Below are positions 1 to 64,000 of a stretch of DNA of 64,000 nt, piece after piece. Source of the stretch: Candidatus Methanomethylophilus sp. 1R26 (GTDB lineage Archaea; Thermoplasmatota; Thermoplasmata; Methanomassiliicoccales; Methanomethylophilaceae); the NCBI RefSeq assembly GCF_001481295.1, contig NZ_LOPS01000002.1:1-64000 (forward strand), given 5' to 3'. How positions within the stretch are numbered: the first letter of the stretch is position 1; each line of letters starts with the position of its first letter. The notes under the pieces were generated by a model, which had not been told where the DNA came from, made no database searches, and was given only the letters and a program-made list of their open reading frames with translations. A program made the position numbers and the translations under genes.

Positions 1-17
1 GATTATCCGATAAAACT

Positions 18-100
18 AATATAAAAACCTTTATACGAATGCTCACTCAAGGTTAAATACATCCAAGTGAGTGCTTAGCCCAACGGTTGAATCTCAACCG
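18..100 (+). promoter_or_regulatory. mtbC leader: TATA-like element, inverted repeat and hairpin
   Basis: An AT-rich stretch (about 18-35) could hold the archaeal TATA element. At 41-74, CTCACT (42-47) and AGTGAG (66-71) form an inverted repeat. At 84-100, CGGTTGA-atc-TCAACCG is a perfect 7-bp hairpin lying just before the GAGGAG ribosome binding site of mtbC. Either could be a regulator site or an RNA structure controlling methylamine-gene expression. The structures are seen directly; the regulatory role is inference. Confidence 0.45.
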
Positions 101-115
101 ACTAGAGGAGAGAAA

Positions 116-766
116 ATGGCAGATTTTGAAAACGAGAAGAAAGCCCTGCATGACGCAATGGTCGCATACAAGGTTCCCGGGATCCTTGACGCGGTCGAGA
201 AGGCCCGCGCCGCCGGGATGAACGCCAACGACATCATCAACGCCATGGGAGACGGCATGACCGACGTCGGAGTCCTCTTCGAGAGGGGGAAGCTCTTCCT
301 CCCGCACGTCCTGTCCGCCGCGGCCGGAATGACCAAGGCCATGGAGACCCTCAACAAGGACCTCGAGGCCCAGGGCGGTGTCGAGACCAAGAAGAAAGGC
401 GTCGCCGTCATGGGGACCGTCGAGGGAGATGTCCACGACATCGGCAAGTCGATCTGCTCCACCATGCTCCAGTGCGCAGGGTTCGAGGTGCACGACCTCG
501 GCCGCGACGTCCCGAAGCAGAAGTTCGTCGACGAGGTCGCCGCCGGAGCCGGCTACTGCGGGATGTCCGCCCTCATGACCACCACCATGACCGTCATGAA
601 GGACGTCATCGGCATGCTCAAGGACGCAGGCCTCCGCGACAAGACGATTGTCATGGTAGGAGGCGCTCCGGTGACCCAGGCGTATTGCGACAAGATCGGT
701 GCAGATATCTACGGAGAGTCGGCATCGGAAACGACCGAGAAGGTCAAGGCTGCAACGGAGGTCTGA
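116..766 (+). CDS. mtbC: Dimethylamine corrinoid protein MtbC
   Basis: Carries the cobalamin cofactor that accepts the methyl group from dimethylamine via MtbB and passes it toward coenzyme M. The 216-residue protein has the standard two-part layout: an N-terminal helical cap (about 1-90) and a C-terminal B12-binding Rossmann domain with the DxHxxG motif (D105, H107, G110), where the histidine is the lower cobalt ligand. The ATG at 116 is preceded by a GAGGAG ribosome binding site, so an upstream in-frame extension is rejected. mtbB starts two bases after the stop, so the two are co-transcribed. Trimethylamine (MttC) and monomethylamine (MtmC) homologs are very similar, and the dimethylamine assignment rests on the partner gene. 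Confidence 0.93.
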   Translation: MADFENEKKALHDAMVAYKVPGILDAVEKARAAGMNANDIINAMGDGMTDVGVLFERGKLFLPHVLSAAAGMTKAMETLNKDLEAQGGVETKKKGVAVMGTVEGDVHDIGKSICSTMLQCAGFEVHDLGRDVPKQKFVDEVAAGAGYCGMSALMTTTMTVMKDVIGMLKDAGLRDKTIVMVGGAPVTQAYCDKIGADIYGESASETTEKVKAATEV

Positions 767-768
767 AT

Positions 769-2178
769 ATGCCGGCAAGCGTTTTCACCAGGATGGGAGA
801 CGGCCGCGTCGTCTACATGACCAAAGAGCAGGTCATGGACGATATCCAGGCCGGGATGGCGGACGGAGCGGATGCCGCTTCCGCCGCCGAGCTGACCGAC
901 GATGAGATGCAGAGGATCTGCGACATCGTCTGCGACCCCAGCAAGATCGTCGGCATCGAGCCCGGCGAAGAGGTCATCATGACCAAGGACGCCGGAGAGA
1001 TCAAGTTCTCCCAGGACAGCGGAGGAAGCGGGATAGGGATAACGAGCATCCCCCGCGCGGCAGGCGCCCTCATGTACGAGAGAGCCTTCGCCTTCGATAC
1101 CCTCGAGCTCGCATGGATGGATTACAGCATCAAACCTGTGAAGCAGGTCATCTCCGAGGAGATGATCACCTACGAGCAGATCTCCCAGGAGACAACCTTC
1201 CCCTACATGTACGGCGCGATGCCCAACATGGGACTCTACTACGCCCCTGACGGGCCCTACGGGAACCCCACGGACCTGATGAGAGAGTTCAAGATCGAAG
1301 AGGCCCAGGACCAGGCAGAGAAGTCCGCCGATCTGCTCACGAAGGATATCGGGTATGTTACTGAGCGCCTGCACTCGGTAGGATTGGAAGGGTTCGATTT
1401 CGACACCACCGCGTCCGCCGGAGATGCTGAGTTCGTCGCCACCCTCAGGGGAGCGGAGAACTACCGCAAACTGGATCCCAACGCGTACATCGTCATCGGA
1501 ATGTCTGCCGAGAACGTGCTGGGTATCCACGGGTCCATAGAGTACAAGGGCACTCCTGTGGCCGGAATCTACCCTGCCGAGCAGGCGAAGCTCTGCGAGC
1601 AGGCAGGAGCCAATGTGTTCGGCGCAGTGGTCAATACCAACACCTCCAAGAGTTTCGCTTGGAACGTCGCACGCTCGGCTGCCATCATAAAGAAGTGCAC
1701 AGATGAGTCGAACATACCTGTGCATGCGAACCTCGGAATGGGCGTCGGAGGCATACCCATGTGCGAGCTCGTCCCCACCGACACCGTCGGCAGGGCCGGG
1801 AAGATCCTCATCGAAATCGCCCACATCGACGGCATATAGGTCGGCGCCGGGGACCCGAACGCGATGGCCGTCGCTCACAGCCTGTGCTCCGGAATGGGCG
1901 GGATCAGGACCTCTGGAGACCTAGTCGGCAGGATGCAGCTCGGTAAGAGCATGAAGATCAACGCCGCCAAGGATTATGTGGCCAAGAAACTCGGCGTCGA
2001 CCGTGCCGACCTCGCTGTCGAGGGCGTCATGAGGGACGTCAGGGAAGAGTTCGGGATCGGGACGATCACTGCTGTTCCCGGGACCCCCAAGGGGATCGCG
2101 GCCAAGATGAACATCGAGAAGCTGCTCGGCATCAAGATCAACAGCTGCGAGCACTTCCGTGAGCAGGCCAGAATCTGA
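769..2178 (+). CDS. mtbB: Dimethylamine:corrinoid methyltransferase MtbB with in-frame amber (pyrrolysine) codon
   Basis: Transfers a methyl group from dimethylamine to the corrinoid of MtbC in methylotrophic methanogenesis. The reading frame is open from 769 apart from one TAG at 1837-1839, and after it continues in the same frame to a TGA at 2176-2178, giving 469 residues with the amber at residue 357. The sequence around it reads IAHIDGI-(amber)[11 protein letters not shown]. This matches the pyrrolysine site of Methanosarcina MtbB (about residue 356), and the total length fits MtbB rather than MtmB (Pyl near 202) or MttB (Pyl near 334). Gene callers using TAG as stop will split it at 1839 and 1864. 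The pylTSBCD genes needed for readthrough are not in this window. Confidence 0.96.
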
Positions 2179-2189
2179 GGGGCGGTATA

Positions 2190-3158
2190 ATGGACACGGG
2201 AGCACTGGTGCTCAACATCGGCATCGTGATAATATCTATCACGGCCGTTGCCTTCATGATCCGGGACTTCAAGATCCACAGGGACCAGTTCAAGGCAGAA
2301 ATGAAGGTCGGCGGCACCGGCAAAACACTGAAGGCGGCAGCGATCTTCAACGTCTGCCTGTTCTTCGATGTTCTGGGTATCGGCTCGTACGGGCCGATAA
2401 CGGCATGCCTGAAGACATTCAAGGTCACCCGCGACAAATACATACCCGGAACCCTGCAGGTGGCATGCGTCGTATACCAGATGATCGTCGGCGTCTACTT
2501 CATCACCAACGTCGACATGGACCTCCTGACGCTGGCGGCATGCATCATCGCATCTGCCATCGGCGCATACCTAGGAAGCGGCCTGGTATCCAAGCTCAAC
2601 CTCAACAAGATCCGCCTGGCGATGGGCATCGCCCTGCTGGTCGTGGCCGCAGTCCTCGTGCTCGGACTGGCAGGACTGACCAGTTTCGACGGCACCGAGA
2701 CGGGATTGGACGGGTGGAAGCTCATCCTCATCACGGTGATCAGCTTCTTCCTCGGAGCGCTCATGACCATCGGGATCGGATGCTACGCCCCTCTCATGGC
2801 ATGCGTTTCCCTGCTGGGGATGGACCCCATCATCGCATTCCCTGTCATGATGGGAAGCTGCGCTTACATCATCCCGGCGGCGGCCATCCGCTTCTGCCAG
2901 GAGAGCGCACGCTCGGAGAAGCCGACCTATGACCGCAAGGTCGCGGTCATAGGAAGCACGATAGGCCTCTTCGGACCGCTCGTCGCCATGTTCTTCGTCA
3001 CCAGCCTGCCTCTGTTCTGGCTCAAGATCCTGGTCATCGTCGTCCTGCTCTACGTGAGCGGTATGATGCTCTACCAGGTCATGCACAAGACGGAGGACAA
3101 GGTCGCGATGGAGGAGGATGCCGAACTGGAAAGACAGGAGGGCGGTACAGAGAGCTGA
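2190..3158 (+). CDS. TauE/SafE-type (TSUP) membrane permease, candidate methylamine transporter
   Basis: A 322-residue integral membrane protein with about eight predicted hydrophobic helices and a short basic C-terminal tail, resembling the sulfite-exporter TauE/SafE family. It starts 11 bases after mtbB behind a GGGGCGGT ribosome binding site and lies before two strong hairpins, so it is the third gene of the mtbCB unit. Methylamine methyltransferase genes in Methanosarcina are linked to genes annotated as methylamine permeases; by analogy this may import dimethylamine. The position supports that role, but the substrate cannot be read from sequence. Confidence 0.75.
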   Translation: MDTGALVLNIGIVIISITAVAFMIRDFKIHRDQFKAEMKVGGTGKTLKAAAIFNVCLFFDVLGIGSYGPITACLKTFKVTRDKYIPGTLQVACVVYQMIVGVYFITNVDMDLLTLAACIIASAIGAYLGSGLVSKLNLNKIRLAMGIALLVVAAVLVLGLAGLTSFDGTETGLDGWKLILITVISFFLGALMTIGIGCYAPLMACVSLLGMDPIIAFPVMMGSCAYIIPAAAIRFCQESARSEKPTYDRKVAVIGSTIGLFGPLVAMFFVTSLPLFWLKILVIVVLLYVSGMMLYQVMHKTEDKVAMEEDAELERQEGGTES

Positions 3159-3171
3159 CCGGAACATATCT

Positions 3172-3241
3172 GCAGCGCCGGTATCCCCGGCGCTCCTCTA
3201 GTATTGCCACACAGCCCGGCGGCCAGTTCAGGCCGCCGGGC
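3172..3241 (+). terminator. Two tandem hairpins ending the mtb unit
   Basis: Downstream of the permease stop lie AGCGCCGG/CCGGCGCT (about 3174-3193) and a perfect 11-bp stem GCCCGGCGGCC/GGCCGCCGGGC with a 6-base loop (3214-3241). The tract after them is only moderately T-rich. They probably insulate the mtb genes from the following APC permease. Confidence 0.55.
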
Positions 3242-3279
3242 ATCCTATCGAACCATTATTAGAAGAGTCGTGACTGGAT

Positions 3280-4701
3280 ATGGCTGAATGTGAAGGGACC
3301 GGTGATTCCGGATTCCGGCGGGTCCTGCACAGGAAAGATGTCGTCGTCCTTGCTTTCGGAGCGATGATCGGCTGGGGCTGGGTCATTTCAACGGGAGATT
3401 GGATCTCCGATGGCGGCGTCATCGGGGCATCGATCGGGTTCATCCTCGGCGGCCTGATGATATTCTTCGTGGGGATGACCTATGCGGAACTGGTCTCCGC
3501 CATGCCCAAATGCGGCGGCGAGAAGATCTACTGCCAGCGTGCTTTCAACAGCACTGTCTCTTTCATATGCACCTGGGCTCTGATACTGGGTTACGTCAGC
3601 GTGGTGTGCTTCGAATCCTGCACCATACCGATGATATTCTCGTACATCTACCCGGAATTCCTCCAGGGATATCTCTACACTGTCGAAGGCTACGACATCT
3701 ACACCACCTGGGTCATATCGGCGGTAGCGATTGCGGCGGCCATCACATACATCAACTGCCGCGGGGTGCGCACCGCGGCCCGCCTCCAAACATTGTTCAC
3801 TTTGATCATCTGCGCTTCAGGCGTGCTTCTGGCCGCCGCCTCACTGTTTTCCGGAGACCCTGCCAACATCTCCGAGAATGCATTCTCCGGTTCAGGGGGA
3901 GATGCCGTCATAGGCGTGATCTCCGTCATGATCGTCACCCCGTTCTTCCTCATAGGGTTCGATGTGATCCCCCAGGCGGCGGAAGAGATCGACCTTCCGT
4001 TCGCCACAGTCGGGCGCGTCATCATCCTCTCGATAATCTTGGCCGTCGCCTTCTACGGGATGATAATCCTGAGCGTCGGATCGGTGATGGATGAATCGCA
4101 GATACAGGCCTCTATGACCGGGAACGGGCTTGTTACCGCAGACGCGATGGCGATCGCTTTAGGGAACCAGGCCATGTCCAAGATCATTCTGGTCGGAGGC
4201 CTGTGCGGGGTCGTGACCTCTTGGAACTCTTTCCTCATCGGAGGAAGCCGCGCCCTCTGCGCCATGTCCGAGTCAGGGATGATGCCTGCGGTGTTCGGAA
4301 AGATCCACAGCCGTCACGGCACTCCCGCGGCCGCCATCGCATTCGTGGGAGCGATATCCATGATTGCACCGTTCTTCGGCCGCGTGACGATCTCCTGGGT
4401 CGTCGACGCCGGCACATTGGGGTGCTGCCTCGCATATTTCCTCGTGGCCGCCTCGTTCATGCGCCTCAGAACGAAAGAGCCAGACATGCCGAGACCTTTC
4501 AAGGTCCGCCATCCGACATTCATAGGCGCATCTGCCGCCTTCATGTCCGGGCTTATGGTGGCCCTTTACGTCATCCCCGGGACCGGTGTATCGCTCAGCG
4601 GCATCGAGTGGGCGATCGTCACAGCATGGACGGCTGTCGGAATCATCTTCTGGCTGATATCACGGAGGAGAAGGTCCGCTCAGCGCAGGCAGGAAGAATG
4701 A
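3280..4701 (+). CDS. APC-superfamily amino acid/amine permease
   Basis: A 473-residue protein with roughly twelve hydrophobic segments and a glycine-rich first helix (AFGAMIGWGW), typical of amino acid-polyamine-organocation transporters. It follows the mtb unit after 121 bases that contain two hairpins, so it is probably transcribed separately. Some methanogen methylamine permeases are annotated in this superfamily, so it could import monomethylamine or another amine, but amino acid uptake is equally possible. The C-terminus is basic and cytoplasmic. No frame interruption is seen. Confidence 0.85.
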   Translation: MAECEGTGDSGFRRVLHRKDVVVLAFGAMIGWGWVISTGDWISDGGVIGASIGFILGGLMIFFVGMTYAELVSAMPKCGGEKIYCQRAFNSTVSFICTWALILGYVSVVCFESCTIPMIFSYIYPEFLQGYLYTVEGYDIYTTWVISAVAIAAAITYINCRGVRTAARLQTLFTLIICASGVLLAAASLFSGDPANISENAFSGSGGDAVIGVISVMIVTPFFLIGFDVIPQAAEEIDLPFATVGRVIILSIILAVAFYGMIILSVGSVMDESQIQASMTGNGLVTADAMAIALGNQAMSKIILVGGLCGVVTSWNSFLIGGSRALCAMSESGMMPAVFGKIHSRHGTPAAAIAFVGAISMIAPFFGRVTISWVVDAGTLGCCLAYFLVAASFMRLRTKEPDMPRPFKVRHPTFIGASAAFMSGLMVALYVIPGTGVSLSGIEWAIVTAWTAVGIIFWLISRRRRSAQRRQEE

Positions 4702-4789
4702 TCTTACACGCAGAGGAAATGCCGTGAGGAGGACATCGCAGACTGAAACGATATTAAACCGTCTTCACTTAACCTATCTTAATTGGTTG

Positions 4790-5464
4790 ATGGCATCTAT
4801 GAAGAACACAGCCTCCGATAAGGAGATAGGTACGGACGAGAAGAACCGCAAGTACCTCAAGAAAATGTTCGAGAAGGACCCGTCGGACGACATCGAGTAC
4901 CTTCCGGCAGGGGTCATCATACGCGGGCAGGAGGATGAGGACAATGCCTATTGGAATTCATTCCTCCCGATATTCTTCGACCGTGTCAACCATCTTATGA
5001 AAAAGGCCATGTTCGATGATGTTTCCGAGTTCGGACTGACCAGCGCGCATGCGTCCTATCTTATCGCTCTCGACCTCCAGAACGGTCAGACGATCATGGA
5101 GCTCACCCATTTCTTGGATATGGACAAGGCCAACACGGTCCGTGTGATCAACGTCCTCCGCGAGAAGGGCCTGGTCTACGACGATCGGAAAACCCCCAGC
5201 GGCAAGAAATATTCCATTTTCCTGACTGACGAAGGGAAGAGGATCGCCGACAGGGTGATGAAAAAGGTTCAGGACCGCGTCAACCACTATTTCGACGACT
5301 TCTCCGTGGACGAGATCGCTTCTCTGAGAGGGATGCTCGTCAGGATCCTCGAGAAAGTGGACCCGGATTTCATGGATTATGTGGACTCTCCGTATGTCCA
5401 TCCGTTCTACGTCTATCTCCAGTCTCACCCGCCCGGAGAGAAGACGAATCCGCGCATACCCTGA
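4790..5464 (+). CDS. MarR-family transcriptional regulator
   Basis: A 224-residue protein whose residues from about 60 to 200 follow the MarR winged-helix plan: a dimerisation helix, the recognition-helix region (IMELTHFLDMDKANTVRVIN), then a wing with DDRKTPSGKKYSIFLTDEG. The N-terminal 50 residues are charged and not part of the family core. The start at 4790 is chosen because an AT-rich promoter-like stretch lies just before it; ATG 4799 is an alternative. It sits downstream of the permease genes on the same strand, so it may control them. The ligand is unknown. Confidence 0.85.
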   Translation: MASMKNTASDKEIGTDEKNRKYLKKMFEKDPSDDIEYLPAGVIIRGQEDEDNAYWNSFLPIFFDRVNHLMKKAMFDDVSEFGLTSAHASYLIALDLQNGQTIMELTHFLDMDKANTVRVINVLREKGLVYDDRKTPSGKKYSIFLTDEGKRIADRVMKKVQDRVNHYFDDFSVDEIASLRGMLVRILEKVDPDFMDYVDSPYVHPFYVYLQSHPPGEKTNPRIP

Positions 5465-5544
5465 TATCAACCGTATTTTGACAGGTCTGCCTTTACAACT
5501 GCGGCGGACTCTGCTTGAACGGAATAAGAGCCAGCATAGGAAAA

Positions 5545-5594
5545 AGGAGGAAGAAGTTTGCGGGCCCGCCTCCTTCCGAAGACGGGCCCGGCGG
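5545..5594 (-). terminator. Intrinsic terminator of the metY-like gene
   Basis: Read on the minus strand, a GC-rich stem with GGGCCCG and CGGGCCC arms around a loop of about 14 bases is followed by a pyrimidine tract ending in TTTTT. It lies immediately after the stop of the sulfhydrylase gene at 5597. Confidence 0.6.
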
Positions 5595-5596
5595 GA

Positions 5597-6976
5597 TCAG
5601 TTGCCGAAGACCTTCTTGAATCCGGCGTCGAGGTCCGCGATGAGGTCCTTGACGTTCTCGGCCCCGATGGAGATCCTGACGGTCGTCGGGTAGATGTGGA
5701 TCTTCGCGAGCTCCTCCTCGGTCAGCTCCGAGTGGGTGGTCGAAGAGGGGTGGATGATGAGGGACTTCTCATCCGCGACGTTGGCCAGGAGGCTGAAGAG
5801 AGTGAGGCTCTCGGTCAGCTTCTGCGCCTGCTCGCCGGTTCCGTTGACCTCGAAGGTGAAAATCGACGCGGCGCCGTTGGGGAAGTACTTCTCATACAGC
5901 GCGTGGGTCGGGGTGTTCGGGAGGGAGGGGTGGCTGACGTACTTGACGTGCGGGTTCTGGGACAGCCACTTGGCGATTATGAGCGAGTTCTCGACCTGCC
6001 TGTCGACACGGAGCGAGAGAGACTCGAGGGACACCAGCAGAGCGAAGGCGGTCACAGGCGAGATGGTCGAGCCGGTATCGCGGAGGAGGATGGCCCTTAT
6101 CCAGGTGACGAACGCGCCGGGACCGAGGTCGGCGAAGACCAGGCCATGGTAGGACGGGTTGGGCTGGGTGAGGTTGGAGTACCTGCCGTACGCTTTCCAG
6201 TCGGTCTTCCCGCTCTCGATGATGACGCCGGCGATGACGGTACCGTGGCCGGAGATGAACTTGGTCGCGGACTCGACGACGATGTCGGCACCGTGCTCCA
6301 GGGGCCTGAACAGGTAGGGGGTGGCGAAGGTGTTGTCGACGACGAACGCGATCTTGTGCTTGTGGGCGATCTCGGCGATGGCGTCGACATCGGTCACATC
6401 GGAGTTGGGGTTCCCGAAGGTCTCGGCATAGATGACCTTGGTCTTGTCGTTGATCTTGGACTCCAGGTCGGCGAGGTCGGTCGGGTCGAAGTACTGGGTG
6501 GTGATCCCGTAGTTGTCCTTCAGGGTGTAGGTGAACAGGTTGATGGTCCCGCCGTAGAGGTTGTCGGCGGCCAGGATCTCATCGCCGGAAAGTGCCAGAG
6601 CAGTGACGGCGTAGGTCACGGCGGCTGCTCCGGATGCGACGGCGAGGGCGGCGGCGCCTCCCTCGAGGGCGGCGATCCTGTCCTCGAAGACGGACTGGGT
6701 CGTGTTGGTGAGCCTGCCGTAGATGTTTCCGCCTTCCTTGAGCGCGAACCTGTTGTACGCCTGCTTCGAGTCCTTGAAGACGTACGAGGAGGTCAGGTAT
6801 ATCGGGACGGCCCTGGAGGAGTCCTCGGCGGGCTTCTCCTGGCCTTTGTGGATCTGGATGGTCTCGAACCTGTATCCCTGGGGGTTCAGGGGTCCGGCCG
6901 GGACATCATGGGCGTCATCTACGCGGAAGGGTTTGCTTTCAATCTCTTTCTCATCTTTCTTTCCGAACAGTGCCAT
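5597..6976 (-). CDS. metY: O-acetylhomoserine sulfhydrylase (Cys/Met metabolism PLP enzyme)
   Basis: A PLP-dependent enzyme joining O-acetylhomoserine and sulfide to make homocysteine; the same family includes O-acetylserine/homoserine and cystathionine enzymes. The 459-residue protein has the AFVVDNTFATPYL segment and the PLP lysine in ESATKFISGHG. Length and the long insertion fit MetY better than the roughly 390-residue MetB/MetC. The start at 6976 is chosen over 6982 because a GGAGA ribosome binding site is about 7 bases upstream of it. It is convergent with the MarR gene. An AT-rich inverted repeat upstream (7070-7094) could be its operator. Confidence 0.9.
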   Translation of the reverse strand: MALFGKKDEKEIESKPFRVDDAHDVPAGPLNPQGYRFETIQIHKGQEKPAEDSSRAVPIYLTSSYVFKDSKQAYNRFALKEGGNIYGRLTNTTQSVFEDRIAALEGGAAALAVASGAAAVTYAVTALALSGDEILAADNLYGGTINLFTYTLKDNYGITTQYFDPTDLADLESKINDKTKVIYAETFGNPNSDVTDVDAIAEIAHKHKIAFVVDNTFATPYLFRPLEHGADIVVESATKFISGHGTVIAGVIIESGKTDWKAYGRYSNLTQPNPSYHGLVFADLGPGAFVTWIRAILLRDTGSTISPVTAFALLVSLESLSLRVDRQVENSLIIAKWLSQNPHVKYVSHPSLPNTPTHALYEKYFPNGAASIFTFEVNGTGEQAQKLTESLTLFSLLANVADEKSLIIHPSSTTHSELTEEELAKIHIYPTTVRISIGAENVKDLIADLDAGFKKVFGN

Positions 6977-7069
6977 ATTCATGTCTCCTTTCAGGCAGCC
7001 TCTTGCTGCTTCTGATGGATATTATGATATTCCTAACTACTTATTATCTATTGTTAATATAATTCGATT

Positions 7070-7094
7070 AAGAATAAAACGTGATTTTATTCTT
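7070..7094. promoter_or_regulatory. Perfect 10-bp AT-rich inverted repeat
   Basis: AAGAATAAAA-cgtga-TTTTATTCTT lies between the end of the small gene at 7106 and the start of metY at 6976. It is followed on the minus strand by an AT-rich stretch. It may be an operator in the metY promoter region or a weak terminator for the upstream minus-strand gene; the sequence does not decide. Confidence 0.5.
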
Positions 7095-7105
7095 ATCATG
7101 CCCGT

Positions 7106-7486
7106 TTATTTCTTCGGATGAAGGTCGAAAAGAATATCGTCGTCCTCTGTGATCTCGAAGCCGATTCCGGCCTTGGAGAGGATCTGGGACGTCCCCTCCT
7201 TGATCTTCGAGAGGTCCACTGCCTTGGGGTTGTAGCTCTGGAAATAGAACTCCTTGCGGTCGATCGGGAAAATCATCCTGATCCTCGCTTTCCTGATGTA
7301 GCCTTCCGGTTTGCGGTTCTCGGACAGATCGGACACGTTCATGTTCACGATCATCTGGAGCTCCTCGGCATCCGGGACCTGGTCGGCCACGGTGAGCGCG
7401 GATACCAGCAGCTCCTCGAAAATCGGAGCGAGGTCCTTGTAATCGCTCTTGTCGTTCAGAATGAAGTGCACGCTGGTCTTTCCCAT
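7106..7486 (-). CDS. Conserved-looking hypothetical protein, 126 aa
   Basis: No family is recognised. The protein is acidic and soluble, without signal peptide or membrane segment, starting MGKTSVHFIL and ending in FDLHPKK. The start at 7486 is preferred because a TATA-like ATAAATATCTAAAT lies about 25 bases upstream on the minus strand, suggesting a leaderless or short-leader transcript. It is upstream of, and on the same strand as, metY, separated by an inverted repeat. Codon use matches the neighbours. Confidence 0.7.
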   Translation of the reverse strand: MGKTSVHFILNDKSDYKDLAPIFEELLVSALTVADQVPDAEELQMIVNMNVSDLSENRKPEGYIRKARIRMIFPIDRKEFYFQSYNPKAVDLSKIKEGTSQILSKAGIGFEITEDDDILFDLHPKK

Positions 7487-7607
7487 GCCCCGCCAATCCA
7501 GATTTAGATATTTATCCGCGATTGTAGACGTTTTCTTATAATAATAAAAGACACGCAAGCACATGCACTAAATGAATATCAGAATGCCCGCGCCGGCCGG
7601 GCCCACT

Positions 7608-7626
7608 GTTTAACTATATAAGAGGC
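7608..7626 (+). promoter_or_regulatory. TATA box of thiDN
   Basis: TTTAACTATATAAGAGG lies about 25-35 bases before the thiDN start in an otherwise GC-rich region. The short leader leaves no room for a TPP riboswitch. Confidence 0.55.
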
Positions 7627-7647
7627 GAGCGGATAGGGCCGGATATT

Positions 7648-8930
7648 ATGAGAACAGCCTTATCGGTGGCAGGTTCGGACTCTGTGGGAGGCGCCGGCAT
7701 CCAGGCCGATGTCAAGGCCATGGCCTCCGTCGGGGTCCACGCCGCCACAGTCATCACCGCGGTCACAGCGCAGAACACCAGGGAGGTCACCAAGATCATG
7801 CCCGTCCCCGCATCGATGGTACAGGCGCAGCTCGATGCCGTCCTGAGCGACTGCGATGTGCGCGCGGTCAAGACCGGGATGCTATTCAGCGCCGAGATCG
7901 TGGACACGGTGGCCGATGCCCTCGAGGACCACGATGTGCCGCTCATAGTGGACCCCGTCATGGTCGCCACGGTCGGCGCCAGCCTGCATGACGGTTCGTT
8001 CGTCAAAGCGATGAAAGAGAGGCTCCTCCCCATCGCCGAGCTCGTTACCCCCAACAGGCACGAGGCCGAGGTCCTCGCCGGCATGAGGATCGAGAACGAG
8101 GACGATGCCACCTACGCATGCGAGATCATCGGCAAGGAAGCTCCGCCGTGCTCCTCAAGGGAGGGCACATGAACGATGCGAACGTCACGGATTACCTGTA
8201 CGTCTCCTCCAGGATCAACAGAATAAGGAACCCCAGGCTCCCGTACCCTGCCGGCCACGGCTCCGGATGCGTGCTGTCATCCTACATCACCGCCCATATG
8301 GCGAACGGCCTCGACCTCATGGCCTCCGTCCTGGAATCCAGGAAGATGATCCAGAAGTCCCTGGAGACCCAGTACTCCATAGGGAAGGGGGTCCCCATCG
8401 TGAACGCCGCCGGCATACCGGAAGGCCCCTGCGGGGACGGCACCGATGTGCTGAAGGCCCTCGACGAGGCCGCCGCCGGGATCGCCTCCGAACTGCCGGC
8501 AGGCTCCTTCCCGGAAGGGCTGAACATCGCCTATGCGAAGAAGGGCGCGGCAGGCCCCGAGGACATAGCCGCCTTCGACGGAGGGATCGTCCCCGGCAGC
8601 GGGAAGCCGTCCGATGCCCGCTACGGAGCGGCAGAGCACATCTCGTTCGTGATCGCCGAGGCCATGAAGGCCGATCCTTCGGTCCGCTGCGCCGCCTGGT
8701 TCCGCTGCGATGAGGAGTTCGTCGAGAAGATGGAGGATGCCGGCCTGGAAGTCTCCCTGGTCAGGAAGAGGCACAGGAGCATCGCGGAGACGGTCAGGGA
8801 GGCCATCTCGGAGCACTCCCGCGGGTTCCCGGACGCCGTCGCCGACATCTCCGGAGACAGCGTGAAAGTGGACGTGCTCGGCAGGGACCCTGCGGACGTC
8901 CTCTCTAAGCTCTCCAAGATCTCGAACTGA
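7648..8930 (+). CDS. thiDN: ThiD-ThiN: HMP(-phosphate) kinase fused to thiamine-phosphate synthase domain (one-base frameshift)
   Basis: The N-terminal ribokinase-fold domain phosphorylates hydroxymethylpyrimidine; the C-terminal ThiN domain couples pyrimidine and thiazole phosphates. The ThiD part begins MRTALSVAGSDSVGGAGIQA, with the family's GSDS and GGAGIQAD motifs; the anion-hole segment YPAGHGSGCVLSS follows the break. ThiN spans about the last 160 residues (ARYGAAEHISFVIAEAM). The frame is broken near 8131-8140, where one lost base restores IIGK to GSSAVLLKGGH. The archaeal ThiDN fusion is well known. It is the first gene of the thi region but is separated from thiM by a minus-strand gene. 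Confidence 0.9.
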
Positions 8931-9035
8931 AAACCCCTTACGGCCGGGATGCCCTGCCGCATTTTCCATCATCTGAAAATCGACGATGCGGGAATGGCTC
9001 CCGATCCCCCGTTCTGACAGGGTTTCATTCAAGGA

Positions 9036-9074
9036 ATGGAAAAAAGACCCGTCCGGCCGATGCCGGGACGGGAT
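9036..9074 (-). terminator. Intrinsic terminator of the FKBP gene
   Basis: On the minus strand a GC-rich hairpin (CCCGTCCCGGC...GCCGGACGGG, one bulge) is followed directly by TTTTTT. This is a classical terminator for the gene ending at 9104. Confidence 0.75.
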
Positions 9075-9075
9075 A

Positions 9076-9095
9076 GGCCCGGAACGTTCCGGGCC
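9076..9095. repeat. Perfect 20-bp palindrome GGCCCGGAACGTTCCGGGCC
   Basis: A fully self-complementary 20-bp sequence between two convergent genes, adjacent to the terminator at 9036-9074. It may form a second terminator hairpin or be a protein site. Confidence 0.6.
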
Positions 9096-9103
9096 GTAAG
9101 GTT

Positions 9104-10057
9104 TCAGCTGACCGATTTGACGTTGATGACGTAGTACAGGACAGTGTTGTAGTTCTCTGCCAGGGTCCTGTAGCTGAACTCGCCACTGCTGTTAGTGCCG
9201 TTGATGTAAATGGTCCCGGGCATCTCAGTACCGTCGGCGGTCACCTTGTAGAGGTTGAGCTTGATCATCTTAATCTCATTGAAATTATTGAGATCGTCAG
9301 AGTACTGGCCGGACACGGCCTGAGTATCGGAGATCTCGAGGTCGAAGGTGATGGTCCCGCTGTCGATGGTGCTGACCTTTGCCTTCACGGTGCCGAAGCT
9401 GCCTTCCTCGATGGTATACTCCTCTCCCGCAGTGGGCAGGTATGTTACGGTGACGGTGCCGTTGCTGTTGGCAGTGGCGATGCCTCCCCATCCGAGGACG
9501 GTCTTCTCGATAGTGACCGCAGCCCCGTTGGAGGGGACGGTGACGCCTGAGTACATGTTGGTGAACTCGGATGCAGACATCGTGACGCTTGTCGGGGTCG
9601 TGAGGCCGCTCGTAGACGCAGATTTAGTCGTGCTGGCAGCAGAATATCCGTCGCCGAGCTTGATGGTCAGGCGGATCTCGTCCCCTTCCTTCGCGCCGTA
9701 GAGGGCATCGTTGAACGCCTGGAGGACGCTCCCGGACCCGAGGGTCACCGAGAACGTGCTGTAGGAGGTCGACTCAGTGTAACCGGCGGAGTGGACCCAT
9801 TTGGCGGAGTCCGCTATGCTCTCCACCGTGGTCTGGTAGATCGCGCCGCCGTTGTCGTAGCAGTCGTACAGCGACAGAGTGTAGTCCATGACCACAGTGC
9901 TGCCGGTGTCGGCCTCCGTATCGTCCCCATCGTTGATCATGTGGTCGTTGACGTATGCGCCGACGACCGCGACAGTCGCAACTACAATGATTATCAGGCA
10001 GACCAGGGAGATGGGCTCGCGCTCTCTCCTCGGTTTCACGTCCTCTTCATCGGCCAT
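9104..10057 (-). CDS. Membrane-anchored FKBP-type peptidyl-prolyl isomerase-like protein
   Basis: A 317-residue protein with one N-terminal transmembrane segment (about 16-38) and an extracytoplasmic body rich in Ser/Thr. Residues about 50-150 follow the FKBP plan: VVMDYTLSLYD, then FSVTLGSGSVLQAFNDALYG, then AKEGDEIRLTI. That resembles the core of SlyD/FKBP isomerases, with a beta-rich C-terminal half I do not recognise. It likely helps fold secreted proteins. The start at 10057 is just before the charged MADEEDVKPRRE stretch preceding the helix. It splits the thi cluster, divergent from thiM and convergent to thiDN. Confidence 0.72.
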   Translation of the reverse strand: MADEEDVKPRREREPISLVCLIIIVVATVAVVGAYVNDHMINDGDDTEADTGSTVVMDYTLSLYDCYDNGGAIYQTTVESIADSAKWVHSAGYTESTSYSTFSVTLGSGSVLQAFNDALYGAKEGDEIRLTIKLGDGYSAASTTKSASTSGLTTPTSVTMSASEFTNMYSGVTVPSNGAAVTIEKTVLGWGGIATANSNGTVTVTYLPTAGEEYTIEEGSFGTVKAKVSTIDSGTITFDLEISDTQAVSGQYSDDLNNFNEIKMIKLNLYKVTADGTEMPGTIYINGTNSSGEFSYRTLAENYNTVLYYVINVKSVS

Positions 10058-10160
10058 TTTTACCGAGTGGCTATTCTGAAGACCATATTTAACTATTGGC
10101 TGATGCCCGCACCTGCGTCCCCGGGCGGTTGTTTTTACGTAGAACGTGCATGCTCCCTGC

Positions 10161-10955
10161 ATGTCCTTCCAACCCGGAGAGATGATGGGCAGGGTCAGGG
10201 CAGCTTGCCCTCTGGTCCACCACATCACCAATTATGTCACGGTCAACGACTGCGCCAACGCCACAATCTGCGCCGGAGGGTCCCCCGTCATGACGGACGA
10301 GGCCCTGGACCTCCCCGGGATGGTCCCGCTGGCCTCGGCGGTGGTCCTCAACATGGGCACGCTGAACGTCCGCACCGTCGAGTCCATGGTCCAGGCGGGG
10401 AAGATCGCCAACGCGCACGGCATACCGGTGCTCTTCGATCCGGTCGGAGCGGGGGCGACCCCCTACAGGACCCAGACCGCCGAGAGGATCCTCAGGGAGG
10501 TGAAGGTCTCCGTCATCAAGGGCAACGCGGGCGAGATCGGGGTCCTCGCCGGCACCGGAGGAGAGGTGAAGGGCGTCGACTCGCACGGAGGGACCGACAC
10601 GGCCGCCGCCGTCAGGACGCTGGCACAGCGCACCGGAGCAGTTACAGCGGCCACGGGGGAGACCGATTACGTATCGGACGGGAAGACGGCCTACACCCTG
10701 CGCAACGGAGACGCCCTGCTGGGGAAGATCTCCGGCACGGGCTGCATGGTCTCCTCGGTCGCCGGCTGCTACATCGGGGCCTGCGGAGTATCCGCTGAGA
10801 GCGTCGCCGCCGGCATAACGGCGTTCAACACCGCCGCGGAGCTGGCCGTGAAGGGCGGGAAGGTCTTCGGGCCCGCCTCCTTCAAGACGAAGGTCCTGGA
10901 CACCCTGTACTCCATGGACCCCGAGAACGCCGATTCGCTGGCGAGGTTCGATTGA
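10161..10955 (+). CDS. thiM: Hydroxyethylthiazole kinase ThiM
   Basis: Phosphorylates 4-methyl-5-hydroxyethylthiazole for salvage into thiamine. The 264-residue protein shows PLVHHITNYVTVNDCANAT, AGGSPVM, VLFDPVGAGAT, KGNAGEI and GKISGTGCMVSS, the full set of ThiM signatures. ATG 10161 is chosen; GTG 10146 is an in-frame alternative. thiE starts at the base after the stop, so the two are coupled. The first of seven thi genes in a row on the plus strand. Confidence 0.95.
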   Translation: MSFQPGEMMGRVRAACPLVHHITNYVTVNDCANATICAGGSPVMTDEALDLPGMVPLASAVVLNMGTLNVRTVESMVQAGKIANAHGIPVLFDPVGAGATPYRTQTAERILREVKVSVIKGNAGEIGVLAGTGGEVKGVDSHGGTDTAAAVRTLAQRTGAVTAATGETDYVSDGKTAYTLRNGDALLGKISGTGCMVSSVAGCYIGACGVSAESVAAGITAFNTAAELAVKGGKVFGPASFKTKVLDTLYSMDPENADSLARFD

Positions 10956-11593
10956 ATGGGACTGATGGACCTCTACGCGATAACCGACCGCGCCATGCTG
11001 GGCAAGACAACGGAAGCGGAGGCCGCCAGGCTCTGCTACGAGGCCGGGGCCGACGTCGTCCAGCTCCGGGGGAAGTCCATGGACGGAGGGCTCCAGCTGG
11101 AGCAGGCCCGCCTGATGCAGAAGGAGGCCGACCGCCTCAACAAGATCTTCATCGTGGACGACAGGGTCGACGTGGCCGTGCTGGCACATGCCGACGGAGT
11201 GCACCTGGGCCAGACCGACATCCCGGTGAGGGAGGCCCGCAGGCTGACCGGTGACGACATGATCATCGGCGCCAGCGTCTCCACCGTGGAAGAGGCGAGG
11301 AAAGCCATCGAGGACGGCGCGGACTACCTGGGCGTCGGGTCGATATTCACGACCAAGACCAAGCCCGACGCTAAGCAGGCGCTGGGCCTCGACATCATAT
11401 ACGATATCAAGAAAGAGCTCGGGGATGTGCCGCTGGTCGCCATCGGGGGCATCAACCGCGGGAACATCCTCGACGTCATCCATGCCGGCGCCGACGGCGC
11501 GTGCGTGGTGTCTGCAATCATGGCCGCGCCGATATCGGGAAGGCGGCCCATGAGCTCAAGACCATGATCCTCAACGACAGGCGCAGAGCATGA
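10956..11593 (+). CDS. thiE: Thiamine-phosphate synthase ThiE (one-base frameshift near the 3' end)
   Basis: Condenses HMP pyrophosphate with thiazole phosphate. TIM-barrel motifs are clear: YAITDRAMLGKT, DVVQLRGKSM, FIVDDRVDVA, GVHLGQTDIP, YLGVGSIFTTKTK and PLVAIGGINRGN. One base is missing at about 11526-11530; restoring it gives an ending [20 protein letters not shown] with TGA at 11591-11593, overlapping the thiS ATG. Uncorrected, the frame stops early at 11567. It seems redundant with ThiN of thiDN and with the TenI-like gene in the same cluster. Confidence 0.93.
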
Positions 11594-11784
11594 AGGTCAA
11601 CGGGGAGGAAGCGGGGGATCCGGCAGGGAAGACCGTCTCCGGATGGCTCAGGGAACGCGGCTACGACCCTCTGCGCTCGGCCGTCCTGCTCAACGGAGAG
11701 GTCGTCCCGAGGGCCGAGATGGATAAGAGGAAGCTCTCGGACGGGGACGAGATGGAGATCGTCAGCTTCGTGGGCGGAGGATGA
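11590..11784 (+). CDS. thiS: Sulfur-carrier protein ThiS
   Basis: A 64-residue ubiquitin-like protein ending in the Gly-Gly tail (SFVGGG) that is adenylated by ThiF and thiocarboxylated to supply sulfur to ThiG. It overlaps thiE upstream and thiF downstream by ATGA-type junctions, indicating tight translational coupling. Sequence [20 protein letters not shown] fits the short family length. Confidence 0.93.
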
Positions 11785-12451
11785 TGCGGCCGGAAGACAA
11801 GAACGGCCCTGAAGGGGAGATGTTCGCCAGGAACCCTCCGGGCATGACCGAGGCGCTCTCGGGAGCGACCGCCGGCATCGCCGGCCTCGGAGGGCTGGGC
11901 TCCAACATCGCCGCCATGCTGGCACGTTCGGGGATCGGCCGCATCGTCACCGCCGACTTCGACAGGGTGGAGCCGAGCAACCTCAACCGCCAGAACTACG
12001 GAATCGATGATCTGGGACTCCTCAAGACCGAGGCCACCGAAAGGGCCCTGAGGCGCATACGCCCCGGGATCGGATTCGAAGGGCATGCCGTCCGCCTCAG
12101 CCCTGAGAACATCCCGGAGATAATGCGCGGGTGCGACGTCGTCATCGAGGCCCTGGACGGCCCGGAGGACAAGGCCATGCTCGTATCGGCGGTCCTCGAG
12201 AAGATGCCCGGGACGCCAGTGATATGCGGGAACGGGATGAGCGGGTTCGGAGATGCCGACCGCATCGTCAGGAGGTACCTTGGAAAGCTCGTCACGGTCT
12301 GCGGCGACATGAGGGACGGCGGCGTCTCCCCTCCCAGGGTCGCGGCCCCCAAGGTGACCGCCTGCGCCGCGCTGATGGCGGACGCCGCGTCGATGCCATC
12401 GTATCCAAATACAGGGCATCCGATAGCAGGCGGGAAAAGGAGGGGTTCTGA
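11781..12451 (+). CDS. thiF: ThiF-like adenylyltransferase for ThiS (one-base frameshift)
   Basis: E1-like enzyme that adenylates the ThiS C-terminus. It shows the nucleotide-binding [14 protein letters not shown], the [11 protein letters not shown] motif and [17 protein letters not shown]. One base is missing near 12391; in the corrected frame the protein ends [19 protein letters not shown], with TGA at 12449-12451 overlapping thiG. Length of about 222 residues is the short anaerobe-type ThiF. Uncorrected, the frame runs out of phase into thiG. Confidence 0.9.
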
Positions 12452-13217
12452 CGGAAGACGATCTGGTCATCGGCAAGAGGCATTTCAAATCCAGGTTCAT
12501 CCTCGGCTCGGGGAAGTTCTCGCTGGACATGACGGACAGGGTCATCAGGGAGGGCGGCGTGGAGATCGCCACGCTGGCCGTCCGCAGGGTGAACAGCGGG
12601 GGCAGGGAGAACGTCCTCGACTACATGCCGGAAGGCGTCACCCTGCTGCCGAACACCTCAGGTGCCAGGAACGCGGAGGAGGCCCTCACCATCGCCCGCC
12701 TGGCCAGGGAGCTCGGGTGCGGGGACATGATCAAGATCGAGATCGTCCGCGACACCCGCTACCTGCTGCCGGACAATGCGGAGACCGCGAGGGCCGTCAA
12801 GCTCCTGGCCGACGACGGCTTCGTGCCGCTCCCGTACATGATGCCCGACCTGGAGGCAGCAAGGACCATGGCCGCCAACGGAGCGGCGGCCGTGATGCCC
12901 CTCGCCGCCCCCATCGGGAGCAACCGCGGCCTCCTGGCCAAGGATTTCATAAAGATGATGGTCGAGGAGATCGACCTGCCGGTGATCGTCGATGCCGGAA
13001 TCGGGCGCCGTCCCAGGCCTGCGAGGCCATGGAGATGGGATGCGCCGCGGTCATGGCGAACACCGCTGTGGCCACCGCCTCGGACGTTCCTGCCATGGCC
13101 AGGGCGTTCAGGCTGGCCATCGAGGCCGGGCGTCTGGCATATCTCTCCGGGCCGGGACGCGTCCTCTCCGACAGGGGCGAGGCATCGAGCCCGCTGACCG
13201 GGTTCCTGAGGCAGCGA
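12448..13217 (+). CDS. thiG: Thiazole synthase ThiG (frameshift; unusual CTG start)
   Basis: Forms the thiazole phosphate ring from deoxyxylulose phosphate, ThiS thiocarboxylate and dehydroglycine. Motifs: [36 protein letters not shown], and, after a missing base near 13004, [16 protein letters not shown] and [10 protein letters not shown]. No ATG/GTG/TTG is in frame at the family's start; CTG at 12448, 4 bases after GGAGG and overlapping the thiF stop, is the best candidate. The true stop is uncertain: the corrected frame runs to 13307, but family proteins end soon after SPLTGFL, near 13215, so another indel is likely. Confidence 0.85.
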
Positions 13218-13218
13218 G

Positions 13219-14387
13219 ATGGCCTACCGCACCGAGTACGATGCATGCGCCTACATGCCGCACATGGAGGCCATCCCCAACGGCATCATGGACGAGGTCA
13301 TGGATGAGCAGTCCGCGTACGATCCGGGATCGTTCGGCGAGAGGGACGTCAGGCGTGCGCTGGCATCCGACAGGCTCGGCCCGGAGGACTTCGGCGCGCT
13401 CCTCTCCCCCGCGGCCGTCCCCTTCATGGAGGACATCGCGGCCAAGGCGAGGGCGGTCACGCGCAGCCATTTCGGGAACTCGGTCTGCATGTTCACCCCC
13501 CTGTACGCCTCCAACTACTGCGATAACCGCTGCCTTTACTGCGGGTTCAACCATGACAACGACATCCGGCGCGCCCGTCTGACCCCGGAAGAGGTGGAGA
13601 TCGAGATGTCCAACATCGCCGCCACCGGGCTGACGGAGATACTCATCCTCACCGGAGAATCCAGGGAATACTCCGATCCCGCGTACATCGAGATGTGCGT
13701 GAAGGCAGCGAAAGAGCATTTCTCCAGCATCGGGCTGGAGGTCTATCCCCTGAACTCGGACGAGTACGGAAGGCTGCATGCCTGCGGCGCCGATTACGTC
13801 ACGGTGTTCCAGGAGACCTACGACCCGGAGACCTACAGGAAGTTCCACACCGGAGGGGCGAAGAGGATCATGTCCTACCGTTTCACGCCCAGGAGAGGGC
13901 GCTCATGGGCGGGATGAGGGGCGTTGCCTTCGGCGCGCTCCTGGGTCTCAGGCCCGACTGGAGGAAGGACGCGTTCGCCTGCGGGCTCCACGGGTACCTC
14001 CTGCAGAGGAAGTACCCCTGGGCGGAGATCTCCTATTCCCTGCCCAGGCTGAGGCCGTGCAGCAGCCACCCGACCGACGACACCGCCGTCACCGAGAGGG
14101 ACCTCCTGCAGACGGCGATGGCGTACAGGCTGTTCATGCCGTTCGCCGGAGAGACCATCTCCACCAGGGAGCTGCCGAGGTTCCGCGACGGGATCGTGAA
14201 CATCTGCGCCACCAAGATCTCCGCCGGGTCGTCCGTCAGGATCGGAGGGCACAGCACGGTGAAGGACCAGGGCGACGGTCAGTTCGACCTCTCCGACAGA
14301 AGAGGCGTGGAGGAGGTCGTCCGCGACCTGAGGGCCGAAGGGCTGCAGCCGGTTTTCAACGATTACGTGAGGTCCGACCGATGCTGA
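13219..14387 (+). CDS. thiH: 2-iminoacetate synthase ThiH, radical SAM (one-base frameshift)
   Basis: Cleaves tyrosine to dehydroglycine for the thiazole ring, an oxygen-sensitive reaction. The 4Fe-4S/SAM motif CDNRCLYC is present at about residues 99-106, with [11 protein letters not shown] and the C-terminal biotin/thiamin-associated domain. One base is missing near 13881-13884 (TTT run); the rest continues as [20 protein letters not shown] to TGA 14385-14387. Its stop overlaps the next ATG. ThiFSGH is the bacterial anaerobic route, notable in an archaeon, where Thi4-type thiazole synthases are common. Confidence 0.9.
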
Positions 14388-14977
14388 TCGTCTCCGTCAC
14401 CGACCGGAAACACTGCGTCCGGCCCCTGGCGGAGCAGATCGAGCTTATCTGCCGCGGCGGGGCCGACGCCGTCGTTCTGCGCGAACGGGACCTGGGACGT
14501 GCAGAGTACATGGAGCTGGCACATCGGACCATGGACATCTGCCGGAGCTTCGGGACGGAGTTCATAGCCCACGGCGGGGCGGACCGCGCCGAGGAGCTGG
14601 GGGCTGACGGGGCGTGGATGACCTTCGCGGAACTGGAAGAGAAAGGAAGGCCGGCGCATATGAAGGCGGTCGTCTCGGTCCATTCGCTCCTGGAGGCCGC
14701 CGATGCCTGCAGACTCGGCGCGGACATGCTCGTCTTCGGCAATGTCTGCGAGACCTCCTGCAAACCCGGGAAGCCTGCCGCCGGGTTCGGGGCTCTGAGG
14801 GAAGTATGCGCCTCATCAAGCGTCCCGGTCCTGGCCATAGGCGGGATGGACGCCCCTGCCGCCCGCCTTGCGGCGGAAGCGGGCGCCGCCGGCGTCTGCC
14901 TGATGTCCGGGCTCATGTCCGCAGATGACCCAGAGACAATCGTGGCCGGGATCAGAGCATCTTCAGGTCGCCGGTGA
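14381..14977 (+). CDS. tenI: TenI/ThiE-like protein (probable thiazole tautomerase)
   Basis: A 198-residue TIM-barrel protein of the ThiE superfamily: [56 protein letters not shown] and VPVLAIGGMDAP. Compared with the ThiE at 10956 it lacks the QLRxK and DD pyrophosphate/Mg ligands, having VLRERD and the TSCKPG loop instead, as in TenI tautomerases that act on the thiazole product. It ends the thi operon. Tautomerase function is inferred from family and context. Confidence 0.8.
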   Translation: MLIVSVTDRKHCVRPLAEQIELICRGGADAVVLRERDLGRAEYMELAHRTMDICRSFGTEFIAHGGADRAEELGADGAWMTFAELEEKGRPAHMKAVVSVHSLLEAADACRLGADMLVFGNVCETSCKPGKPAAGFGALREVCASSSVPVLAIGGMDAPAARLAAEAGAAGVCLMSGLMSADDPETIVAGIRASSGRR

Positions 14978-15329
14978 ACCTGTCGAGCTCGGACTGCTTC
15001 TTCGGCCCCAGCCCGAGACAGGTGTACGTCCCGGGCTCCACTTCCGTCCTGCCGGCGTCGCACACCAGGGAGCACGGGATGCCGTTGGCCTTGGCGATCT
15101 CCTTGAACTCGAAGAGAGTCCGCTCATCCGGGACCTTCAGAACGGAGATCTTCGCCCCGCCCGAGTCCCAGGCACGGTAATCGGCAGGCGATCTCTTCTC
15201 GGCCTGGAGGGCGCAGGAGACGGCCGCATGGCACGCCTGCGCGGCCGTCTTCCCCTTGGACATCTTGATGTCCTGCCTGACGAGGATCACGACCTTGTAC
15301 TCCCCGCCCCTGTCGAAAAGGATGGACAT
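14952..15329 (-). CDS. pth2: Archaeal-type peptidyl-tRNA hydrolase Pth2
   Basis: Recycles peptidyl-tRNA dropped from ribosomes. The 125-residue protein has the Pth2 signature (YKVVILVRQDIKMSKGKTA, AQACHAAVSCAL), the central KVPDERTLFEF and the ending VCDAGRTEVEPGTYTCLGLG. Length matches the archaeal family. It is convergent with the tenI-like gene and overlaps its 3' end by 26 bases. No frame break is seen. Confidence 0.95.
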   Translation of the reverse strand: MSILFDRGGEYKVVILVRQDIKMSKGKTAAQACHAAVSCALQAEKRSPADYRAWDSGGAKISVLKVPDERTLFEFKEIAKANGIPCSLVCDAGRTEVEPGTYTCLGLGPKKQSELDRFTGDLKML

Positions 15330-15425
15330 GAACGCAAGGACGCAGCGACGGCATTATAAAACTGGCGATTGAGGATGCCGGCGCCATTACCCCCCGAACA
15401 GGCAACGCGGCCGCCGGCTGCAATC

Positions 15426-15437
15426 AGTTTATATCCA
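15426..15437 (+). promoter_or_regulatory. TATA box of the Sel1-repeat gene
   Basis: GTTTATATCC lies about 25 bases before ATG 15459, implying a leaderless or nearly leaderless transcript. Confidence 0.45.
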
Positions 15438-15458
15438 TGTCACAATTGATGAGTGCTT

Positions 15459-16798
15459 ATGATTTCCTCTGGGAAGCGCCGTCCGAAATCTGCCTCCGAG
15501 ATGATCCGCCAGGCGGACCTTTGGCGCATCGGCGCGACGGGGACCAGAACTACGTGCAGGCGTTCCAGTTCTACAAGAAAGCGGCCTCCCGCGGCACGTC
15601 CGCGCCATGTTCCTCCTGGGCACGATGTTCGAGAGCGGGCACGGCACGAAGCAGTCGTACCGCGAGGCCGCCAATGGTACGACCGCGGCTGCGAAGAGGG
15701 CGACATAGACTGCGCCGCGGCCATCGCGTTCCTGAGCGAGGCGGGGCTGGGAGTGAAACGGTCCCGTTCGTACGCCATCGAGATGAACGAGCGCGCCGCC
15801 ACCGCCGGCAACGTGAGGGCGGAGAACAACCTCGGCCTGATCTACCTCGACCCGGACGGAGGCGACCTCAACCTCCACGCCGCCATGACCTGGTTCCAGA
15901 AGGGGAACATCTCGGGCTTCGCGCCCGCACAGGTCAACCTGGGGAGGATGTACCAGAGAGGGATGAACGTCAACCGCTCCTGCGGGACGGCCGCCGTCCT
16001 TTTCAAAAGGGCGGCGAGGCAGGGGAACACGGGCTCCAAGATCCACCTCGCGAGGCTCTACCGCCTGGGCCTCGGCGTCGACAGGTCCGAGACGGTCGCC
16101 AGGCACCTCTTCCTGGAGGCGGCCAGGTGGGGCAGCTCCGGCGCAGGAAGGAGCTGGAGGAGGACGAAGGAGAGCCGGAGGGCCCGAAGTACTGCGCGGC
16201 GCTGAAGAGGGCGGAGGACCCGCAGTCCCAGCTCGAGATCGGGCTGGCGTACCTGGACGGCATCTGCACCGGCCAGTCGGTGTACACTGCCGTCTACTGG
16301 CTGGAGCAGGCCGCTAAAGGCGGCTCCGAGACCGCCATGTACGTGCTCGGGCAGATCTACGAGAACGGGATCTGCCTCGAGAAGTCCCCGGCGTCGGCCG
16401 CCAAGTGGTACAGATGGGGAGCGGACAGGGGCCACGGCCCGTGCGCCTACAATCTGGCCTACATGTACGAGAACGGGATCGGAGGGCCCAAGGACCCGGA
16501 GAAAGCCTTCGCCCTCTACAGGAAGGCGTCGGAGGACTCATCATCGGACGAGGATGCGCTTTCGGATGCCCTGTTCGCCGTAGGCTCCATGATGCTCCGC
16601 GGGAACGGGACGGAGAAAGACCCGGCAGGCGCAGCCGAGGTCCTGTCGAGGTCCGCCGAGCTGGGACATGCCGGCGCCCAGCTGCTGGCGGGGAAGATCC
16701 TCCTGGCATCCGACCGCGGGAAGGCGGTGTCCTTCCTTGAGAAGGCCGCCGAGCAGGGCGACGAAGAGGCCGCCAAGATCCTCTCGGAACTGGAATGA
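15459..16798 (+). CDS. Sel1-repeat (SLR/TPR-like) protein, multiple frameshifts
   Basis: An all-helical scaffold of about ten Sel1-like repeats, seen as ALxYYxxAAxxGxxxA periodicity: VQAFQFYKKAASRG, AATAGNVRAENNLGLIYLD, ARQGNTGSKIHLARLYRLG, AAKGGSETAMYVLGQIYENG, GADRGHGPCAYNLAYMYENG and SAELGHAGAQLLAGKIL. Four single-base losses (near 15540, 15588, 15670 and 16140) break it; restoring them gives one continuous protein of about 445 residues. No signal peptide is seen. Sel1 proteins usually bridge signalling or assembly partners; no partner is evident. The start is uncertain, with ATG 15449 in another frame as alternative. Confidence 0.75.
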
Positions 16799-16919
16799 CC
16801 GGCCGCCGCACCTTTATGCGCAACGTACCCCATAGAAGCAGGATGTGTGGAGCGGGCACCGTCTTAAACATCCTGCTCCGCATTGTTTTTATGCAGGATG
16901 ACCGCGATACAGTGGCGCA

Positions 16920-17387
16920 ATGGCACTAGTGAACATCGTGTATCATCACTCCGGGGACCCCAAGGCGCCGGAGGGGAAGGACATCAGAAGGAAGTCCGTC
17001 AAGGAGATGGACGAGTACATGAACCGTCTCGTCGTCGAGATGAAGTTCGCCGGCGTCTCCACCAAGTACGAGAGCGTGGAGCAGGAGGGCCCCAACGACA
17101 TCGTCATCAACGGCCGCAGGGTGGAGGATATCCTCGACGGCCTCGAGATCCGCCGCCCGGAGGTCAACGACGAGAACTCCGTTCGCTCGCAGGTCATCGT
17201 GGTCACCGAGAGGTCCCCGGACGAATGGAACACCGGGATAATCGAGGACATCTCGGACATCCTGATGAAGAACGCCCTCTCCAAGCGTACGCCGACGCCG
17301 ATAGCTCCGCATCAAAGAGCTCAGGAACAGCTCCGACTGAAACATCAAGCGGCCGCCGTCCTGGCGGCCACCTTCCCTTTTTTATAA
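16920..17387 (+). CDS. Hypothetical protein, about 140-155 aa, uncertain C-terminus
   Basis: Starts MALVNIVYHHSGDPKAPEGK and has an INGRRVEDILDGLEIRRPEV segment. A thioredoxin-like fold related to small methanogen proteins is possible but not established. The last residues of the open frame run into a GC hairpin and T6 tract at 17351-17383, and the sequence after ILMKNALSK loses protein-like character, so the real stop is probably before the hairpin and an indel near 17285 is likely. Confidence 0.6.
   Translation: MALVNIVYHHSGDPKAPEGKDIRRKSVKEMDEYMNRLVVEMKFAGVSTKYESVEQEGPNDIVINGRRVEDILDGLEIRRPEVNDENSVRSQVIVVTERSPDEWNTGIIEDISDILMKNALSKRTPTPIAPHQRAQEQLRLKHQAAAVLAATFPFL
17351..17383 (+). terminator. 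Intrinsic terminator
   Basis: GGCCGCC-gtcct-GGCGGCC followed by ACCTTCCC and TTTTTT. The same T/A-rich end (TTTTTTATAAATCC) also serves as the TATA box for tgtA, whose ATG lies about 22 bases further on. Confidence 0.8.
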
Positions 17388-17408
17388 ATCCCGTCCAATC
17401 CCGAATGC

Positions 17409-19370
17409 ATGTTCGAGATCTCCAAAAGGGACGGCATGGCCCGCATCGGGAAGTTCACCACGACGTCCGGCCGCAGCTGCGAGACGCCTGCTCTGCTCCC
17501 GGTGATCAACCCCAAGATAAAGACGGTCCTCCCCCGCGAGCTCTATGACGAGTTCGGTTTCAGGGCGATGATCACCAACTCCTACATCATCCGGAACACC
17601 CCGGACCTGAAGGAGAAGGCGCAGTCTGTCGGCCTGCACGAGATGCTGGACTTCCCCGGGATCATCATGACCGACTCCGGAACGTTCCAGAGCCACATGT
17701 ACGGGGAAGTGGAGCTCACCAACAGGGAGATCGTGGAGTTCCAGAAGTCCATCGGCACCGACATCGGCACCGTGCTCGACATCTTCACCGAGCCTTATTG
17801 GACCAAGGAGGAGACGGCGGAATCGATAAAGGAGACCCTGAAGAGGACCGAGGAGGCCGTCTCGCTCAAAGGGGACATGATGATCAACGGCGTCGTCCAG
17901 GGATCGGTGTACCCCGACCTCAGGGAGGACTGCGCCCGGAAGATGGCAGCCATGGACATCGACGTCCATCCCATCGGCGGAGTGGTGCCGCTGATGGAGC
18001 AGTACCGCTACTCGGAGCTGGTCGACGTCATCATCTCCTCGAAGATGGGGCTCAACCCGAACCGCCCCGTCCACCTGTTCGGCGCGGGCCACCCGATGAT
18101 CCTCGCCTTCGCGGCGCTCATGGGATGCGACCTTTTCGACTCGGCATCCTATGCGAAATACGCCAAGGACGACAGGATGATGTTCATCGACGGGACGTTC
18201 AGGCTGCAGGACATGCAGTCACTGGACTGCGACTGCCCCGCCTGCCGCGGGACCACCCTCCAGGCCCTCAGGGCCATGGGGAAGAACGAGAGGATCCGCC
18301 TCATCGCCAAGCACAACCTCTACCAGATCGTCCGCGAGCTGGCACTCGTCAAGAGGTACATCCTCGAGGGCAGGCTCTGGGAACTGGCGGAGGTCAGGTG
18401 CAGGGTCCATCCCGCCCTGCTGTGCGGCCTCAGGAGGCTCAGGGAGTACCAGGACTATCTGGAGAAGTTCGACCCGGTCTCCAGGGAGGGCGCCGTGTTC
18501 TACACCGGGGTGGAGACCCGCGGCCGGCCGGTGTTCCTGAGGTACGAGAAGAGGATAATGTCCCGCTATGTGCCGAGGACCAAGAAGGCCGCCGTGTTCT
18601 ACGGGACCGAGGGAAAGCCCTACTCGAGGGTGTTCGTGTCGGATTTCGTCAACGCCAGGAGGCAGGGCTACACCCCGGTGGTGCTCTCCCCCTTCGGCCC
18701 GGTGCCGGCGGAGCTCGATGAGCTGTACCCCATCGCCCAGTCGGTGTTCCCGGAGATCGAGGACACGGATACCCAGAACGAGTCCGAAGAGCTCACCATG
18801 CAGTTCCTCTCCTCGTTCTTCGAGGAGACTGTGTCGTTCACCGACCTCGAGAAGAAGTTCGGCGGGGAGCCCTCCGAAGAAGAGGTCAGGGAGAACGACA
18901 TCGAGAGGATCAGGGCCGTCGCGCGCTATCAGTTCGGAACCGATGCCGCCGACGCCCTGCTTGACGGGAAGATAGACTACATCCGCAGCCGCAAGACCGG
19001 GAAGATAAGGAACGTCATCGTCGACGGGGAGCATGTGCTCTCCATGCGCGCCGGTGACGGCATGTTCACCTTGAGGATCGAGGGCGCCAAGAAGATCGCC
19101 GCGAAAGTCCCGAAGCCGGCCATGCGCGTGCAGGTGGCCGATGATGCGGTGCCTTTCGTCGCCAAAGGGAGGAACGTCTTCGCCCAGTTCGTCCTCGATG
19201 CCGACGAGGGCCTGGTACCTCAGGACGAGGCGATAATAACCGACAGCAGGGACAATGTCGTCGGGACGGGCAGGATGCTCCTCGTAAAGAGCGAGATCCA
19301 GGCGATGAAGAAAGGCGTCGCCGTCAAGACCAGGACAGGGAAGGAAGAGGGGAAGGACGGCGAGGAGTGA
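17409..19370 (+). CDS. tgtA: Archaeosine tRNA-ribosyltransferase (tRNA-guanine transglycosylase) TgtA
   Basis: Exchanges guanine-15 in tRNA for preQ0, the first step of archaeosine formation. Full-length at 653 residues: TIM-barrel catalytic domain (about 1-350) with MTDSGTFQSH, GVVQGSVYPDLR, IGGVVPLMEQYRY, HLFGAGHP and zinc ligands CDCPACRG; then the archaeal C-terminal extension; and a PUA RNA-binding domain at about 570-645. The ATG at 17409 is 20-25 bases from a TATA box, so the mRNA is probably leaderless. No frame break is seen, unusual for this window. Confidence 0.95.
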   Translation: MFEISKRDGMARIGKFTTTSGRSCETPALLPVINPKIKTVLPRELYDEFGFRAMITNSYIIRNTPDLKEKAQSVGLHEMLDFPGIIMTDSGTFQSHMYGEVELTNREIVEFQKSIGTDIGTVLDIFTEPYWTKEETAESIKETLKRTEEAVSLKGDMMINGVVQGSVYPDLREDCARKMAAMDIDVHPIGGVVPLMEQYRYSELVDVIISSKMGLNPNRPVHLFGAGHPMILAFAALMGCDLFDSASYAKYAKDDRMMFIDGTFRLQDMQSLDCDCPACRGTTLQALRAMGKNERIRLIAKHNLYQIVRELALVKRYILEGRLWELAEVRCRVHPALLCGLRRLREYQDYLEKFDPVSREGAVFYTGVETRGRPVFLRYEKRIMSRYVPRTKKAAVFYGTEGKPYSRVFVSDFVNARRQGYTPVVLSPFGPVPAELDELYPIAQSVFPEIEDTDTQNESEELTMQFLSSFFEETVSFTDLEKKFGGEPSEEEVRENDIERIRAVARYQFGTDAADALLDGKIDYIRSRKTGKIRNVIVDGEHVLSMRAGDGMFTLRIEGAKKIAAKVPKPAMRVQVADDAVPFVAKGRNVFAQFVLDADEGLVPQDEAIITDSRDNVVGTGRMLLVKSEIQAMKKGVAVKTRTGKEEGKDGEE

Positions 19371-19433
19371 GCCGGCGCTCCGATCCCCTGCCTTCCGCAG
19401 AGGAACGGCTGCCCGGCATCTCCCGGCCCTTCC

Positions 19434-19979
19434 TCAGACGATCTCCTTGCCGGCCATGTAGCTCTGCTGGAACGCGGCGCATTCCATGGCGGCCCCGGGC
19501 TCGGCCGCGCCGGCGGCGCAGATGACCTTGGCGAGGCGGACGCCGGGCAGGCACTCGATCCAGCCCTGAAGGCATTTCACCGCGCCTTCGGAGGCATGGT
19601 CGGCATCCCTGTCCTCGGACGCCAGGAGAAGGTATACGTCCTTTATGCTGTACTCCGCGCCGTAGAGCGGGTTGGCCCTGTCGATGAGGGTCTTCATCTG
19701 CCCGCTGACGCTGTAATAGTAGACCGGGGTGGCCCAGACTATGACGTCGGACCCGCGCATGGCGCTGACGATCTCGGCGGCATCGTCCTTTATGACGCAT
19801 TTGCCGGTCTGGTTGCAGACGAGGCACCCGTTGCAGAACCCGATCTTCTTACCTTTGAGCGAGACCATCGAGACCTCGTTCCCCGATTCCAGCGCGCCCT
19901 TCGCGAACGACTCGGCGAGCTCGTCGGTATTGCTGTTCTTCCTAAGACTGCATTCGATGATCAATATCTTCTTCGGCAA
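19434..19979 (-). CDS. NADPH-dependent FMN reductase / iron-sulfur flavoprotein family
   Basis: A 181-residue flavodoxin-fold protein: IIECSLRKNSNTDELAESF (FMN phosphate loop), the cysteine cluster FCNGCLVCNQTGKC, and ATPVYYYSVSGQMKTLIDR (flavin ring binding). The cysteine spacing resembles archaeal iron-sulfur flavoproteins, so it may carry a cluster as well as FMN and act in electron transfer or oxidative-stress defence. Convergent to tgtA. A second, more distant member is at 27213-27761. Confidence 0.85.
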   Translation of the reverse strand: MPKKILIIECSLRKNSNTDELAESFAKGALESGNEVSMVSLKGKKIGFCNGCLVCNQTGKCVIKDDAAEIVSAMRGSDVIVWATPVYYYSVSGQMKTLIDRANPLYGAEYSIKDVYLLLASEDRDADHASEGAVKCLQGWIECLPGVRLAKVICAAGAAEPGAAMECAAFQQSYMAGKEIV

Positions 19980-20026
19980 CAGGCCATCCCTCCCGGAGCA
20001 TTGCTAGACCGTACGATATGAAAAAC

Positions 20027-20278
20027 TTATTCGGGGCCGCCGCCGGCGGACCCGGACGGTATCCCGGCGGCCCCCTCGGCCGCCTTGATGCAGGCCAGGA
20101 GGTCGTCGGCCGTGTTCCGGAGGGCCCCGGGGGAATCCGAGGCCATGCGGAACGTCACCGTGCTCCCCTCGATGCCCGCTTCGACGTAACCGGCGTTCTC
20201 CGGCGACACCGCCGACAGCACCGCCTCGGCGGTCCTGCGGTCCGGATAGGGGAAGCGGATCTCAAGGGAGAGCTTCAT
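20027..20278 (-). CDS. pcc1: KEOPS complex subunit Pcc1
   Basis: Dimerisation subunit of KEOPS, which makes the t6A37 modification of tRNA. The 83-residue protein fits the family: MKLSLEIRFPYPDRRTAEAV, SPENAGYV and a C-terminal helix ADDLLACIKAAE. It is the last gene of the leucine operon, starting 4 bases after the leuB stop, so it is probably co-expressed with leucine biosynthesis, an unusual linkage. The C-terminal tail is Gly/Ala/Ser rich. Confidence 0.83.
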   Translation of the reverse strand: MKLSLEIRFPYPDRRTAEAVLSAVSPENAGYVEAGIEGSTVTFRMASDSPGALRNTADDLLACIKAAEGAAGIPSGSAGGGPE

Positions 20279-20282
20279 GCTC

Positions 20283-21404
20283 TCACTTCTTCTGGTTGAG
20301 GATGAAGTCGCACATCGCCTTCCCGACCTCGGCCGTCTTGAGCTTGCCTCCGAGGTCGGGGGTCACCTGCATGGTGTCGAGGCAGTGCCTGACGGCGGCA
20401 TGCAGCATCTTCCCTTCCTCGGGGAATCCCTGGTTCTTGAGGAGGAGCTCGGCGGCGAGCACGGCGGCTATGGGGTTGGCCTTGCCCTGGCCCGCGATGT
20501 CAGGCGCGGAGCCGTGGATGGGCTCGAACATGCTGAGCCCCTCGGGGTTGATGTTCCCGGACCCGCCCATGCCGAGGCCGCCCTGGAGCTGGGCGCCGAG
20601 GTCGGTGAGGATGTCGCCGAACAGGTTGGGGACAGCGACGGTGCCGAAGGTCTCCGGGCGGACGATCATGGCCATGCTCATCGCGTCGACGAACATGTAC
20701 TCGAGGTCCAGGCCGTACTCCTTGGCCTTCTCGGCGAATATCTCCCTCTGCATCCCGTAGTTGTTGGTGATGACGTTGGCCTTGTCCACCAGGGTGACCT
20801 TCTTCTCGCCCCTCTCCTTGGCGTACCTGCAGCAGTAGTCGGCGAAGCGGGTCACTCCCCTGCGGGAGAGCATGCCGATCTCGATGCTGTACTCGTCATC
20901 CGCGGACGGGCGGGCCCTGACGTCGAAGTCCATGTCGTAGGATTCCCTCTTGACGCCGATCTTCGCCTCATAGCCGTTGTCCTTCCTGAGCTTCGCTCCG
21001 AGGCCCATGTAGAAGTCCTCGGTGTTCTCCCTCAGGAAGTGGATGTCGAAGGGGACCTCCCTCTTGAGCGGGACGTACGGGAACCACGAGGTGACCGGGC
21101 GGAGGTTGATGTACTGGTCGAAGACGGCCCTCATCTTCAGGAGGATACCGCCCTCGAGGACTCCGGGCTTGATCCTCGGGTCGCCGATAGCGCCGAAGTA
21201 GATGGCGTCCTTCTTCCTGAGGTCGGAGATGTCCTGGTCGGTCAGGAGCTCCTTGGTCCTCAGGTAGCGCTCGCCGCCTATGTCGAATACCTCTCCGTCG
21301 AAATCGAACGACGATATCTGGCACAGTGCCTCGAGGCAGTCCGTGCCCACCCTTATCACCTCGGGGCCGATGCCGTCCCCGGGAACTATCGCGAAATGCT
21401 TCAT
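20283..21404 (-). CDS. leuB: 3-isopropylmalate dehydrogenase LeuB (isocitrate/isopropylmalate dehydrogenase family)
   Basis: Oxidative decarboxylation step of leucine biosynthesis. The 373-residue protein shows IVPGDGIGPEV, the substrate-binding arginine segment INLRPV, FLRENTEDFYMG, VDKANVIT, FVDAMSMAM, NLFGDILTDLGA and EPIHGSAPDIAGQGKANP. ATG 21404 overlaps the leuD stop and is preferred over longer in-frame starts. A homoisocitrate dehydrogenase (AksF) role in coenzyme B synthesis is the main alternative, as the enzymes are close homologs. Confidence 0.9.
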   Translation of the reverse strand: MKHFAIVPGDGIGPEVIRVGTDCLEALCQISSFDFDGEVFDIGGERYLRTKELLTDQDISDLRKKDAIYFGAIGDPRIKPGVLEGGILLKMRAVFDQYINLRPVTSWFPYVPLKREVPFDIHFLRENTEDFYMGLGAKLRKDNGYEAKIGVKRESYDMDFDVRARPSADDEYSIEIGMLSRRGVTRFADYCCRYAKERGEKKVTLVDKANVITNNYGMQREIFAEKAKEYGLDLEYMFVDAMSMAMIVRPETFGTVAVPNLFGDILTDLGAQLQGGLGMGGSGNINPEGLSMFEPIHGSAPDIAGQGKANPIAAVLAAELLLKNQGFPEEGKMLHAAVRHCLDTMQVTPDLGGKLKTAEVGKAMCDFILNQKK

Positions 21405-21895
21405 CAGAACTTCCCCTCCTTCACCAGGTTGACCAGCCCGCCGGCGTCGATCAGCTTCTGGATGAACTCCGGGTACTTCTCGAAGCTCCATTCTTTGCCG
21501 CTGGTCTCGTCGGTGACCTTCCCCTCGGAGATGGACACCTTCACGGTGTCCCCCTCCTTAGCGTCCGCCTTGCATTCCACCAGCAGGAGCCCGATGTTCA
21601 TCGAGTTGCGGTAGAATATGCGCGCGAACGACTCGGCGATGATGCAGCTGAACCCTGCCTCCATGAGCGACAGGGGAGCATGCTCCCTGGACGACCCGCA
21701 GCCGAAGTTCTTCCCGGCCACCAGGATGTCCCCTTTGCCGACCTTCTCCGCGAAGCCCGGCCTCACCTTCTCGAAGATGAAGTCGTTCAGGTGGTCGAGG
21801 TTGGTGACGACCAGCCTCTCGGCGGGGATGATCTGGTCGGTATCGACGTTGTCGCCGAACCTCCAAACCTTCCCCTCAACGATTTTAGAAGTCAT
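21404..21895 (-). CDS. leuD: 3-isopropylmalate dehydratase small subunit LeuD
   Basis: The swivel-domain subunit that completes the active site of the LeuC iron-sulfur subunit. At 163 residues it has the archaeal short form with VWRFGDNVDTDQIIPAERLV, GKNFGCGSSREHAPL and FARIFYRNSMNIG. It overlaps leuC upstream and leuB downstream by four or fewer bases. Methanogens also have an Aks homolog set for homoaconitase, so specificity is assigned from operon context. Confidence 0.92.
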   Translation of the reverse strand: MTSKIVEGKVWRFGDNVDTDQIIPAERLVVTNLDHLNDFIFEKVRPGFAEKVGKGDILVAGKNFGCGSSREHAPLSLMEAGFSCIIAESFARIFYRNSMNIGLLLVECKADAKEGDTVKVSISEGKVTDETSGKEWSFEKYPEFIQKLIDAGGLVNLVKEGKF

Positions 21896-23171
21896 TGCGA
21901 AGCCTCCAGCTGATCGGGGGTGACGATCTTCCCGGCCACGGCCGAGGCCGCGACCACTTCAGGCCCGGCCAGGTACACTTCCGATGCCTTGTCGCCCATC
22001 CTGCCGATGAAGTTCCTGTTGGTGCTGGACACCGCCCTCTCGCCGGGCGCGAGGATGCCCATGTAACCTCCGAGGCAGGCCCCGCAGGTGGGGCCGGAGA
22101 CGTACGCCCCGGCATCGATGAAGACCTCGGTCAGGTGCTCCTCCAGCATCTGCCTGTAGACGCGCTGGGTGGCCGGGACGACGATCATGCGGACGCCTTT
22201 CGCCACGTGCCTGCCCCTGAGGATCTCCGCCGCGGCGCGCATGTCCTCGATCCTGCCGTTGGTGCAGCTCCCGAGGTAGGCCTGGTCGATCTTCACGTCG
22301 ACGTCCTTCACCAGGTGCCCGTTCTCGGGCAGGTGCGGGAAGGCCACCATGCTCTCCAGCTCGGAGAGGTCGTACTTCAGGGTGCGGCAGTAGACCGCGT
22401 CCGGATCTGCATCGACGGCCTCGTAGGTCCCGCGCACATCGTTCTTGATGTACTCGCGGGTGCGGTCATCGCAGGGGAAGATCCCGGCCTTCCCGCCGGC
22501 CTCGATGGCCATGTTGGAGACGGCCAGCCTGTCGGGCACGCTCATCTCGGCGACCCCGGGGCCGCAGAACTCGAGCGCCTTGTAGGCGGCGCCGTCCACG
22601 CCGATATCGGAGATGATCTTGAGGATCAGGTCCTTGCCGCCGACGTTCTTCCTGAACTTGCCGGTAAGCTCCACTTTGATGGACTCCGGCACCTTGAACC
22701 ACAGCTTGCCGGTGGCGAAGACCACGCCGCCTCGGTAGACCCGATGCCGGTGGACAGGGCGTTGACCGCCCCGTAGGTGCAGGTATGGGAATCGGCGCCG
22801 ACGATCAGCCTGCCGGGGGCCGCGAAGCCCTTCTCGACCATCAGCTGGTGGCAGATGCCGCCCTCGCAGATCTCGAAGTAGTTGGGGAGGTCGTACTTGG
22901 CCGCGAAGTCCCTCATCTCCTTCGCCTGGATGGCGGAGGGGATGTCCTTGTTGGGGACGTAGTGGTCGGGGATGAGGACCATGCGGTCCTTGAACATCTT
23001 CTTCTCCGACGGCGCCCTGGCGGCGTCTATCTCCTCGAACTTCCTGAAAGCTATGGGGCCGGTGACGTCGTTCACCATCACGTAATCGACGTCGGCCACC
23101 ACGATCTGCCCGGCCTTCGCGTCCGTATGGGCGTGGGCGGACAGGATCTTCTCTGCGATTGTCTTTCCCAT
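21892..23171 (-). CDS. leuC: 3-isopropylmalate dehydratase large subunit LeuC (one-base frameshift)
   Basis: Iron-sulfur isomerase converting 2- to 3-isopropylmalate. Seen: MGKTIAEKILSAHAHTDAKA, LIPDHYVPNKDI, GADSHTCTYGAVNAL, the cluster ligands in GSCTNGRIEDM and GPTCGACLGGYMG, and SSTNRNFIGRMGD. A base is missing near 22733-22736, just after STGIGSTE; the remainder VVFATGKLWFKVPES is in the next frame. About 426 residues once corrected. It follows leuA with ATG directly after the leuA TGA. Confidence 0.93.
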
Positions 23172-24770
23172 TCAGCATTCCTTCTTGCGTTTGACGCGGG
23201 AGAAGTCGCGGTTGATGGCCGCCATGGTGGCGTCCACCGAGGTCTCCACGATGTCCGTCCCGACGGCCCTCCCGAACGACATCTCCCCGTCGTTCTGGAC
23301 GTTCTTCATGGTCACCGCCACCTGGCACATCGAGTCCGACTTGCCGGTGATGGCGGAGAGCTTGTACTCCTCCATCGTCATCTTGGGGTTGATGGCCTTC
23401 CTGATGGCGTTGACGGCCGCGTTGACGGGGCCGACGCCGGTCTCGGCCACGGTCACCGATTTCCCGTCGGTGCGGGTGATCTTCACGGTGGCGGTGGGGG
23501 TGGTGGTCCTGCCGGTGACCACGGTCAGCTCGTCGAGGACACACTCGCGCTTCTCGACCGATTTCTTCCACATGATGTCCTCGGCGATGGCCTCCAGCTC
23601 CGCGTCGGTGACGATCTTGCCGGTCATCGACATGCGCTTGACGGCCTCCATCAGCTCGGGCATGTGCTCCTGGGGGAACTTTATGTTCATCTCCTCCAGC
23701 TTGCCCTCCACCGCATGCGAGCCGGACAGCTTGCCGACGATTATGTGCCTCTTCGCGCCCACGACCTCGGGCTTGAAGGGCTCGTAGGTCAGGGAGTTGG
23801 CCATGACGCCGTGCACATGGATGCCGGACTCGTGCGCGAACGCGTTGTAGCCGACGATCGGCTTGTTGGCGGCCAGGCTGAACCCGGTGATCCTCTCCAC
23901 CAGGGCGCAGGTGGACGCGATCTTGGAAAGGTCGTAGGTCTTCACGCCGTAATTGGCGTACAGGTTGACGGCGACCTCCTCGAGGGCGACGTTCCCGGTC
24001 CTCTCGCCGATCCCGTTCAGGCAGCCCTGGACGATGGTGGCGCCGTTCTCCACGGCGGCCAGGGAGTTGGCCAGGGCCAGGCCCATGTCGTTGTGGCAGT
24101 GCACGGAGATGGGGATCTTCAGGGCCGAGTGCAGCTCCTTGATCATGGCCCCGTACGCCTTCGGTATGATGACGCCGACGGTGTCGGGTATGTTCGCGCT
24201 CTCCGCCCCGGCATCCTGGACGGCCAGCAGGATGTCCTTCATGAAGTCCATCCTGGTGCGGGTCGCATCCTCGCAGGAGAACATGACGTCCAGTCCGTGC
24301 TCCCGGGCGTATTCCACGGTCTCGACGGCCTTGGCCTTGACCTCCTCGGGGGTCATCTTGAGCTTGTACTTCATGTGCAGGTCCGAGGTGGCTATGAACG
24401 TGTGGACATAGTCCAGGTCGGAATCGATGACCGCGTCGATGTCCTTCTTCACGCAGCGGGCCAGGCTGCAGACGCGGGCGTTCAGGCCCAGCTTCCCGAT
24501 CTGCTTCAGGATGTCCCTCTCGATGTCCGAGGAGGCGGCGAAGCCCGCCTCGATGATATCCGTCCCGAGGTCGTCGAGGGCCTGCGCGATGCGCACTTTG
24601 TCGTCCGGGTTCAGAGCGATGCCCGGAGCCTGCTCGCCGTCCCTCAGCGTGGTATCGAAGATCTTCACATCTTTGATGGGCCCCACACCAGAGAGCGCAA
24701 GCTGGTTGTACTGGCTGACCGCGAACATGTCTTCCGATACCACAGCGCTTTCACTGGTTTGTTGAGTCAT
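23172..24770 (-). CDS. leuA: 2-isopropylmalate synthase LeuA
   Basis: Commits 2-oxoisovalerate and acetyl-CoA to leucine. The 532-residue protein has the DTTLRDGEQAPGIAL motif, metal ligands in SVHCHNDMGLAL, GIGERTGN, and a C-terminal LeuA regulatory domain from about residue 390 (VLDELTVVTGRTTTPTATV). The presence of this allosteric domain argues for leucine-regulated LeuA or citramalate synthase rather than the shorter homocitrate synthase AksA. First gene of leuA-leuC-leuD-leuB-pcc1. The leader of about 110 bases behind a TATA at about 24885-24900 is longer than for most genes here. Confidence 0.9.
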   Translation of the reverse strand: MTQQTSESAVVSEDMFAVSQYNQLALSGVGPIKDVKIFDTTLRDGEQAPGIALNPDDKVRIAQALDDLGTDIIEAGFAASSDIERDILKQIGKLGLNARVCSLARCVKKDIDAVIDSDLDYVHTFIATSDLHMKYKLKMTPEEVKAKAVETVEYAREHGLDVMFSCEDATRTRMDFMKDILLAVQDAGAESANIPDTVGVIIPKAYGAMIKELHSALKIPISVHCHNDMGLALANSLAAVENGATIVQGCLNGIGERTGNVALEEVAVNLYANYGVKTYDLSKIASTCALVERITGFSLAANKPIVGYNAFAHESGIHVHGVMANSLTYEPFKPEVVGAKRHIIVGKLSGSHAVEGKLEEMNIKFPQEHMPELMEAVKRMSMTGKIVTDAELEAIAEDIMWKKSVEKRECVLDELTVVTGRTTTPTATVKITRTDGKSVTVAETGVGPVNAAVNAIRKAINPKMTMEEYKLSAITGKSDSMCQVAVTMKNVQNDGEMSFGRAVGTDIVETSVDATMAAINRDFSRVKRKKEC

Positions 24771-24882
24771 TTAAAACCACCGATCCGTCATCATCGACCC
24801 GTCAGCGGCGCCGAGATAATTTGGCGCTCCCTGCGGGCGGTCGCGAGGCCGTTCTCACGTGCCTCCGACGGCGATACGGCCC

Positions 24883-24902
24883 ATTTTATAACTCTATAAA
24901 AT
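24883..24902 (-). promoter_or_regulatory. Probable leu operon promoter (TATA element)
   Basis: On the minus strand GTATTTTATAGAGTTATAAAA is the only AT-rich block upstream of leuA, about 115 bases before its ATG. The long GC-rich leader between them could hold a control element; no leader peptide was identified. Confidence 0.45.
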
Positions 24903-24950
24903 ACATCGAAGCCCGCGCGCGGATGCCCGCGCGCAGGCACATAAATTAAA

Positions 24951-24967
24951 GGGCGTCAGGACGCCCC
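24951..24967 (-). terminator. Short hairpin after the coiled-coil gene
   Basis: GGGGCGTCCTGACGCCC on the minus strand, followed by TTTAATTTATG, lies 9 bases after the stop at 24976. Confidence 0.55.
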
Positions 24968-24975
24968 GGAAGGGA

Positions 24976-25392
24976 TCAGTCCTTCTTCTCTTCCGTTCCC
25001 CCGGCGCCGCTGTCCGAGGAGGCTCCCTTCTGCCCGTCCCTGTCCTTCTGGGTCTTCTCCTCTTTCTGCCCGCTGCGGTCGGCGGACCTGAGGCCGAGCT
25101 CCTCCTTCTTCTTGGCGTCCCTGTCGGCCTTCAGCTCGCGGGCCGCCTCCTTGTACTCGGCGCGGTATTTCGAGATGAGCTCTTTCCTCTTGGCGATCTC
25201 GGCCTTGGTCTTCTCCTTCTCCTCGGCCTTGCGTTCCTTCGGGACCTTCTTCATCTGCTCCTTGCGGTCATCCTTGTAAGCGCGGAGCGCGCTCTTCTCG
25301 TTCTCGAATCTCTTCTTCTTGGACTCGACATCGTTCTCGCGGGCCTTCGCCAGCGATTTGTGCCTAGCCGCCGCCTTCTGCTGCTCTGCCAT
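24976..25392 (-). CDS. Highly charged Lys/Glu-rich coiled-coil protein, 138 aa
   Basis: Almost wholly Lys, Glu, Ala, Arg and Asp with heptad-like periodicity through residues about 10-110 and a disordered Ser/Gly/Glu tail ending GTEEKKD. No enzyme motif, signal peptide or membrane segment. Such proteins in archaea can be nucleic-acid or structural scaffolds, but no family is recognised. ATG 25392 is preferred over upstream in-frame starts because the extension has no coiled-coil character and covers the intergenic region. Confidence 0.65.
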   Translation of the reverse strand: MAEQQKAAARHKSLAKARENDVESKKKRFENEKSALRAYKDDRKEQMKKVPKERKAEEKEKTKAEIAKRKELISKYRAEYKEAARELKADRDAKKKEELGLRSADRSGQKEEKTQKDRDGQKGASSDSGAGGTEEKKD

Positions 25393-25499
25393 CTGCGGAC
25401 CTTCGCCTGGGAGATGCACATTTGGCGATATATACCAGACGCTGGAGATTCCGGAGAAACCTCCGATGCATGGGGGAAAATGTAAAGGAAAGAGGTTTT

Positions 25500-25521
25500 C
25501 GCCGCCGGTCCCGCCGGCGGC
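25500..25521 (-). terminator. Terminator hairpin after superoxide reductase gene
   Basis: A GCCGCCGG/CCGGCGGC stem with a 4-5 base loop directly after the stop at 25526, followed on the minus strand by a T/C-rich tract. Confidence 0.6.
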
Positions 25522-25525
25522 AGGA

Positions 25526-25909
25526 TCACTCCTTATAGGTCCAGAGGCCGTGCTTGTTGCAGTACTCGTACGCGACGACGTCCTTGGCATCGGTCGGGAA
25601 GAACGCCTCGGGCTTGTCCCCGGGCTTGAGGTTCTTCCTCATGTAGATGCCGTCGGCCTCGATAGCGATGAACACGATGTAGTGGTCCTCTTCCATGGGG
25701 TGGGCGGCGGATTTGCCGACCTTGACGAGGATCCCTCCGTCCTGCCTGACGATGTAGGGGACGTGCTTGTTCTCATCGGGATCGGCCGTCTGGGCGGTGA
25801 GCTTCGCAGTCGCCTGCCCGCAACAGACGGGCGTGCAGTTGCATTTGCCTGTGTACGCCTTCTCGAAGACCTCTCCGCATTTCTCGCATTTGTAGTATTG
25901 GATTGCCGT
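25526..25909 (-). CDS. Desulfoferrodoxin-type superoxide reductase (apparent ACG start)
   Basis: Reduces superoxide to peroxide without making oxygen, suited to a strict anaerobe. The 127-residue protein has an N-terminal rubredoxin-like patch (YYKCEKCGEVFEK and the Cys-rich PVCCGQ) and a C-terminal neelaredoxin domain with all iron ligands: ENKHVPYI, AAHPMEEDHYIVF, and the terminal EYCNKHGLW Cys and His. There is no ATG, GTG or TTG in frame near the start. ACG 25909 sits 7 bases after a perfect GGAGGT, so it is either an ACG start or an ATG miscalled by one base. A standard gene caller would miss it. Confidence 0.9.
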   Translation of the reverse strand, partial: TAIQYYKCEKCGEVFEKAYTGKCNCTPVCCGQATAKLTAQTADPDENKHVPYIVRQDGGILVKVGKSAAHPMEEDHYIVFIAIEADGIYMRKNLKPGDKPEAFFPTDAKDVVAYEYCNKHGLWTYKE

Positions 25910-26076
25910 GGTTGCTACCTCCGCGCTCGGAATCTCCTAAGGCGCTTTTAATAACATCACCCGGACCGTTCCCCGGGATGGCCTATGTACAAAGAATGCG
26001 CATAACCGGCTGCGCACCGTTTAAGTAAGAACGGCGCCGTCTGTGCCGCAGGTGAACGAGCACGGCAGAGAGCATC

Positions 26077-26613
26077 ATGTCCAAGAACCTGGCCTTCGCG
26101 GCCGCCGCCGGGGCGCTGGTGATGGCGGCCTCGGCATTCCTCACATGGATAAACGGTCTGGACGCAACAGGATGGAAGCTGTTCTCTGACTCGCCCGACC
26201 TGTACGTCCTCTCCGGCGGGACCATGGCCAAGGCGGGCAGCTTCTGCATGCAGATCCCTGTGTTCATGCTCGCTTTCGGGCTCGCCGCGTTCGTCCTGGA
26301 GCTCATCAAGGCCGCCTATCCAGACATACCGCGCGCAGCGGACTCCGTCATCACGTCGACGGCAGCCTTCCTCGGGGCCGCCGGGATCGTATTGGCCCTC
26401 CTCTTCGCGTTCTGGGACGTCCTGGGCGGGACCGTGTACATGCTGGACGGGAGCATGTTCTACGGGACGTCCGGATGCACCGCGGGCATCGGCGTATGGC
26501 TGGCGCTCATCGGCTCGGCGGCGACGGCCGCCGTCGGGATCTGGCAGGCGGTAACGGCGTTCAGGAGGCCCGCCGACCCTGCGCGGAAGAGGCCAGAGGA
26601 CCGCGAGGAATGA
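26077..26613 (+). CDS. Four-helix membrane protein, paralog of the genes at 31181 and 31673
   Basis: A 178-residue protein with four hydrophobic helices (about 5-25, 60-85, 92-118, 138-162) and a charged C-terminal tail. It shares a pattern with two tandem genes 5 kb away: a first helix ending in TW or NW, an acidic loop, IPVFMLAFGLAAFVLEL, a third helix ending FAFWD, and a GxGxW before helix four. No known family or active site. I infer a lineage-specific membrane family of unknown function. Confidence 0.72.
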   Translation: MSKNLAFAAAAGALVMAASAFLTWINGLDATGWKLFSDSPDLYVLSGGTMAKAGSFCMQIPVFMLAFGLAAFVLELIKAAYPDIPRAADSVITSTAAFLGAAGIVLALLFAFWDVLGGTVYMLDGSMFYGTSGCTAGIGVWLALIGSAATAAVGIWQAVTAFRRPADPARKRPEDREE

Positions 26614-26623
26614 GGGCCGGAGA

Positions 26624-27253
26624 GTGATACCGCGGACTACCCCATACTCTTCGGGAAGATCGCCGGGCATGAGGTCTGCGCCGGGAGGCCGTCCTTCGGC
26701 GGCGCCTTGGCTGTATCGGACCCGGTCAGCCTGAAGTCCATAGATGCCATCAAGCCCCGCCAGCGCCGCGGAACCGTCGTCCTCGCCGATGCGGGAAGCA
26801 TATCGTCCCGCAGGTTCGACCCGACGTTCGTGGAGCTATGCAAGGTCCCCGGGAACGATGTCTGGCTCATCGAGTGCATCGAGACCGCGGACGACATCCT
26901 GGACGCGTTCCTGCCGGGCCTGGCGAAGCTCGTCATCCCCGTGTCGGGAATCCGCGGGCGCGGGGTCCTGGAGGAGGCGCTGAGCCTCTCCGACCAGTGC
27001 GTTCCGCTGGTGTCCGTCCGGAACGGCAGGGCGGACTGGGGCCGCGGAGGCCCGCTGGAAGCGGTGAAGGACCTGGCCGATACCGGATACGGCAAGATCA
27101 TGGTCTGGGACATCGGCGGGGAGCTCCCCACCGGGATTCTGGGAGTCCGCTTCCCGCGATGCCTCGATAATCTCTTATGTCCCGGGTTCCAGGAGGCTCA
27201 CGGACGACGTCCTCACCGACGTCCTCCCGCCCGTTCCAGAAGCTCTTGGGTGA
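26624..27253 (+). CDS. HisA-related (proFAR isomerase-like) protein, uncertain ends
   Basis: The clear part runs from about 26629 (YPILFGKIAGHEVC) through DPVSLKSIDAIKP, TVVLADAGSIS, DVWLIECIETADDILDAF and TGYGKIMVWDIGG, a beta/alpha pattern resembling archaeal HisA-like proteins of unknown role. No in-frame ATG exists at the beginning: GTG 26624 plus a missing base, or TTG 26707, are candidates. Near 27131-27135 the frame probably changes (+1 or -2), after which SYVPGSRRLTDDVLTDVLPP leads to TGA 27253, overlapping the convergent gene. Treat both ends as provisional. Confidence 0.5.
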
Positions 27254-27761
27254 ACTCCCCCGAGCGTCTGCGGAAGTACTCCCTGTCCCCGCGGTCGGTG
27301 CCCCCGAGGCACAGGTCGCCGGCCCATTCCGAGCCGGCCGCGGCGGCGAACGACCTGAACACCGACAGCACGCATCTGAACGACGGGACGTCGGATCCGC
27401 CGCAAACCAGCCCGGCGGCGAGGGCCGGATGGCGGAACCCGTGCATGTGCCAGATCCAGTCGAAGCGGTCCAATGCTATTTTAATGGCCGAGGACGGGCC
27501 GCTGAAATGCACCGGGGACGACAGGATCAGGAGGTCCGCCTCCGAGAAGGCTTCGTAGACGGCGTCCATGCCGTCCCTCTTCGTGCATCCCTCTCCGCCG
27601 AAGCACCCGCCGCATGAATCGCAGTGGGATATCGCCAGCTCGGACGGGCGGATGACCTCGGCCTCCCACCCGGCCTCCCTGAGCACATCCTCTGCCCCGG
27701 AGCACATGGCGGAGGTGAAACCGTCCCTTCTGCCGCTTCCGCAGAGCACGAGCGCGCGCAT
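27213..27761 (-). CDS. NADPH-dependent FMN reductase-like flavoprotein
   Basis: 182 residues with a flavodoxin fold: ALVLCGSGRRDGFTSAMC (phosphate loop), ISHCDSCGGCFGGEGCTKRD (four-cysteine cluster) and LLILSSPVHFSGPSSAIK (flavin-ring loop). Similar in plan to the 19434-19979 gene but distant. The cysteine cluster may bind iron-sulfur. It overlaps the 3' end of the HisA-like gene and is divergent from egsA. Confidence 0.82.
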   Translation of the reverse strand: MRALVLCGSGRRDGFTSAMCSGAEDVLREAGWEAEVIRPSELAISHCDSCGGCFGGEGCTKRDGMDAVYEAFSEADLLILSSPVHFSGPSSAIKIALDRFDWIWHMHGFRHPALAAGLVCGGSDVPSFRCVLSVFRSFAAAAGSEWAGDLCLGGTDRGDREYFRRRSGEFTQELLERAGGRR

Positions 27762-27822
27762 GGCCGCTGTATCCGATGGACGGCTTTTATAGTTTCATAC
27801 CTTAGCGTCGGAAGGCGATATC

Positions 27823-28884
27823 ACGGAGGAATTCACGAAGGCCAAGTCGATGAACTTCCCCAGGACGACCGTCTTCGGCCACGGGGTCCTCAAACAGACT
27901 GCTGAGATCTGCGATTCCCTTCTCTTCGGGGAGGACGGCATCATCATCACCGGCAGGAAGACCTACGAGGCGGCCGGGAAGATGGTGGAGGACATCGTCT
28001 CCGAGAAGTACAACGCCATCCCCGTCTTCACCGGCGGATGCGACAGGGAGAGCGTAGATGCCGCAGAGAAGGCCGCCAAGGAGGCCAGGGCATCGTTCAT
28101 CCTCGCGGTCGGCGGCGGCAGCAAGATCGACACCGCCAAGATGATCTCGAAGGACCTCGGCATACCGTTCGTGAGCATACCTACATCGATAGCCCATGAC
28201 GGCGTGTGCTCGGACCGCGCATCCATGAAGGACGAGACCGGGAACCCTCTCACCGTGAGGGCGGAGCCCCCGATGGCGGTCATTGCCGACACCGAGGTCC
28301 TGGTGAAGGCCCCCTACAGGTACCTGGCATCCGGGTGCGCGGACGTGATATCCAACAAGACCGCGCTGAACGACTGGAACCTCGCCAGGAAGATAAAGGA
28401 CGAGGAGTTCAGCAATTCCGCGTACACCATCGCGGACTACGCGGCGGAATCCATAATCCGGGATTCGGACAGGATAAAACCGGGGCTGGAGGAGAGCGTC
28501 TGGCTCGTCCTCAAGCCCATCATCGCCTCCGGGGTGTCCATGTGCATAGCCGGGACGTCCCGGCCGACTAGCGGCTCGGAGCACATGTTCTCGCATGCGG
28601 TGGACCTCCTCTTCCCGGGGAGGGCGCTCCACGGGGAGCAGACCGGCGTCGGCTGCATAATGATGACCTACCTCCAGGGAGGGGACTGGAAGCGCATCAG
28701 GGACGCCCTGGCCAACATCGGAGCCCCCACCACCGCCGCCGGCATCGGGCTGACGCCCGAGGAGTGCGTGGAAGCGCTGGTGAAGGCCAACAAGGTGAGG
28801 AAGGACAGGTACACCATACTGGGCGAGAACGGACTTACGCGCAACGCCGCCTACAACCTGGCCAAATCGACCGGAGTGATCTGA
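27823..28884 (+). CDS. egsA: sn-glycerol-1-phosphate dehydrogenase EgsA (possible ACG start)
   Basis: Makes sn-glycerol-1-phosphate, the stereospecific backbone of archaeal lipids. Motifs: LAVGGGSKIDTAKMI (NAD), VSIPTSIAHDGVCSDRAS, and zinc ligands in SGSEHMFSHAVD and LHGEQTGVG. The first usual start is ATG 27850, but homologs begin some residues earlier (an EFxKxxxMxFPRxxxxGHxVL block), and in-frame TEEFTKAKSMNFPRT starts at ACG 27823, 7 bases after GGAAGG. So the start is either ACG or an ATG miscalled by one base. Length from 27823 is 353 residues. Confidence 0.92.
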   Translation, partial: TEEFTKAKSMNFPRTTVFGHGVLKQTAEICDSLLFGEDGIIITGRKTYEAAGKMVEDIVSEKYNAIPVFTGGCDRESVDAAEKAAKEARASFILAVGGGSKIDTAKMISKDLGIPFVSIPTSIAHDGVCSDRASMKDETGNPLTVRAEPPMAVIADTEVLVKAPYRYLASGCADVISNKTALNDWNLARKIKDEEFSNSAYTIADYAAESIIRDSDRIKPGLEESVWLVLKPIIASGVSMCIAGTSRPTSGSEHMFSHAVDLLFPGRALHGEQTGVGCIMMTYLQGGDWKRIRDALANIGAPTTAAGIGLTPEECVEALVKANKVRKDRYTILGENGLTRNAAYNLAKSTGVI

Positions 28885-28894
28885 GGCTGACATC

Positions 28895-29319
28895 ATGATA
28901 CTGTTGACGCTGATCGGCAAGGAGAGGGCAGAGGCCGGCAGGCGCTTCGTCTACATCGGCCCCGAACCTGAGTGCAGCGAATGCAAGGTCAGGGACATCT
29001 GCCTTAACCTGGAGAAAGGCTCCGAGTACATGGTCAGGAAGCCCAGCGCCCGGTGCACGAATGCGCCCTCACCGGGGAGCAGATGCAGGTCGTAGAGGTG
29101 GAGAAGGTCTCCAGGGAAGGGTCCGTGGACACCAAGCTGGCACTCGAAGGCGCCACCGTCCAGTTCAAGGCCGCCGCCTGCGGGCAGACCGGATGCCCGC
29201 ATTACCTCCAATGCAACCCGCCCGGGATCGAGGACGGGACCAAGGTGACCATTGAAAGGACGGAGGGCAAGGCAGACTGCCCTGTCGGTCTGAACCGCAC
29301 GTTCGCCGTCCTGAAATGA
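28895..29319 (+). CDS. UPF0179 family protein (one-base frameshift)
   Basis: A small archaeal Cys-rich protein: MILLTLIGKERAEAGRRFVY, ECSECKVRDICLNLE, then, after a missing base near 29048, HECALTGEQMQVVEVEKV and AACGQTGCPHYLQCNPPGI. The conserved cysteines suggest metal or cluster binding; the function is unknown in the literature I can name. It starts 10 bases after egsA and is probably co-transcribed. Corrected length about 141 residues. Confidence 0.8.
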
Positions 29320-29386
29320 GCGCGGAACGCGACCGTCCGGCGCAACCGCTGCTCCGATCATATGACCCAGATTGCAGAGGAATACT

Positions 29387-29872
29387 ATGGAACTTCAGCA
29401 TGACAAGCCGATGAGAAGGGCCGACAGGGAGGTCCCGGCGGCCGATGCCGAGAGAATCCTGGCCGGAGCCTCCTTCGGGGTACTGTCGGTGGCGACCCCG
29501 GACGGCTGGCCGTACAGCACCGCCGTCAACCACGTTTACAGGGACGGCAGGATATACTTCCATCATACAAACTCGGAGGACAGCCTCCTCAACGCCTGCC
29601 TCAGGGACGGGGCCAGGGTCTGCTTCACTGTTGTATCGAGGTCGCATGTGGTCCCTGAGAAGTACACTGACCGCTACGAGAGCGCGGTGGCGTTCGGCAC
29701 CGTCCGCAGATGCCCCGACCAGCACGAAGGATGGATGGCCATCTGCAAAGGGCTGTCCCCCGGGTGCGGGGACACGTGGGAACGGCAGGCAGAATCTGGG
29801 AGCAGACGCGCCTGGGTCTGGGAGATCGACATCGAGCACCTGACCGGCAAGGCCAATCCCGTGAGGGAATGA
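29387..29872 (+). CDS. Pyridoxamine 5'-phosphate oxidase-fold flavin-binding protein (NimA-like)
   Basis: 161 residues: MRRADREVPAADAERILAGA, FGVLSVATPDGWPYSTAVNH, YRDGRIYFHHTNSEDSLLNA and RVCFTVVSRSHVVP form the split-barrel flavin-binding fold of the Nim/PNPOx group. Related proteins reduce nitroimidazoles or bind FMN, heme or F420; the ligand here is not known. ATG 29387 is used rather than the TTG five codons upstream. Confidence 0.82.
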   Translation: MELQHDKPMRRADREVPAADAERILAGASFGVLSVATPDGWPYSTAVNHVYRDGRIYFHHTNSEDSLLNACLRDGARVCFTVVSRSHVVPEKYTDRYESAVAFGTVRRCPDQHEGWMAICKGLSPGCGDTWERQAESGSRRAWVWEIDIEHLTGKANPVRE

Positions 29873-29992
29873 ACGCCTGAGTTCGCTGCAGCAGAACAGC
29901 AGAAAACGACAGAGAAAGATGATGAACGGACGGCAGGGTGATGCCCCGCCGCCCGGAAATGGTTTTCCTGAGGATCTCCCGGCGGGGCCCGC

Positions 29993-30907
29993 TCAGAACT
30001 TCTCGCCGGTGATGCGCTCGTACATGTCGACGTAGAGCTTGCTCACGCGGTCGATGATCTCCTGGGGGAGAGCAGGTATGTCAGGCTCCGGAAGGCCCTT
30101 CTCGCGGGCGTCGTAGAGCGCCTTGTGGTAGCCGGTCTCGCGGTAGTACTGCCTGACGAATTCCTTGGAGAGCTCGACGATGTTGCCCTTGGCGTACTCG
30201 TCGGCGTCCCACCAGCGGTCCTCGTCGAGAGTGCCGAAGGTGTCCACGACCATGAGCTTCCTGTCCTTGTCGTAGCCGTACTCTTTCTTGCCGTCGCAGT
30301 GGATGAGCCCCCTCTTGGCGGCCTCTTTCGCGATGATCTCATCGATCTTCAGGGTGGTGGCGACGATCTCGTCGTATTCGCTGTCGGTCAGGCCGGCGAT
30401 CTTCTTCGCTTCGGCCGTCGTGAGGTTCCTGTCGGTGGCCTCCAGTTTGGTGGTCGCCTCCACGTAGGGCTGGGGGAGCTTCTCGCCGTACTTCACCTCA
30501 TGGCCCTTGGGGAACCCGAGGTCCTCGGCCTTGATCTTCCCTGCTTTGACGCGGTCCATCAGCGAACCGGCGGCATAATGCCTGCAGATGATCTCCAGGG
30601 GGATGAGGTAGTTGGTGGTCTTGCTGTTGATCTGGGAGTAGTCCCTGATGACGCGGACGCGCTTGACATCCATCCTGTCCTTGGCAGGCTCGGAGATGTA
30701 GTGGTTGTAGATCCCGTTGTCGTTGAGGACCTTGAACCAGTACTTCGCGGTGCGGCACAGGGTCTCGCCTTTGTGGGGGACCATAGAAGGTATGATCTTA
30801 TCGAAAACGGAAATGTGGTCGGTATAGGCGAACTCCAGGGTATCGTCGTCGATCTCGTAGACCTCTTTGACCTTGCCGGTCATGATCTTCTTCATGTTTC
30901 GGGCCAT
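29993..30907 (-). CDS. purC: SAICAR synthetase PurC
   Basis: Ligates aspartate to CAIR in purine synthesis. The 304-residue protein has GKVKEVYEIDDDTLEFAYTD, ISVFDKIIPSMVPHKG, IPLEIICRHYAAGSLMDR, the metal/substrate segment LIHCDGKKEYGYD and VVDTFGTLDEDRWW. This is the longer PurC form (about 300 aa) rather than the 240-aa bacterial form. Standalone on the minus strand; a TATA-like AATAAATATG lies about 20 bases upstream of the start. Confidence 0.93.
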   Translation of the reverse strand: MARNMKKIMTGKVKEVYEIDDDTLEFAYTDHISVFDKIIPSMVPHKGETLCRTAKYWFKVLNDNGIYNHYISEPAKDRMDVKRVRVIRDYSQINSKTTNYLIPLEIICRHYAAGSLMDRVKAGKIKAEDLGFPKGHEVKYGEKLPQPYVEATTKLEATDRNLTTAEAKKIAGLTDSEYDEIVATTLKIDEIIAKEAAKRGLIHCDGKKEYGYDKDRKLMVVDTFGTLDEDRWWDADEYAKGNIVELSKEFVRQYYRETGYHKALYDAREKGLPEPDIPALPQEIIDRVSKLYVDMYERITGEKF

Positions 30908-31015
30908 CTGCTACAACATATTTATTCCCAGCCGAAAGACGGGCCGCCGATGCCTGCCGGAAAGGACGGTGATCCGGCGGCCGTGTTAATAAAATTCAGA
31001 TTGGCCGAAAGTACG

Positions 31016-31054
31016 TCATATTTTTTGTAATGATATGACATTTACAAAATATGA
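31016..31054. promoter_or_regulatory. Near-perfect AT-rich inverted repeat upstream of the membrane-protein pair
   Basis: TCATATTTTTTGTAA and TTTACAAAATATGA are near-complementary arms around tgatatgaca. It lies in the most AT-rich 120 bases of this region, about 130 bases before the gene at 31181, and before a TATA-like TATTTAATAG (about 31118). It is a candidate regulator site. Confidence 0.5.
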
Positions 31055-31180
31055 TAGTAGTATGAAGATAATTTGAATTAAATCGGCTTTATGAAGTTAA
31101 AGATAACATCAAATTCTATTTAATAGTTCATCGCGATTACGTATCCAACCTCCAGATGGGAGGGATGGAAGTGATACCAA

Positions 31181-31669
31181 ATGGAAACCAAGATCGATTC
31201 CCGTATCATCGGGATTATCGCGGTCATGGGCATCATGATGGTCGTCGCTGCGATTTTCATGAACTGGATTGCAGTCGACGATGCATACCTCGGATACAGC
31301 GGGCTCCAGATCGGAGACCTCGTTGACGGCGGGGACTATGACGATTGGCAGCAGAACGTTCCCCTGATCGTCTTCATCCTCGGAATCATCATGCTCATTC
31401 TTGAAATCATATCTCTGATCATGCCTGACATGTCCAAGAAGATCGAGGCGATCATGCCCTCGCTCACCTTCATTTTCGGCATCGTCATAATCATCCTCTG
31501 CGCGCTCTTCGCATGCTGGGACCTGTTCGACGAGCACACCGTTCTGCTCGTGACGACCGACCCCTACGATGCAGGCGCCGGATGCTGGACTGCCCTCGTA
31601 GGTGCGGTCATCTGCGTCATCTGCAACCTCGGACAGGTCATCGCGACCGTCAAGAAGAAGGAGGCCTGA
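31181..31669 (+). CDS. Four-helix membrane protein (paralog 1 of tandem pair)
   Basis: 162 residues, four strongly hydrophobic helices, preceded by GGAAGTGA as ribosome binding site. Shared features with its neighbour: helix one ending FMNWI, acidic loop with DYDDWQQNVPLIV, helix two GIIMLILEI, the loop PDMSKKIEAIMPSL, helix three ending FACWD, and GAGCWTALVGA before helix four. The short KKKEA tail is cytoplasmic. No known family; likely a duplicated lineage-specific membrane family, also present at 26077. Confidence 0.78.
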   Translation: METKIDSRIIGIIAVMGIMMVVAAIFMNWIAVDDAYLGYSGLQIGDLVDGGDYDDWQQNVPLIVFILGIIMLILEIISLIMPDMSKKIEAIMPSLTFIFGIVIIILCALFACWDLFDEHTVLLVTTDPYDAGAGCWTALVGAVICVICNLGQVIATVKKKEA

Positions 31670-31672
31670 ACA

Positions 31673-32134
31673 ATGGCGAAGCTCAACATTGAAATCAACA
31701 AGGCAACGGGGACGCTTGCGCTGATGGGCATCATACTGATGGTGTTCTCGGTCCTTATGACCTGGCTCGATGTCAATACTAACCCTGACATTTCCGCAAC
31801 CGGCATAGACCTGTTCAGCAACGATGATCTCGACGACTGGCAGTCTAACATCCCCATGATAGTCACCATCCTCGGTGTCATCATGCTGATCCTCGAGTTC
31901 GTCTCCATCCTCGTGCCTAACATGTCCAAGAAGATCGAGGCCTCCATGCCCCTGATCGTCTTCGTGTTCTCGCTGATCTCCATCATCCTGTTCGTGCTCT
32001 TCGCGACCTGGGATGAGATCGACGACCCTGTACAGGTCGGCGGCGGAGCCTACGCGGTCCTCCTGGGAGCTATCATCTGCCTCTGTGCAACCGCCGGACA
32101 GGCGTTCGCCATCCTGAAGCAGAAGACCCAGTAA
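31673..32134 (+). CDS. Four-helix membrane protein (paralog 2 of tandem pair)
   Basis: 153 residues, starting 3 bases after its neighbour, so in one operon. It keeps the same landmarks: LMTWLDV, DDLDDWQSNIPMIV, GVIMLILEF, PNMSKKIEASMPL, LFATWDE and GGAYAVLLGA. Conservation is strongest in the DDWQxNxP loop and the MSKKIEAxMP loop between helices two and three, which may be the functional surface. Function is unknown; two units may form a heteromer. Confidence 0.78.
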   Translation: MAKLNIEINKATGTLALMGIILMVFSVLMTWLDVNTNPDISATGIDLFSNDDLDDWQSNIPMIVTILGVIMLILEFVSILVPNMSKKIEASMPLIVFVFSLISIILFVLFATWDEIDDPVQVGGGAYAVLLGAIICLCATAGQAFAILKQKTQ

Positions 32135-32155
32135 GTCTGAGAGCAAAACATCTTA

Positions 32156-32190
32156 CCGGGCCTCCCGGCCCGGACGTTTTCCATAATTTT
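32156..32190 (+). terminator. Intrinsic terminator of the membrane-protein pair
   Basis: CCGGGCC-tccc-GGCCCGG followed by ACGTTTTCCATAATTTT, about 20 bases after the stop. Confidence 0.75.
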
Positions 32191-33415
32191 AAAATCCTGG
32201 ACAGAAGAAGACTGTCTTATTTGCGGCGGCGCAGACTCCCGCAGACAGGCAGCCGGGATCGCTGCAGACGTCCAGCACCTCATAGGAAGGAACGGAAAGG
32301 TCGGAGGTAAGCATCCTCCCGATAAGTGGGTCTCCGACGCCGGTCAGAACCATGATCGCCTGCAGAGCCTCGGCCGAACCGAAATGCATCACGGCCGCTC
32401 CCATCGACGGGGTCGGTCCGTCCGCCTCCTTCACGCGCCCGTAGAGGCATTCGAGGCAAGGGGTCCTCCCGGGGACCACCACGGTCAGCTGCCCCTGCAT
32501 CCCGGAGATACCGGCATGCACCAGGATTTTCCTGTTACTCACGCACCACCTGTTGAGCTCCCTGCGGGACGAGATGCTGTCGAGGCAGTCTAGCACCACG
32601 TCGCATCCCTCGAACACCATGCCGGCGCTGCTGCTGTCGATCTCCCTGACATATGCGGACACCCTGATGTGAGGATTGACAGACAGCGCCCACTCCCTCA
32701 GGAGCTCCGCCTTCGGCCGGTCCGAGTCCTCGCGGTATACGAACTGGCGGTTGAGGTTGGAGATCTCCGGCGTGTCCGGATCGGCCAGGACCAGTTCCCC
32801 CACGCCGGCGGATGCCAGGGCGGTGACAGCGGAAGTCCCGAGGCCGCCGCACCCGGCGACACCGACCTTCGAATGTGCCAGCTTCTCCTGCCCTTCCTCT
32901 CCCAGAAGGGGCAGCTGGCGGCTGTAGCGCCCGTTCATGGGCGCTTCGCAGATCTCTGAGAGCATGGTCAGGGCCGCTTCGGCGGACTGCCGGCGGACAT
33001 CTTCGCGGTCCCCTTTGAAATGGAAGGTCACGGCCTTGTGCGAACTGCCGGATACGGCCGCGATGCAGACGGTGCCGACAGGCTTGGTGTCGGTAGCCCC
33101 TCCGGGGCCCGCGATGCCGGTGACCGCCACCGCGGCGTCGGACCTGTACAGTGCCAGGGAGCCGCGCGCCATGCACAATGCGGTCTGCTCGCTCACCGCC
33201 CCGAACTCGAAGAGGATCCCGCGGGGCACCTTCAGGATGTCCTCCTTGGCGGTGTTCGAGTAGACGACGGCCGAGCCAAGGAAGAACGATGAGCTCCCAG
33301 GCACGTCAGTGATCTCGGCGCCGATGAGGCCGCCGGTGCAGGATTCCGCCGCGGAGACCCTGAGCCCCTTCTCGCGGCAGACGGCCGCCAGCCTGCTGAC
33401 AGCATCCTCGGCCAT
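32189..33415 (-). CDS. Joint frame: PncC/CinA amidase domain plus E1-like (ThiF/MoeB/HesA) domain
   Basis: One open frame of 408 residues. Residues 1-157 form a CinA C-terminal (nicotinamide-nucleotide amidase, PncC) domain: SAAESCTGGLIGAEITDVPG, GSAVVYSNTAKEDIL and TGIAGPGGATDTKPVGTV. From about 158 (MNGRYSRQLPLLGEEGQE) follows an E1-like adenylyltransferase with VAGCGGLGTSAV, ISNLNRQFVY, VVLDCLDS and two Cys pairs (CLEC and CSDPGC) as in zinc-binding MoeB-like enzymes. No stop separates them. It could be a true fusion or two genes joined by an indel; the second domain begins with a good Met. The operon with NMN adenylyltransferase supports an NAD-salvage role for the first domain. Confidence 0.78.
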   Translation of the reverse strand: MAEDAVSRLAAVCREKGLRVSAAESCTGGLIGAEITDVPGSSSFFLGSAVVYSNTAKEDILKVPRGILFEFGAVSEQTALCMARGSLALYRSDAAVAVTGIAGPGGATDTKPVGTVCIAAVSGSSHKAVTFHFKGDREDVRRQSAEAALTMLSEICEAPMNGRYSRQLPLLGEEGQEKLAHSKVGVAGCGGLGTSAVTALASAGVGELVLADPDTPEISNLNRQFVYREDSDRPKAELLREWALSVNPHIRVSAYVREIDSSSAGMVFEGCDVVLDCLDSISSRRELNRWCVSNRKILVHAGISGMQGQLTVVVPGRTPCLECLYGRVKEADGPTPSMGAAVMHFGSAEALQAIMVLTGVGDPLIGRMLTSDLSVPSYEVLDVCSDPGCLSAGVCAAANKTVFFCPGF

Positions 33416-33416
33416 A

Positions 33417-33946
33417 TCATGCCTCGTCGTCCATGCCGATGTCGCGGACCCTGCCGGCACCGTCGATCTCATCGATGACCTCGGCCACCGCACCGGGGAC
33501 CAGGGACCTCCAGTCCCCTCCGGAGGCCATCCTCCTGCGGACCTCCTTCCCCGAATAATCCCTGCGGTTGTAGAGCGGCGAGCGCTCGACCCTGTACCCG
33601 CCTCCTCGAAGAGGCGGCGGGTCAGGGGATTATTGGAGTACACCGTCCTAAAGGGAGGGCACATGGAGACAACGTGAGAGACCCAGACGGAGTACCTGTT
33701 GAGGTCCTCCACCGGGACGACCGAGCAGTTGGTGATCCCCTCGGCGGCCAGGGCCCTCTCGATCATGAGGTAGCGCTCCCCTGCGGTGAAAGGGTTGTCC
33801 GGACGGTGGGAGTACTGGGCGCTGCCTATGCCGACGGTCACATGGTCGGAGACGGCGGCGACCCTGCGGATGACCTCCATATGTCCCAGGTGCAGGGGCT
33901 GGAAGCGCCCCATGACCAGCGAGTACTTCTCGAATCCGTCTGTCAT
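33417..33946 (-). CDS. Archaeal nicotinamide-nucleotide adenylyltransferase (one-base frameshift)
   Basis: Makes NAD from NMN and ATP. Nucleotidyltransferase fold: SLVMGRFQPLHLGHMEVIRR (HxGH motif), NPFTAGERYLMIERAL and TVYSNNPLTRRLFEEAG; a missing base near 33605 separates this from YRVERSPLYNRRDYSGKEV, the SGxEVRRRM substrate motif. Corrected length about 176 residues, matching archaeal NadM. It overlaps the lonB stop and is followed at once by the PncC gene, forming a small NAD-metabolism pair behind a protease. Confidence 0.9.
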
Positions 33947-36084
33947 CGCTCGCCGGCGCTCTGAACGCCTTCCTGCTGGGGTGCATCGGCCGCAGGGGCC
34001 TGCGGGGCATCCGCCGCAGACGGGGACGGCTCGGCCGCCGCCTGGGCATGCGCCTCGTACTGCACCGGGGGGCTGGACCTTCTCGTAGCTGGGGCCGTCC
34101 GGATTGAGGACGTCGAGCCTCTGGAGCAGCATGGTCTTGGCGGGGCAGTCGGCGAACGCCAGTTCCGCGACGTCGCGGTAGGTCCTGACGCCGAAGACCT
34201 CCATGGTCTTGTAGAACCTGCTGCGGATCATGACGTCCTTGATGTTGTCGTAGGGGATGAGCGCGGTCTTTATCCCTGCGGACGCCGCGGCCTCGAGCTT
34301 GGCGGTGACGGCGCCCACGGGCAGCACCTTGCCGCGGACGTTCAGCGATCCGGTCATGGCGAGGTCCTGCCTGATCGGGATGTTCTCCAGGGCGGAGAGT
34401 ATGACGGTGGTCATGGTGATCGATGCCGAGTCGCCCTCGACGCCGTCGTAGGTCCCGATGTACTCGAGGTGGATGTCCACCTCCGAGATGTTCCTCGAGC
34501 TGAAGTTCTTGATGACCGCCGTGATGTTCTCGACAGCTTCCTTGGCTATCTCGCCGAGCTTACCGGTGGCGATGATCCTGCCGCCGTCCTTGTGGGCCGC
34601 AGGGGTAACCTCGGCCACGATCGGGAGCATGATGCCGGAGTACTCGGCCATCCCGGTCCCGGGATCAAGGGCGGCGAGGCCGTTGATCTGCCCGACGGCC
34701 GTGCCGGTGGTGTTGAAGAGCTGGTAGGCCTTCGATGCCTCGATCTGCCTGTCGGCGATCTGCTGCTCCAGGGACCTCGCGTTGATCTTGGCGGAATCGA
34801 CATCGGCGAAGGTGGTGACCTCCGCTCCCCTGGCGACTGCCACATCTCCGGCGGCGCGGATCAGGCCGCCGAGCTCCCTGAACCTCAGCGTGAGCCTGCC
34901 CTTCCTGCCGGCCCTGCGCTGGGCCTCCTTTATGATCTCGCCGACGGCATACTTGTCGAAGGGCGGGATCTTCCCGTCCTTCCTGACCTCCTGGGCGACG
35001 AACCTGCAGATGTCGGTCCTGTGCTCATCGGTGTCGGGCATCGTGTTGCGCATGTAGACCTCGTAACCGTACCCGCGTATCCTGGACCTGAGCGCGGGGT
35101 GCATGCCCTTCATGGCGTCTAGGTTCCCGGCGCAGACGAGGACGAAGTCGCAGGGGACGGGCTCGGACTTGACGAGTGCTCCTGAGGACCTCTCGGACTG
35201 GCCGGTGATGGCCATCTTGTGCTCCTGCATGGCGGTGAGGAGGGACTGCTGGCTCTCCATCCTCAGGGTGTTGATCTCATCGATGAAGAGGACACCCTTG
35301 TTGGCGCGGTGGATGTCTCCGGCCTCCAGCCTGCTGTGCGCAGGGGTGCCGAGGCCTCCGGACTGGTACGGGTCGTGCAGGACATCTCCCAGAAGCGCTC
35401 CCGAATGGGTGCCGGTGGCATCCACGAAGGGGGGTTTCTCGCCGGCGTCGTGGCCCACGAGGAGCTTCGGCGCGTTGTTGATATCGTTCCTGGGCGCCAT
35501 GGGGTTCCTGGCGAACAGAGGATGATCATGACCGCGAAAAGCGAGATGAAGAGGATGTAGTAGTTCGCGAACATCAGGGTCCCGAGCAGACCGAGGATGA
35601 CGATCGCGGCGCATGCGTAGAGGTGCGAGGTCTTCTTCTGATTGTCGTGGGCGGATGCCGCCGCTTTCTGCTGCTGGACGATCTGCTTCCCGCGGCCGGC
35701 GGGGAACACCCTGATGCGGGGCTCGTTCTCGTCCTCCGGATTGGCGTATGCCACGATGTCCTGGAGCTCGTCCTTGGGCAGGTACTCGGTCATCGAGTTG
35801 GCCAGCATCGACTTCCCGGTGCCGGGCTCTCCGATCAGCATCATGTGCCTCTTCTGGGCGGCCGCCTTCTTCATGACCTCGACCGCCCTGTCCTGTCCGA
35901 TGACCCTGTCGGCCATCTTGTCGGGGATGGGAATGTCCTTCGTGCTCGCGAAGGTCTGCTTCTCGATCCATTCCTCTACCGGGACGTCGGCCAGGACCGG
36001 ATCCTTCTCGTCCCTGCTCTCGATGGCATCTCCGCCGTCTTCCGCGCGGAAGGTGCCGAATCCATCATTGTTTCTTCCAGCCAT
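33943..36084 (-). CDS. lonB: Archaeal membrane-bound Lon protease LonB (two frameshifts)
   Basis: ATP-dependent membrane protease for quality control. Order: N-terminal region, Walker A GEPGTGKSMLAN, two adjacent transmembrane helices inserted in the AAA+ domain (SHLYACAAIVILGLLGTLMF and a second), Walker B GVLFIDEINTL, and a C-terminal protease domain with catalytic Ser in EGDSASITM and Lys in AGIKTALIP. Frame breaks: one base lost near 35522, and one C apparently gained in C6 near 34071, after which the protein ends QYEAHAQAAAEPSPSAADAP and a Gln/Pro/Ala tail to TGA 33943. Starts 1 base after its upstream neighbour. Confidence 0.93.
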
Positions 36085-36085
36085 T

Positions 36086-37246
36086 TCACTCACCCTTCTT
36101 CGCGATTGTGATCAGCACATAGACCAGTATCAGGCATATGAGCCCCATGACTATCCACGGGGCGATGTTCATGATCGTGTCGGCAAGAGAATCCTCCGCC
36201 GGCCACGTGTAGCCGCTGTCGCTGAGCTGCAGTGCATAGAACGGGTAGTACGCTGTGTTGTAATCGCTGTAGAACGCGAACGGCTGGTGGGACTGGCTGA
36301 ATGTCGCCCCGTCCACCTTGTCGTAGGCCCCGCAGCAGAGGTAAGCCTTCTTGTCGTCTCCCGTGGAATCGAAAGTGATGTCGACGCCGTACACCTTGGA
36401 TCCGTCGACGATGACCTCGTTCCACGCGTGATAGCCGTTGTCGGACGACTGGGCTCCCAGTCCGATGACGTTTATGACGCTTATGCCGGAGGCCCTCGCC
36501 AGGAGTGTGAACGCGTTCGAATACCCGTCGCAGACGACCACGTACCTGTTCTCGTCCGTGTTCTTGATGAGGAACGCTCCCACGACCGTATGGTCATATG
36601 CCCACTCATTGTCCTTGTCGACGTTGGGATCGTAGCGGTAGATCGATGCCGAGGTTAGATGGAAATTGATCTTCTCGATCTTGGTCAGGGTCGTGTCCGA
36701 GGACGAGAACCCGAAGCCGTCCGATATCTCTGTGACCCTGGCCTCGATAGCGGTGATGACATCCGAATAGGAACTGTACGTGGTCCCCGATGCCGAGCTG
36801 AGAGCTGTGAGAGTATAGTCGCTGAGGGCGTTTATCGTGAACGTCAGGCTCGAAGTGCTCGTGATCTCGATGGTGCTTCCTGTGGTGCTCTGGTAACCGG
36901 CATTGACCCCCCACACCCAGAAGGCATACGGGTCATCGAGCTGCGTCGCATTGGCAGCGGTCAGGACCGCCGTGTACGCCTGGTCCTCCGAGGAATAGGA
37001 CACGCCGCTCACGGTCACAGTGAACTTCCCCGACGATTCGTCATAGCCGTTGCCGCTGGCGGTCTTCAGATCCTCCATCGCCTCGTAGATCTTCTTCTCG
37101 CTGTCATTGAGCTGGCTGTAGTAATAGCTGGCCGTGTCCCCTGAATATACGGAGTCGGCATCCGAGTCGGCGGCCCAGAACGCCGCCGCGGGAGAGACCA
37201 GTACGATGGCCGCCGCGAGGATAACGACCAATACGTGTTTGTTCAT
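36086..37246 (-). CDS. Secreted/membrane transglutaminase-like protein
   Basis: 386 residues: signal peptide or anchor (about 4-24, VLVVILAAAIVLVSPAAAFW), a Ser/Thr-rich extracellular region, a transglutaminase-like papain-fold core with the Cys-His-Asp order (VVCDGYSNAFTLLAR, GYHAWNEVIV, GVDITFD), and a C-terminal transmembrane helix followed by KKGE. Bacterial and archaeal members are usually proteases or peptidases on the cell surface. ATG 37246 is used, as the upstream extension is not protein-like. It is directly upstream of lonB, suggesting joint envelope proteolysis. Confidence 0.83.
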   Translation of the reverse strand: MNKHVLVVILAAAIVLVSPAAAFWAADSDADSVYSGDTASYYYSQLNDSEKKIYEAMEDLKTASGNGYDESSGKFTVTVSGVSYSSEDQAYTAVLTAANATQLDDPYAFWVWGVNAGYQSTTGSTIEITSTSSLTFTINALSDYTLTALSSASGTTYSSYSDVITAIEARVTEISDGFGFSSSDTTLTKIEKINFHLTSASIYRYDPNVDKDNEWAYDHTVVGAFLIKNTDENRYVVVCDGYSNAFTLLARASGISVINVIGLGAQSSDNGYHAWNEVIVDGSKVYGVDITFDSTGDDKKAYLCCGAYDKVDGATFSQSHQPFAFYSDYNTAYYPFYALQLSDSGYTWPAEDSLADTIMNIAPWIVMGLICLILVYVLITIAKKGE

Positions 37247-37357
37247 CGGCAGTCCCAATCCTCTTCTCTTATTTAATAACGATAATAAATACGGGAACCG
37301 GAGGCGCCGCATGACAGCGGCGAAAACGCCTTAATGCGATTTCGGATGGGGGAACGC

Positions 37358-39609
37358 ATGAAGTTCGGCGACCTAGACATACCGGAGGAGCTCAAGAGGC
37401 TGCTGGAGGCCCAGGGTTTCTCCGAGATGTACCCCCCGCAGGCCGAGGCCATCCCCAAGGCGCTCTCCGGGAGGAATCTGGTCGCCGCCGTTCCCACCGC
37501 CTCCGGGAAATCGCTGATCGGTTTCATACCGGCGCTGACCTCGGTCCTGCGGGACCGCTGCCGCGTCCTCTACATCGTCCCGCTGAAGGCGCTGGCCTCC
37601 GAGAAGAGGGACGACCTCGCGAAATTCTCTGATCTGGGTATCCGCACGGTGTCAGCCACCGGCGACCCCGACAGGGACGAGGACATAGGGAACGCCGACA
37701 TAGTCATCGCCACCTCCGAGAAGGCGGACTCCCTCATCCGCCACGGGAACCGCTGGCTCGACGGCCTGGGTCTGCTGATCGCGGACGAGGTGCACATGAT
37801 ACACGACCCGGGGAGGGGGCCCACCCTGGAGGTCGCCATGACCAAGCTGATGCTCAGGAACCCCCGCCTGCAGGTCATCGCGCTGTCCGCCACCGTCTCC
37901 ACGCCGAGGACCTCGCCCGCTGGCTGGATGCGACCTGGTCAAGTCCGATTGGAGGCCGACGAAGCTGAGGGAGGGGGTGTACTTCAACGGGGAGATCGTC
38001 TTCGACGACGCCTCCTCCGTCCAGGTCCCCCCGGAGAAGGACGAGATGTGGGGCCTGATCAAGCAGACCGTGCAGGAAGGCGGCCAGGCGATGGTCTTCG
38101 TGAACTCCCGCAGGTCCGCCGAATCGCTCGCCTCCAAGTACGCCAAGCGCATGCTGGCACTTACGGGATCGAGCATCACCAAGGCAGAGCGCACGGTGCT
38201 CGAGGGCGGGGCGGAGACCACCGCGGTCGGTACCAAGCTGGCGGAGTGCGTCTCCTGCGGGATAGCCTTCCACCACGCCGGCCTCGCCTACGGTCAGAGG
38301 CGGGCTGTGGAGGACGGGTTCCGCGGCAGGAGGATCAAGTGCATCGTCGCCACCCCGACACTCGCCGCCGGAATCAACCTCCCCGCCAGGAGGGTCATCG
38401 TCAGGGACACCTCCCGTTTCGAGGCCAACGCCGGCAGCGTCCTCATACCGGTGATGGAGATCAAGCAGATGTGCGGGCGCGCAGGGCGCCCGGGCTACGA
38501 CCCTGGGGGGAGGCCGTGCTGATCGCCAAATCCTACGAGGACTACGAGCACCTGATGGATGATTACGTCTGCCACGACACCGAGAGGATCACTTCCAAGC
38601 TGGGGAACGAGGCGGCGCTGAGGTCCCATATCCTGGGGCTCATCGCCACAGGCGATGCCGGGTCCGAGGACAGCATAAAGATGTTCCTCGAATCCACATT
38701 CTTCGGCTCCACGAGCCAGATGTACGGAGTGGAGCAGCTGATCTCCAATGTCGTGGACTTCCTGGACGAGAACGGGATGGTGGAGACCGCAGGCGACAGC
38801 ATACGCATCCTCCCGTTCGGGAAGAGGGCGTCCGATCTCTACATCGACCCCTGGACAGCGGTCATACTGAAGAAGGCGGTCCTGAAGATGGACTCCTCCG
38901 CCGACGAGCTGCGGATCATGCAGGCGATCGCCTGCACACCTGACATCATGGGGATGTACCCGAAGAAGGGCGACAGGGACATGCTCGAGTCGATCGACGC
39001 CGAATACGACGGCGACTGGCTCTGCACCATAGAAGACGAGTGCGGAACGGACGACGGGGACGTCGCCTGGGACAATCATATGTCCGACCTCAAGACGGCC
39101 GTCCTCCTGAGGGATTGGATCGAGGAGAGGCCGGAGGAGTCCATCACCGAGGGGCTCGGGGTCGGCCCCGGCGACATCCGCTCGCGCGTGGACTCGGCGG
39201 ACTGGATCCTCTATGCCATGAACGAGGTGGCCATGATCTTCAACCCGGACGCTCCGGGATGATCAAGCCCCTGCTGACCAGGATGCGCTACGGAGTGAAG
39301 GAGGAGCTGATCCCCCTGGTCTCCCTGCGCGGAATCGGCAGGGCCAGGGCGAGGACCCTCTTCAATGCGGGCCTGCGGACGCGCGGCGACATAGCCAGGG
39401 CCGACGAGTCCGAGATAGCCTCGCTACCCAAGATCGGCCCGTTCCTCGCCAGGAGCCTCAAGGAACAGGTCGGTACGGAGGCCCCGGCCCTACCACCGGA
39501 GGACGCTCCGCCCCAGGATGATGAGGCCGACTATATGCTCGAGAAGATGGCTGCCGAAGAGGAGGCCAGGAACGCAGGCGGCCAGAAGAGCCTCGACAGC
39601 TACCGGTGA
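37358..39609 (+). CDS. hel308: Hel308-type (Ski2-like) DNA helicase (four frameshifts)
   Basis: Repairs stalled forks in archaea. Motifs: Q-like YPPQAEAIP, Walker A VPTASGKSLIGF, IADEVHMIHDPGRG (DEVH), ALSATVS, IAFHHAGLAYGQRR, VATPTLAAGINLPARRVIV and IKQMCGRAGRPGYD. The C-terminal part (LVSLRGIGRARARTLFNAGL) is the helix-hairpin-helix domain. Bases are missing near 37905, 37933, 38505 and 39257, splitting it into pieces; corrected it is about 750 residues, the family's length. ATG 37358 has GGGGGAA upstream. Confidence 0.92.
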
Positions 39610-39982
39610 AGGGATGCCTCCGGCAAATTGGAGACTGCACTGCCTCCTGCCGAAGCATCCTTCGGCGCAGGCATAGTCCGATGTCCTTTCCCGGAAGGCT
39701 GGAAGGAAAGTACGGTCCGCGATCGTGCAATCCCGGCATATCTCAGCATCTGGCACAGTTGCTCATGATCGCCTTTCCCTGTTCCGGGCATCGCGGCCTG
39801 TATCGATGCCGGCCCCTTAGCGCAATGAACATGACAACTCGGGTAAGAAGGCCGCATCCTTCGAGGCTCAGGAGAAGTTCTCGGAGGCCCTCTGAGCAAC
39901 GGCCGTGCGTCCGCAGACGGAACAGGCAAGCATCTCAGGGTGCCGGAAAGCATTGGGAATCTGATCTGGCACATGTCGATGA
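39610..39982. other. Gap of 373 bases without a supported gene
   Basis: Several short open frames cross this stretch on both strands, but none shows protein-like composition or family motifs; they are Arg/Ser/Pro-rich as expected of random GC-rich frames. No terminator with a T tract, tRNA or repeat was recognised. It could hold a degraded gene. Confidence 0.5.
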
Positions 39983-40444
39983 TCAGCTGAATCGATTCTT
40001 CTTCCTGCCGAGTTCGGGATATTTTCTGCTCAGCGGATAAGCGCCTGCCATCACGGGCACTGCCGCCAGGCAGAACACAGCGATACACACTGCAAAACTC
40101 TGTCCTGTGTCGACGCATATGGAATATACGATGAACAGGGCCGCCATAGACGCCCATGCGTACAGAAGATAGACGTAATATCCGCGGCTCGCGGGACGGC
40201 CGGCGAACGTCACTTCCGCTTCCGGATCGCTGAAGCGCTTTCCAAGGAAATAAGCGGAGACGGCCGCCGCCGCGATGATCCCAGCGAATATCCAGTACGA
40301 GGCCGCCGCCAGTGTTCCGCCCGCCGAATTCCGGGCATTGTTGAAACTGAGAATGGCTATGATCCCGATGACAGAGAGGATCAAAAGCAGCTCATCCCCG
40401 GTGAATCCGTGCGTTACTCCGAGCGTAGGATCCTTAGGCTTCAT
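39983..40444 (-). CDS. Four-helix hypothetical membrane protein, 153 aa
   Basis: Hydrophobic segments at about 17-35, 49-69, 90-110 and 118-138, with a basic C-terminus (RKYPELGRKKNRFS). It does not share the DDWQ or MSKKIEA loops of the other four-helix family, so I regard it as unrelated. ATG 40444 has GGTGAGAAG just upstream. No family recognised. It sits downstream of the RNase III-like gene on the same strand. Confidence 0.65.
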   Translation of the reverse strand: MKPKDPTLGVTHGFTGDELLLILSVIGIIAILSFNNARNSAGGTLAAASYWIFAGIIAAAAVSAYFLGKRFSDPEAEVTFAGRPASRGYYVYLLYAWASMAALFIVYSICVDTGQSFAVCIAVFCLAAVPVMAGAYPLSRKYPELGRKKNRFS

Positions 40445-40514
40445 CTTCTCACCTGTCCGTACAGTGAAAGACGATTTCTGAATATACGTGCATCGGACGG
40501 ATGTGTTCTCAGAA

Positions 40515-41075
40515 TCAGACCGCATTTCGCAATAAATCGGGATGCCTGACGGCTTTCGATATGCTGCGTTCCGAATCGATCATATCGATCCATCTGCGGA
40601 CGATCTCCAGGATCTCTCCCAGGTCCCCGTGCTCTTTGTAAATCCCGCCGAGAACGCCCTCCACCGCCGTGGCGATGTGCTTATGGGAGTTGTCATCATT
40701 CCTGCTCTTCTTGCTCTTGCCCTTGGACGGCTCTTTCGGGGACCAGACATAATCGGTCGCTATGTTCCTGTCGTTCCTGTCGTAGAGCATGTAGTCTGCG
40801 ATGCGGTAATGCTTCCCGATGACAGTGACCAGCACCATGTCGCTCTCGTACTCCTGCCTCGCCTTGGAAAGCTGCTCCCTGCGGTCCAGGAGCAGAGATG
40901 TCAAAGCGAACTTGAGAAGGGAGTCGCCGAAGGTTGCGAGGTTGAAGTTGTCGTCCGAATGCCCGGGGACGTTCCTGTTGACGTACTTCTTGTACGAATC
41001 GTCGGTAAGCCCGCGTTTCACCCACAAAAGACCGTCCCTGTTCTCGAGGGCTTCTGCGAAAGCATCCTCTGCCAT
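40515..41075 (-). CDS. RNase III-fold-like protein, 186 aa
   Basis: Two segments resemble the RNase III core: FNLATFGDSLLKFALTSLLL (compare NERLEFLGDxVL) and HIATAVEGVLGGIYKEHG (compare DxFEAxxGAxY). By this alignment only the Asp of GDS and the Glu of VEG keep the acidic positions; the other two are replaced, so it may be catalytically altered. A basic KGKSKKSRNDDNSHKH loop lies between them. No dsRNA-binding domain. ATG 41075 is preceded by GAGGTGA and lies 10 bases after the ATPase stop, so it is coupled to that gene. Confidence 0.55.
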   Translation of the reverse strand: MAEDAFAEALENRDGLLWVKRGLTDDSYKKYVNRNVPGHSDDNFNLATFGDSLLKFALTSLLLDRREQLSKARQEYESDMVLVTVIGKHYRIADYMLYDRNDRNIATDYVWSPKEPSKGKSKKSRNDDNSHKHIATAVEGVLGGIYKEHGDLGEILEIVRRWIDMIDSERSISKAVRHPDLLRNAV

Positions 41076-41085
41076 TGCAATCACC

Positions 41086-42360
41086 TCATGGGCCCAGGCA
41101 GGCGAGGGGGACCACCCACACGCCGTCACCCCTCTTGTAAGCAACATTTGTTGCCGTGAGGACCATGAGGAAGGACGGGGGCCTGCCTTCGACATCGTCA
41201 TTCAGTGCCAGAAGGCCTGATGCCGCAGCGTCAATGGCTTCCTTCGACGCTCCCAGTTTTATCTCTATGGCCGCCCAACTGTTGTCTCTGAGTGTAATCA
41301 CTGCGTCGCATTCCCTGCCATTCTTGTCGCGATAGTGCTTGACAGTTCCGTCGATGTTCTCCGCATACACCCTGAGATCGCGGATGCAAAGGCCCTCGAA
41401 AAGGAATCCGAAAAGCCTGGAATCCGATAATATGCCTTCCGGGCCCAGCCCCAAGGCCGCGCACGTCAGGGACGGATCGACGAAATATCTGGTCGGCCCG
41501 GTCCTGATGGCCGTTTTGGATCTGATGTTCGGATTCCATGCTTCCGATTCATCTACTACATAGATGTTCTTCAGGGCCTTGATGTACGATGCCACGGTGT
41601 TCTCCGAGATTGGCCCGTCCCCCGAAGAGACATCTTCGCCCATGGTGGCGTAGCTCGCCTGGGTCCCGCAGTTCCGGGCATAGGAGCGGAGAAGCCTGTC
41701 GACTTTTGCAGGATCGCGCTTGACCCCGTCCGCCTGAGAAAGCCCCGTTTTCACCAGCATCTTGTAGTAGTTCACTGCCTGGATGAGCGCCACGTCCCTC
41801 TCTTTTCCGATCGCTTGGGGCCATCCTCCTCTCGCGACATAGAAAGCGTAATCGTCAGGGGTGGCCTTCGATTGGGCAGGCTCCGGAGACTCTCCGTTGA
41901 AGAGGGACCTGATTGATATCTCTCCTGAGCTCTCGCCGGATTCGTAGAGAGTCATAGGCCTCATCACTATGATAGTGAAACGGCCCTCGCCGCTGTGAAG
42001 TTCTTCCATTACTTTCTGGGGCGGATTTTTGGATCCGGTTATGATGAACTGGCCGAACTCGTTGCGTTTGTCAACTTCGATTTTTATCTGATTCCAGATG
42101 AATGGGATCTCCTGCCATTCGTCGATCAGGAACGGAGGCTCATTGTCAAGGAAAGCCGATGGCCCGTTCTTGGCTTTCAGAACAAGCAGATCGTGCGTAT
42201 CCGCATCCTGCATGTTTACAGAAGACCTGGCGAATTGCTCCGCTGTCGTAGATTTCCCGCAAGATTTCGGACCTTTGATCCATATGGCCCCAGCAGACCT
42301 GAGATCGAACTCAAGCAATTTATCGACGATCCTGGGGATATATTTCTCATTGGTTTCCAT
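41086..42360 (-). CDS. DUF4143-type AAA ATPase with C-terminal PD-(D/E)XK-like domain
   Basis: 424 residues: Walker A GPKSCGKST (30-38), Walker B PPFLIDEWQEIP, sensor FGQFIITGSKNPP, a winged-helix middle region (NCGTQASYATMGEDVSS), and a DUF4143 C-terminal domain with a nuclease-like RECDAVITLRDNSWAAIEIKLG. Large paralogous families of these occur in host-associated archaea and bacteria; functions are largely unknown. ATG 42360 is preferred, with AGGAAG about 6 bases upstream. Base use is more AT-rich than the flanking threonine genes, consistent with acquisition. Confidence 0.82.
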   Translation of the reverse strand: METNEKYIPRIVDKLLEFDLRSAGAIWIKGPKSCGKSTTAEQFARSSVNMQDADTHDLLVLKAKNGPSAFLDNEPPFLIDEWQEIPFIWNQIKIEVDKRNEFGQFIITGSKNPPQKVMEELHSGEGRFTIIVMRPMTLYESGESSGEISIRSLFNGESPEPAQSKATPDDYAFYVARGGWPQAIGKERDVALIQAVNYYKMLVKTGLSQADGVKRDPAKVDRLLRSYARNCGTQASYATMGEDVSSGDGPISENTVASYIKALKNIYVVDESEAWNPNIRSKTAIRTGPTRYFVDPSLTCAALGLGPEGILSDSRLFGFLFEGLCIRDLRVYAENIDGTVKHYRDKNGRECDAVITLRDNSWAAIEIKLGASKEAIDAAASGLLALNDDVEGRPPSFLMVLTATNVAYKRGDGVWVVPLACLGP

Positions 42361-42404
42361 CGATTGCTTCCTCATGCTAATATGCTTATCTGGGTATTAA
42401 TCCG

Positions 42405-42496
42405 TTGCATCATTTGGACGGTTTTCGTTGCGCCATTTGGCTGAATTCAATTGCGCCATTTGGACGGTTTTCGTTGCGCCGTTCGGCAGCAGACCG
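42405..42496. repeat. Four 23-bp tandem repeats upstream of the ATPase gene
   Basis: Units begin TTGC at 42405, 42428, 42451 and 42474, an exact 23-base period. The core is TTGCGCCATTTGG. Units 1 and 3 continue ACGGTTTTCG, unit 2 continues CTGAATTCAA, and unit 4 is degenerate. The array ends 45 bases from the ATPase start, in its promoter-upstream region. 23 is not a multiple of 3 and the region is noncoding, so this looks like an array of protein-binding sites (iteron-like), not a coding repeat. Confidence 0.8.
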
Positions 42497-42533
42497 GCCA
42501 CGGCAGAACTCGCGTTATGAAAATGGAGAATGG

Positions 42534-42553
42534 GCCGGGGCTTCCGCCCCGGC
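42534..42553 (-). terminator. Hairpin terminator of thrC
   Basis: GCCGGGGC-ttcc-GCCCCGGC, a perfect 8-bp stem, lies 13 bases after the thrC stop; on the minus strand it is followed by a weak CATTCTCCATTTTC tract. Confidence 0.65.
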
Positions 42554-42566
42554 AAAGTTTTCGGCT

Positions 42567-43787
42567 TCAGTCCTGGGCGAGGATGCGCTCGACATCCTCG
42601 ACGGAGTTCTGGCAGGGTATGGGCTTGGGGACGTTGGCGAGGATGGTATCGGGGTCCTTCAGGCCGTTGCCGGTGCAGATGCAGGCGACGGTCTCGTCCT
42701 TCTCGATGATGCCCATCTCGCGGAGCTTCTTGAGGCCGGCCACGGACGCGGCCGAAGCGGGCTCCACGCAGATGCCCTCTTTCCTGCCGAGGAGCTTCTG
42801 GGCGGCGATGATCTCATCGTCGGTGACGGTGGCGCAGTATCCCTTGGTGTCGTAGATGGCCTTGAGCGCCTTCTGCCCGGACACGGGGTTCCCTATCCTG
42901 ATGGCGGTGGCGACGGTCTCAGGGCTGCCGACGGGCACGAACTCGGTCGCACCCTCCGCGAAGGCGTTGGCCACGGGCGCGGCGCCGGCGGCCTGGATGC
43001 CGGTCAGCTTGGGGACCTTGTCGATCCATCCGAGCTCCTTGAGCTCCATGCAGGCCTTGTAGACCGCCCAGATGTTGGCGGCGTTGCCGACGGGCAGGAT
43101 GACCCTGTCGGGCATCTCGAAGCCCAGCTGGTCCCAGATCTCGAACATGACGGACTTCTGGCCTTCGGGCCTGTAGGGGTTGATGGAGTTGAGGAGGTAC
43201 AGTTTCCTCTCGTCGGCCATCTTCCTCGCGAGTGCCAGCGCGTCGTCGAAGTTGCCGTCGACGGACAGCACCTTGGCCCCGAAGAACAGGGCCTGCGCCA
43301 GCTTGCCCATGGCGACCTTGCCGGAGGGGAGGAACACGGCGCATTTCATGCCGGCCTTGGACGCATATGCGGAGAGGGCGGCGGAGGTGTTCCCGGTGGA
43401 AGCGCATCCGACGACCTTGGCGCCGAGCTCCTTGGCGTGGGACACGCCCACGGTCATGCCGCGGTCCTTGAAGGACCCGGTCGGGTTGAGCCCCTCGAAC
43501 TTGACGTAGGCGTTGGGGACGTCGACGGCCGCCCCGAGGGCCTCGGTCTTGTACAGGGGGGTCCCGCCCTCCTGGATGGAGACCTTGTGGGCCTCGTCGA
43601 CGGGCATGAAGTCGGCGTACCTCCAGACCCCCAGGGGCTTCTGCCTGAGGTCCTCGGGGTTCTTCTCCGATGCCTTGGACAGGTCGATCCTGATGGTCAG
43701 GAGGCCGCCGCACTTGGGGCACAGGTTCACATACGGGTCCTTGACCTCGTTTCCGCACTTCCAGCAAACAACTTTGTGTTCTACCAT
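42567..43787 (-). CDS. thrC: Threonine synthase ThrC
   Basis: PLP enzyme converting O-phosphohomoserine to threonine. The 406-residue protein starts with a zinc-ribbon (CWKCGNEV and CPKCGG), then the PLP lysine in LNPTGSFKDRGMTVGV, GCASTGNTSAALSAYAS, VLSVDGNFDDAL, LPVGNAANIW and CVEPASAASVAGL. It starts one base after the thrB stop (TGA-A-ATG), so the pair is translationally coupled. No frame break. Confidence 0.95.
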   Translation of the reverse strand: MVEHKVVCWKCGNEVKDPYVNLCPKCGGLLTIRIDLSKASEKNPEDLRQKPLGVWRYADFMPVDEAHKVSIQEGGTPLYKTEALGAAVDVPNAYVKFEGLNPTGSFKDRGMTVGVSHAKELGAKVVGCASTGNTSAALSAYASKAGMKCAVFLPSGKVAMGKLAQALFFGAKVLSVDGNFDDALALARKMADERKLYLLNSINPYRPEGQKSVMFEIWDQLGFEMPDRVILPVGNAANIWAVYKACMELKELGWIDKVPKLTGIQAAGAAPVANAFAEGATEFVPVGSPETVATAIRIGNPVSGQKALKAIYDTKGYCATVTDDEIIAAQKLLGRKEGICVEPASAASVAGLKKLREMGIIEKDETVACICTGNGLKDPDTILANVPKPIPCQNSVEDVERILAQD

Positions 43788-43788
43788 T

Positions 43789-44745
43789 TCAAATCCTCCT
43801 GCATCCGCTGCCGCAGACAGTTACCCAGACGTCCACTTTCATTCCCGCATCGCGGTAAACGTTCTTTATCGCATCGGCGATCCTGTCGCCGAGCTGCTTC
43901 CCTTTCTTGAGGTCGTAGAAGGCCATGATCGCGGGCCCGGAGCCTCCCATGAAGGAGACGATGGCCCCGGCGTCCGTGGCGGCCTTCTCGGCCTCGGCCA
44001 GGTGGGGCACCAGGTGCTTCCTGGCCGGTTCGAAGACAGCGTCCTTTACGGACCGTCCGATCAGGCCGAGGTCCCCTGTCATCATCGCATACACCATGGC
44101 CGCCGAGTGCCCCGTGTGGAAGACGAGGTCCTTCACCGGGACCTCCTTCGGGAGCACTTTCCTCGCATCGGCGGTGGCCACCATGACGTCGGGCAGGGCG
44201 ACGACCAGTCCCAGGTCCTTCGGGGGCTCTATGCGGAGCACCTCGAAAGGCTCGTAGGAGGGGATGACCGTGAACCCTCCGAGGATGCACGGGGCCACGT
44301 TGTCGCAGTGGACGGCGCCGGAAGTGTATTTCTCCGACTGGGCCGCGCACATGATGAGCTGGTCCTTGGGCATCTTCTCCCCGGTCATGACGTAGGCGAG
44401 GTACGCCCCGCCTGCCGCCGATGCCCCGGAGGAGCCGATGCCCGAGCAGGGCCTGATGCCCTTGTGGATCTTCACCTCTATCCCGAAGTCGGCGTGCATG
44501 GCGTCGAGGACGGCCTTCGCGGCGATCGTGACGGAGTTCTTCTCCGGGTCGCGGGTGATCCCCTCGGAGCCGGGCCCGTCGATCCCGCTGATGACGAGGC
44601 CGGAAGGTATCTTCCTCCCTTCGATGATGTCCGCGGGCTCATGAATAGCGAGCCCGAATATGTCGAAGCCCGCCCCTATGTTCGAGGTCGTGGCCGGCGC
44701 GGATATCCTGATCCATTCGTCGCTGTTTTCCATCGGCGCCTCCAT
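43789..44745 (-). CDS. thrB: Homoserine kinase ThrB
   Basis: GHMP kinase making O-phosphohomoserine. 318 residues with ISAPATTSNIGAGFDIFGLA (substrate site), the ATP loop PCSGIGSSGASAAGGAY and the C-terminal SFMGGSGPAIMAFYD. First gene of thrB-thrC. ATG 44745 or 44733 are both possible starts; the latter removes four residues. Homoserine also feeds the O-acetylhomoserine route of the metY gene at 5597. Confidence 0.94.
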   Translation of the reverse strand: MEAPMENSDEWIRISAPATTSNIGAGFDIFGLAIHEPADIIEGRKIPSGLVISGIDGPGSEGITRDPEKNSVTIAAKAVLDAMHADFGIEVKIHKGIRPCSGIGSSGASAAGGAYLAYVMTGEKMPKDQLIMCAAQSEKYTSGAVHCDNVAPCILGGFTVIPSYEPFEVLRIEPPKDLGLVVALPDVMVATADARKVLPKEVPVKDLVFHTGHSAAMVYAMMTGDLGLIGRSVKDAVFEPARKHLVPHLAEAEKAATDAGAIVSFMGGSGPAIMAFYDLKKGKQLGDRIADAIKNVYRDAGMKVDVWVTVCGSGCRRI

Positions 44746-44872
44746 CGTCTTCCCTTATTAAGAAGTAACATCGTCCGGGCGCGTCCCGCGTACAGAACAG
44801 AGCATCGGGAAAGGGTTCCGTGAAGGGAATGCGGGCGATGGTTTAAAGGCAGGCCCGTGTGTTGCGGGCAGC

Positions 44873-45324
44873 ATGGAAGTCTCGGTCATAGGGCTCAGGG
44901 GCGCATCGTTCGCCGGCGCCGCGGAGTGGTTCCGCTCCCGGGGGCTGGAGGCCGTCCTGCTTGAACCGTCTATGGTGTGCGGGAGGGACCACTGCGTCTC
45001 GGCGGCCATGCATGCCGAGCGCGCGTTCTCCGAGGGCAGGAACCGCTCGAGGACGATGGCGACCGAGACGGTCATGTACGCCGCCGCCGAGAGGCAGATC
45101 GGGAAGGCACTGGAGAAGATGAGGCCGAAGGGAAGCGACATGGTCGCCGTCGTCCTGGGCTCCCGGGACCCGGACATCTCGGGGCTCGCGCGGAGGAGGA
45201 CGACTCCCTGTTCGCGCCTTCGGAGGAGAAAGCGAGGAACCTGGGGGCGGAGCTCTTCCCCGGGGTTCCGCCCGAGGACTGCGTCCTGGAGGCGGTGGCC
45301 TCGGTGGACCTCATGAAGCAATGA
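44873..45324 (+). CDS. cgi121: KEOPS complex subunit Cgi121 (one-base frameshift)
   Basis: tRNA-binding subunit of the t6A complex. Family features: HAERAFSEGRNRSRTMATET, MYAAAERQIGKALEKM and a final block VPPEDCVLEAVASVDLMKQ, seen after restoring a missing base near 45190. Corrected length about 150 residues. It is divergent from thrB. Together with pcc1 at 20027 it shows two KEOPS genes in one 25-kb span but in separate operons. Confidence 0.8.
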
Positions 45325-45376
45325 TTCCCTTTAAATCGGCATAAACGGTAAGGATATCCGGGAAGGGATGCCGCAG

Positions 45377-45894
45377 ATGGGCATAGGCAAGATACTGGAC
45401 AGCACCAAGAAGCCTTCGACAAGGCGGTCGGCAAGGCAGTGGACGGAGTCGACGCCGTCTACAACGCGGTCGTGGACGCCGTCTCCCCCGATAACGGGAA
45501 GGGGGAGACCGCCGGGAAGGTCTCGAGAGCCTCGCACTACATGGAGACCGGGGACGACTGCTGGTACGGCCGCGGGAGGGCCGAGGACCGCTCGAAGGCG
45601 GCGGAATGGTACATCGATGCCTGCGCGCTGATCGACATGGACCGCAGGGGGCTCGCTGCCTCCGAGAGCAGTACCGGGTTCAAGGAGAGGATCGGGAGCC
45701 CCGCCTTCGTCAAGAAGGCAGGCGATATGTTCGCAGAGGGCGACGGGGTGAGGAAGGACCCCGAGGTCGCCATGGTCCTCTATGCGAAAGCGTACAGCTC
45801 GGGATGTGCGGAGGCAGGCGAGGCCGCCAGGGACCTCAAGGCGAGCATGGGCTGGGAGCAGCAGGATGCCGGCCGGGCCCCGAGCCGGCCCTAA
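45377..45894 (+). CDS. Small Sel1-like repeat protein (one-base frameshift)
   Basis: Begins MGIGKILDSTKK and, after a missing base near 45413, continues AFDKAVGKAVDGVDAVYNAV as an amphipathic helix; then two Sel1-like units (HYMETGDDCWYGRGRAEDRS, DMFAEGDGVRKDPEVAMVLY). About 172 residues corrected. No signal peptide. ATG 45368 is an alternative start but lies too close to GGAAGGG. It may be a smaller relative of the Sel1 gene at 15459. Confidence 0.68.
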
Positions 45895-45992
45895 ACTAGA
45901 TGGATTAATTATCCATTTGTGTTAGAACAAACAAAAATACGAACATATTCGCGATTAAAGCGAATAATTTAAATAATATCGCTCTAGTTTAG
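45891..45992. repeat. AT-rich spacer with nested inverted repeats
   Basis: Three inverted repeats are nested: outer arms CTAAACTAGA (45891-45900) and TCTAGTTTAG (45983-45992), perfect over 10 bp; TGGATTAATTATCCA (45901-45915); and TATTCGC-gattaaa-GCGAATA (45946-45966). The stretch is far more AT-rich than its flanks. It could be a regulatory region, an integration scar or the ends of a small lost element; no transposase is present. Confidence 0.6.
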
Positions 45993-46023
45993 TATTGGCT
46001 TTCTTCTAAGCCATTACCACTCT

Positions 46024-46046
46024 GCCTCTCCTTGCCGGGAGAGGCC
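46024..46046 (+). other. Hairpin in intergenic region
   Basis: GCCTCTCC-ttgcc-GGGAGAGGC followed by a T-rich tract (CTTGTTTGCTGTTTT). It may terminate a short transcript starting in the AT-rich spacer. The remaining bases to 46260 hold nothing I can identify; no tRNA or protein-like frame. Confidence 0.45.
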
Positions 46047-46235
46047 ACACACTTGTTTGCTGTTTTATGTTCATTGCCGCGAACGCCCGTTCCGCGCATG
46101 CGCCCCTGCACATATCCTGAAGAATAACGCATCCGCAGACCGTCCGCCGAGGGCCGTCCGGGCCGATGCCGGCAGCATCGCCCTATCGCAAGAGACAGAG
46201 AAAAGTCTTGCATCGGATGGCACAAGATTATAGGG

Positions 46236-46262
46236 GAAAACCCGGGACCGGGCCCCGGTAAG
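46236..46262 (-). terminator. Terminator region of the mevalonate operon
   Basis: On the minus strand a self-complementary CCGGGGCCCGG followed by TCCCGGGTTTTCCCC lies about 20 bases after the last stop (46280). Confidence 0.5.
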
Positions 46263-46279
46263 ATGTTTCAGTCGGAAGT

Positions 46280-46690
46280 TCACTCCTTCGCAGGCACGAA
46301 CTTGTAGCCGTAGTGGATGATGCCGGCGGCGCCGTCCTCGTTGAGCTTCCTCATGACGGCGCGGACGCGCATGCCGATCTTGATATCGGCGGGATCCACG
46401 TCGACCAGCTGGGCCTCGATGAACACCCCGTCGTCGTTCTTCACCATAGCGACGGCGTAAGGCATCTGCCTCTCGTTGAACCCGGACGCCTCGTGGACGA
46501 TGGAGAAGGAATAGACCTCCCCGGTCCTCTTGAGGGCGAAGGGCTGCATCTGCCCGGCGGACGCGCGCCTGCAGTAGGGGCAGAACGCCCTGGCCGGGAA
46601 GTAGATCCTCCCGCACTTGCCGCATTTGGTCCCGATCAGGTTGTACCTTCCCGGGATCTCACGCCATTCCTTGGCGGAAACCATTGCCAT
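46280..46690 (-). CDS. DUF35 OB-fold/zinc-ribbon protein partnering thiolase and HMG-CoA synthase
   Basis: 136 residues: rubredoxin-like zinc ribbon (GTKCGKCGRIYFPARAFCPYC) then an OB fold (GEVYSFSIVHEAS, VFIEAQLVDVD, GMRVRAVMRKL). Known structural work on archaeal acetoacetyl-CoA thiolase/HMG-CoA synthase shows a DUF35 protein bridging both enzymes so that the intermediate is channelled. Gene order here (HMGS, thiolase, DUF35) is the one expected for that complex. The start overlaps the thiolase stop. Confidence 0.9.
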   Translation of the reverse strand: MAMVSAKEWREIPGRYNLIGTKCGKCGRIYFPARAFCPYCRRASAGQMQPFALKRTGEVYSFSIVHEASGFNERQMPYAVAMVKNDDGVFIEAQLVDVDPADIKIGMRVRAVMRKLNEDGAAGIIHYGYKFVPAKE

Positions 46691-47858
46691 CAGATCGCCT
46701 CCAGTATGGAAACGGCCACAGCGGAGCCTGTTCCTCCGGCGGACTGCGCCAGGCCGTACTTCGCATCCTTCACCTGCCTCCCGTCCGCGCGTCCAGTGAG
46801 CTGCTGGTACAGCTCCACGATCTGCGAGACGCCGGCGGCGCCGATCGGGTACCCTTTGGCCTTGAGGCCTCCGGAGGTGTTGACCGCGGTCTTGCCGGAA
46901 TCGAAGCGGGTGGACCCGTCGAGGAAGGCCTCCCCTCCGTTCTTGTACAGTCCCAGGTCCTGCAGGGCCATCACGCCGGCGACGGTGAAGTCGTCATGGA
47001 CCTCGGCGACGTCAATGTCCGCCGCGGTTATCCCTGCAGCCTTATAGGCGTCCGCGGCCGCCACCCTAGTGGCCGCGAAGGAGGTGAAGGACTGCCTCTG
47101 GGTCATCGCGAGGGTATCGCTGGCCTGGGAGACGGCGGCCACCTTCACGTACGTGTCCGTGTACTTCCTGGCATCCTCCAGGGGGCAGAGGATGACGGCC
47201 GAGGCCCCGTCCGAGATGGGCGCCCCGTCGAAGACGGTGAGCGGGTCGCAGGTCGGGCCGGACCTGAGGACGCTCTCCAGCTTGATGGCCTTGCGGAACT
47301 GCGCATCGGGGTTGAACTCCCCGTGGAAATGCGAGTTGACGGCGCAGGCGGCGATGCCCTCGCGGGTCGCGATGCCCTCGTGGATCATCCTGCGGGCGAT
47401 CATGCGTAGATCGACGCCAGGGGGACGCCCATGCCGGCCTCCCATTCCGCATCGGTGGTGGAGTTCATGACCATGTTGATGGAGTCGTCGTCCATATCGG
47501 TCATCTTCTCGGCGCCTCCGACGATGACGACGTCCTGCATCCCCGAGGCGACGGCCATGACGGCCTGCCTGAAGGCGACGGCGCCGCTGGCTCCTCCCGC
47601 CTCGGTCCTGACCGCTGGAACGTTCCTGGTGGCCATCCCGGTGTAGTCGGCGACGAGCGCATCGGTGTGCGTCTGGTTGATGAAACGGGACGCGCTCATG
47701 TTCCCGAAGTAGATCCCGTCGATCTCGCTGCCGGACAGCCCGGCGTCGGCCATGGCCTTGGCGCCGGCCTCGATCCCTATGCTCCTGAACGATTTGCCCC
47801 AGAGCTCGCCGAAGACGGTCGAGCCCGCGCCGATCACTGCAACTTCCCTCATGCTCAT
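46690..47858 (-). CDS. Acetyl-CoA C-acetyltransferase (archaeal thiolase; one-base frameshift)
   Basis: Makes acetoacetyl-CoA for isoprenoid lipids. MREVAVIGAGSTVFGELWGK, NVPAVRTEAGGASGAVAF (nucleophile-region Ala/Ser/Gly-rich loop), EVHDDFTVAGVMALQDLG and VNTSGGLKAKGYPIGAAGV (catalytic His/Cys region of SCP-x-type thiolases). A base is missing near 47400, immediately after GVPLASIYA, before MIARRMIHEG. Corrected about 389 residues. In the SCP2/archaeal thiolase group, hence not the biosynthetic PhaA type. Confidence 0.9.
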
Positions 47859-48911
47859 TCCTCCGGCATCTTGATGGTGTTCTTGAACTTGGCATACGTC
47901 GCGTAGTCTATGTAGACCGGGTCGGCGGTGATGCTGTCCAGGTCCGGCGCGGCGCTCCTCTTGTAAGAGCCGATCTCAGGCGTGACGGTGATGTCGAACG
48001 CGTCCGATCCGGCGCCCGATCCGTAGGAGGCGACGAGGATCCTGTCGCCCTCCTTCGCATGGTCGAGCACATGTGCCAGGCCGAGCGGGACGGCTCCGGA
48101 GTAGGTGTTCCCGATGACCGGAGTGAGCAGGCCGGGGGCCAGCTGCTCCGGGGTGAACCCGAGCATCTTGGCGGCCCTGGTCGGGAACTTCCCGTTGGCT
48201 GGTGGAGGACCACGTAGTCGTAGTCCCCGGGCTCCGTCCCCATGGCCTCCATCATCATCTTGGCCGCGGAGGTCACGTGCCTGAAGTAGGCCGGCTCCCC
48301 GGAGAACCTTCCTCCGTGGACCGGGTACATCATGCCCTCCCTCCTCCAGAAGTCGGGGGTGTCGGTGGTGAACGAAAGGGTCCTGTTGATCTGAGCGATG
48401 ACGTGCTCGGTACCCAGCAGATATGCCGCCCCGCCTGCGGAAGCGGAATACTCGAGCGCATCCCCGGGGGCGCCCTGGGAGGTGTCGGAGCCGATGGCGA
48501 CGGCATACTTCACCATGCCGGACTTCACCAGGCCCAGGCCCGCCTGGATGCCGGCGGTCCCGGCCTTGCAGGCGAACTCGAGGTCGGCCGCGGTCATGGC
48601 GGGCGTGGCCCCGATGGCCTCGGCGACGATGGACGCGGTCGGCTTGACCGCGTAGGGGTGGCTCTCGGAGCGACGTACACCGCGCCGATATCGGCGGGGT
48701 CGACCTCCGGGACGCGGTCGAGCATGTACCTCGCGGCCTCGACCGCGATGGTGACGGCGTCCTCGTCGGGGGACGGCACCGACTTCTGGGTTATCATCAG
48801 TCCTTTGCCGCGGGCGGCCCCGTCGACACCCCAGACGCGCCCGATCTCCTCGGGCCTGATCCTGTACCTGGGCACATAGGCCCCGTAGCTGACTATTCCT
48901 TCCATTCTCAT
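47855..48911 (-). CDS. Archaeal HMG-CoA synthase (two frameshifts)
   Basis: Condenses acetoacetyl-CoA and acetyl-CoA in the mevalonate pathway. [20 protein letters not shown] at the N-terminus, [20 protein letters not shown], the catalytic Cys in [13 protein letters not shown], and, after a second shift, [17 protein letters not shown] with [19 protein letters not shown]. Bases are missing near 48667 and 48203. Corrected about 352 residues, the archaeal length. Overlaps the regulator upstream and the thiolase downstream, forming one operon. Confidence 0.92.
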
Positions 48912-49599
48912 TTCCCTTCCTTAAGTGCGTTCATCCTGTCGACCAGCCTGTCGACGGCCATCTCGGTGGTGACCAGCGGGATGCCCTCCTTCTCCGCCAG
49001 CTTGATGGCCAGCGGGTCCGTCCTGTCCGGTTTCAGGTATACTACCATCGCCGGGGTCAGCGGGTGGGCGCGGATGGCGACCATGGGCGAGCGCCCGTAG
49101 TGCACGTCCGTGAAGATGAGGGCCCTCTCGATGCTCCAGCCGTAGATCTTCATGTAATCCTGCGAGCTCAGGCTCAGGATGGCCTTCAGCGAGTCCACGA
49201 CCGTGTAGCCGTAGATCCTCTTCTTCGGCGTCTTCACCGGGTTGATGTTGGTCCCCTGGATGGCGCGGATGAAGACCCCTTCGTCCACCCCTTCCGGGAA
49301 CTCGTCCATCGCGATGATGCAGTCCAGGCGCCGGCTCGGCATGTACTTGTTCTGCACAGCGCCGCCGTTGGCGTCATCGAGGGCTATGAAGGCATCCACC
49401 ATCCGGCAGATCACCTGGGCCCCCGGGGACTTCCTCCTGCCCGACTCGTAATCGCTGACGACGCTGTGGGACACCCCCATGCGTCCGCGAGCTGGTACTG
49501 GGACACGCCGAACTCCTCCCTCCATTTGCGGATGGTCTTGCCCGGTTCTGCCGCCAGAACTATCTCGCCTGCGATCTTCTCCCGAAGTTCGTCGGACAT
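48908..49599 (-). CDS. HTH (XRE-type) transcriptional regulator of the mevalonate operon (one-base frameshift)
   Basis: N-terminal helix-turn-helix ([19 protein letters not shown], then, after a missing base near 49478, [19 protein letters not shown]) and a C-terminal domain ([40 protein letters not shown]) of the archaeal predicted-regulator group often located next to HMG-CoA synthase. About 230 residues corrected. It is the first gene of the regulator-HMGS-thiolase-DUF35 operon; autoregulation and control of lipid precursor flux are inferred. TATA-like TTATATAGC lies at about 49623-49632. Confidence 0.82.
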
Positions 49600-49695
49600 C
49601 GGATGGACTATCGTACGCTTGCTATATAACGGTGACGTACTTTTATTCCGTCGATTGACGGATGGCGAGGCGATGCTGAGTTTCTTTGATAAGAA

Positions 49696-49714
49696 CGGTC
49701 CGCAGAGCGGACCG
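49696..49714 (-). terminator. Terminator hairpin of the adhesin gene
   Basis: CGGTCCGC-aga-GCGGACCG, a perfect 8-bp stem, about 20 bases after the adhesin stop, followed on the minus strand by TTCTTATC. Confidence 0.6.
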
Positions 49715-49732
49715 TAAAATGTTTCGAACCCC

Positions 49733-51792
49733 TCAGGCCCTGGATACGGATATTATGCCCGTGTAGGCCGTCTCCGAACCGTGCATGGTCACGTCGGCAC
49801 TGCCGGAGTTCTCGTCGATCCATGTGACGACTTTGCATTGAGCGTCCAGTGTCACGTGCACAGCGGCATCGAACTGGGAGAACGTGTAACTGAACATCAC
49901 GGCAATCGTACCTTTGGGATCGATGTGCCAGGATACCGATCCGACCTCACTGTCATTCACTTTGGTCCCGTTGAAGTAGAAGTTGGTGACTTTCGACTCG
50001 AACGTGGAGTTGTTGTTGAAGACATTGACCACGATGTTGGCCGTATGGGCGCCCGGATCGAGGACGAACTTCTCGCTGAACTGCCCCTTGTTCACCAGGG
50101 TCTCGGTTACGGTACCGGAGTTCACGGTCTTCCCGCCGGCGGTGCCACTGGCGAAGAGGGACATGCTCTTCGAATCCGATTTGAGCACCTCATGGACGGT
50201 CACGGTCCGCTGCCGCCGGAAGCGATGGTGTATGTTCCGTAAACAGTTCCGTCAACATACAGGGAGATGGGCGCGCTTTCATCGAAGTGGTTCACCAAGG
50301 TCACATTCACATCGGCATAGTACGGAGAATAGGACGACCTCAGGGTCACATTCTGATGCATTCCTGGAACAAATCCCCAGTCCACATTATAATATCTCAA
50401 GGACGCGTCCTTAACGAAGGATTGCGGCTCTAGTTTCTGCGTGTTGACTGTGAAGTACATTATGCCGGCAATTGTGTCATCGGCAGATGCAGAGGTATTG
50501 TGCGTATCAACGAACGTCGCCTTGTAGGAGATTATGCTGTATACGGTCTTCACAGTGATATCGGCAGTTCCCAGAGTATAGCCTGACCATGTCACATTGT
50601 AGCCGACCTTGCTCGGGACTGCAGGCTCGGAGATCGACGTACTGTAAACATTGAAGTTCCTGGTGGCCACCACCTTATCGTCCGAGGGGGAAACGGTACC
50701 CTTGGTATCGACAAAGGTGGCCGTGTAGACATTCATGACATAGGTAGTCTTCACAGTAATATCGGAGGTTCCCAAGGTATAGCTGGGCCAGGTCACGGTG
50801 AAGCCTTTCTTGGCAGGGACCGGCGGTTCGCTGACGGTCGGGTTCTCGACCGAGAAATATCTGACGGCGACCGTGGTATCGTCAGAGCTATCGGACGTCG
50901 CCTTGGTATCGACGAACGTCGCTTTATAGTAGATCAGGCTGTAGACAGCCTTCACAGTTATATCCGATGCCCCCAGAGAATATCTGGACCATTCGACCTT
51001 GTACCCGGCCTTAGCAGGCAGGGCAGGCTCGCTGATCGATCCTGAAGCAACGTTGAAGTACCTGACGGCGACAGTTGTATCATCGGATGTTCCAGCTGTC
51101 CCCTTGGTGTCGATGAACGTCGCCTTGTAAGTGATGGGTGTGTAGACCGACCGTACGGTGATATCTCCGAGTCCCAGCGTGTAGTTCTGCCATGCTGTCG
51201 TATACCCTGCTTTCGCCGATATCGCAGGCTCAGAGACTGCGGCCGTATTGACGGTGAAGTATCTGACGTAAGAGATGTCGTCGGATGTCCCAGCTGTCCC
51301 CTTGGTGTCGATGAATGTCGCCTTGTAGGTAGTGGGGACGTATTTCCCGCTGATCTCGAAAGACCTCGCCTGCACCGTGTGGCTGCTCCATTCCACATGG
51401 TATCCGTCTTTCAGCGGGGCATCGGGAACCTTTATCTCCTTGGTCTCAACAGTGAAAGGAACCTGGGCGACCTTATCATTTCCGATGGTGAAGGTGGCAT
51501 AGTACGTTATAGGAGAATACACCGCATTCACGGTTACATCCCCGCCGCTGAGAGAATAACTGCTCCATCTGGAAGTGTAGCCTTCCTTCTGTGGCACGGC
51601 CGGAACTTTTGATGGCGGCAGAGAAGAGTCGTCTTTCCCGTATTCGACTTCACTTACGATTTTCCCGTCGGCAACGAATGTGACACTGGGATCGGGACTG
51701 TCGTCCCCCCCCCCCTCTGCAATCACCACGCCGGCGACGGAGACGGCCACTGCAGCCGCCACGATAATCATTATCACGGTTTTCGAAACCAT
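49733..51792 (-). CDS. Secreted repeat adhesin-like protein (one-base frameshift; G11 tract near the start)
   Basis: About 687 residues once one missing base near 50207 is restored. It has an N-terminal transmembrane/signal segment ([20 protein letters not shown]), an acidic linker with a G11 tract (codons EGGGDD), then about six repeats of roughly 67 residues with consensus SEPAxPxKxGYxxxWxxYxLG, DITVKxVY and ATFxDTKGTxxxxDD. These resemble Listeria-Bacteroides/InlB B-type repeats that are abundant in gut methanogen adhesins. The last 150 residues form a non-repeat beta domain. Probably exposed at the cell surface; the partner is unknown. Confidence 0.8.
51705..51715 (-). repeat. Homopolymer of 11 (G on the coding strand) inside the adhesin gene
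   Basis: Eleven C on the plus strand encode Glu-Gly-Gly-Gly-Asp just after the signal segment. A change of one base would put the whole adhesin out of frame, so it is a potential on/off contingency tract. The length as given keeps the gene in frame. Confidence 0.7.
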
Positions 51793-51926
51793 AAGAATGC
51801 CCCGGTGTGAGAAAAGAAACGCTTACGCGTTTATAGCATTTATCTTAACCCAGATACAGAAAGACCTTTCTTTTCCCATCCGCGTAAAGGATGCCCCGGC
51901 CGGGATGAACCGAGAAGAACGCCGGG

Positions 51927-51948
51927 CGGGGGAGATGCCCCCGCCGTC
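51927..51948 (-). terminator. Hairpin after the PPK2 gene
   Basis: GGCGGGGG-agat-GCCCCCGCC directly follows the PPK2 stop on the minus strand; only a modest T/C tract follows. Confidence 0.5.
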
Positions 51949-51955
51949 CTGCGCC

Positions 51956-53362
51956 TCAGTACTTCAGTTCCTTCTCCAGCGCGTCGACCACGGTCTTCAG
52001 CACCGTGTACTGCGCATACTTCTTGTTGTTGGCCGGCACCGCCACCCACGGGGCGTACGGGGTGTTGGTGGACGAGATCATCCTGTCGACGTAGCCTTCG
52101 TAGATGTCCCACTTCTCGCGGTTCCTCCAATCCTCGTCGGTGAGCTTCCAGGACTTGAGAGCGTCGTCCTTCCTCTCGTTGAACCTCTCCAGCTGGGTAT
52201 CCTTATCGATATCCAGCCAGAACTTGATCACGATCGCGCCGTACGAGGCGAGCATGGCCTCGAAGGTGTTGATCTCCCCGGCCGAGCGCTGGTACTCCTC
52301 CTCGGTGCAGAGGCCCTCGATGGGCTCCACCATCATCCGCCCGTACCATGTGCGGTCGTAGATGGATATCCTCCCGGGCCCCGGGAGGTTCCTGGCGAAC
52401 CTCCAGAGGTAGGAGTGGGCGTAATCCTCGTCGGTGGGCTTCCCGACCCTCATCACCCTGTAGCCGCGGGGGTTGAGGGCGTGGGATATCTGCTTGATGC
52501 AGCCTCCCTTCCCGGCCGCGTCCCAGCCCTCGAAACCGAGGACCACGGTCCTGCCGGAGATCGCCAGCAGGACCTGCAGCCTCTCGAGCTTCCTGGAGAG
52601 TTTGTCGATCTTCTTCTTGAGCTCCTGCCCATCCTCCCCCTCGGGCGGGTCGAGGACCAGGCCCTCCCTGGGGTTGGGGTACTTCAGTTTCAGCTCGTGG
52701 CACCTGTCCGACTCCGGGGCCTTCCCGCCAAGTATCTCGCCGAAGCGGGCGTCCAGGACCCTGACCGCCTTGGCGACCGTCTCCGCCAGCGGTCCCACCT
52801 TCACTGTGTCCCAGGGAGCGCGCTTGGTATCGGTGGCGGCGATGAAATCGTCCATGACCGAGTAGTACTTGAAATGATCCAGATGGTCTACGGAGAGGAA
52901 GGTACCGCTGATGGCGGTCTGTGGGCGGTACTCCTCGGCATACTGCTTCATGATCTGCGGGGACACGGCCAGCCTGATCTTGACGATCCTGGTGCCGCTG
53001 TCGATCAGGTACTCCTCCAGGCGGTTGATGGCCTTCACCGCCCTGTCCAGCTGCTCCGGGCCCCCTTCGTACTTATTCACCGCCAGGGAGTACCAGGAAC
53101 GGTCGAACATGCATATCTGGGACTTCGCCGGGGTCGCCTGCAGCATGCGCGCCAGCGATTTCGACGGGGAGGCATCCACATCGAAGTGCCAGTAGCTCAC
53201 CCCGCGGGGCTCCATGACCCTGTCGAGCTCGTTGACGACCTTCGAGATCACCCTCCCGCTGCCGCCCTCGAAGATCACCAGGACCGGGACCTCCGAGTTT
53301 ATGATGGCCAGCTGCTTCGCCACCAGCCCTTCCTTCATGCTTTTGGAAACAAGGCTCTTCAT
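51956..53362 (-). CDS. Two-domain polyphosphate kinase 2 (polyphosphate:AMP phosphotransferase type)
   Basis: 468 residues made of two fused PPK2 domains. The C-terminal domain (from about 260) has an intact Walker A GFEGWDAAGKGGCIKQ and lid/Walker B SIYDRTWYGRMMVE. The N-terminal domain has the decayed VIFEGGSGRVISK, lacking the GKG, but keeps FDRSWYSLAVNKYE. This fused layout is that of PPK2 class II enzymes, where one half is catalytic, using polyphosphate to phosphorylate AMP. ATG 53362. Divergent to the aconitase. Confidence 0.88.
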   Translation of the reverse strand: MKSLVSKSMKEGLVAKQLAIINSEVPVLVIFEGGSGRVISKVVNELDRVMEPRGVSYWHFDVDASPSKSLARMLQATPAKSQICMFDRSWYSLAVNKYEGGPEQLDRAVKAINRLEEYLIDSGTRIVKIRLAVSPQIMKQYAEEYRPQTAISGTFLSVDHLDHFKYYSVMDDFIAATDTKRAPWDTVKVGPLAETVAKAVRVLDARFGEILGGKAPESDRCHELKLKYPNPREGLVLDPPEGEDGQELKKKIDKLSRKLERLQVLLAISGRTVVLGFEGWDAAGKGGCIKQISHALNPRGYRVMRVGKPTDEDYAHSYLWRFARNLPGPGRISIYDRTWYGRMMVEPIEGLCTEEEYQRSAGEINTFEAMLASYGAIVIKFWLDIDKDTQLERFNERKDDALKSWKLTDEDWRNREKWDIYEGYVDRMISSTNTPYAPWVAVPANNKKYAQYTVLKTVVDALEKELKY

Positions 53363-53461
53363 AGGTGCCGGGAAAGGATGCGCGATATTTATGTGCCCGT
53401 GCGCACGGGCGCGGAGCGCGGCCTTGGCATTGTTTTAATACCGTCCCGCGATGGAGAGCCG

Positions 53462-56110
53462 ATGATGAACGAAGCCGGAATCGGCGACTGCACGAAGACC
53501 CTGAGCACCCCCGAGGGGGAGCTGACCATCTGGAGCCTCAGAGAGCTCGAGAAGAAGGGGGCTGCCGGGGACCTGCGCAGGCTCCCCTATTCCATCAGGG
53601 TGCTGCTCGAAGGCGTGCTCAGGCAGAGGGGCGAGACCATCTCGGACGACGATGTCAGGCGCATAGCCTCCTGGTCTCCCCGCGGCAACGACGCGGACAT
53701 ACCCTGGATCCCCGCCAGGGTGCTCCTGCAGGACTTCACCGGCGGGCCGGCCGTCACCGACCTCGCCTCCATGCGCGAGGCCATGGCCGCCGCCGGGAAG
53801 GACCCTGAGGCCGTCAACCCCCTCATACCCGTGGACCTGGTCATCGACCACTCGATCCAGACCGACGTCTCCGGATGCGCGGACGCCATGGAGAGGAACG
53901 AGAAGATAGACTTCTCGCGCAACAGGGAACGCTACGCCCTCTTCAAATGGGCGCAGGGCGCCTTCCGGAACTTCCGCGCCGTCCCCCCGTGGAGCGGCAT
54001 CTGCCACCAGGTGAACATAGAGTTCCTCTCGCCCCTGGTGCACGTCAAAGAGGAAGGCGGCAGGAAGATCGCGTATCCCGACTCCTGCTTCGGGACCGAC
54101 TCCCACACCACCCAGGTGGATGGCCTCGGCGTCGCCGGCTGGGGGGTCGGAGGGATCGAGGCGGAGGCCGTCATGGTGGGGCAGCCGTCCTACATGAGGC
54201 TGCCGGACGTGGTGGGCTTCAGGCTCACCGGGAAGCTGTCCCCGGGCGTCACCGCCACCGATCTGGTCCTCACCGCCGTCCAGATGCTCAGGCGGAAGGG
54301 CGTCGTAGGGAAGTTCGTGGAGTTCTTCGGCCCCGGGTACCAGTCCCTGGGCGTCTCCGACAGGTCCACCCTCGCCAACATGGCCCCGGAGTACGGCGCC
54401 ACCATGGGCTACTGCCCCGTGGACGGGAAGACCATGGAGTACCTCCGCCTCACCGGCAGGTCCGAGGACCATGTGAGGACGGCGGAGATCTACGAGAAGG
54501 AGCAGATGCTCTGGTACGACCCGGAGCACATCCCGGAGTACTCGGACACGCTGGAGCTGGACCTCTCCGAGGTGGTCCCGTCGGCCGCCGGCCACAAGAG
54601 GCCCCAGGACAGGATCCCCATCTCGGAGATGAAGGAAAGGTTCGCGGAGACCCTGAAGGCGCTGGGAGTGGAAAATCAGAGAGCGCCCTCCGGGGATGCG
54701 ATGGGCGACGGCTCGGTCGCCATCGCCTCGATCACCAGCTGCACCAACACCGCCAACCCCTCGGTGATGATCGCCGCCGGGCTCGTGGCGAAGAAGGCGT
54801 CCGAGCTGGGTCTGAGGCCGAGGCCGTATGTCAAGACCTCCCTGGCCCCCGGGTCCAAAGCGGTCACCGACTACCTGGTGCGCTCAGGGCTCCAGAAGTA
54901 CCTCGACGATGAGGGATTCCAGAACTGCGGCTACGGATGCATGACCTGCATCGGCAACTCCGGGCCGCTCTCCGACAGGGTGACGGAGATGATCAAGGGC
55001 CGCGACCTCGCCGTCGCCGCCGTCGCCTCCAGCAACAGGAACTTCGAGGGCAGGATCCATCCCCTGGTGAAGGCCAACTACCTCATGTCCCCTCCCCTGG
55101 TCGTCTGCTTCGCCATCGCCGGCAGGGTCGACATCGACCTCGACCGCGAGCCGCTGGCGATGAAGGACGGGAAAGAGATATTCATGAGGGACCTCTGGCC
55201 GTCGGACAGGGAGATCGATGAGTTCATGGCGGAGTACGTCACCTCCGAAGCGTTCAGGAACGGGTACGACGGCATCTACAAAGGCTCCGACCTCTGGAAC
55301 TCCATCGAGGTCCCCAAGACCCCGCTGTTCTCCTGGGACCCGAAGTCGACGTACATCAGGAACCCCCCTTACTTCGAGCTCCTCTCCGAGGAGCCGGGGA
55401 TCGCATCGGTGCGCGGAGCGAGGTGCCTGATGAAACTGGGCGACAGCATAACCACCGACCATATCTCGCCCGCCGGGCAGTTCTCCGAGAACACGTCCGC
55501 CGGGAAGTACCTGATTTCCCTGGGCGTGAAGAAGGAGGACTTCAACTCCTACGGTTCGAGGAGAGCCAACCACGAGGTCATGGTGCGCGGGACGTTCGCG
55601 AACGTGAGGCTGAGGAACCAGATAGTTCCGGGGACCGAGGGAGGATACTCCGAGTACATCCCGGACGGAACGGTGGACTTCGTCTATGAGACGTCCAGGA
55701 AATACCTGCACGACGGAACGCCGCTGATCGTCATCGCCGGCAGGGACTACGGCATGGGGAGCTCCCGCGACTGGGCCGCCAAAGGACCGATGCTGCTGGG
55801 CGTCAGGGCCGTCATCGCCGAGTCGTTCGAGAGGATCCACAGGTCCAACCTCGTCGGCATGGGTATCGTCCCGCTGCAGTTCAGGGAAGGCGAGAACGCG
55901 GAGAAGCTGGGATTGGACGGGACCGAATCATACGACATCGACCTGGAAGGGTTGGCGCCCAAGAAGGCCGTAAAGGTAACGGCGGCGAAGAAGGACGGGT
56001 CGAGGATCGAGTTCGAGACCGTCTGCCGCGCCGATGTCCCCATCGAGGTGCAGTACATCGCCAACGGCGGGATACTGCAGTTCGTGATGAGAAGGATGAT
56101 TGCTGAATAA
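53462..56110 (+). CDS. acnA: Aconitate hydratase AcnA
   Basis: Citrate/isocitrate interconversion for the partial TCA route to 2-oxoglutarate. The 882-residue protein is complete: TDSHTTQVDGLGVAGWGVGG, the cluster ligands in SITSCTNTANPSVM and MTCIGNSG, the domain-4 swivel RDYGMGSSRDWAAKGPML and SFERIHRSNLVGMG. Belongs to the AcnA/IRP type, unlike many methanogens that use a LeuC-like aconitase. A ribosome binding site GGAGAG precedes two adjacent ATGs (53462, 53465). No frame break in 2.6 kb. Confidence 0.95.
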   Translation: MMNEAGIGDCTKTLSTPEGELTIWSLRELEKKGAAGDLRRLPYSIRVLLEGVLRQRGETISDDDVRRIASWSPRGNDADIPWIPARVLLQDFTGGPAVTDLASMREAMAAAGKDPEAVNPLIPVDLVIDHSIQTDVSGCADAMERNEKIDFSRNRERYALFKWAQGAFRNFRAVPPWSGICHQVNIEFLSPLVHVKEEGGRKIAYPDSCFGTDSHTTQVDGLGVAGWGVGGIEAEAVMVGQPSYMRLPDVVGFRLTGKLSPGVTATDLVLTAVQMLRRKGVVGKFVEFFGPGYQSLGVSDRSTLANMAPEYGATMGYCPVDGKTMEYLRLTGRSEDHVRTAEIYEKEQMLWYDPEHIPEYSDTLELDLSEVVPSAAGHKRPQDRIPISEMKERFAETLKALGVENQRAPSGDAMGDGSVAIASITSCTNTANPSVMIAAGLVAKKASELGLRPRPYVKTSLAPGSKAVTDYLVRSGLQKYLDDEGFQNCGYGCMTCIGNSGPLSDRVTEMIKGRDLAVAAVASSNRNFEGRIHPLVKANYLMSPPLVVCFAIAGRVDIDLDREPLAMKDGKEIFMRDLWPSDREIDEFMAEYVTSEAFRNGYDGIYKGSDLWNSIEVPKTPLFSWDPKSTYIRNPPYFELLSEEPGIASVRGARCLMKLGDSITTDHISPAGQFSENTSAGKYLISLGVKKEDFNSYGSRRANHEVMVRGTFANVRLRNQIVPGTEGGYSEYIPDGTVDFVYETSRKYLHDGTPLIVIAGRDYGMGSSRDWAAKGPMLLGVRAVIAESFERIHRSNLVGMGIVPLQFREGENAEKLGLDGTESYDIDLEGLAPKKAVKVTAAKKDGSRIEFETVCRADVPIEVQYIANGGILQFVMRRMIAE

Positions 56111-56118
56111 ACTTATTA

Positions 56119-56143
56119 GGTCCCGGAAGGGGCCCTTCTTTTC
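56119..56143 (+). terminator. Intrinsic terminator of acnA
   Basis: GGTCCC-ggaa-GGGGCC (with G-U pairing) followed by CTTCTTTTC, 9 bases after the acnA stop. Confidence 0.6.
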
Positions 56144-56310
56144 ATAATATATAAAATAACAGGCTTTTGAGTCCGATTATCGCCCTGAAGATGCATCTTG
56201 CGGCCGATCGAACTGACTGCCTGATAGGAGGCCCTCTGGCCATTGAGACCCCCGCATTGGAAACAAAGATAGCCAGAATTAAAAATGGCTCAATTGGATT
56301 GATTTCAAAA

Positions 56311-56334
56311 TATAACTTTAATAAGTTATATAAC
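56311..56334. promoter_or_regulatory. cas operon promoter region with overlapping palindromes
   Basis: TATAACTT-taat-AAGTTATA (56311-56330) and the overlapping palindrome GTTATATAAC (56325-56334) sit in an AT-rich stretch about 50-75 bases before the cas3 ATG. They may be the TATA/BRE region or a repressor site. The rest of the 56144-56384 interval holds no supported gene. Confidence 0.55.
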
Positions 56335-56384
56335 ATAACAAACTACATATACATTATCGAATATTCTATATCATGGAGGATTGA

Positions 56385-58764
56385 ATGCCGGCCAACATCG
56401 CTCACATAAGAGAAGACGGCGATTCGAAAGTAATCCAGACTCTGGAAGACCATCTGGAAGGGACCGCCGAGCTAGCATCCACATTCCTATCAAAAGTCGG
56501 TCTGGTGAAAACCGGCCGCCTCCTCGGCCTCCTGCATGATCTTGGAAAGGCTACGGAAGTATTCAATCAATATGTCGCAGGTAATTCGGACGCTTCCCGC
56601 GGAGAGATAGACCATTCTACTGCCGGAGCACAATACCTATTCGATTCCCATCCGGAAACGCAGAATCCGAAAACCGCCGAAGATTCGTTCAAAAAGACTT
56701 CACTGCAGATGATGGAACTGGCCATTGCATCGCATCATTCCGGTCTTATCGATTGCATAACCGAAGACGGAAGAAACCGCTATTGGGAACGCATGGTGAA
56801 AAAACGACGACGAAACACATCTGAATGAGGCCATGAACAGGGTAGGATTCCTGTCGATGGAAAAAATCAAGGTAGCAGAGAATGCCGCCTTGAATGAATT
56901 GTCAAAGGCCGTCAGAGACATCTATGAAAAATGCGACAGAAAGGCTTCGAACGTATCATTCCAGTGGGGCCTGCTGACAAGGCTGCTTCTTAGCGCCCTT
57001 GTCGATGCTGATCGCACTGACACCATGGAATTCCAGGATAATCGCACATATCGTTCGAAGAAAGCCGATTGGAAACTGCTCAAGAACAGATTCTATGATT
57101 ATACTTTGAATCTGCCTGTCCGCAATTCGCTTGACGAGATAAGGCGTACAATCTCAGACCAATGCTTCGCAGCGTCGTCAATGCCCAAAGGGCTTTTCAG
57201 CCTGACTGTTCCCACCGGTGGAGGTAAGACCCTTTCAAGTCTCAGATTCGCTCTCGAGCATGCGGAACACTACGGCATGGATCACATAATCTATGTGATC
57301 CCGTACACAACCATCATTGATCAGAATGCCAAGGCGGTAAAAAGCATCTTAAACCGTTCACCCAGAGACAATAACGTGACTGAATGCCATTCCAACATCG
57401 ATGTTTATGAATCCGATGACCCATCAACCGCATCGTTCGCAATGGATACATGGGATTCTCCGATAGTTTTCACGACCGTCGTTCAATTCTTGGAAGTAAT
57501 CTATGCTGGTGGCACCAAACGTCTTAGAAGGATGCACAATCTGACCAATTCCGTGATTATATTCGATGAAGTTCAGAAGATTCCGGTCAAATGCCTAAGT
57601 CTGTTTAATGAGGCTTTGGGATTCCTCACCGAATTCTGCAGATCTAGCGTCGTACTGTGCACTGCAACACAACTGCCTTTCGAGGAATATGGCAGGCATC
57701 CTCTCTCCTCTTCAGTCCCCCGGGAGATCATCGGAGATGTAGGTGGCCTATTCTCTTCGATGAAACGTGTAAAGATAGAGAAGGTCGATTCCCCTCCGAT
57801 GTCCGCGGAAGGCGTAGCCTCCATGGCATGTGATCTGATCAACAAATCGGGAAGCGTGCTCATCATCGTCAATACAAAGACTATGGCGAAGAACGTCCAC
57901 TCTGCGCTTCAAACCATGATTCCAGACGACGTGAAATTGTATCACCTCAGCACCAATATGTGCCAGATGCACCGTTCGAAAAAACTCGACGAAATGATAG
58001 ACGTCCTCGGAAAAATGAAAGTCATATGCGTGAGCACGCAACTGATAGAGGCTGGGATCGATGTCGATTTCGAGACGGTCATAAGATGCACTGCAGGATT
58101 GGATTCGATTGCACAAGCGGCTGGACGTTGCAATCGCAATGCACTGAAGGAGACTGGTAAAGTCTACGTCGTCGATACCAATGAAAACCTCGGAAGCCTG
58201 CCTGAAATAGAGAGAGGAAGGGATTTCGCAAACCAGGTCATACGTGAAACGGACGATATTCTTAAACCTGCTTCAATCATGAAATATTTTAAACTTTATT
58301 TTACAAACAGTCACAAAATATATTACGACTATCCCATAGATATGGGAAAGACAGAATTTGACCTTCTGTCTACCAACACCATCTTATGGGATAATTACAA
58401 GAGAGCCTCTGAAAAATCGGGCCGCCCGGTGAATAATATCACCTTGAAACAATCTTTCTCCGTAGCCAACTCGAGATTCAACGTCATTGACGGGACAGAT
58501 TGCCTGGTCGTTCCGTATAATGATGATGCCAGAGCGGCCATTTCCGCCCTTCAGGGCAACGGCTACAGTATTGCAGAGAGGAGGAGGCTGCTCATATCTC
58601 TGCAGAAGTATGCAGTTAATGTGCATAATCTAAATAGGATGCTGACGGAACATAAGGCATATGCGATCGGGGGCGAGACCGAACTCTACTGCCTGGCTGA
58701 AGGTTACTATGACGAAGACTACGGCCTCGTGAATGAACCAGTGATGAAAACCATGCTTCTGTGA
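56385..58764 (+). CDS. cas3: Cas3 (HD nuclease-helicase), type I-C (one-base frameshift)
   Basis: Degrades DNA recruited by Cascade. HD part: HLEGTAELASTF, LLGLLHDLGKATEVFNQY, IDHSTAGAQYLF and AIASHHSGL. Helicase part: Walker A VPTGGGKTLSSL, VIIFDEVQKIP, STQLIEAGIDVDFETV and AQAAGRCNRNA. The two parts are out of frame: GTG-A6-CGACG near 56806 should read with five A's (MVKNDDETHLNEAMN), so one A is apparently extra. Corrected about 793 residues. The start follows GGAGG by 5 bases. First gene of the operon; more AT-rich than the upstream region. Confidence 0.95.
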
Positions 58765-58773
58765 GGAAGGAAA

Positions 58774-59484
58774 ATGAAAAATCAGATTGAATTCTCAGTA
58801 TATGGGAGAAGGGCACTTTTCACAGACCCTGTTACGAAGGTCGGCGGAGAGAAGTTCAGTTATCCAGTACCGACATATGAAGCCCTCAAAGGCATCTGCG
58901 AATCTATCTATTGGAAACCGACGATCATCTGGTACGTCGATTCGGTACGCATAATGAAAAGGATACGCAACGAATCGGTCAGCATCAAGAACCTCAATTA
59001 CGGTGGGGGAAACGATCTATCGATCTACTCCTACCTGTCCGGCGTGGACTATCATGTCCGGGCCCATTTCGAGTGGAATATGAATAGAGAGGACCTGGCG
59101 AAAGACCGCAACGAGAACAAGCATTACTTCCAGGCAGTCAGAGCCCTTGAGCGCGGAGGCCGGCGTGACATTTTTCTGGGAACAAGGAAGTGCCAGGCAT
59201 ATGTGGTGCCGTGCAGCTTCGAGGATGGAAAGGGCGACTATGATCAGACTGGTTCCGTGACTTTCGGGCTAATGTTCCATGGATTCGACTATGCCGATGA
59301 AACAGGGACGAACGGACTCGATGTACGTTTCTGGACCCCCATGATGACCGACGGCATCATAGATTACATCCGCCCTGAAATGTGCCAGATTCGCAAGCAC
59401 ATCTATAGTTACCATCGCGCAACATCCCTGTTAACTTGGAGGCTGAAGAATGAACTGGATGGAGGTGCTCGTCAAAACTTATGA
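58774..59484 (+). CDS. cas5c: Cas5c (Cas5d), crRNA-processing subunit of type I-C
   Basis: In type I-C there is no Cas6; Cas5c/d cuts pre-crRNA and caps the complex. The 236-residue protein has Tyr46, Lys116 and His117 exactly where the catalytic triad of the well-studied Bacillus Cas5d lies (Y46, K116, H117): ESIYWKP and NENKHYFQ. Other family blocks: SVYGRRALFTDPVTKVGGEK and GTRKCQAYVVPC. Ribosome binding site GAGGAAGG upstream. It overlaps cas8c by 35 bases. Confidence 0.95.
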   Translation: MKNQIEFSVYGRRALFTDPVTKVGGEKFSYPVPTYEALKGICESIYWKPTIIWYVDSVRIMKRIRNESVSIKNLNYGGGNDLSIYSYLSGVDYHVRAHFEWNMNREDLAKDRNENKHYFQAVRALERGGRRDIFLGTRKCQAYVVPCSFEDGKGDYDQTGSVTFGLMFHGFDYADETGTNGLDVRFWTPMMTDGIIDYIRPEMCQIRKHIYSYHRATSLLTWRLKNELDGGARQNL

Positions 59485-61335
59485 CGAATGTTCAGATAAA
59501 GAAAGCGGCGCCACCGGCGAATATCCCCTGCTCCCGTTGCATCACACGGTCCGCAACATCCATATCGAAATTAGGATCAGTGAAAAGGGCGATTTCATCA
59601 GCGCCAAAATCCTGCCTAAAGATATGCAGCCGACAGTAATCCCCTGCACCGAAGATTCGGAGAACAGGACCAGCGGGATCGCACCTCACCCCCTTTGCGA
59701 TAGTATCGAATATCTTGCATCGGACATCGAAGCTTATCTGGCCAATCCCCCTGATGATGCGAAGAGCAAAAACGAAAACCGGTGCGCACGCAGAATACAT
59801 CGGACTGCTTAATGATTGGTGCGACAGCAGCTGCTCCAATCCAAAGATTAAGGCCGTACGCGATTATCTCCTGAAGAACACGATAATCTCAGACCTTGTG
59901 GAAGCCGGAGTGCTGTTCACTGATGAAGCAGGCAAACTGGTCAATAAAAACCACGAAACATCCGATTACCCGATTTTCAAGATAGCTCAGACCACCGAAC
60001 AGCAGAAGGCAATGGTCAGGTGGGCGGTAGAATCCAAAGATGACGTAATGACGGATACTTGGAACGATGAAGCGATTCACCAGTCGTGGATAGACTACTG
60101 CAACTCTCTGAATAAAGACGAGGGACTGGACTACATCACCGGAAAAATCGTCCCTCTGGCTTCCAAGCATCCTGCCGATATCCGGAGGAGCGGAGATAAG
60201 GCGAAGCTAATTACCTCCAATGACAAATCAGGATTCACATTCCGCGGACGTTTCACAGACAGCAACCAAGTGTGCGGAATAGGAATGGATGCCAGCCTCA
60301 AGATGCACAGTGCCCTGAGATGGCTCATCAGACGTCAGGGATACAGATGGGGGGACCTTTGCATCATTACGTGGACTCTGTCTGGTGAAAAGGTCAGCAA
60401 CCCCGTAGATGATCCATTGGAATGGAACCGGGAGGATGAACCGAAAATTGCAGATACAGGCATCGAGAACGCGATACGCATAAACAGCAGGCTTAGGGGA
60501 TACAATTCCAAGATTCTCAATGAAACAGTTTTCCTGATGGCCATAGATTCGGCAGTACCCGGACGCATGTCCATCCTGATGTTCCGCGATGAACTAGGAA
60601 ACGATTTCGTCAGGAAATTAGAAAGATGGCAGGAGATCTGCGGATGGAAACATACTTACGCAAAAGACAAAAAAAGATCCCAAGAAGAGCATTACCTTCT
60701 ATGGGGCCTCCTCGCCTGCGGCCATCGTAAAGACCGCATACGGGAACAGGAGCGATACTCAGAAGAAGATCGAAGAGAAATCAATCATGAGGATCCTCGA
60801 GTGCATAATGAACGAAGGCAACATGCCGGGAGACATTGCTGAGTGCGCAGTCAGGCGCTGCTCCAACCCGCTCTCCTTCAAAGGGATTGCGGATTGGCGT
60901 AACAACCTAAGCATCGCGTGCTCGGCATACAACGGCTACACGGGAGGAAAATACAAGATGACATTGGAAAAAGATAGAAAGACGAGAGACTACCTCTACG
61001 GGAGGCTACTGGCAATGGCCGACCTCCTTGAGAGCAGCGCACTCAGAAAAACAAATGAGGACAGACAGACGACTGCAATCAGGTACATGCAGAGATTCTC
61101 GGAGTTTCCCTACACTACGTGGGAGGATATCGAGCTCGCGCTTGTACCGTACAAGGCAAGGCTGGGAAAAATGGTCTCTTATTACGAGTCCGAGATCTCC
61201 AAGATCATGGACATGTTCGAGGGAGACGACTTCAGAAACAACAAGAAGCTTAGCGGAGAGTTCCTCCTGGCATATCACTGCCAGAGAGAGGAGCATTTCA
61301 GAGGAAAGAACACAGACAATGAAGAAGAGGAGTGA
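59450..61335 (+). CDS. cas8c: Cas8c (Csd1), large Cascade subunit of type I-C (two frameshifts)
   Basis: Recognises the PAM and opens target DNA. Three fragments: MNWMEVLVKTYDECSDKESG; TGAHAEYIGLLNDWCDSSCS; and ASSPAAIVKTAYGNRSDTQK leading to MRILECIMNEGNMPGDIAEC. Near 59772 one A seems extra in A5, and near 60704 one base is extra in ACCTTC. Corrected about 628 residues. The order after cas5c is typical. Its stop overlaps the cas7 region. The N-terminus follows GGAGGCTGAAG. Confidence 0.92.
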
Positions 61336-61340
61336 CAGGA

Positions 61341-62207
61341 ATGACCGCAATAAAGAACAAAATCGACTTCGCAATAATTATGACCGTAAACGGAGCTAAC
61401 CCCAATGGAGATCCTCTCAACGGGAACCGCCCCCGGACAACCGTCGACGGTTACGGGGAGATTTCCGACGTCTGTATCAAGCGCAAGATCCGCAACAGAC
61501 TTCAGGACATGGGTTTAAAGATATTCGTCCAGTCAGACGATAGGTCAGACGATGGATATAAGAGCCTCCGGGAACGTGCCGAGCCGATCGTCAAAGGAAA
61601 GAACGCAGACGACCTCGTCAAAGCAGTCTGCAACGAATGGATTGATGTCCGTTCCTTCGGACAGCTCTTCGCATTCAGCAACAAAGGCAAGTCAAAGAAA
61701 GGCGAGGAAGAGGGTCTTGAGAACAGCAAAGGGGTTTCGATAGGCATCAGAGGGCCTGTTTCTATCCGCCCGGCATTCAGCGCGGCCCCGGTTACCATCA
61801 CCAGTCTGCAGATCACCAAATCCGTGAATTCCGTTGAGAGCGAAACCCGCGGAAGCGACACAATGGGAATGAAGCACCGCGTGGACCACGCTGTATATAC
61901 TGTATACGGCAGCATCAACACCCAACTAGCCCAGAAGACCGGATTCTCGGATGAAGACGCTGAGGCCATTAAGAATGCCCTCATCACACTCTTTGAGAAT
62001 GATTCCTCATCTGCCCGTCCGGACGGAAGCATGGATGTCGTAAGGGTCTACTGGTGGAAGCACAACTGCCCCGGCGGACAGTACTCCTCGGCAAAGGTGC
62101 ACGGTTCGCTCACAGTCACGCCCAAGGTCAGCGAGCCCCACGGCATCGAGGACTATGAGATAAAGCTGTCAGAACTCGAAGGGCTTAAGCCTGAAATCTA
62201 CGAATGA
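61341..62207 (+). CDS. cas7c: Cas7c (Csd2), Cascade backbone subunit
   Basis: Forms the crRNA-binding backbone. 288 residues: TAIKNKIDFAIIMTVNGANP, NGDPLNGNRPRTTVDGYGEI, SDVCIKRKIRNRLQDMG, VRSFGQLFAFS and GIRGPVSIRPAFS are typical of the Cas7 RRM-fold family in type I-C. ATG 61341 follows AGGAGTGACAGGA; GTG 61332 is an alternative. No frame break. Confidence 0.95.
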   Translation: MTAIKNKIDFAIIMTVNGANPNGDPLNGNRPRTTVDGYGEISDVCIKRKIRNRLQDMGLKIFVQSDDRSDDGYKSLRERAEPIVKGKNADDLVKAVCNEWIDVRSFGQLFAFSNKGKSKKGEEEGLENSKGVSIGIRGPVSIRPAFSAAPVTITSLQITKSVNSVESETRGSDTMGMKHRVDHAVYTVYGSINTQLAQKTGFSDEDAEAIKNALITLFENDSSSARPDGSMDVVRVYWWKHNCPGGQYSSAKVHGSLTVTPKVSEPHGIEDYEIKLSELEGLKPEIYE

Positions 62208-62222
62208 ACAATTCATCCTTCC

Positions 62223-62882
62223 ATGAAATACCAGGAAGAAGATTATCTCCAGATGTCTGGCATCCAGCATTTCTGCTTCTGTAGAAGGCAGTGGGCGCTG
62301 ATCAACCTGGAGCAGTCATGGGAGGATGATGCCAGGACAACCGCAGGTCAGATTTTCCATGAAGTCGCCGACGATCCCACTATAAAGGAGAAAAGAGGAG
62401 ATCTGATAATCGCCCGTGCTGTGCCTGTATCTTCATCTTCCTTGGGCCTGACCGGAAAATGCGATGTTGTGGAATTCCGCAGAAGTGACGACGGTGTCCC
62501 TGTAGGCATACACGAAGGAAGTTACAAAATCATCCCTGTGGAATATAAAGTGGGCCATCGGAAACAAGAGGAATGGGACGAAGTCCAATTGTGCGCCGAG
62601 GCGATTGCGCTTGAGGAGACGTTCGGAGCGAGAATAGAGTTCGGGCAACTGTTCTACGGAGAGGAAAGACGGCGCAAGACTGTAGAAATGAGCAAAGACC
62701 TGAGAAGAAAGACCGAACTCCTGGCTGAAGATATGCATTCAGCCATGTCTTATGGAAAGATTCCTGAAGCTGAGCCCTCGGCGATGTGCAGGAAATGCTC
62801 TCTTCAGAACATCTGCATGCCGGAGGCCTTAGGGCATTCTGATTCCGAAGATTATCTTCAGAGAATGGAGGAATCGAATTGA
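62223..62882 (+). CDS. cas4: Cas4, CRISPR adaptation nuclease
   Basis: Selects and trims PAM-containing spacer precursors. 219 residues: N-terminal cysteine region (FCFCRRQWALI), RecB-like nuclease core (GLTGKCDVVEF, IIPVEYKVG) and the C-terminal three-cysteine cluster CRKCSLQNIC that with the N-terminal Cys binds iron-sulfur. The stop overlaps the cas1 start. Confidence 0.95.
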   Translation: MKYQEEDYLQMSGIQHFCFCRRQWALINLEQSWEDDARTTAGQIFHEVADDPTIKEKRGDLIIARAVPVSSSSLGLTGKCDVVEFRRSDDGVPVGIHEGSYKIIPVEYKVGHRKQEEWDEVQLCAEAIALEETFGARIEFGQLFYGEERRRKTVEMSKDLRRKTELLAEDMHSAMSYGKIPEAEPSAMCRKCSLQNICMPEALGHSDSEDYLQRMEESN

Positions 62883-63909
62883 AACATCTGCTCAACACAC
62901 TTTATGTGACCACTGACGGATCGTACATAAGGAAGGATGGAACCAATTTGGTCGTATCTACCAAGGAGAAAGAACTTGGACGGATACCAGTATTCAACAT
63001 CCAATCTCTGGTATGTTTCGGCAATATAGGTGTTTCACCGTATGCGATGAGGCTCTGTTCTGAGAACGGTGTCTCCGTCTCCTTCATGACAGATCACGGA
63101 AGATTCATAGCATCGGTACAGGGTGAGATAAGAGGCAACGTCCTTCTGAGAAGAGAGCAGTATCGTATAGCTGATGACCCCGTCAGATCGCTGAATATCG
63201 CCAAACATATGGTGCGCGGGAAACTGGTCAACTGCAGAAAGGTACTGTCCAAAGGTTTCAGCAATCACCCCGATCGATCGATCCTGCCAAAATGAACTCA
63301 TGTATCCAAACCCTGAAAAAAGCCACTGAAGACGCCATATCAGCCGAGTCCGCAGATGAACTCAGAGGTATCGAGGGATGCGCTGCCACAGCTTACTTTG
63401 AATGCCTGGATCAGCTCATTCTGAAAGATAAGGATAATTTCTTTATACGCGGACGCAACCGCAGACCTCCGCGGGACAGGTTCAATGCATTGATATCGTT
63501 TCTTTATGCCCTTCTCGCAAACGACATTGCTTCAGCTCTAGAATCCGTGGGTATTGATCCATACGTAGGATTCATGCATACCGACCGTCCTGGAAGAGCG
63601 TCGTTGGCCCTGGATATGATGGAAGAGTTCAGACCCGCAGCGGATCGTGTAGCCCTGCGCCTGATCAACCTCGGTCTGCTCGACAAGAATGGATTCATAG
63701 AAAAAGAGGGCGGGGCGGTGCTACTTGATGACGGCGGCAGAAAATCAGTACTTGAGGAATGGCAGGAATGTAAGAAAGGCAATGTCAGGCATCCTTTCCT
63801 CAATGAGAATGTCCCTATGGGAATTGTCCCCTTTGTTCAGGCAAGCCTTCTTGCAAGGAGCATCAGGGGCGAGATCGACGGATATCCCCCCTTTATACTG
63901 GTGCAGTGA
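62879..63909 (+). CDS. cas1: Cas1, integrase (TTG start; one-base frameshift)
   Basis: Integrates new spacers. N-terminal beta domain: MKHLLNTLYVTTDGSYIRKD, ELGRIPVFNIQSLVCFGN; C-terminal helical domain: RGIEGCAATAYFECLDQLIL (metal Glu), RFNALISFLYALLANDIASA, VGFMHTDRPGRASLALDMME (metal His, Asp). A base seems missing in the GATC repeat near 63275; the frame then resumes DPAKMNSCIQTLKK. TTG 62879 is 7 bases after GGAGG and overlaps the cas4 stop. Corrected about 343 residues. Confidence 0.94.
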
Positions 63910-63910
63910 T

Positions 63911-64000
63911 ATGATTGTGCTCATAACTTATGATGTCTGCACGTCGGAAGAAGACGGGGCCGGAAGACTCCGCAGAGTCGCAAGAATCTGCCTTAATTAC
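63911..64000 (+). CDS. cas2: Cas2, partial (cut by window end)
   Basis: The first 30 codons begin MIVLITYDVCTSEEDGAGRL and RRVARICLNY, the ferredoxin-like first strand and helix of Cas2, the structural partner of Cas1. It starts just after the cas1 stop. A type I-C array would be expected soon downstream, outside this window. Confidence 0.9.
   Translation, partial: MIVLITYDVCTSEEDGAGRLRRVARICLNY

Follow-up and report, generated by a model that had tools for sequence, protein, structure and literature searches.

Gene-specific tandem arrays upstream of DUF4143 ATPase genes covary with two residues of the encoded proteins

Introduction

A DUF4143 ATPase gene of the archaeon Candidatus Methanomethylophilus sp. 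1R26 probably carries a private operator array, with a product that would bind the array's units and control its own promoter. The array goes with the ATPase and not with the RNase III-like gene that follows it; the relationship is general, found in archaea and bacteria, and apparently undescribed. Because the unit sequence changes in step with two residues of the protein, the ATPase very probably reads its own array. Judged from such sequence patterns, we take binding of the ATPase to its own units to be highly likely and autoregulation to be the array's probable main role. A first-pass annotation of this DNA had named a self-regulating element among several roles, and this is the reading that we find best and hold to be probable.

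Results

Layout of the locus

The window, the whole 64,000-nucleotide stretch of DNA analysed here, carries on its minus strand, in order, a tandem array, the ATPase gene, the RNase III-like gene and an ORF whose product is probably a membrane protein. The array (42403..42486) ends 27 bases 5' of the ATPase start codon and consists of four repeat cores (CCGAACGGCGCAACG, CCAAATGGCGCAATT, CCAAATGGCGCAACG and CCAAATGATGCAACG) at exact 23-base spacing, which occupy 42403-42417, 42426-42440, 42449-42463 and 42472-42486. They bear out the four upstream repeats of exact 23-base period in the first-pass annotation. By eye, the cores are impure at unit position 1, with G in one and T in two. TRF finds this to be the sole tandem array in the 64 kb. 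The ATPase gene (41086..42375) encodes an AAA_14-winged helix-DUF4143 (PD-(D/E)XK-like) protein, PDC-S01 in PADLOC (PDLC04790). The RNase III-like gene (40515..41075) starts 10 bases past the ATPase stop, in agreement with the coupling described earlier, and 3' of it lies the ORF for the probable small membrane protein (39983..40444, inner start MKPKDP...).

These genes occupy a strain-variable patch (39599..42565) with a GC content of 0.55-0.57 against 0.62-0.64 in the flanks, so the AT-richness first noticed there is real. In the final 8 kb of the window (56001-64000), GC falls to 0.45-0.51. The window genome is a 1.72-Mb MAG, 83% complete. Left of the patch, a helicase gene is split over two frames (37334-39262 and 37977-38522), and the frame is intact in the closed sister genome G035 (758 aa; L026 6429-8705); the frameshifts in the MAG are either real or assembly errors.

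A PDC-S01 ATPase with intact motifs

The ATPase matches Pfam AAA_14 (1.8e-13, 51.1 bits against a curated cut-off of 27) and DUF4143 (1e-34, 120 bits against 28.1), and the PDC-S01 profile PDLC04790 covers the whole protein (residues 5-427, 5.9e-64). Each of the 46 relatives scanned likewise has a match among the PDC-S01 models. Walker A (G35..G40 K41, within GPKSCGKS at residues 35-42, 42250..42273, minus strand) and Walker B (D85 E86) are intact in the window ATPase. Among the 47 sequences, G35, G40, K41, D85 and E86 of the ATPase motifs and D357, E371 and K373 of the PD-(D/E)XK motif are invariant.

The AlphaFold model is confident (pLDDT 90.5) and comprises an AAA+ core, a winged helix (helices 222-234, 242-249 and 258-270) and a C-terminal nuclease-like domain. 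With the motifs intact, this bears out the domain composition first read from the letters. Residue 259 lies at the N-terminus of helix 258-270, the predicted recognition helix (41566..41604, minus strand), and residue 351 falls in the loop 350-354, which connects two strands in the nuclease-like domain (41314..41328, minus strand). The nearest folds in Foldseek are those of AAA+ winged-helix proteins bound to DNA, Orc1/Cdc6 for example, and also DnaA-origin complexes; taken over the full chain, these matches are weak (TM 0.2-0.3). No solved relative was convincing, and profile comparison gave no match to Orc1/Cdc6.

Arrays precede ATPase genes in archaea and bacteria

For each relative, the highest-scoring direct repeat with a period between 8 and 60 was taken from the 300 bases upstream of the gene, and its score was compared with 20 dinucleotide shuffles per gene. 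Repeats before the ATPase genes of other organisms, a check that the first-pass annotation had proposed, are abundant. Among relatives from the same order, 85 of 94 have upstream direct repeats scoring above all shuffles, with a period of 23 in 73, 46 in 6 and 24 in 4. A second set, drawn from genome contigs and mostly bacterial (Firmicutes, Spirochaetes, Bacteroidota, Gardnerella and others, with a few archaea), exceeds the shuffles in 73 of 79 cases (period 23 in 68, 46 in 3). A score of 14 was reached in 1 of 65 control stretches taken 700-1020 bases further upstream, against 66 of 79 real upstream regions. A few genes occur in both sets, and two duplicate proteins were removed when the covariation described below was rechecked. 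L206, L208 and L210, from Euryarchaeota or Methanomassiliicoccaceae MAGs, carry arrays identical to those of L068, L070 and L089 of the order set, in keeping with the place of the window genome in the Methanomassiliicoccales. Relatives in viruses, though few, also carry upstream repeats; with 10 only in 2.9 million viral contigs, the ATPase is rare as viral cargo.

Other PDC-S01 subfamilies differ in period or have no array. The second subfamily (PDLC04786/04792) has arrays in 29 of 29 cases, with a period of 33 or 34 bp or double that, and one at 32. A period of 33 bp exceeds one of 23 bp by roughly a helical turn, which would fit neighbouring protomers that keep their relative rotation. The third subfamily (PDLC04787) has direct repeats in 2 of 29 cases, about chance level, and serves as an internal negative control of the repeat scoring. 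Together, the shuffles, the further-upstream controls and this array-free subfamily rule out a chance array. In some of its members (L305, L314, L315 and L316) a palindrome (GGAATTTATTGGATATATCCAATATATTTGGAAT-like) lies directly 5' of the ATPase gene. Since a clear array is lacking in 9 of the 94 order-set genes, in 6 of the 79 genome-contig genes and throughout the third subfamily, an array is not required for every DUF4143 ATPase.

Each gene has its own unit

The units are gene-specific, with 144 of 148 distinct, and they share one register and a common frame, (G)CCAAA-NNNNNN-AAYRAAA followed by an AT-rich spacer. Between two genes, the median identity is 11 of 23 positions. Arrays mostly hold 3 to 6 units, and up to 15. 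One very long array, 5' of the ATPase gene of L122 (G061:C2), has about a dozen near-perfect 23-bp copies. In the window's own genome, a frame-split ATPase relative of the 23-bp type (L012, L022 and L024; G000:C42:30856-31349) still has a 23-period array upstream.

The last unit starts at a median of 45-47 bp 5' of the start codon. Judged by composition and distance, the arrays lie at promoters: in archaea an AT-rich, TATA-like stretch covers the end of the last unit, and in bacteria a -10-like stretch comes just after it. For the window unit, a search of its own genome gave no other convincing sites, near-matches being no more frequent than those to a reversed-pattern control. As the window array sits at the promoter and holds the only convincing sites in the genome, autoregulation is the simplest role for it.

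Two residues covary with two unit positions

When mutual information was computed for all pairs of protein residue and unit position, the top two pairs were residue 351 with position 1 and residue 259 with position 11. K351 goes with G at position 1 in 59 of 61 cases and S351 in 0 of 30; for K, R and Q at residue 351 taken together the count is 69 of 75, against 4 of 59 for all other residues. At position 11, K259 goes with G (27 of 31), D259 with C (27 of 35) and I, V or P259 mostly with A, so that K or R at residue 259 pairs with G and D with C. The pairings at both residues are ordinary side-chain/base chemistry. Net of overall protein similarity, partial correlations tie the variable block most strongly to residue 45 and residues 257-261, unit positions 14-16 to residues 281-292, and the flank to residues 349-353. 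When sequences are labelled by the commonest residue alone, column 243 scores highest for G at position 11.

Such covariation could partly be inherited with clades, and a test of phylogenetically independent pairs, on a tree built without the covarying columns, argues against this: residue 351 and position 1 change together in a ratio of 20:1 (p=2e-5) and residue 259 and position 11 in a ratio of 11:0 (p=1e-3). With proteins at least 90% alike removed, the couplings have p=1e-25 and 3e-11, respectively, and after redundancy removal both hold separately in the archaeal and genome-contig sets. The independent pairs and the redundancy filtering make phylogenetic inheritance unlikely as the sole cause.

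A model for the array, and its rivals

We propose that the ATPase, built of an AAA+ motor, a winged helix and a PD-(D/E)XK-like domain, would occupy its array at one protomer per 23-bp unit. The recognition helix of the winged helix would read unit position 11 through residue 259, and the loop of the C-terminal domain would read position 1 through residue 351, on the same face of the DNA. Because positions 1 and 11 are ten bases, one helical turn, apart, a single protomer may reach both. Tandem units would then align an oligomer, presumably ATP-dependent, beside and partly over the gene's own promoter, and the array-bound ATPase would control the expression of its own gene, most simply by repression. 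Cross-regulation between paralogues of the same cell would not be expected, since each unit changes along with its protein.

Some arrays, with 13-15 copies, are longer than an operator requires, and the protein matches a defence candidate and keeps the invariant D357/E371/K373 nuclease motif alongside the ATPase motifs. This would suit a platform on which the nuclease docks and is restrained or armed: the ATPase would sit on its own array as an inactive oligomer, to be released or activated when the complex is disturbed by an invader or by DNA damage, as in a sensor or addiction-type defence with secondary effects on the promoter. Array and gene also vary together between strains, as such a platform might. 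The arrays are, however, consistently at the promoter, as operators would be, and we consider the platform rather unlikely as the main role.

The array deserves the description iteron-like that it was first given, and its place 5' of an AAA+ winged-helix gene, with Orc1/Cdc6 and DnaA-origin complexes among the nearest folds, could suggest a replication origin in a relic or live integrated replicon, with the ATPase as a Rep-like initiator and the array as its iterons. Such genes are, however, chromosomal and many per genome, with 20 DUF4143 matches in the window's own genome; no downstream gene recurs as a partner (clusters reach at most 3 of 165), and the viral contigs contribute only their 10 relatives. 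An origin is therefore very unlikely, and the autoregulatory operator remains our preferred reading.

The RNase III-like gene is a neighbour of the array-ATPase unit

The RNase III-like protein scores 35.7 bits (1.6e-8) with Pfam Ribonuclease_3, whose cut-off is 27. Its family is a scattered one of degenerate RNase III domains, in which two of the four metal-binding acids remain. As the first-pass annotation had counted, two acids are kept in the window protein, those equivalent to D44 and E110 of RNase III, and the equivalents of E40 and D107 are lost. A single-sequence structure model is uninformative (pLDDT 36), and we relied instead on profile evidence: the family profile matches solved RNase III domains, down to 3.6e-16. 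A search of named genomes gave no close relatives of the window protein.

That annotation had joined the ATPase, the RNase III-like protein and the array in one module. It would have dropped the idea if the two genes never co-occurred elsewhere and no RNase III fold was predicted. The first of these is what we found, as only one of the 171 ATPase loci, the one in the window, has an RNase III domain within some 1.5 kb of the ATPase; the case against is complete by half, since the profile supports the RNase III relationship. In selected neighbourhoods, a chosen set rather than a full census, the genes adjoining related degenerate RNase III genes vary. A conserved pair is ruled out by the count of loci and by the sister strain, which keeps an RNase III-like gene alone at this locus, and the gene is probably an incidental neighbour of the array-ATPase unit. 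A joint RNA-based module for defence or regulation could draw on the ten-base coupling and on L150 (4065-7216, G041:C284), where 6 bp separate an ATPase gene of a different kind (ATPase_2-like, by eye) from a degenerate RNase III-like gene that follows it and is convergent with a DUF4143 ATPase; given the single locus and the sister strain, it is largely refuted as a conserved module and we give it hardly any credence.

In-frame TAG codons occur in the RNase III-like gene of L027 (8956-9462) and in the ATPase genes of the relatives L111 and L115. Pyrrolysine read-through is known from the archaeal group to which these belong, and the codons possibly reflect it, rather than pseudogenes.

Gene and array come and go together

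The flanks of the patch are 98% identical to those in G035, which is of the same species, and within the patch homology is confined to the RNase III-like gene. G035 has 792 bp in its place, with an RNase III-like protein 65% identical to that of the window and with neither ATPase nor array. At a second locus, an ATPase of the 33-bp type and its array are present in the sister strain. The window genome has 144 bp there, with a 33-bp array relic but no ATPase gene (L325 1560-1640, G000:C48; 22 of 27 matches at lag 33), and the relic differs from the array of the sister. Gene and array are gained and lost together. Between the two strains, orthologous ATPases about 90% alike have visibly diverged arrays. 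No clean, transposon-like insertion was seen at the two variable sites. A role of the array in moving the gene, as a site of recombination or homing, might be hinted at by presence and absence at two sites; it is exceedingly improbable given the lack of clean insertions, the relic of a different 33-bp array in the second empty site and the placement of arrays on one side of the gene only.

Discussion

The arrays are a first concrete candidate for the DNA target of the PDC-S01 family, and come with a residue-level code. They also give a sequence signature for spotting PDC-S01 genes and relics, and the family may be a source of many orthogonal DNA-binding ATPases. More tentatively, PDC-S01 ATPase-nucleases could form a cross-domain class of self-addressed elements, each gene with a private array read only by its own product through an evolvable two-residue code. 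In such a class, which we put forward as a possibility, and a doubtful one, the period (23 or 33 bp) would be set by subfamily, many paralogues would coexist orthogonally within a cell, and the array-bound oligomer would be the resting or sensing state of a defence machine.

PDC-S01, an ATPase fused to PD-(D/E)XK in a single gene, is reported to rank fourth in frequency among the defences of prokaryotes, and for most PDCs experimental validation is said to be pending (PMC12988326). The main text of that paper makes no mention of promoters, winged helices or such arrays, and we found no validated mechanism for PDC-S01 in the literature. The window protein and its 46 relatives are PDC-S01 members by their model matches; what sets them apart from PDC-S01 as published are the arrays, the gene-specific units and the protein-DNA covariation, of which the open-licence papers searched hold no description, and the novelty is provisional because the search covered such papers only.

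The small family of the RNase III-like neighbour resembles the RNase III of Drosha, Dicer and bacteria in its profile matches to RNase III domains, and differs in having lost two of four metal-binding acids; beyond the window it has no linkage to the ATPase. In iteron plasmid Rep systems, tandem repeats with a period of about two helical turns precede the gene for their own binding protein. The arrays described here likewise lie 5' of the gene of a putative binding protein, but the genes are chromosomal and exist as multi-copy paralogues.

Archaeal Orc1/Cdc6 proteins share with the ATPase the combination of AAA+ and winged helix, are DNA-bound, and provide its best Foldseek matches; one of them, Orc1-2, is described as a non-initiator regulator (PMC9738581). 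The structural likeness is slight (TM 0.2-0.3), no sequence relationship was found, and the ATPase adds a PD-(D/E)XK-like domain and private arrays. RptR, a repressor of a phage defence island, is an autoregulator whose own promoter holds the three direct repeats that it binds (PMC12255303), and by composition and distance the ATPase genes also have direct repeats in their own promoter regions. RptR, however, is a 9-kDa dimer with 9-bp repeats and a 6-bp palindrome conserved across genomes, whereas the arrays described here go with AAA+ nuclease-like ATPases, and their units are non-palindromic and private to each gene.
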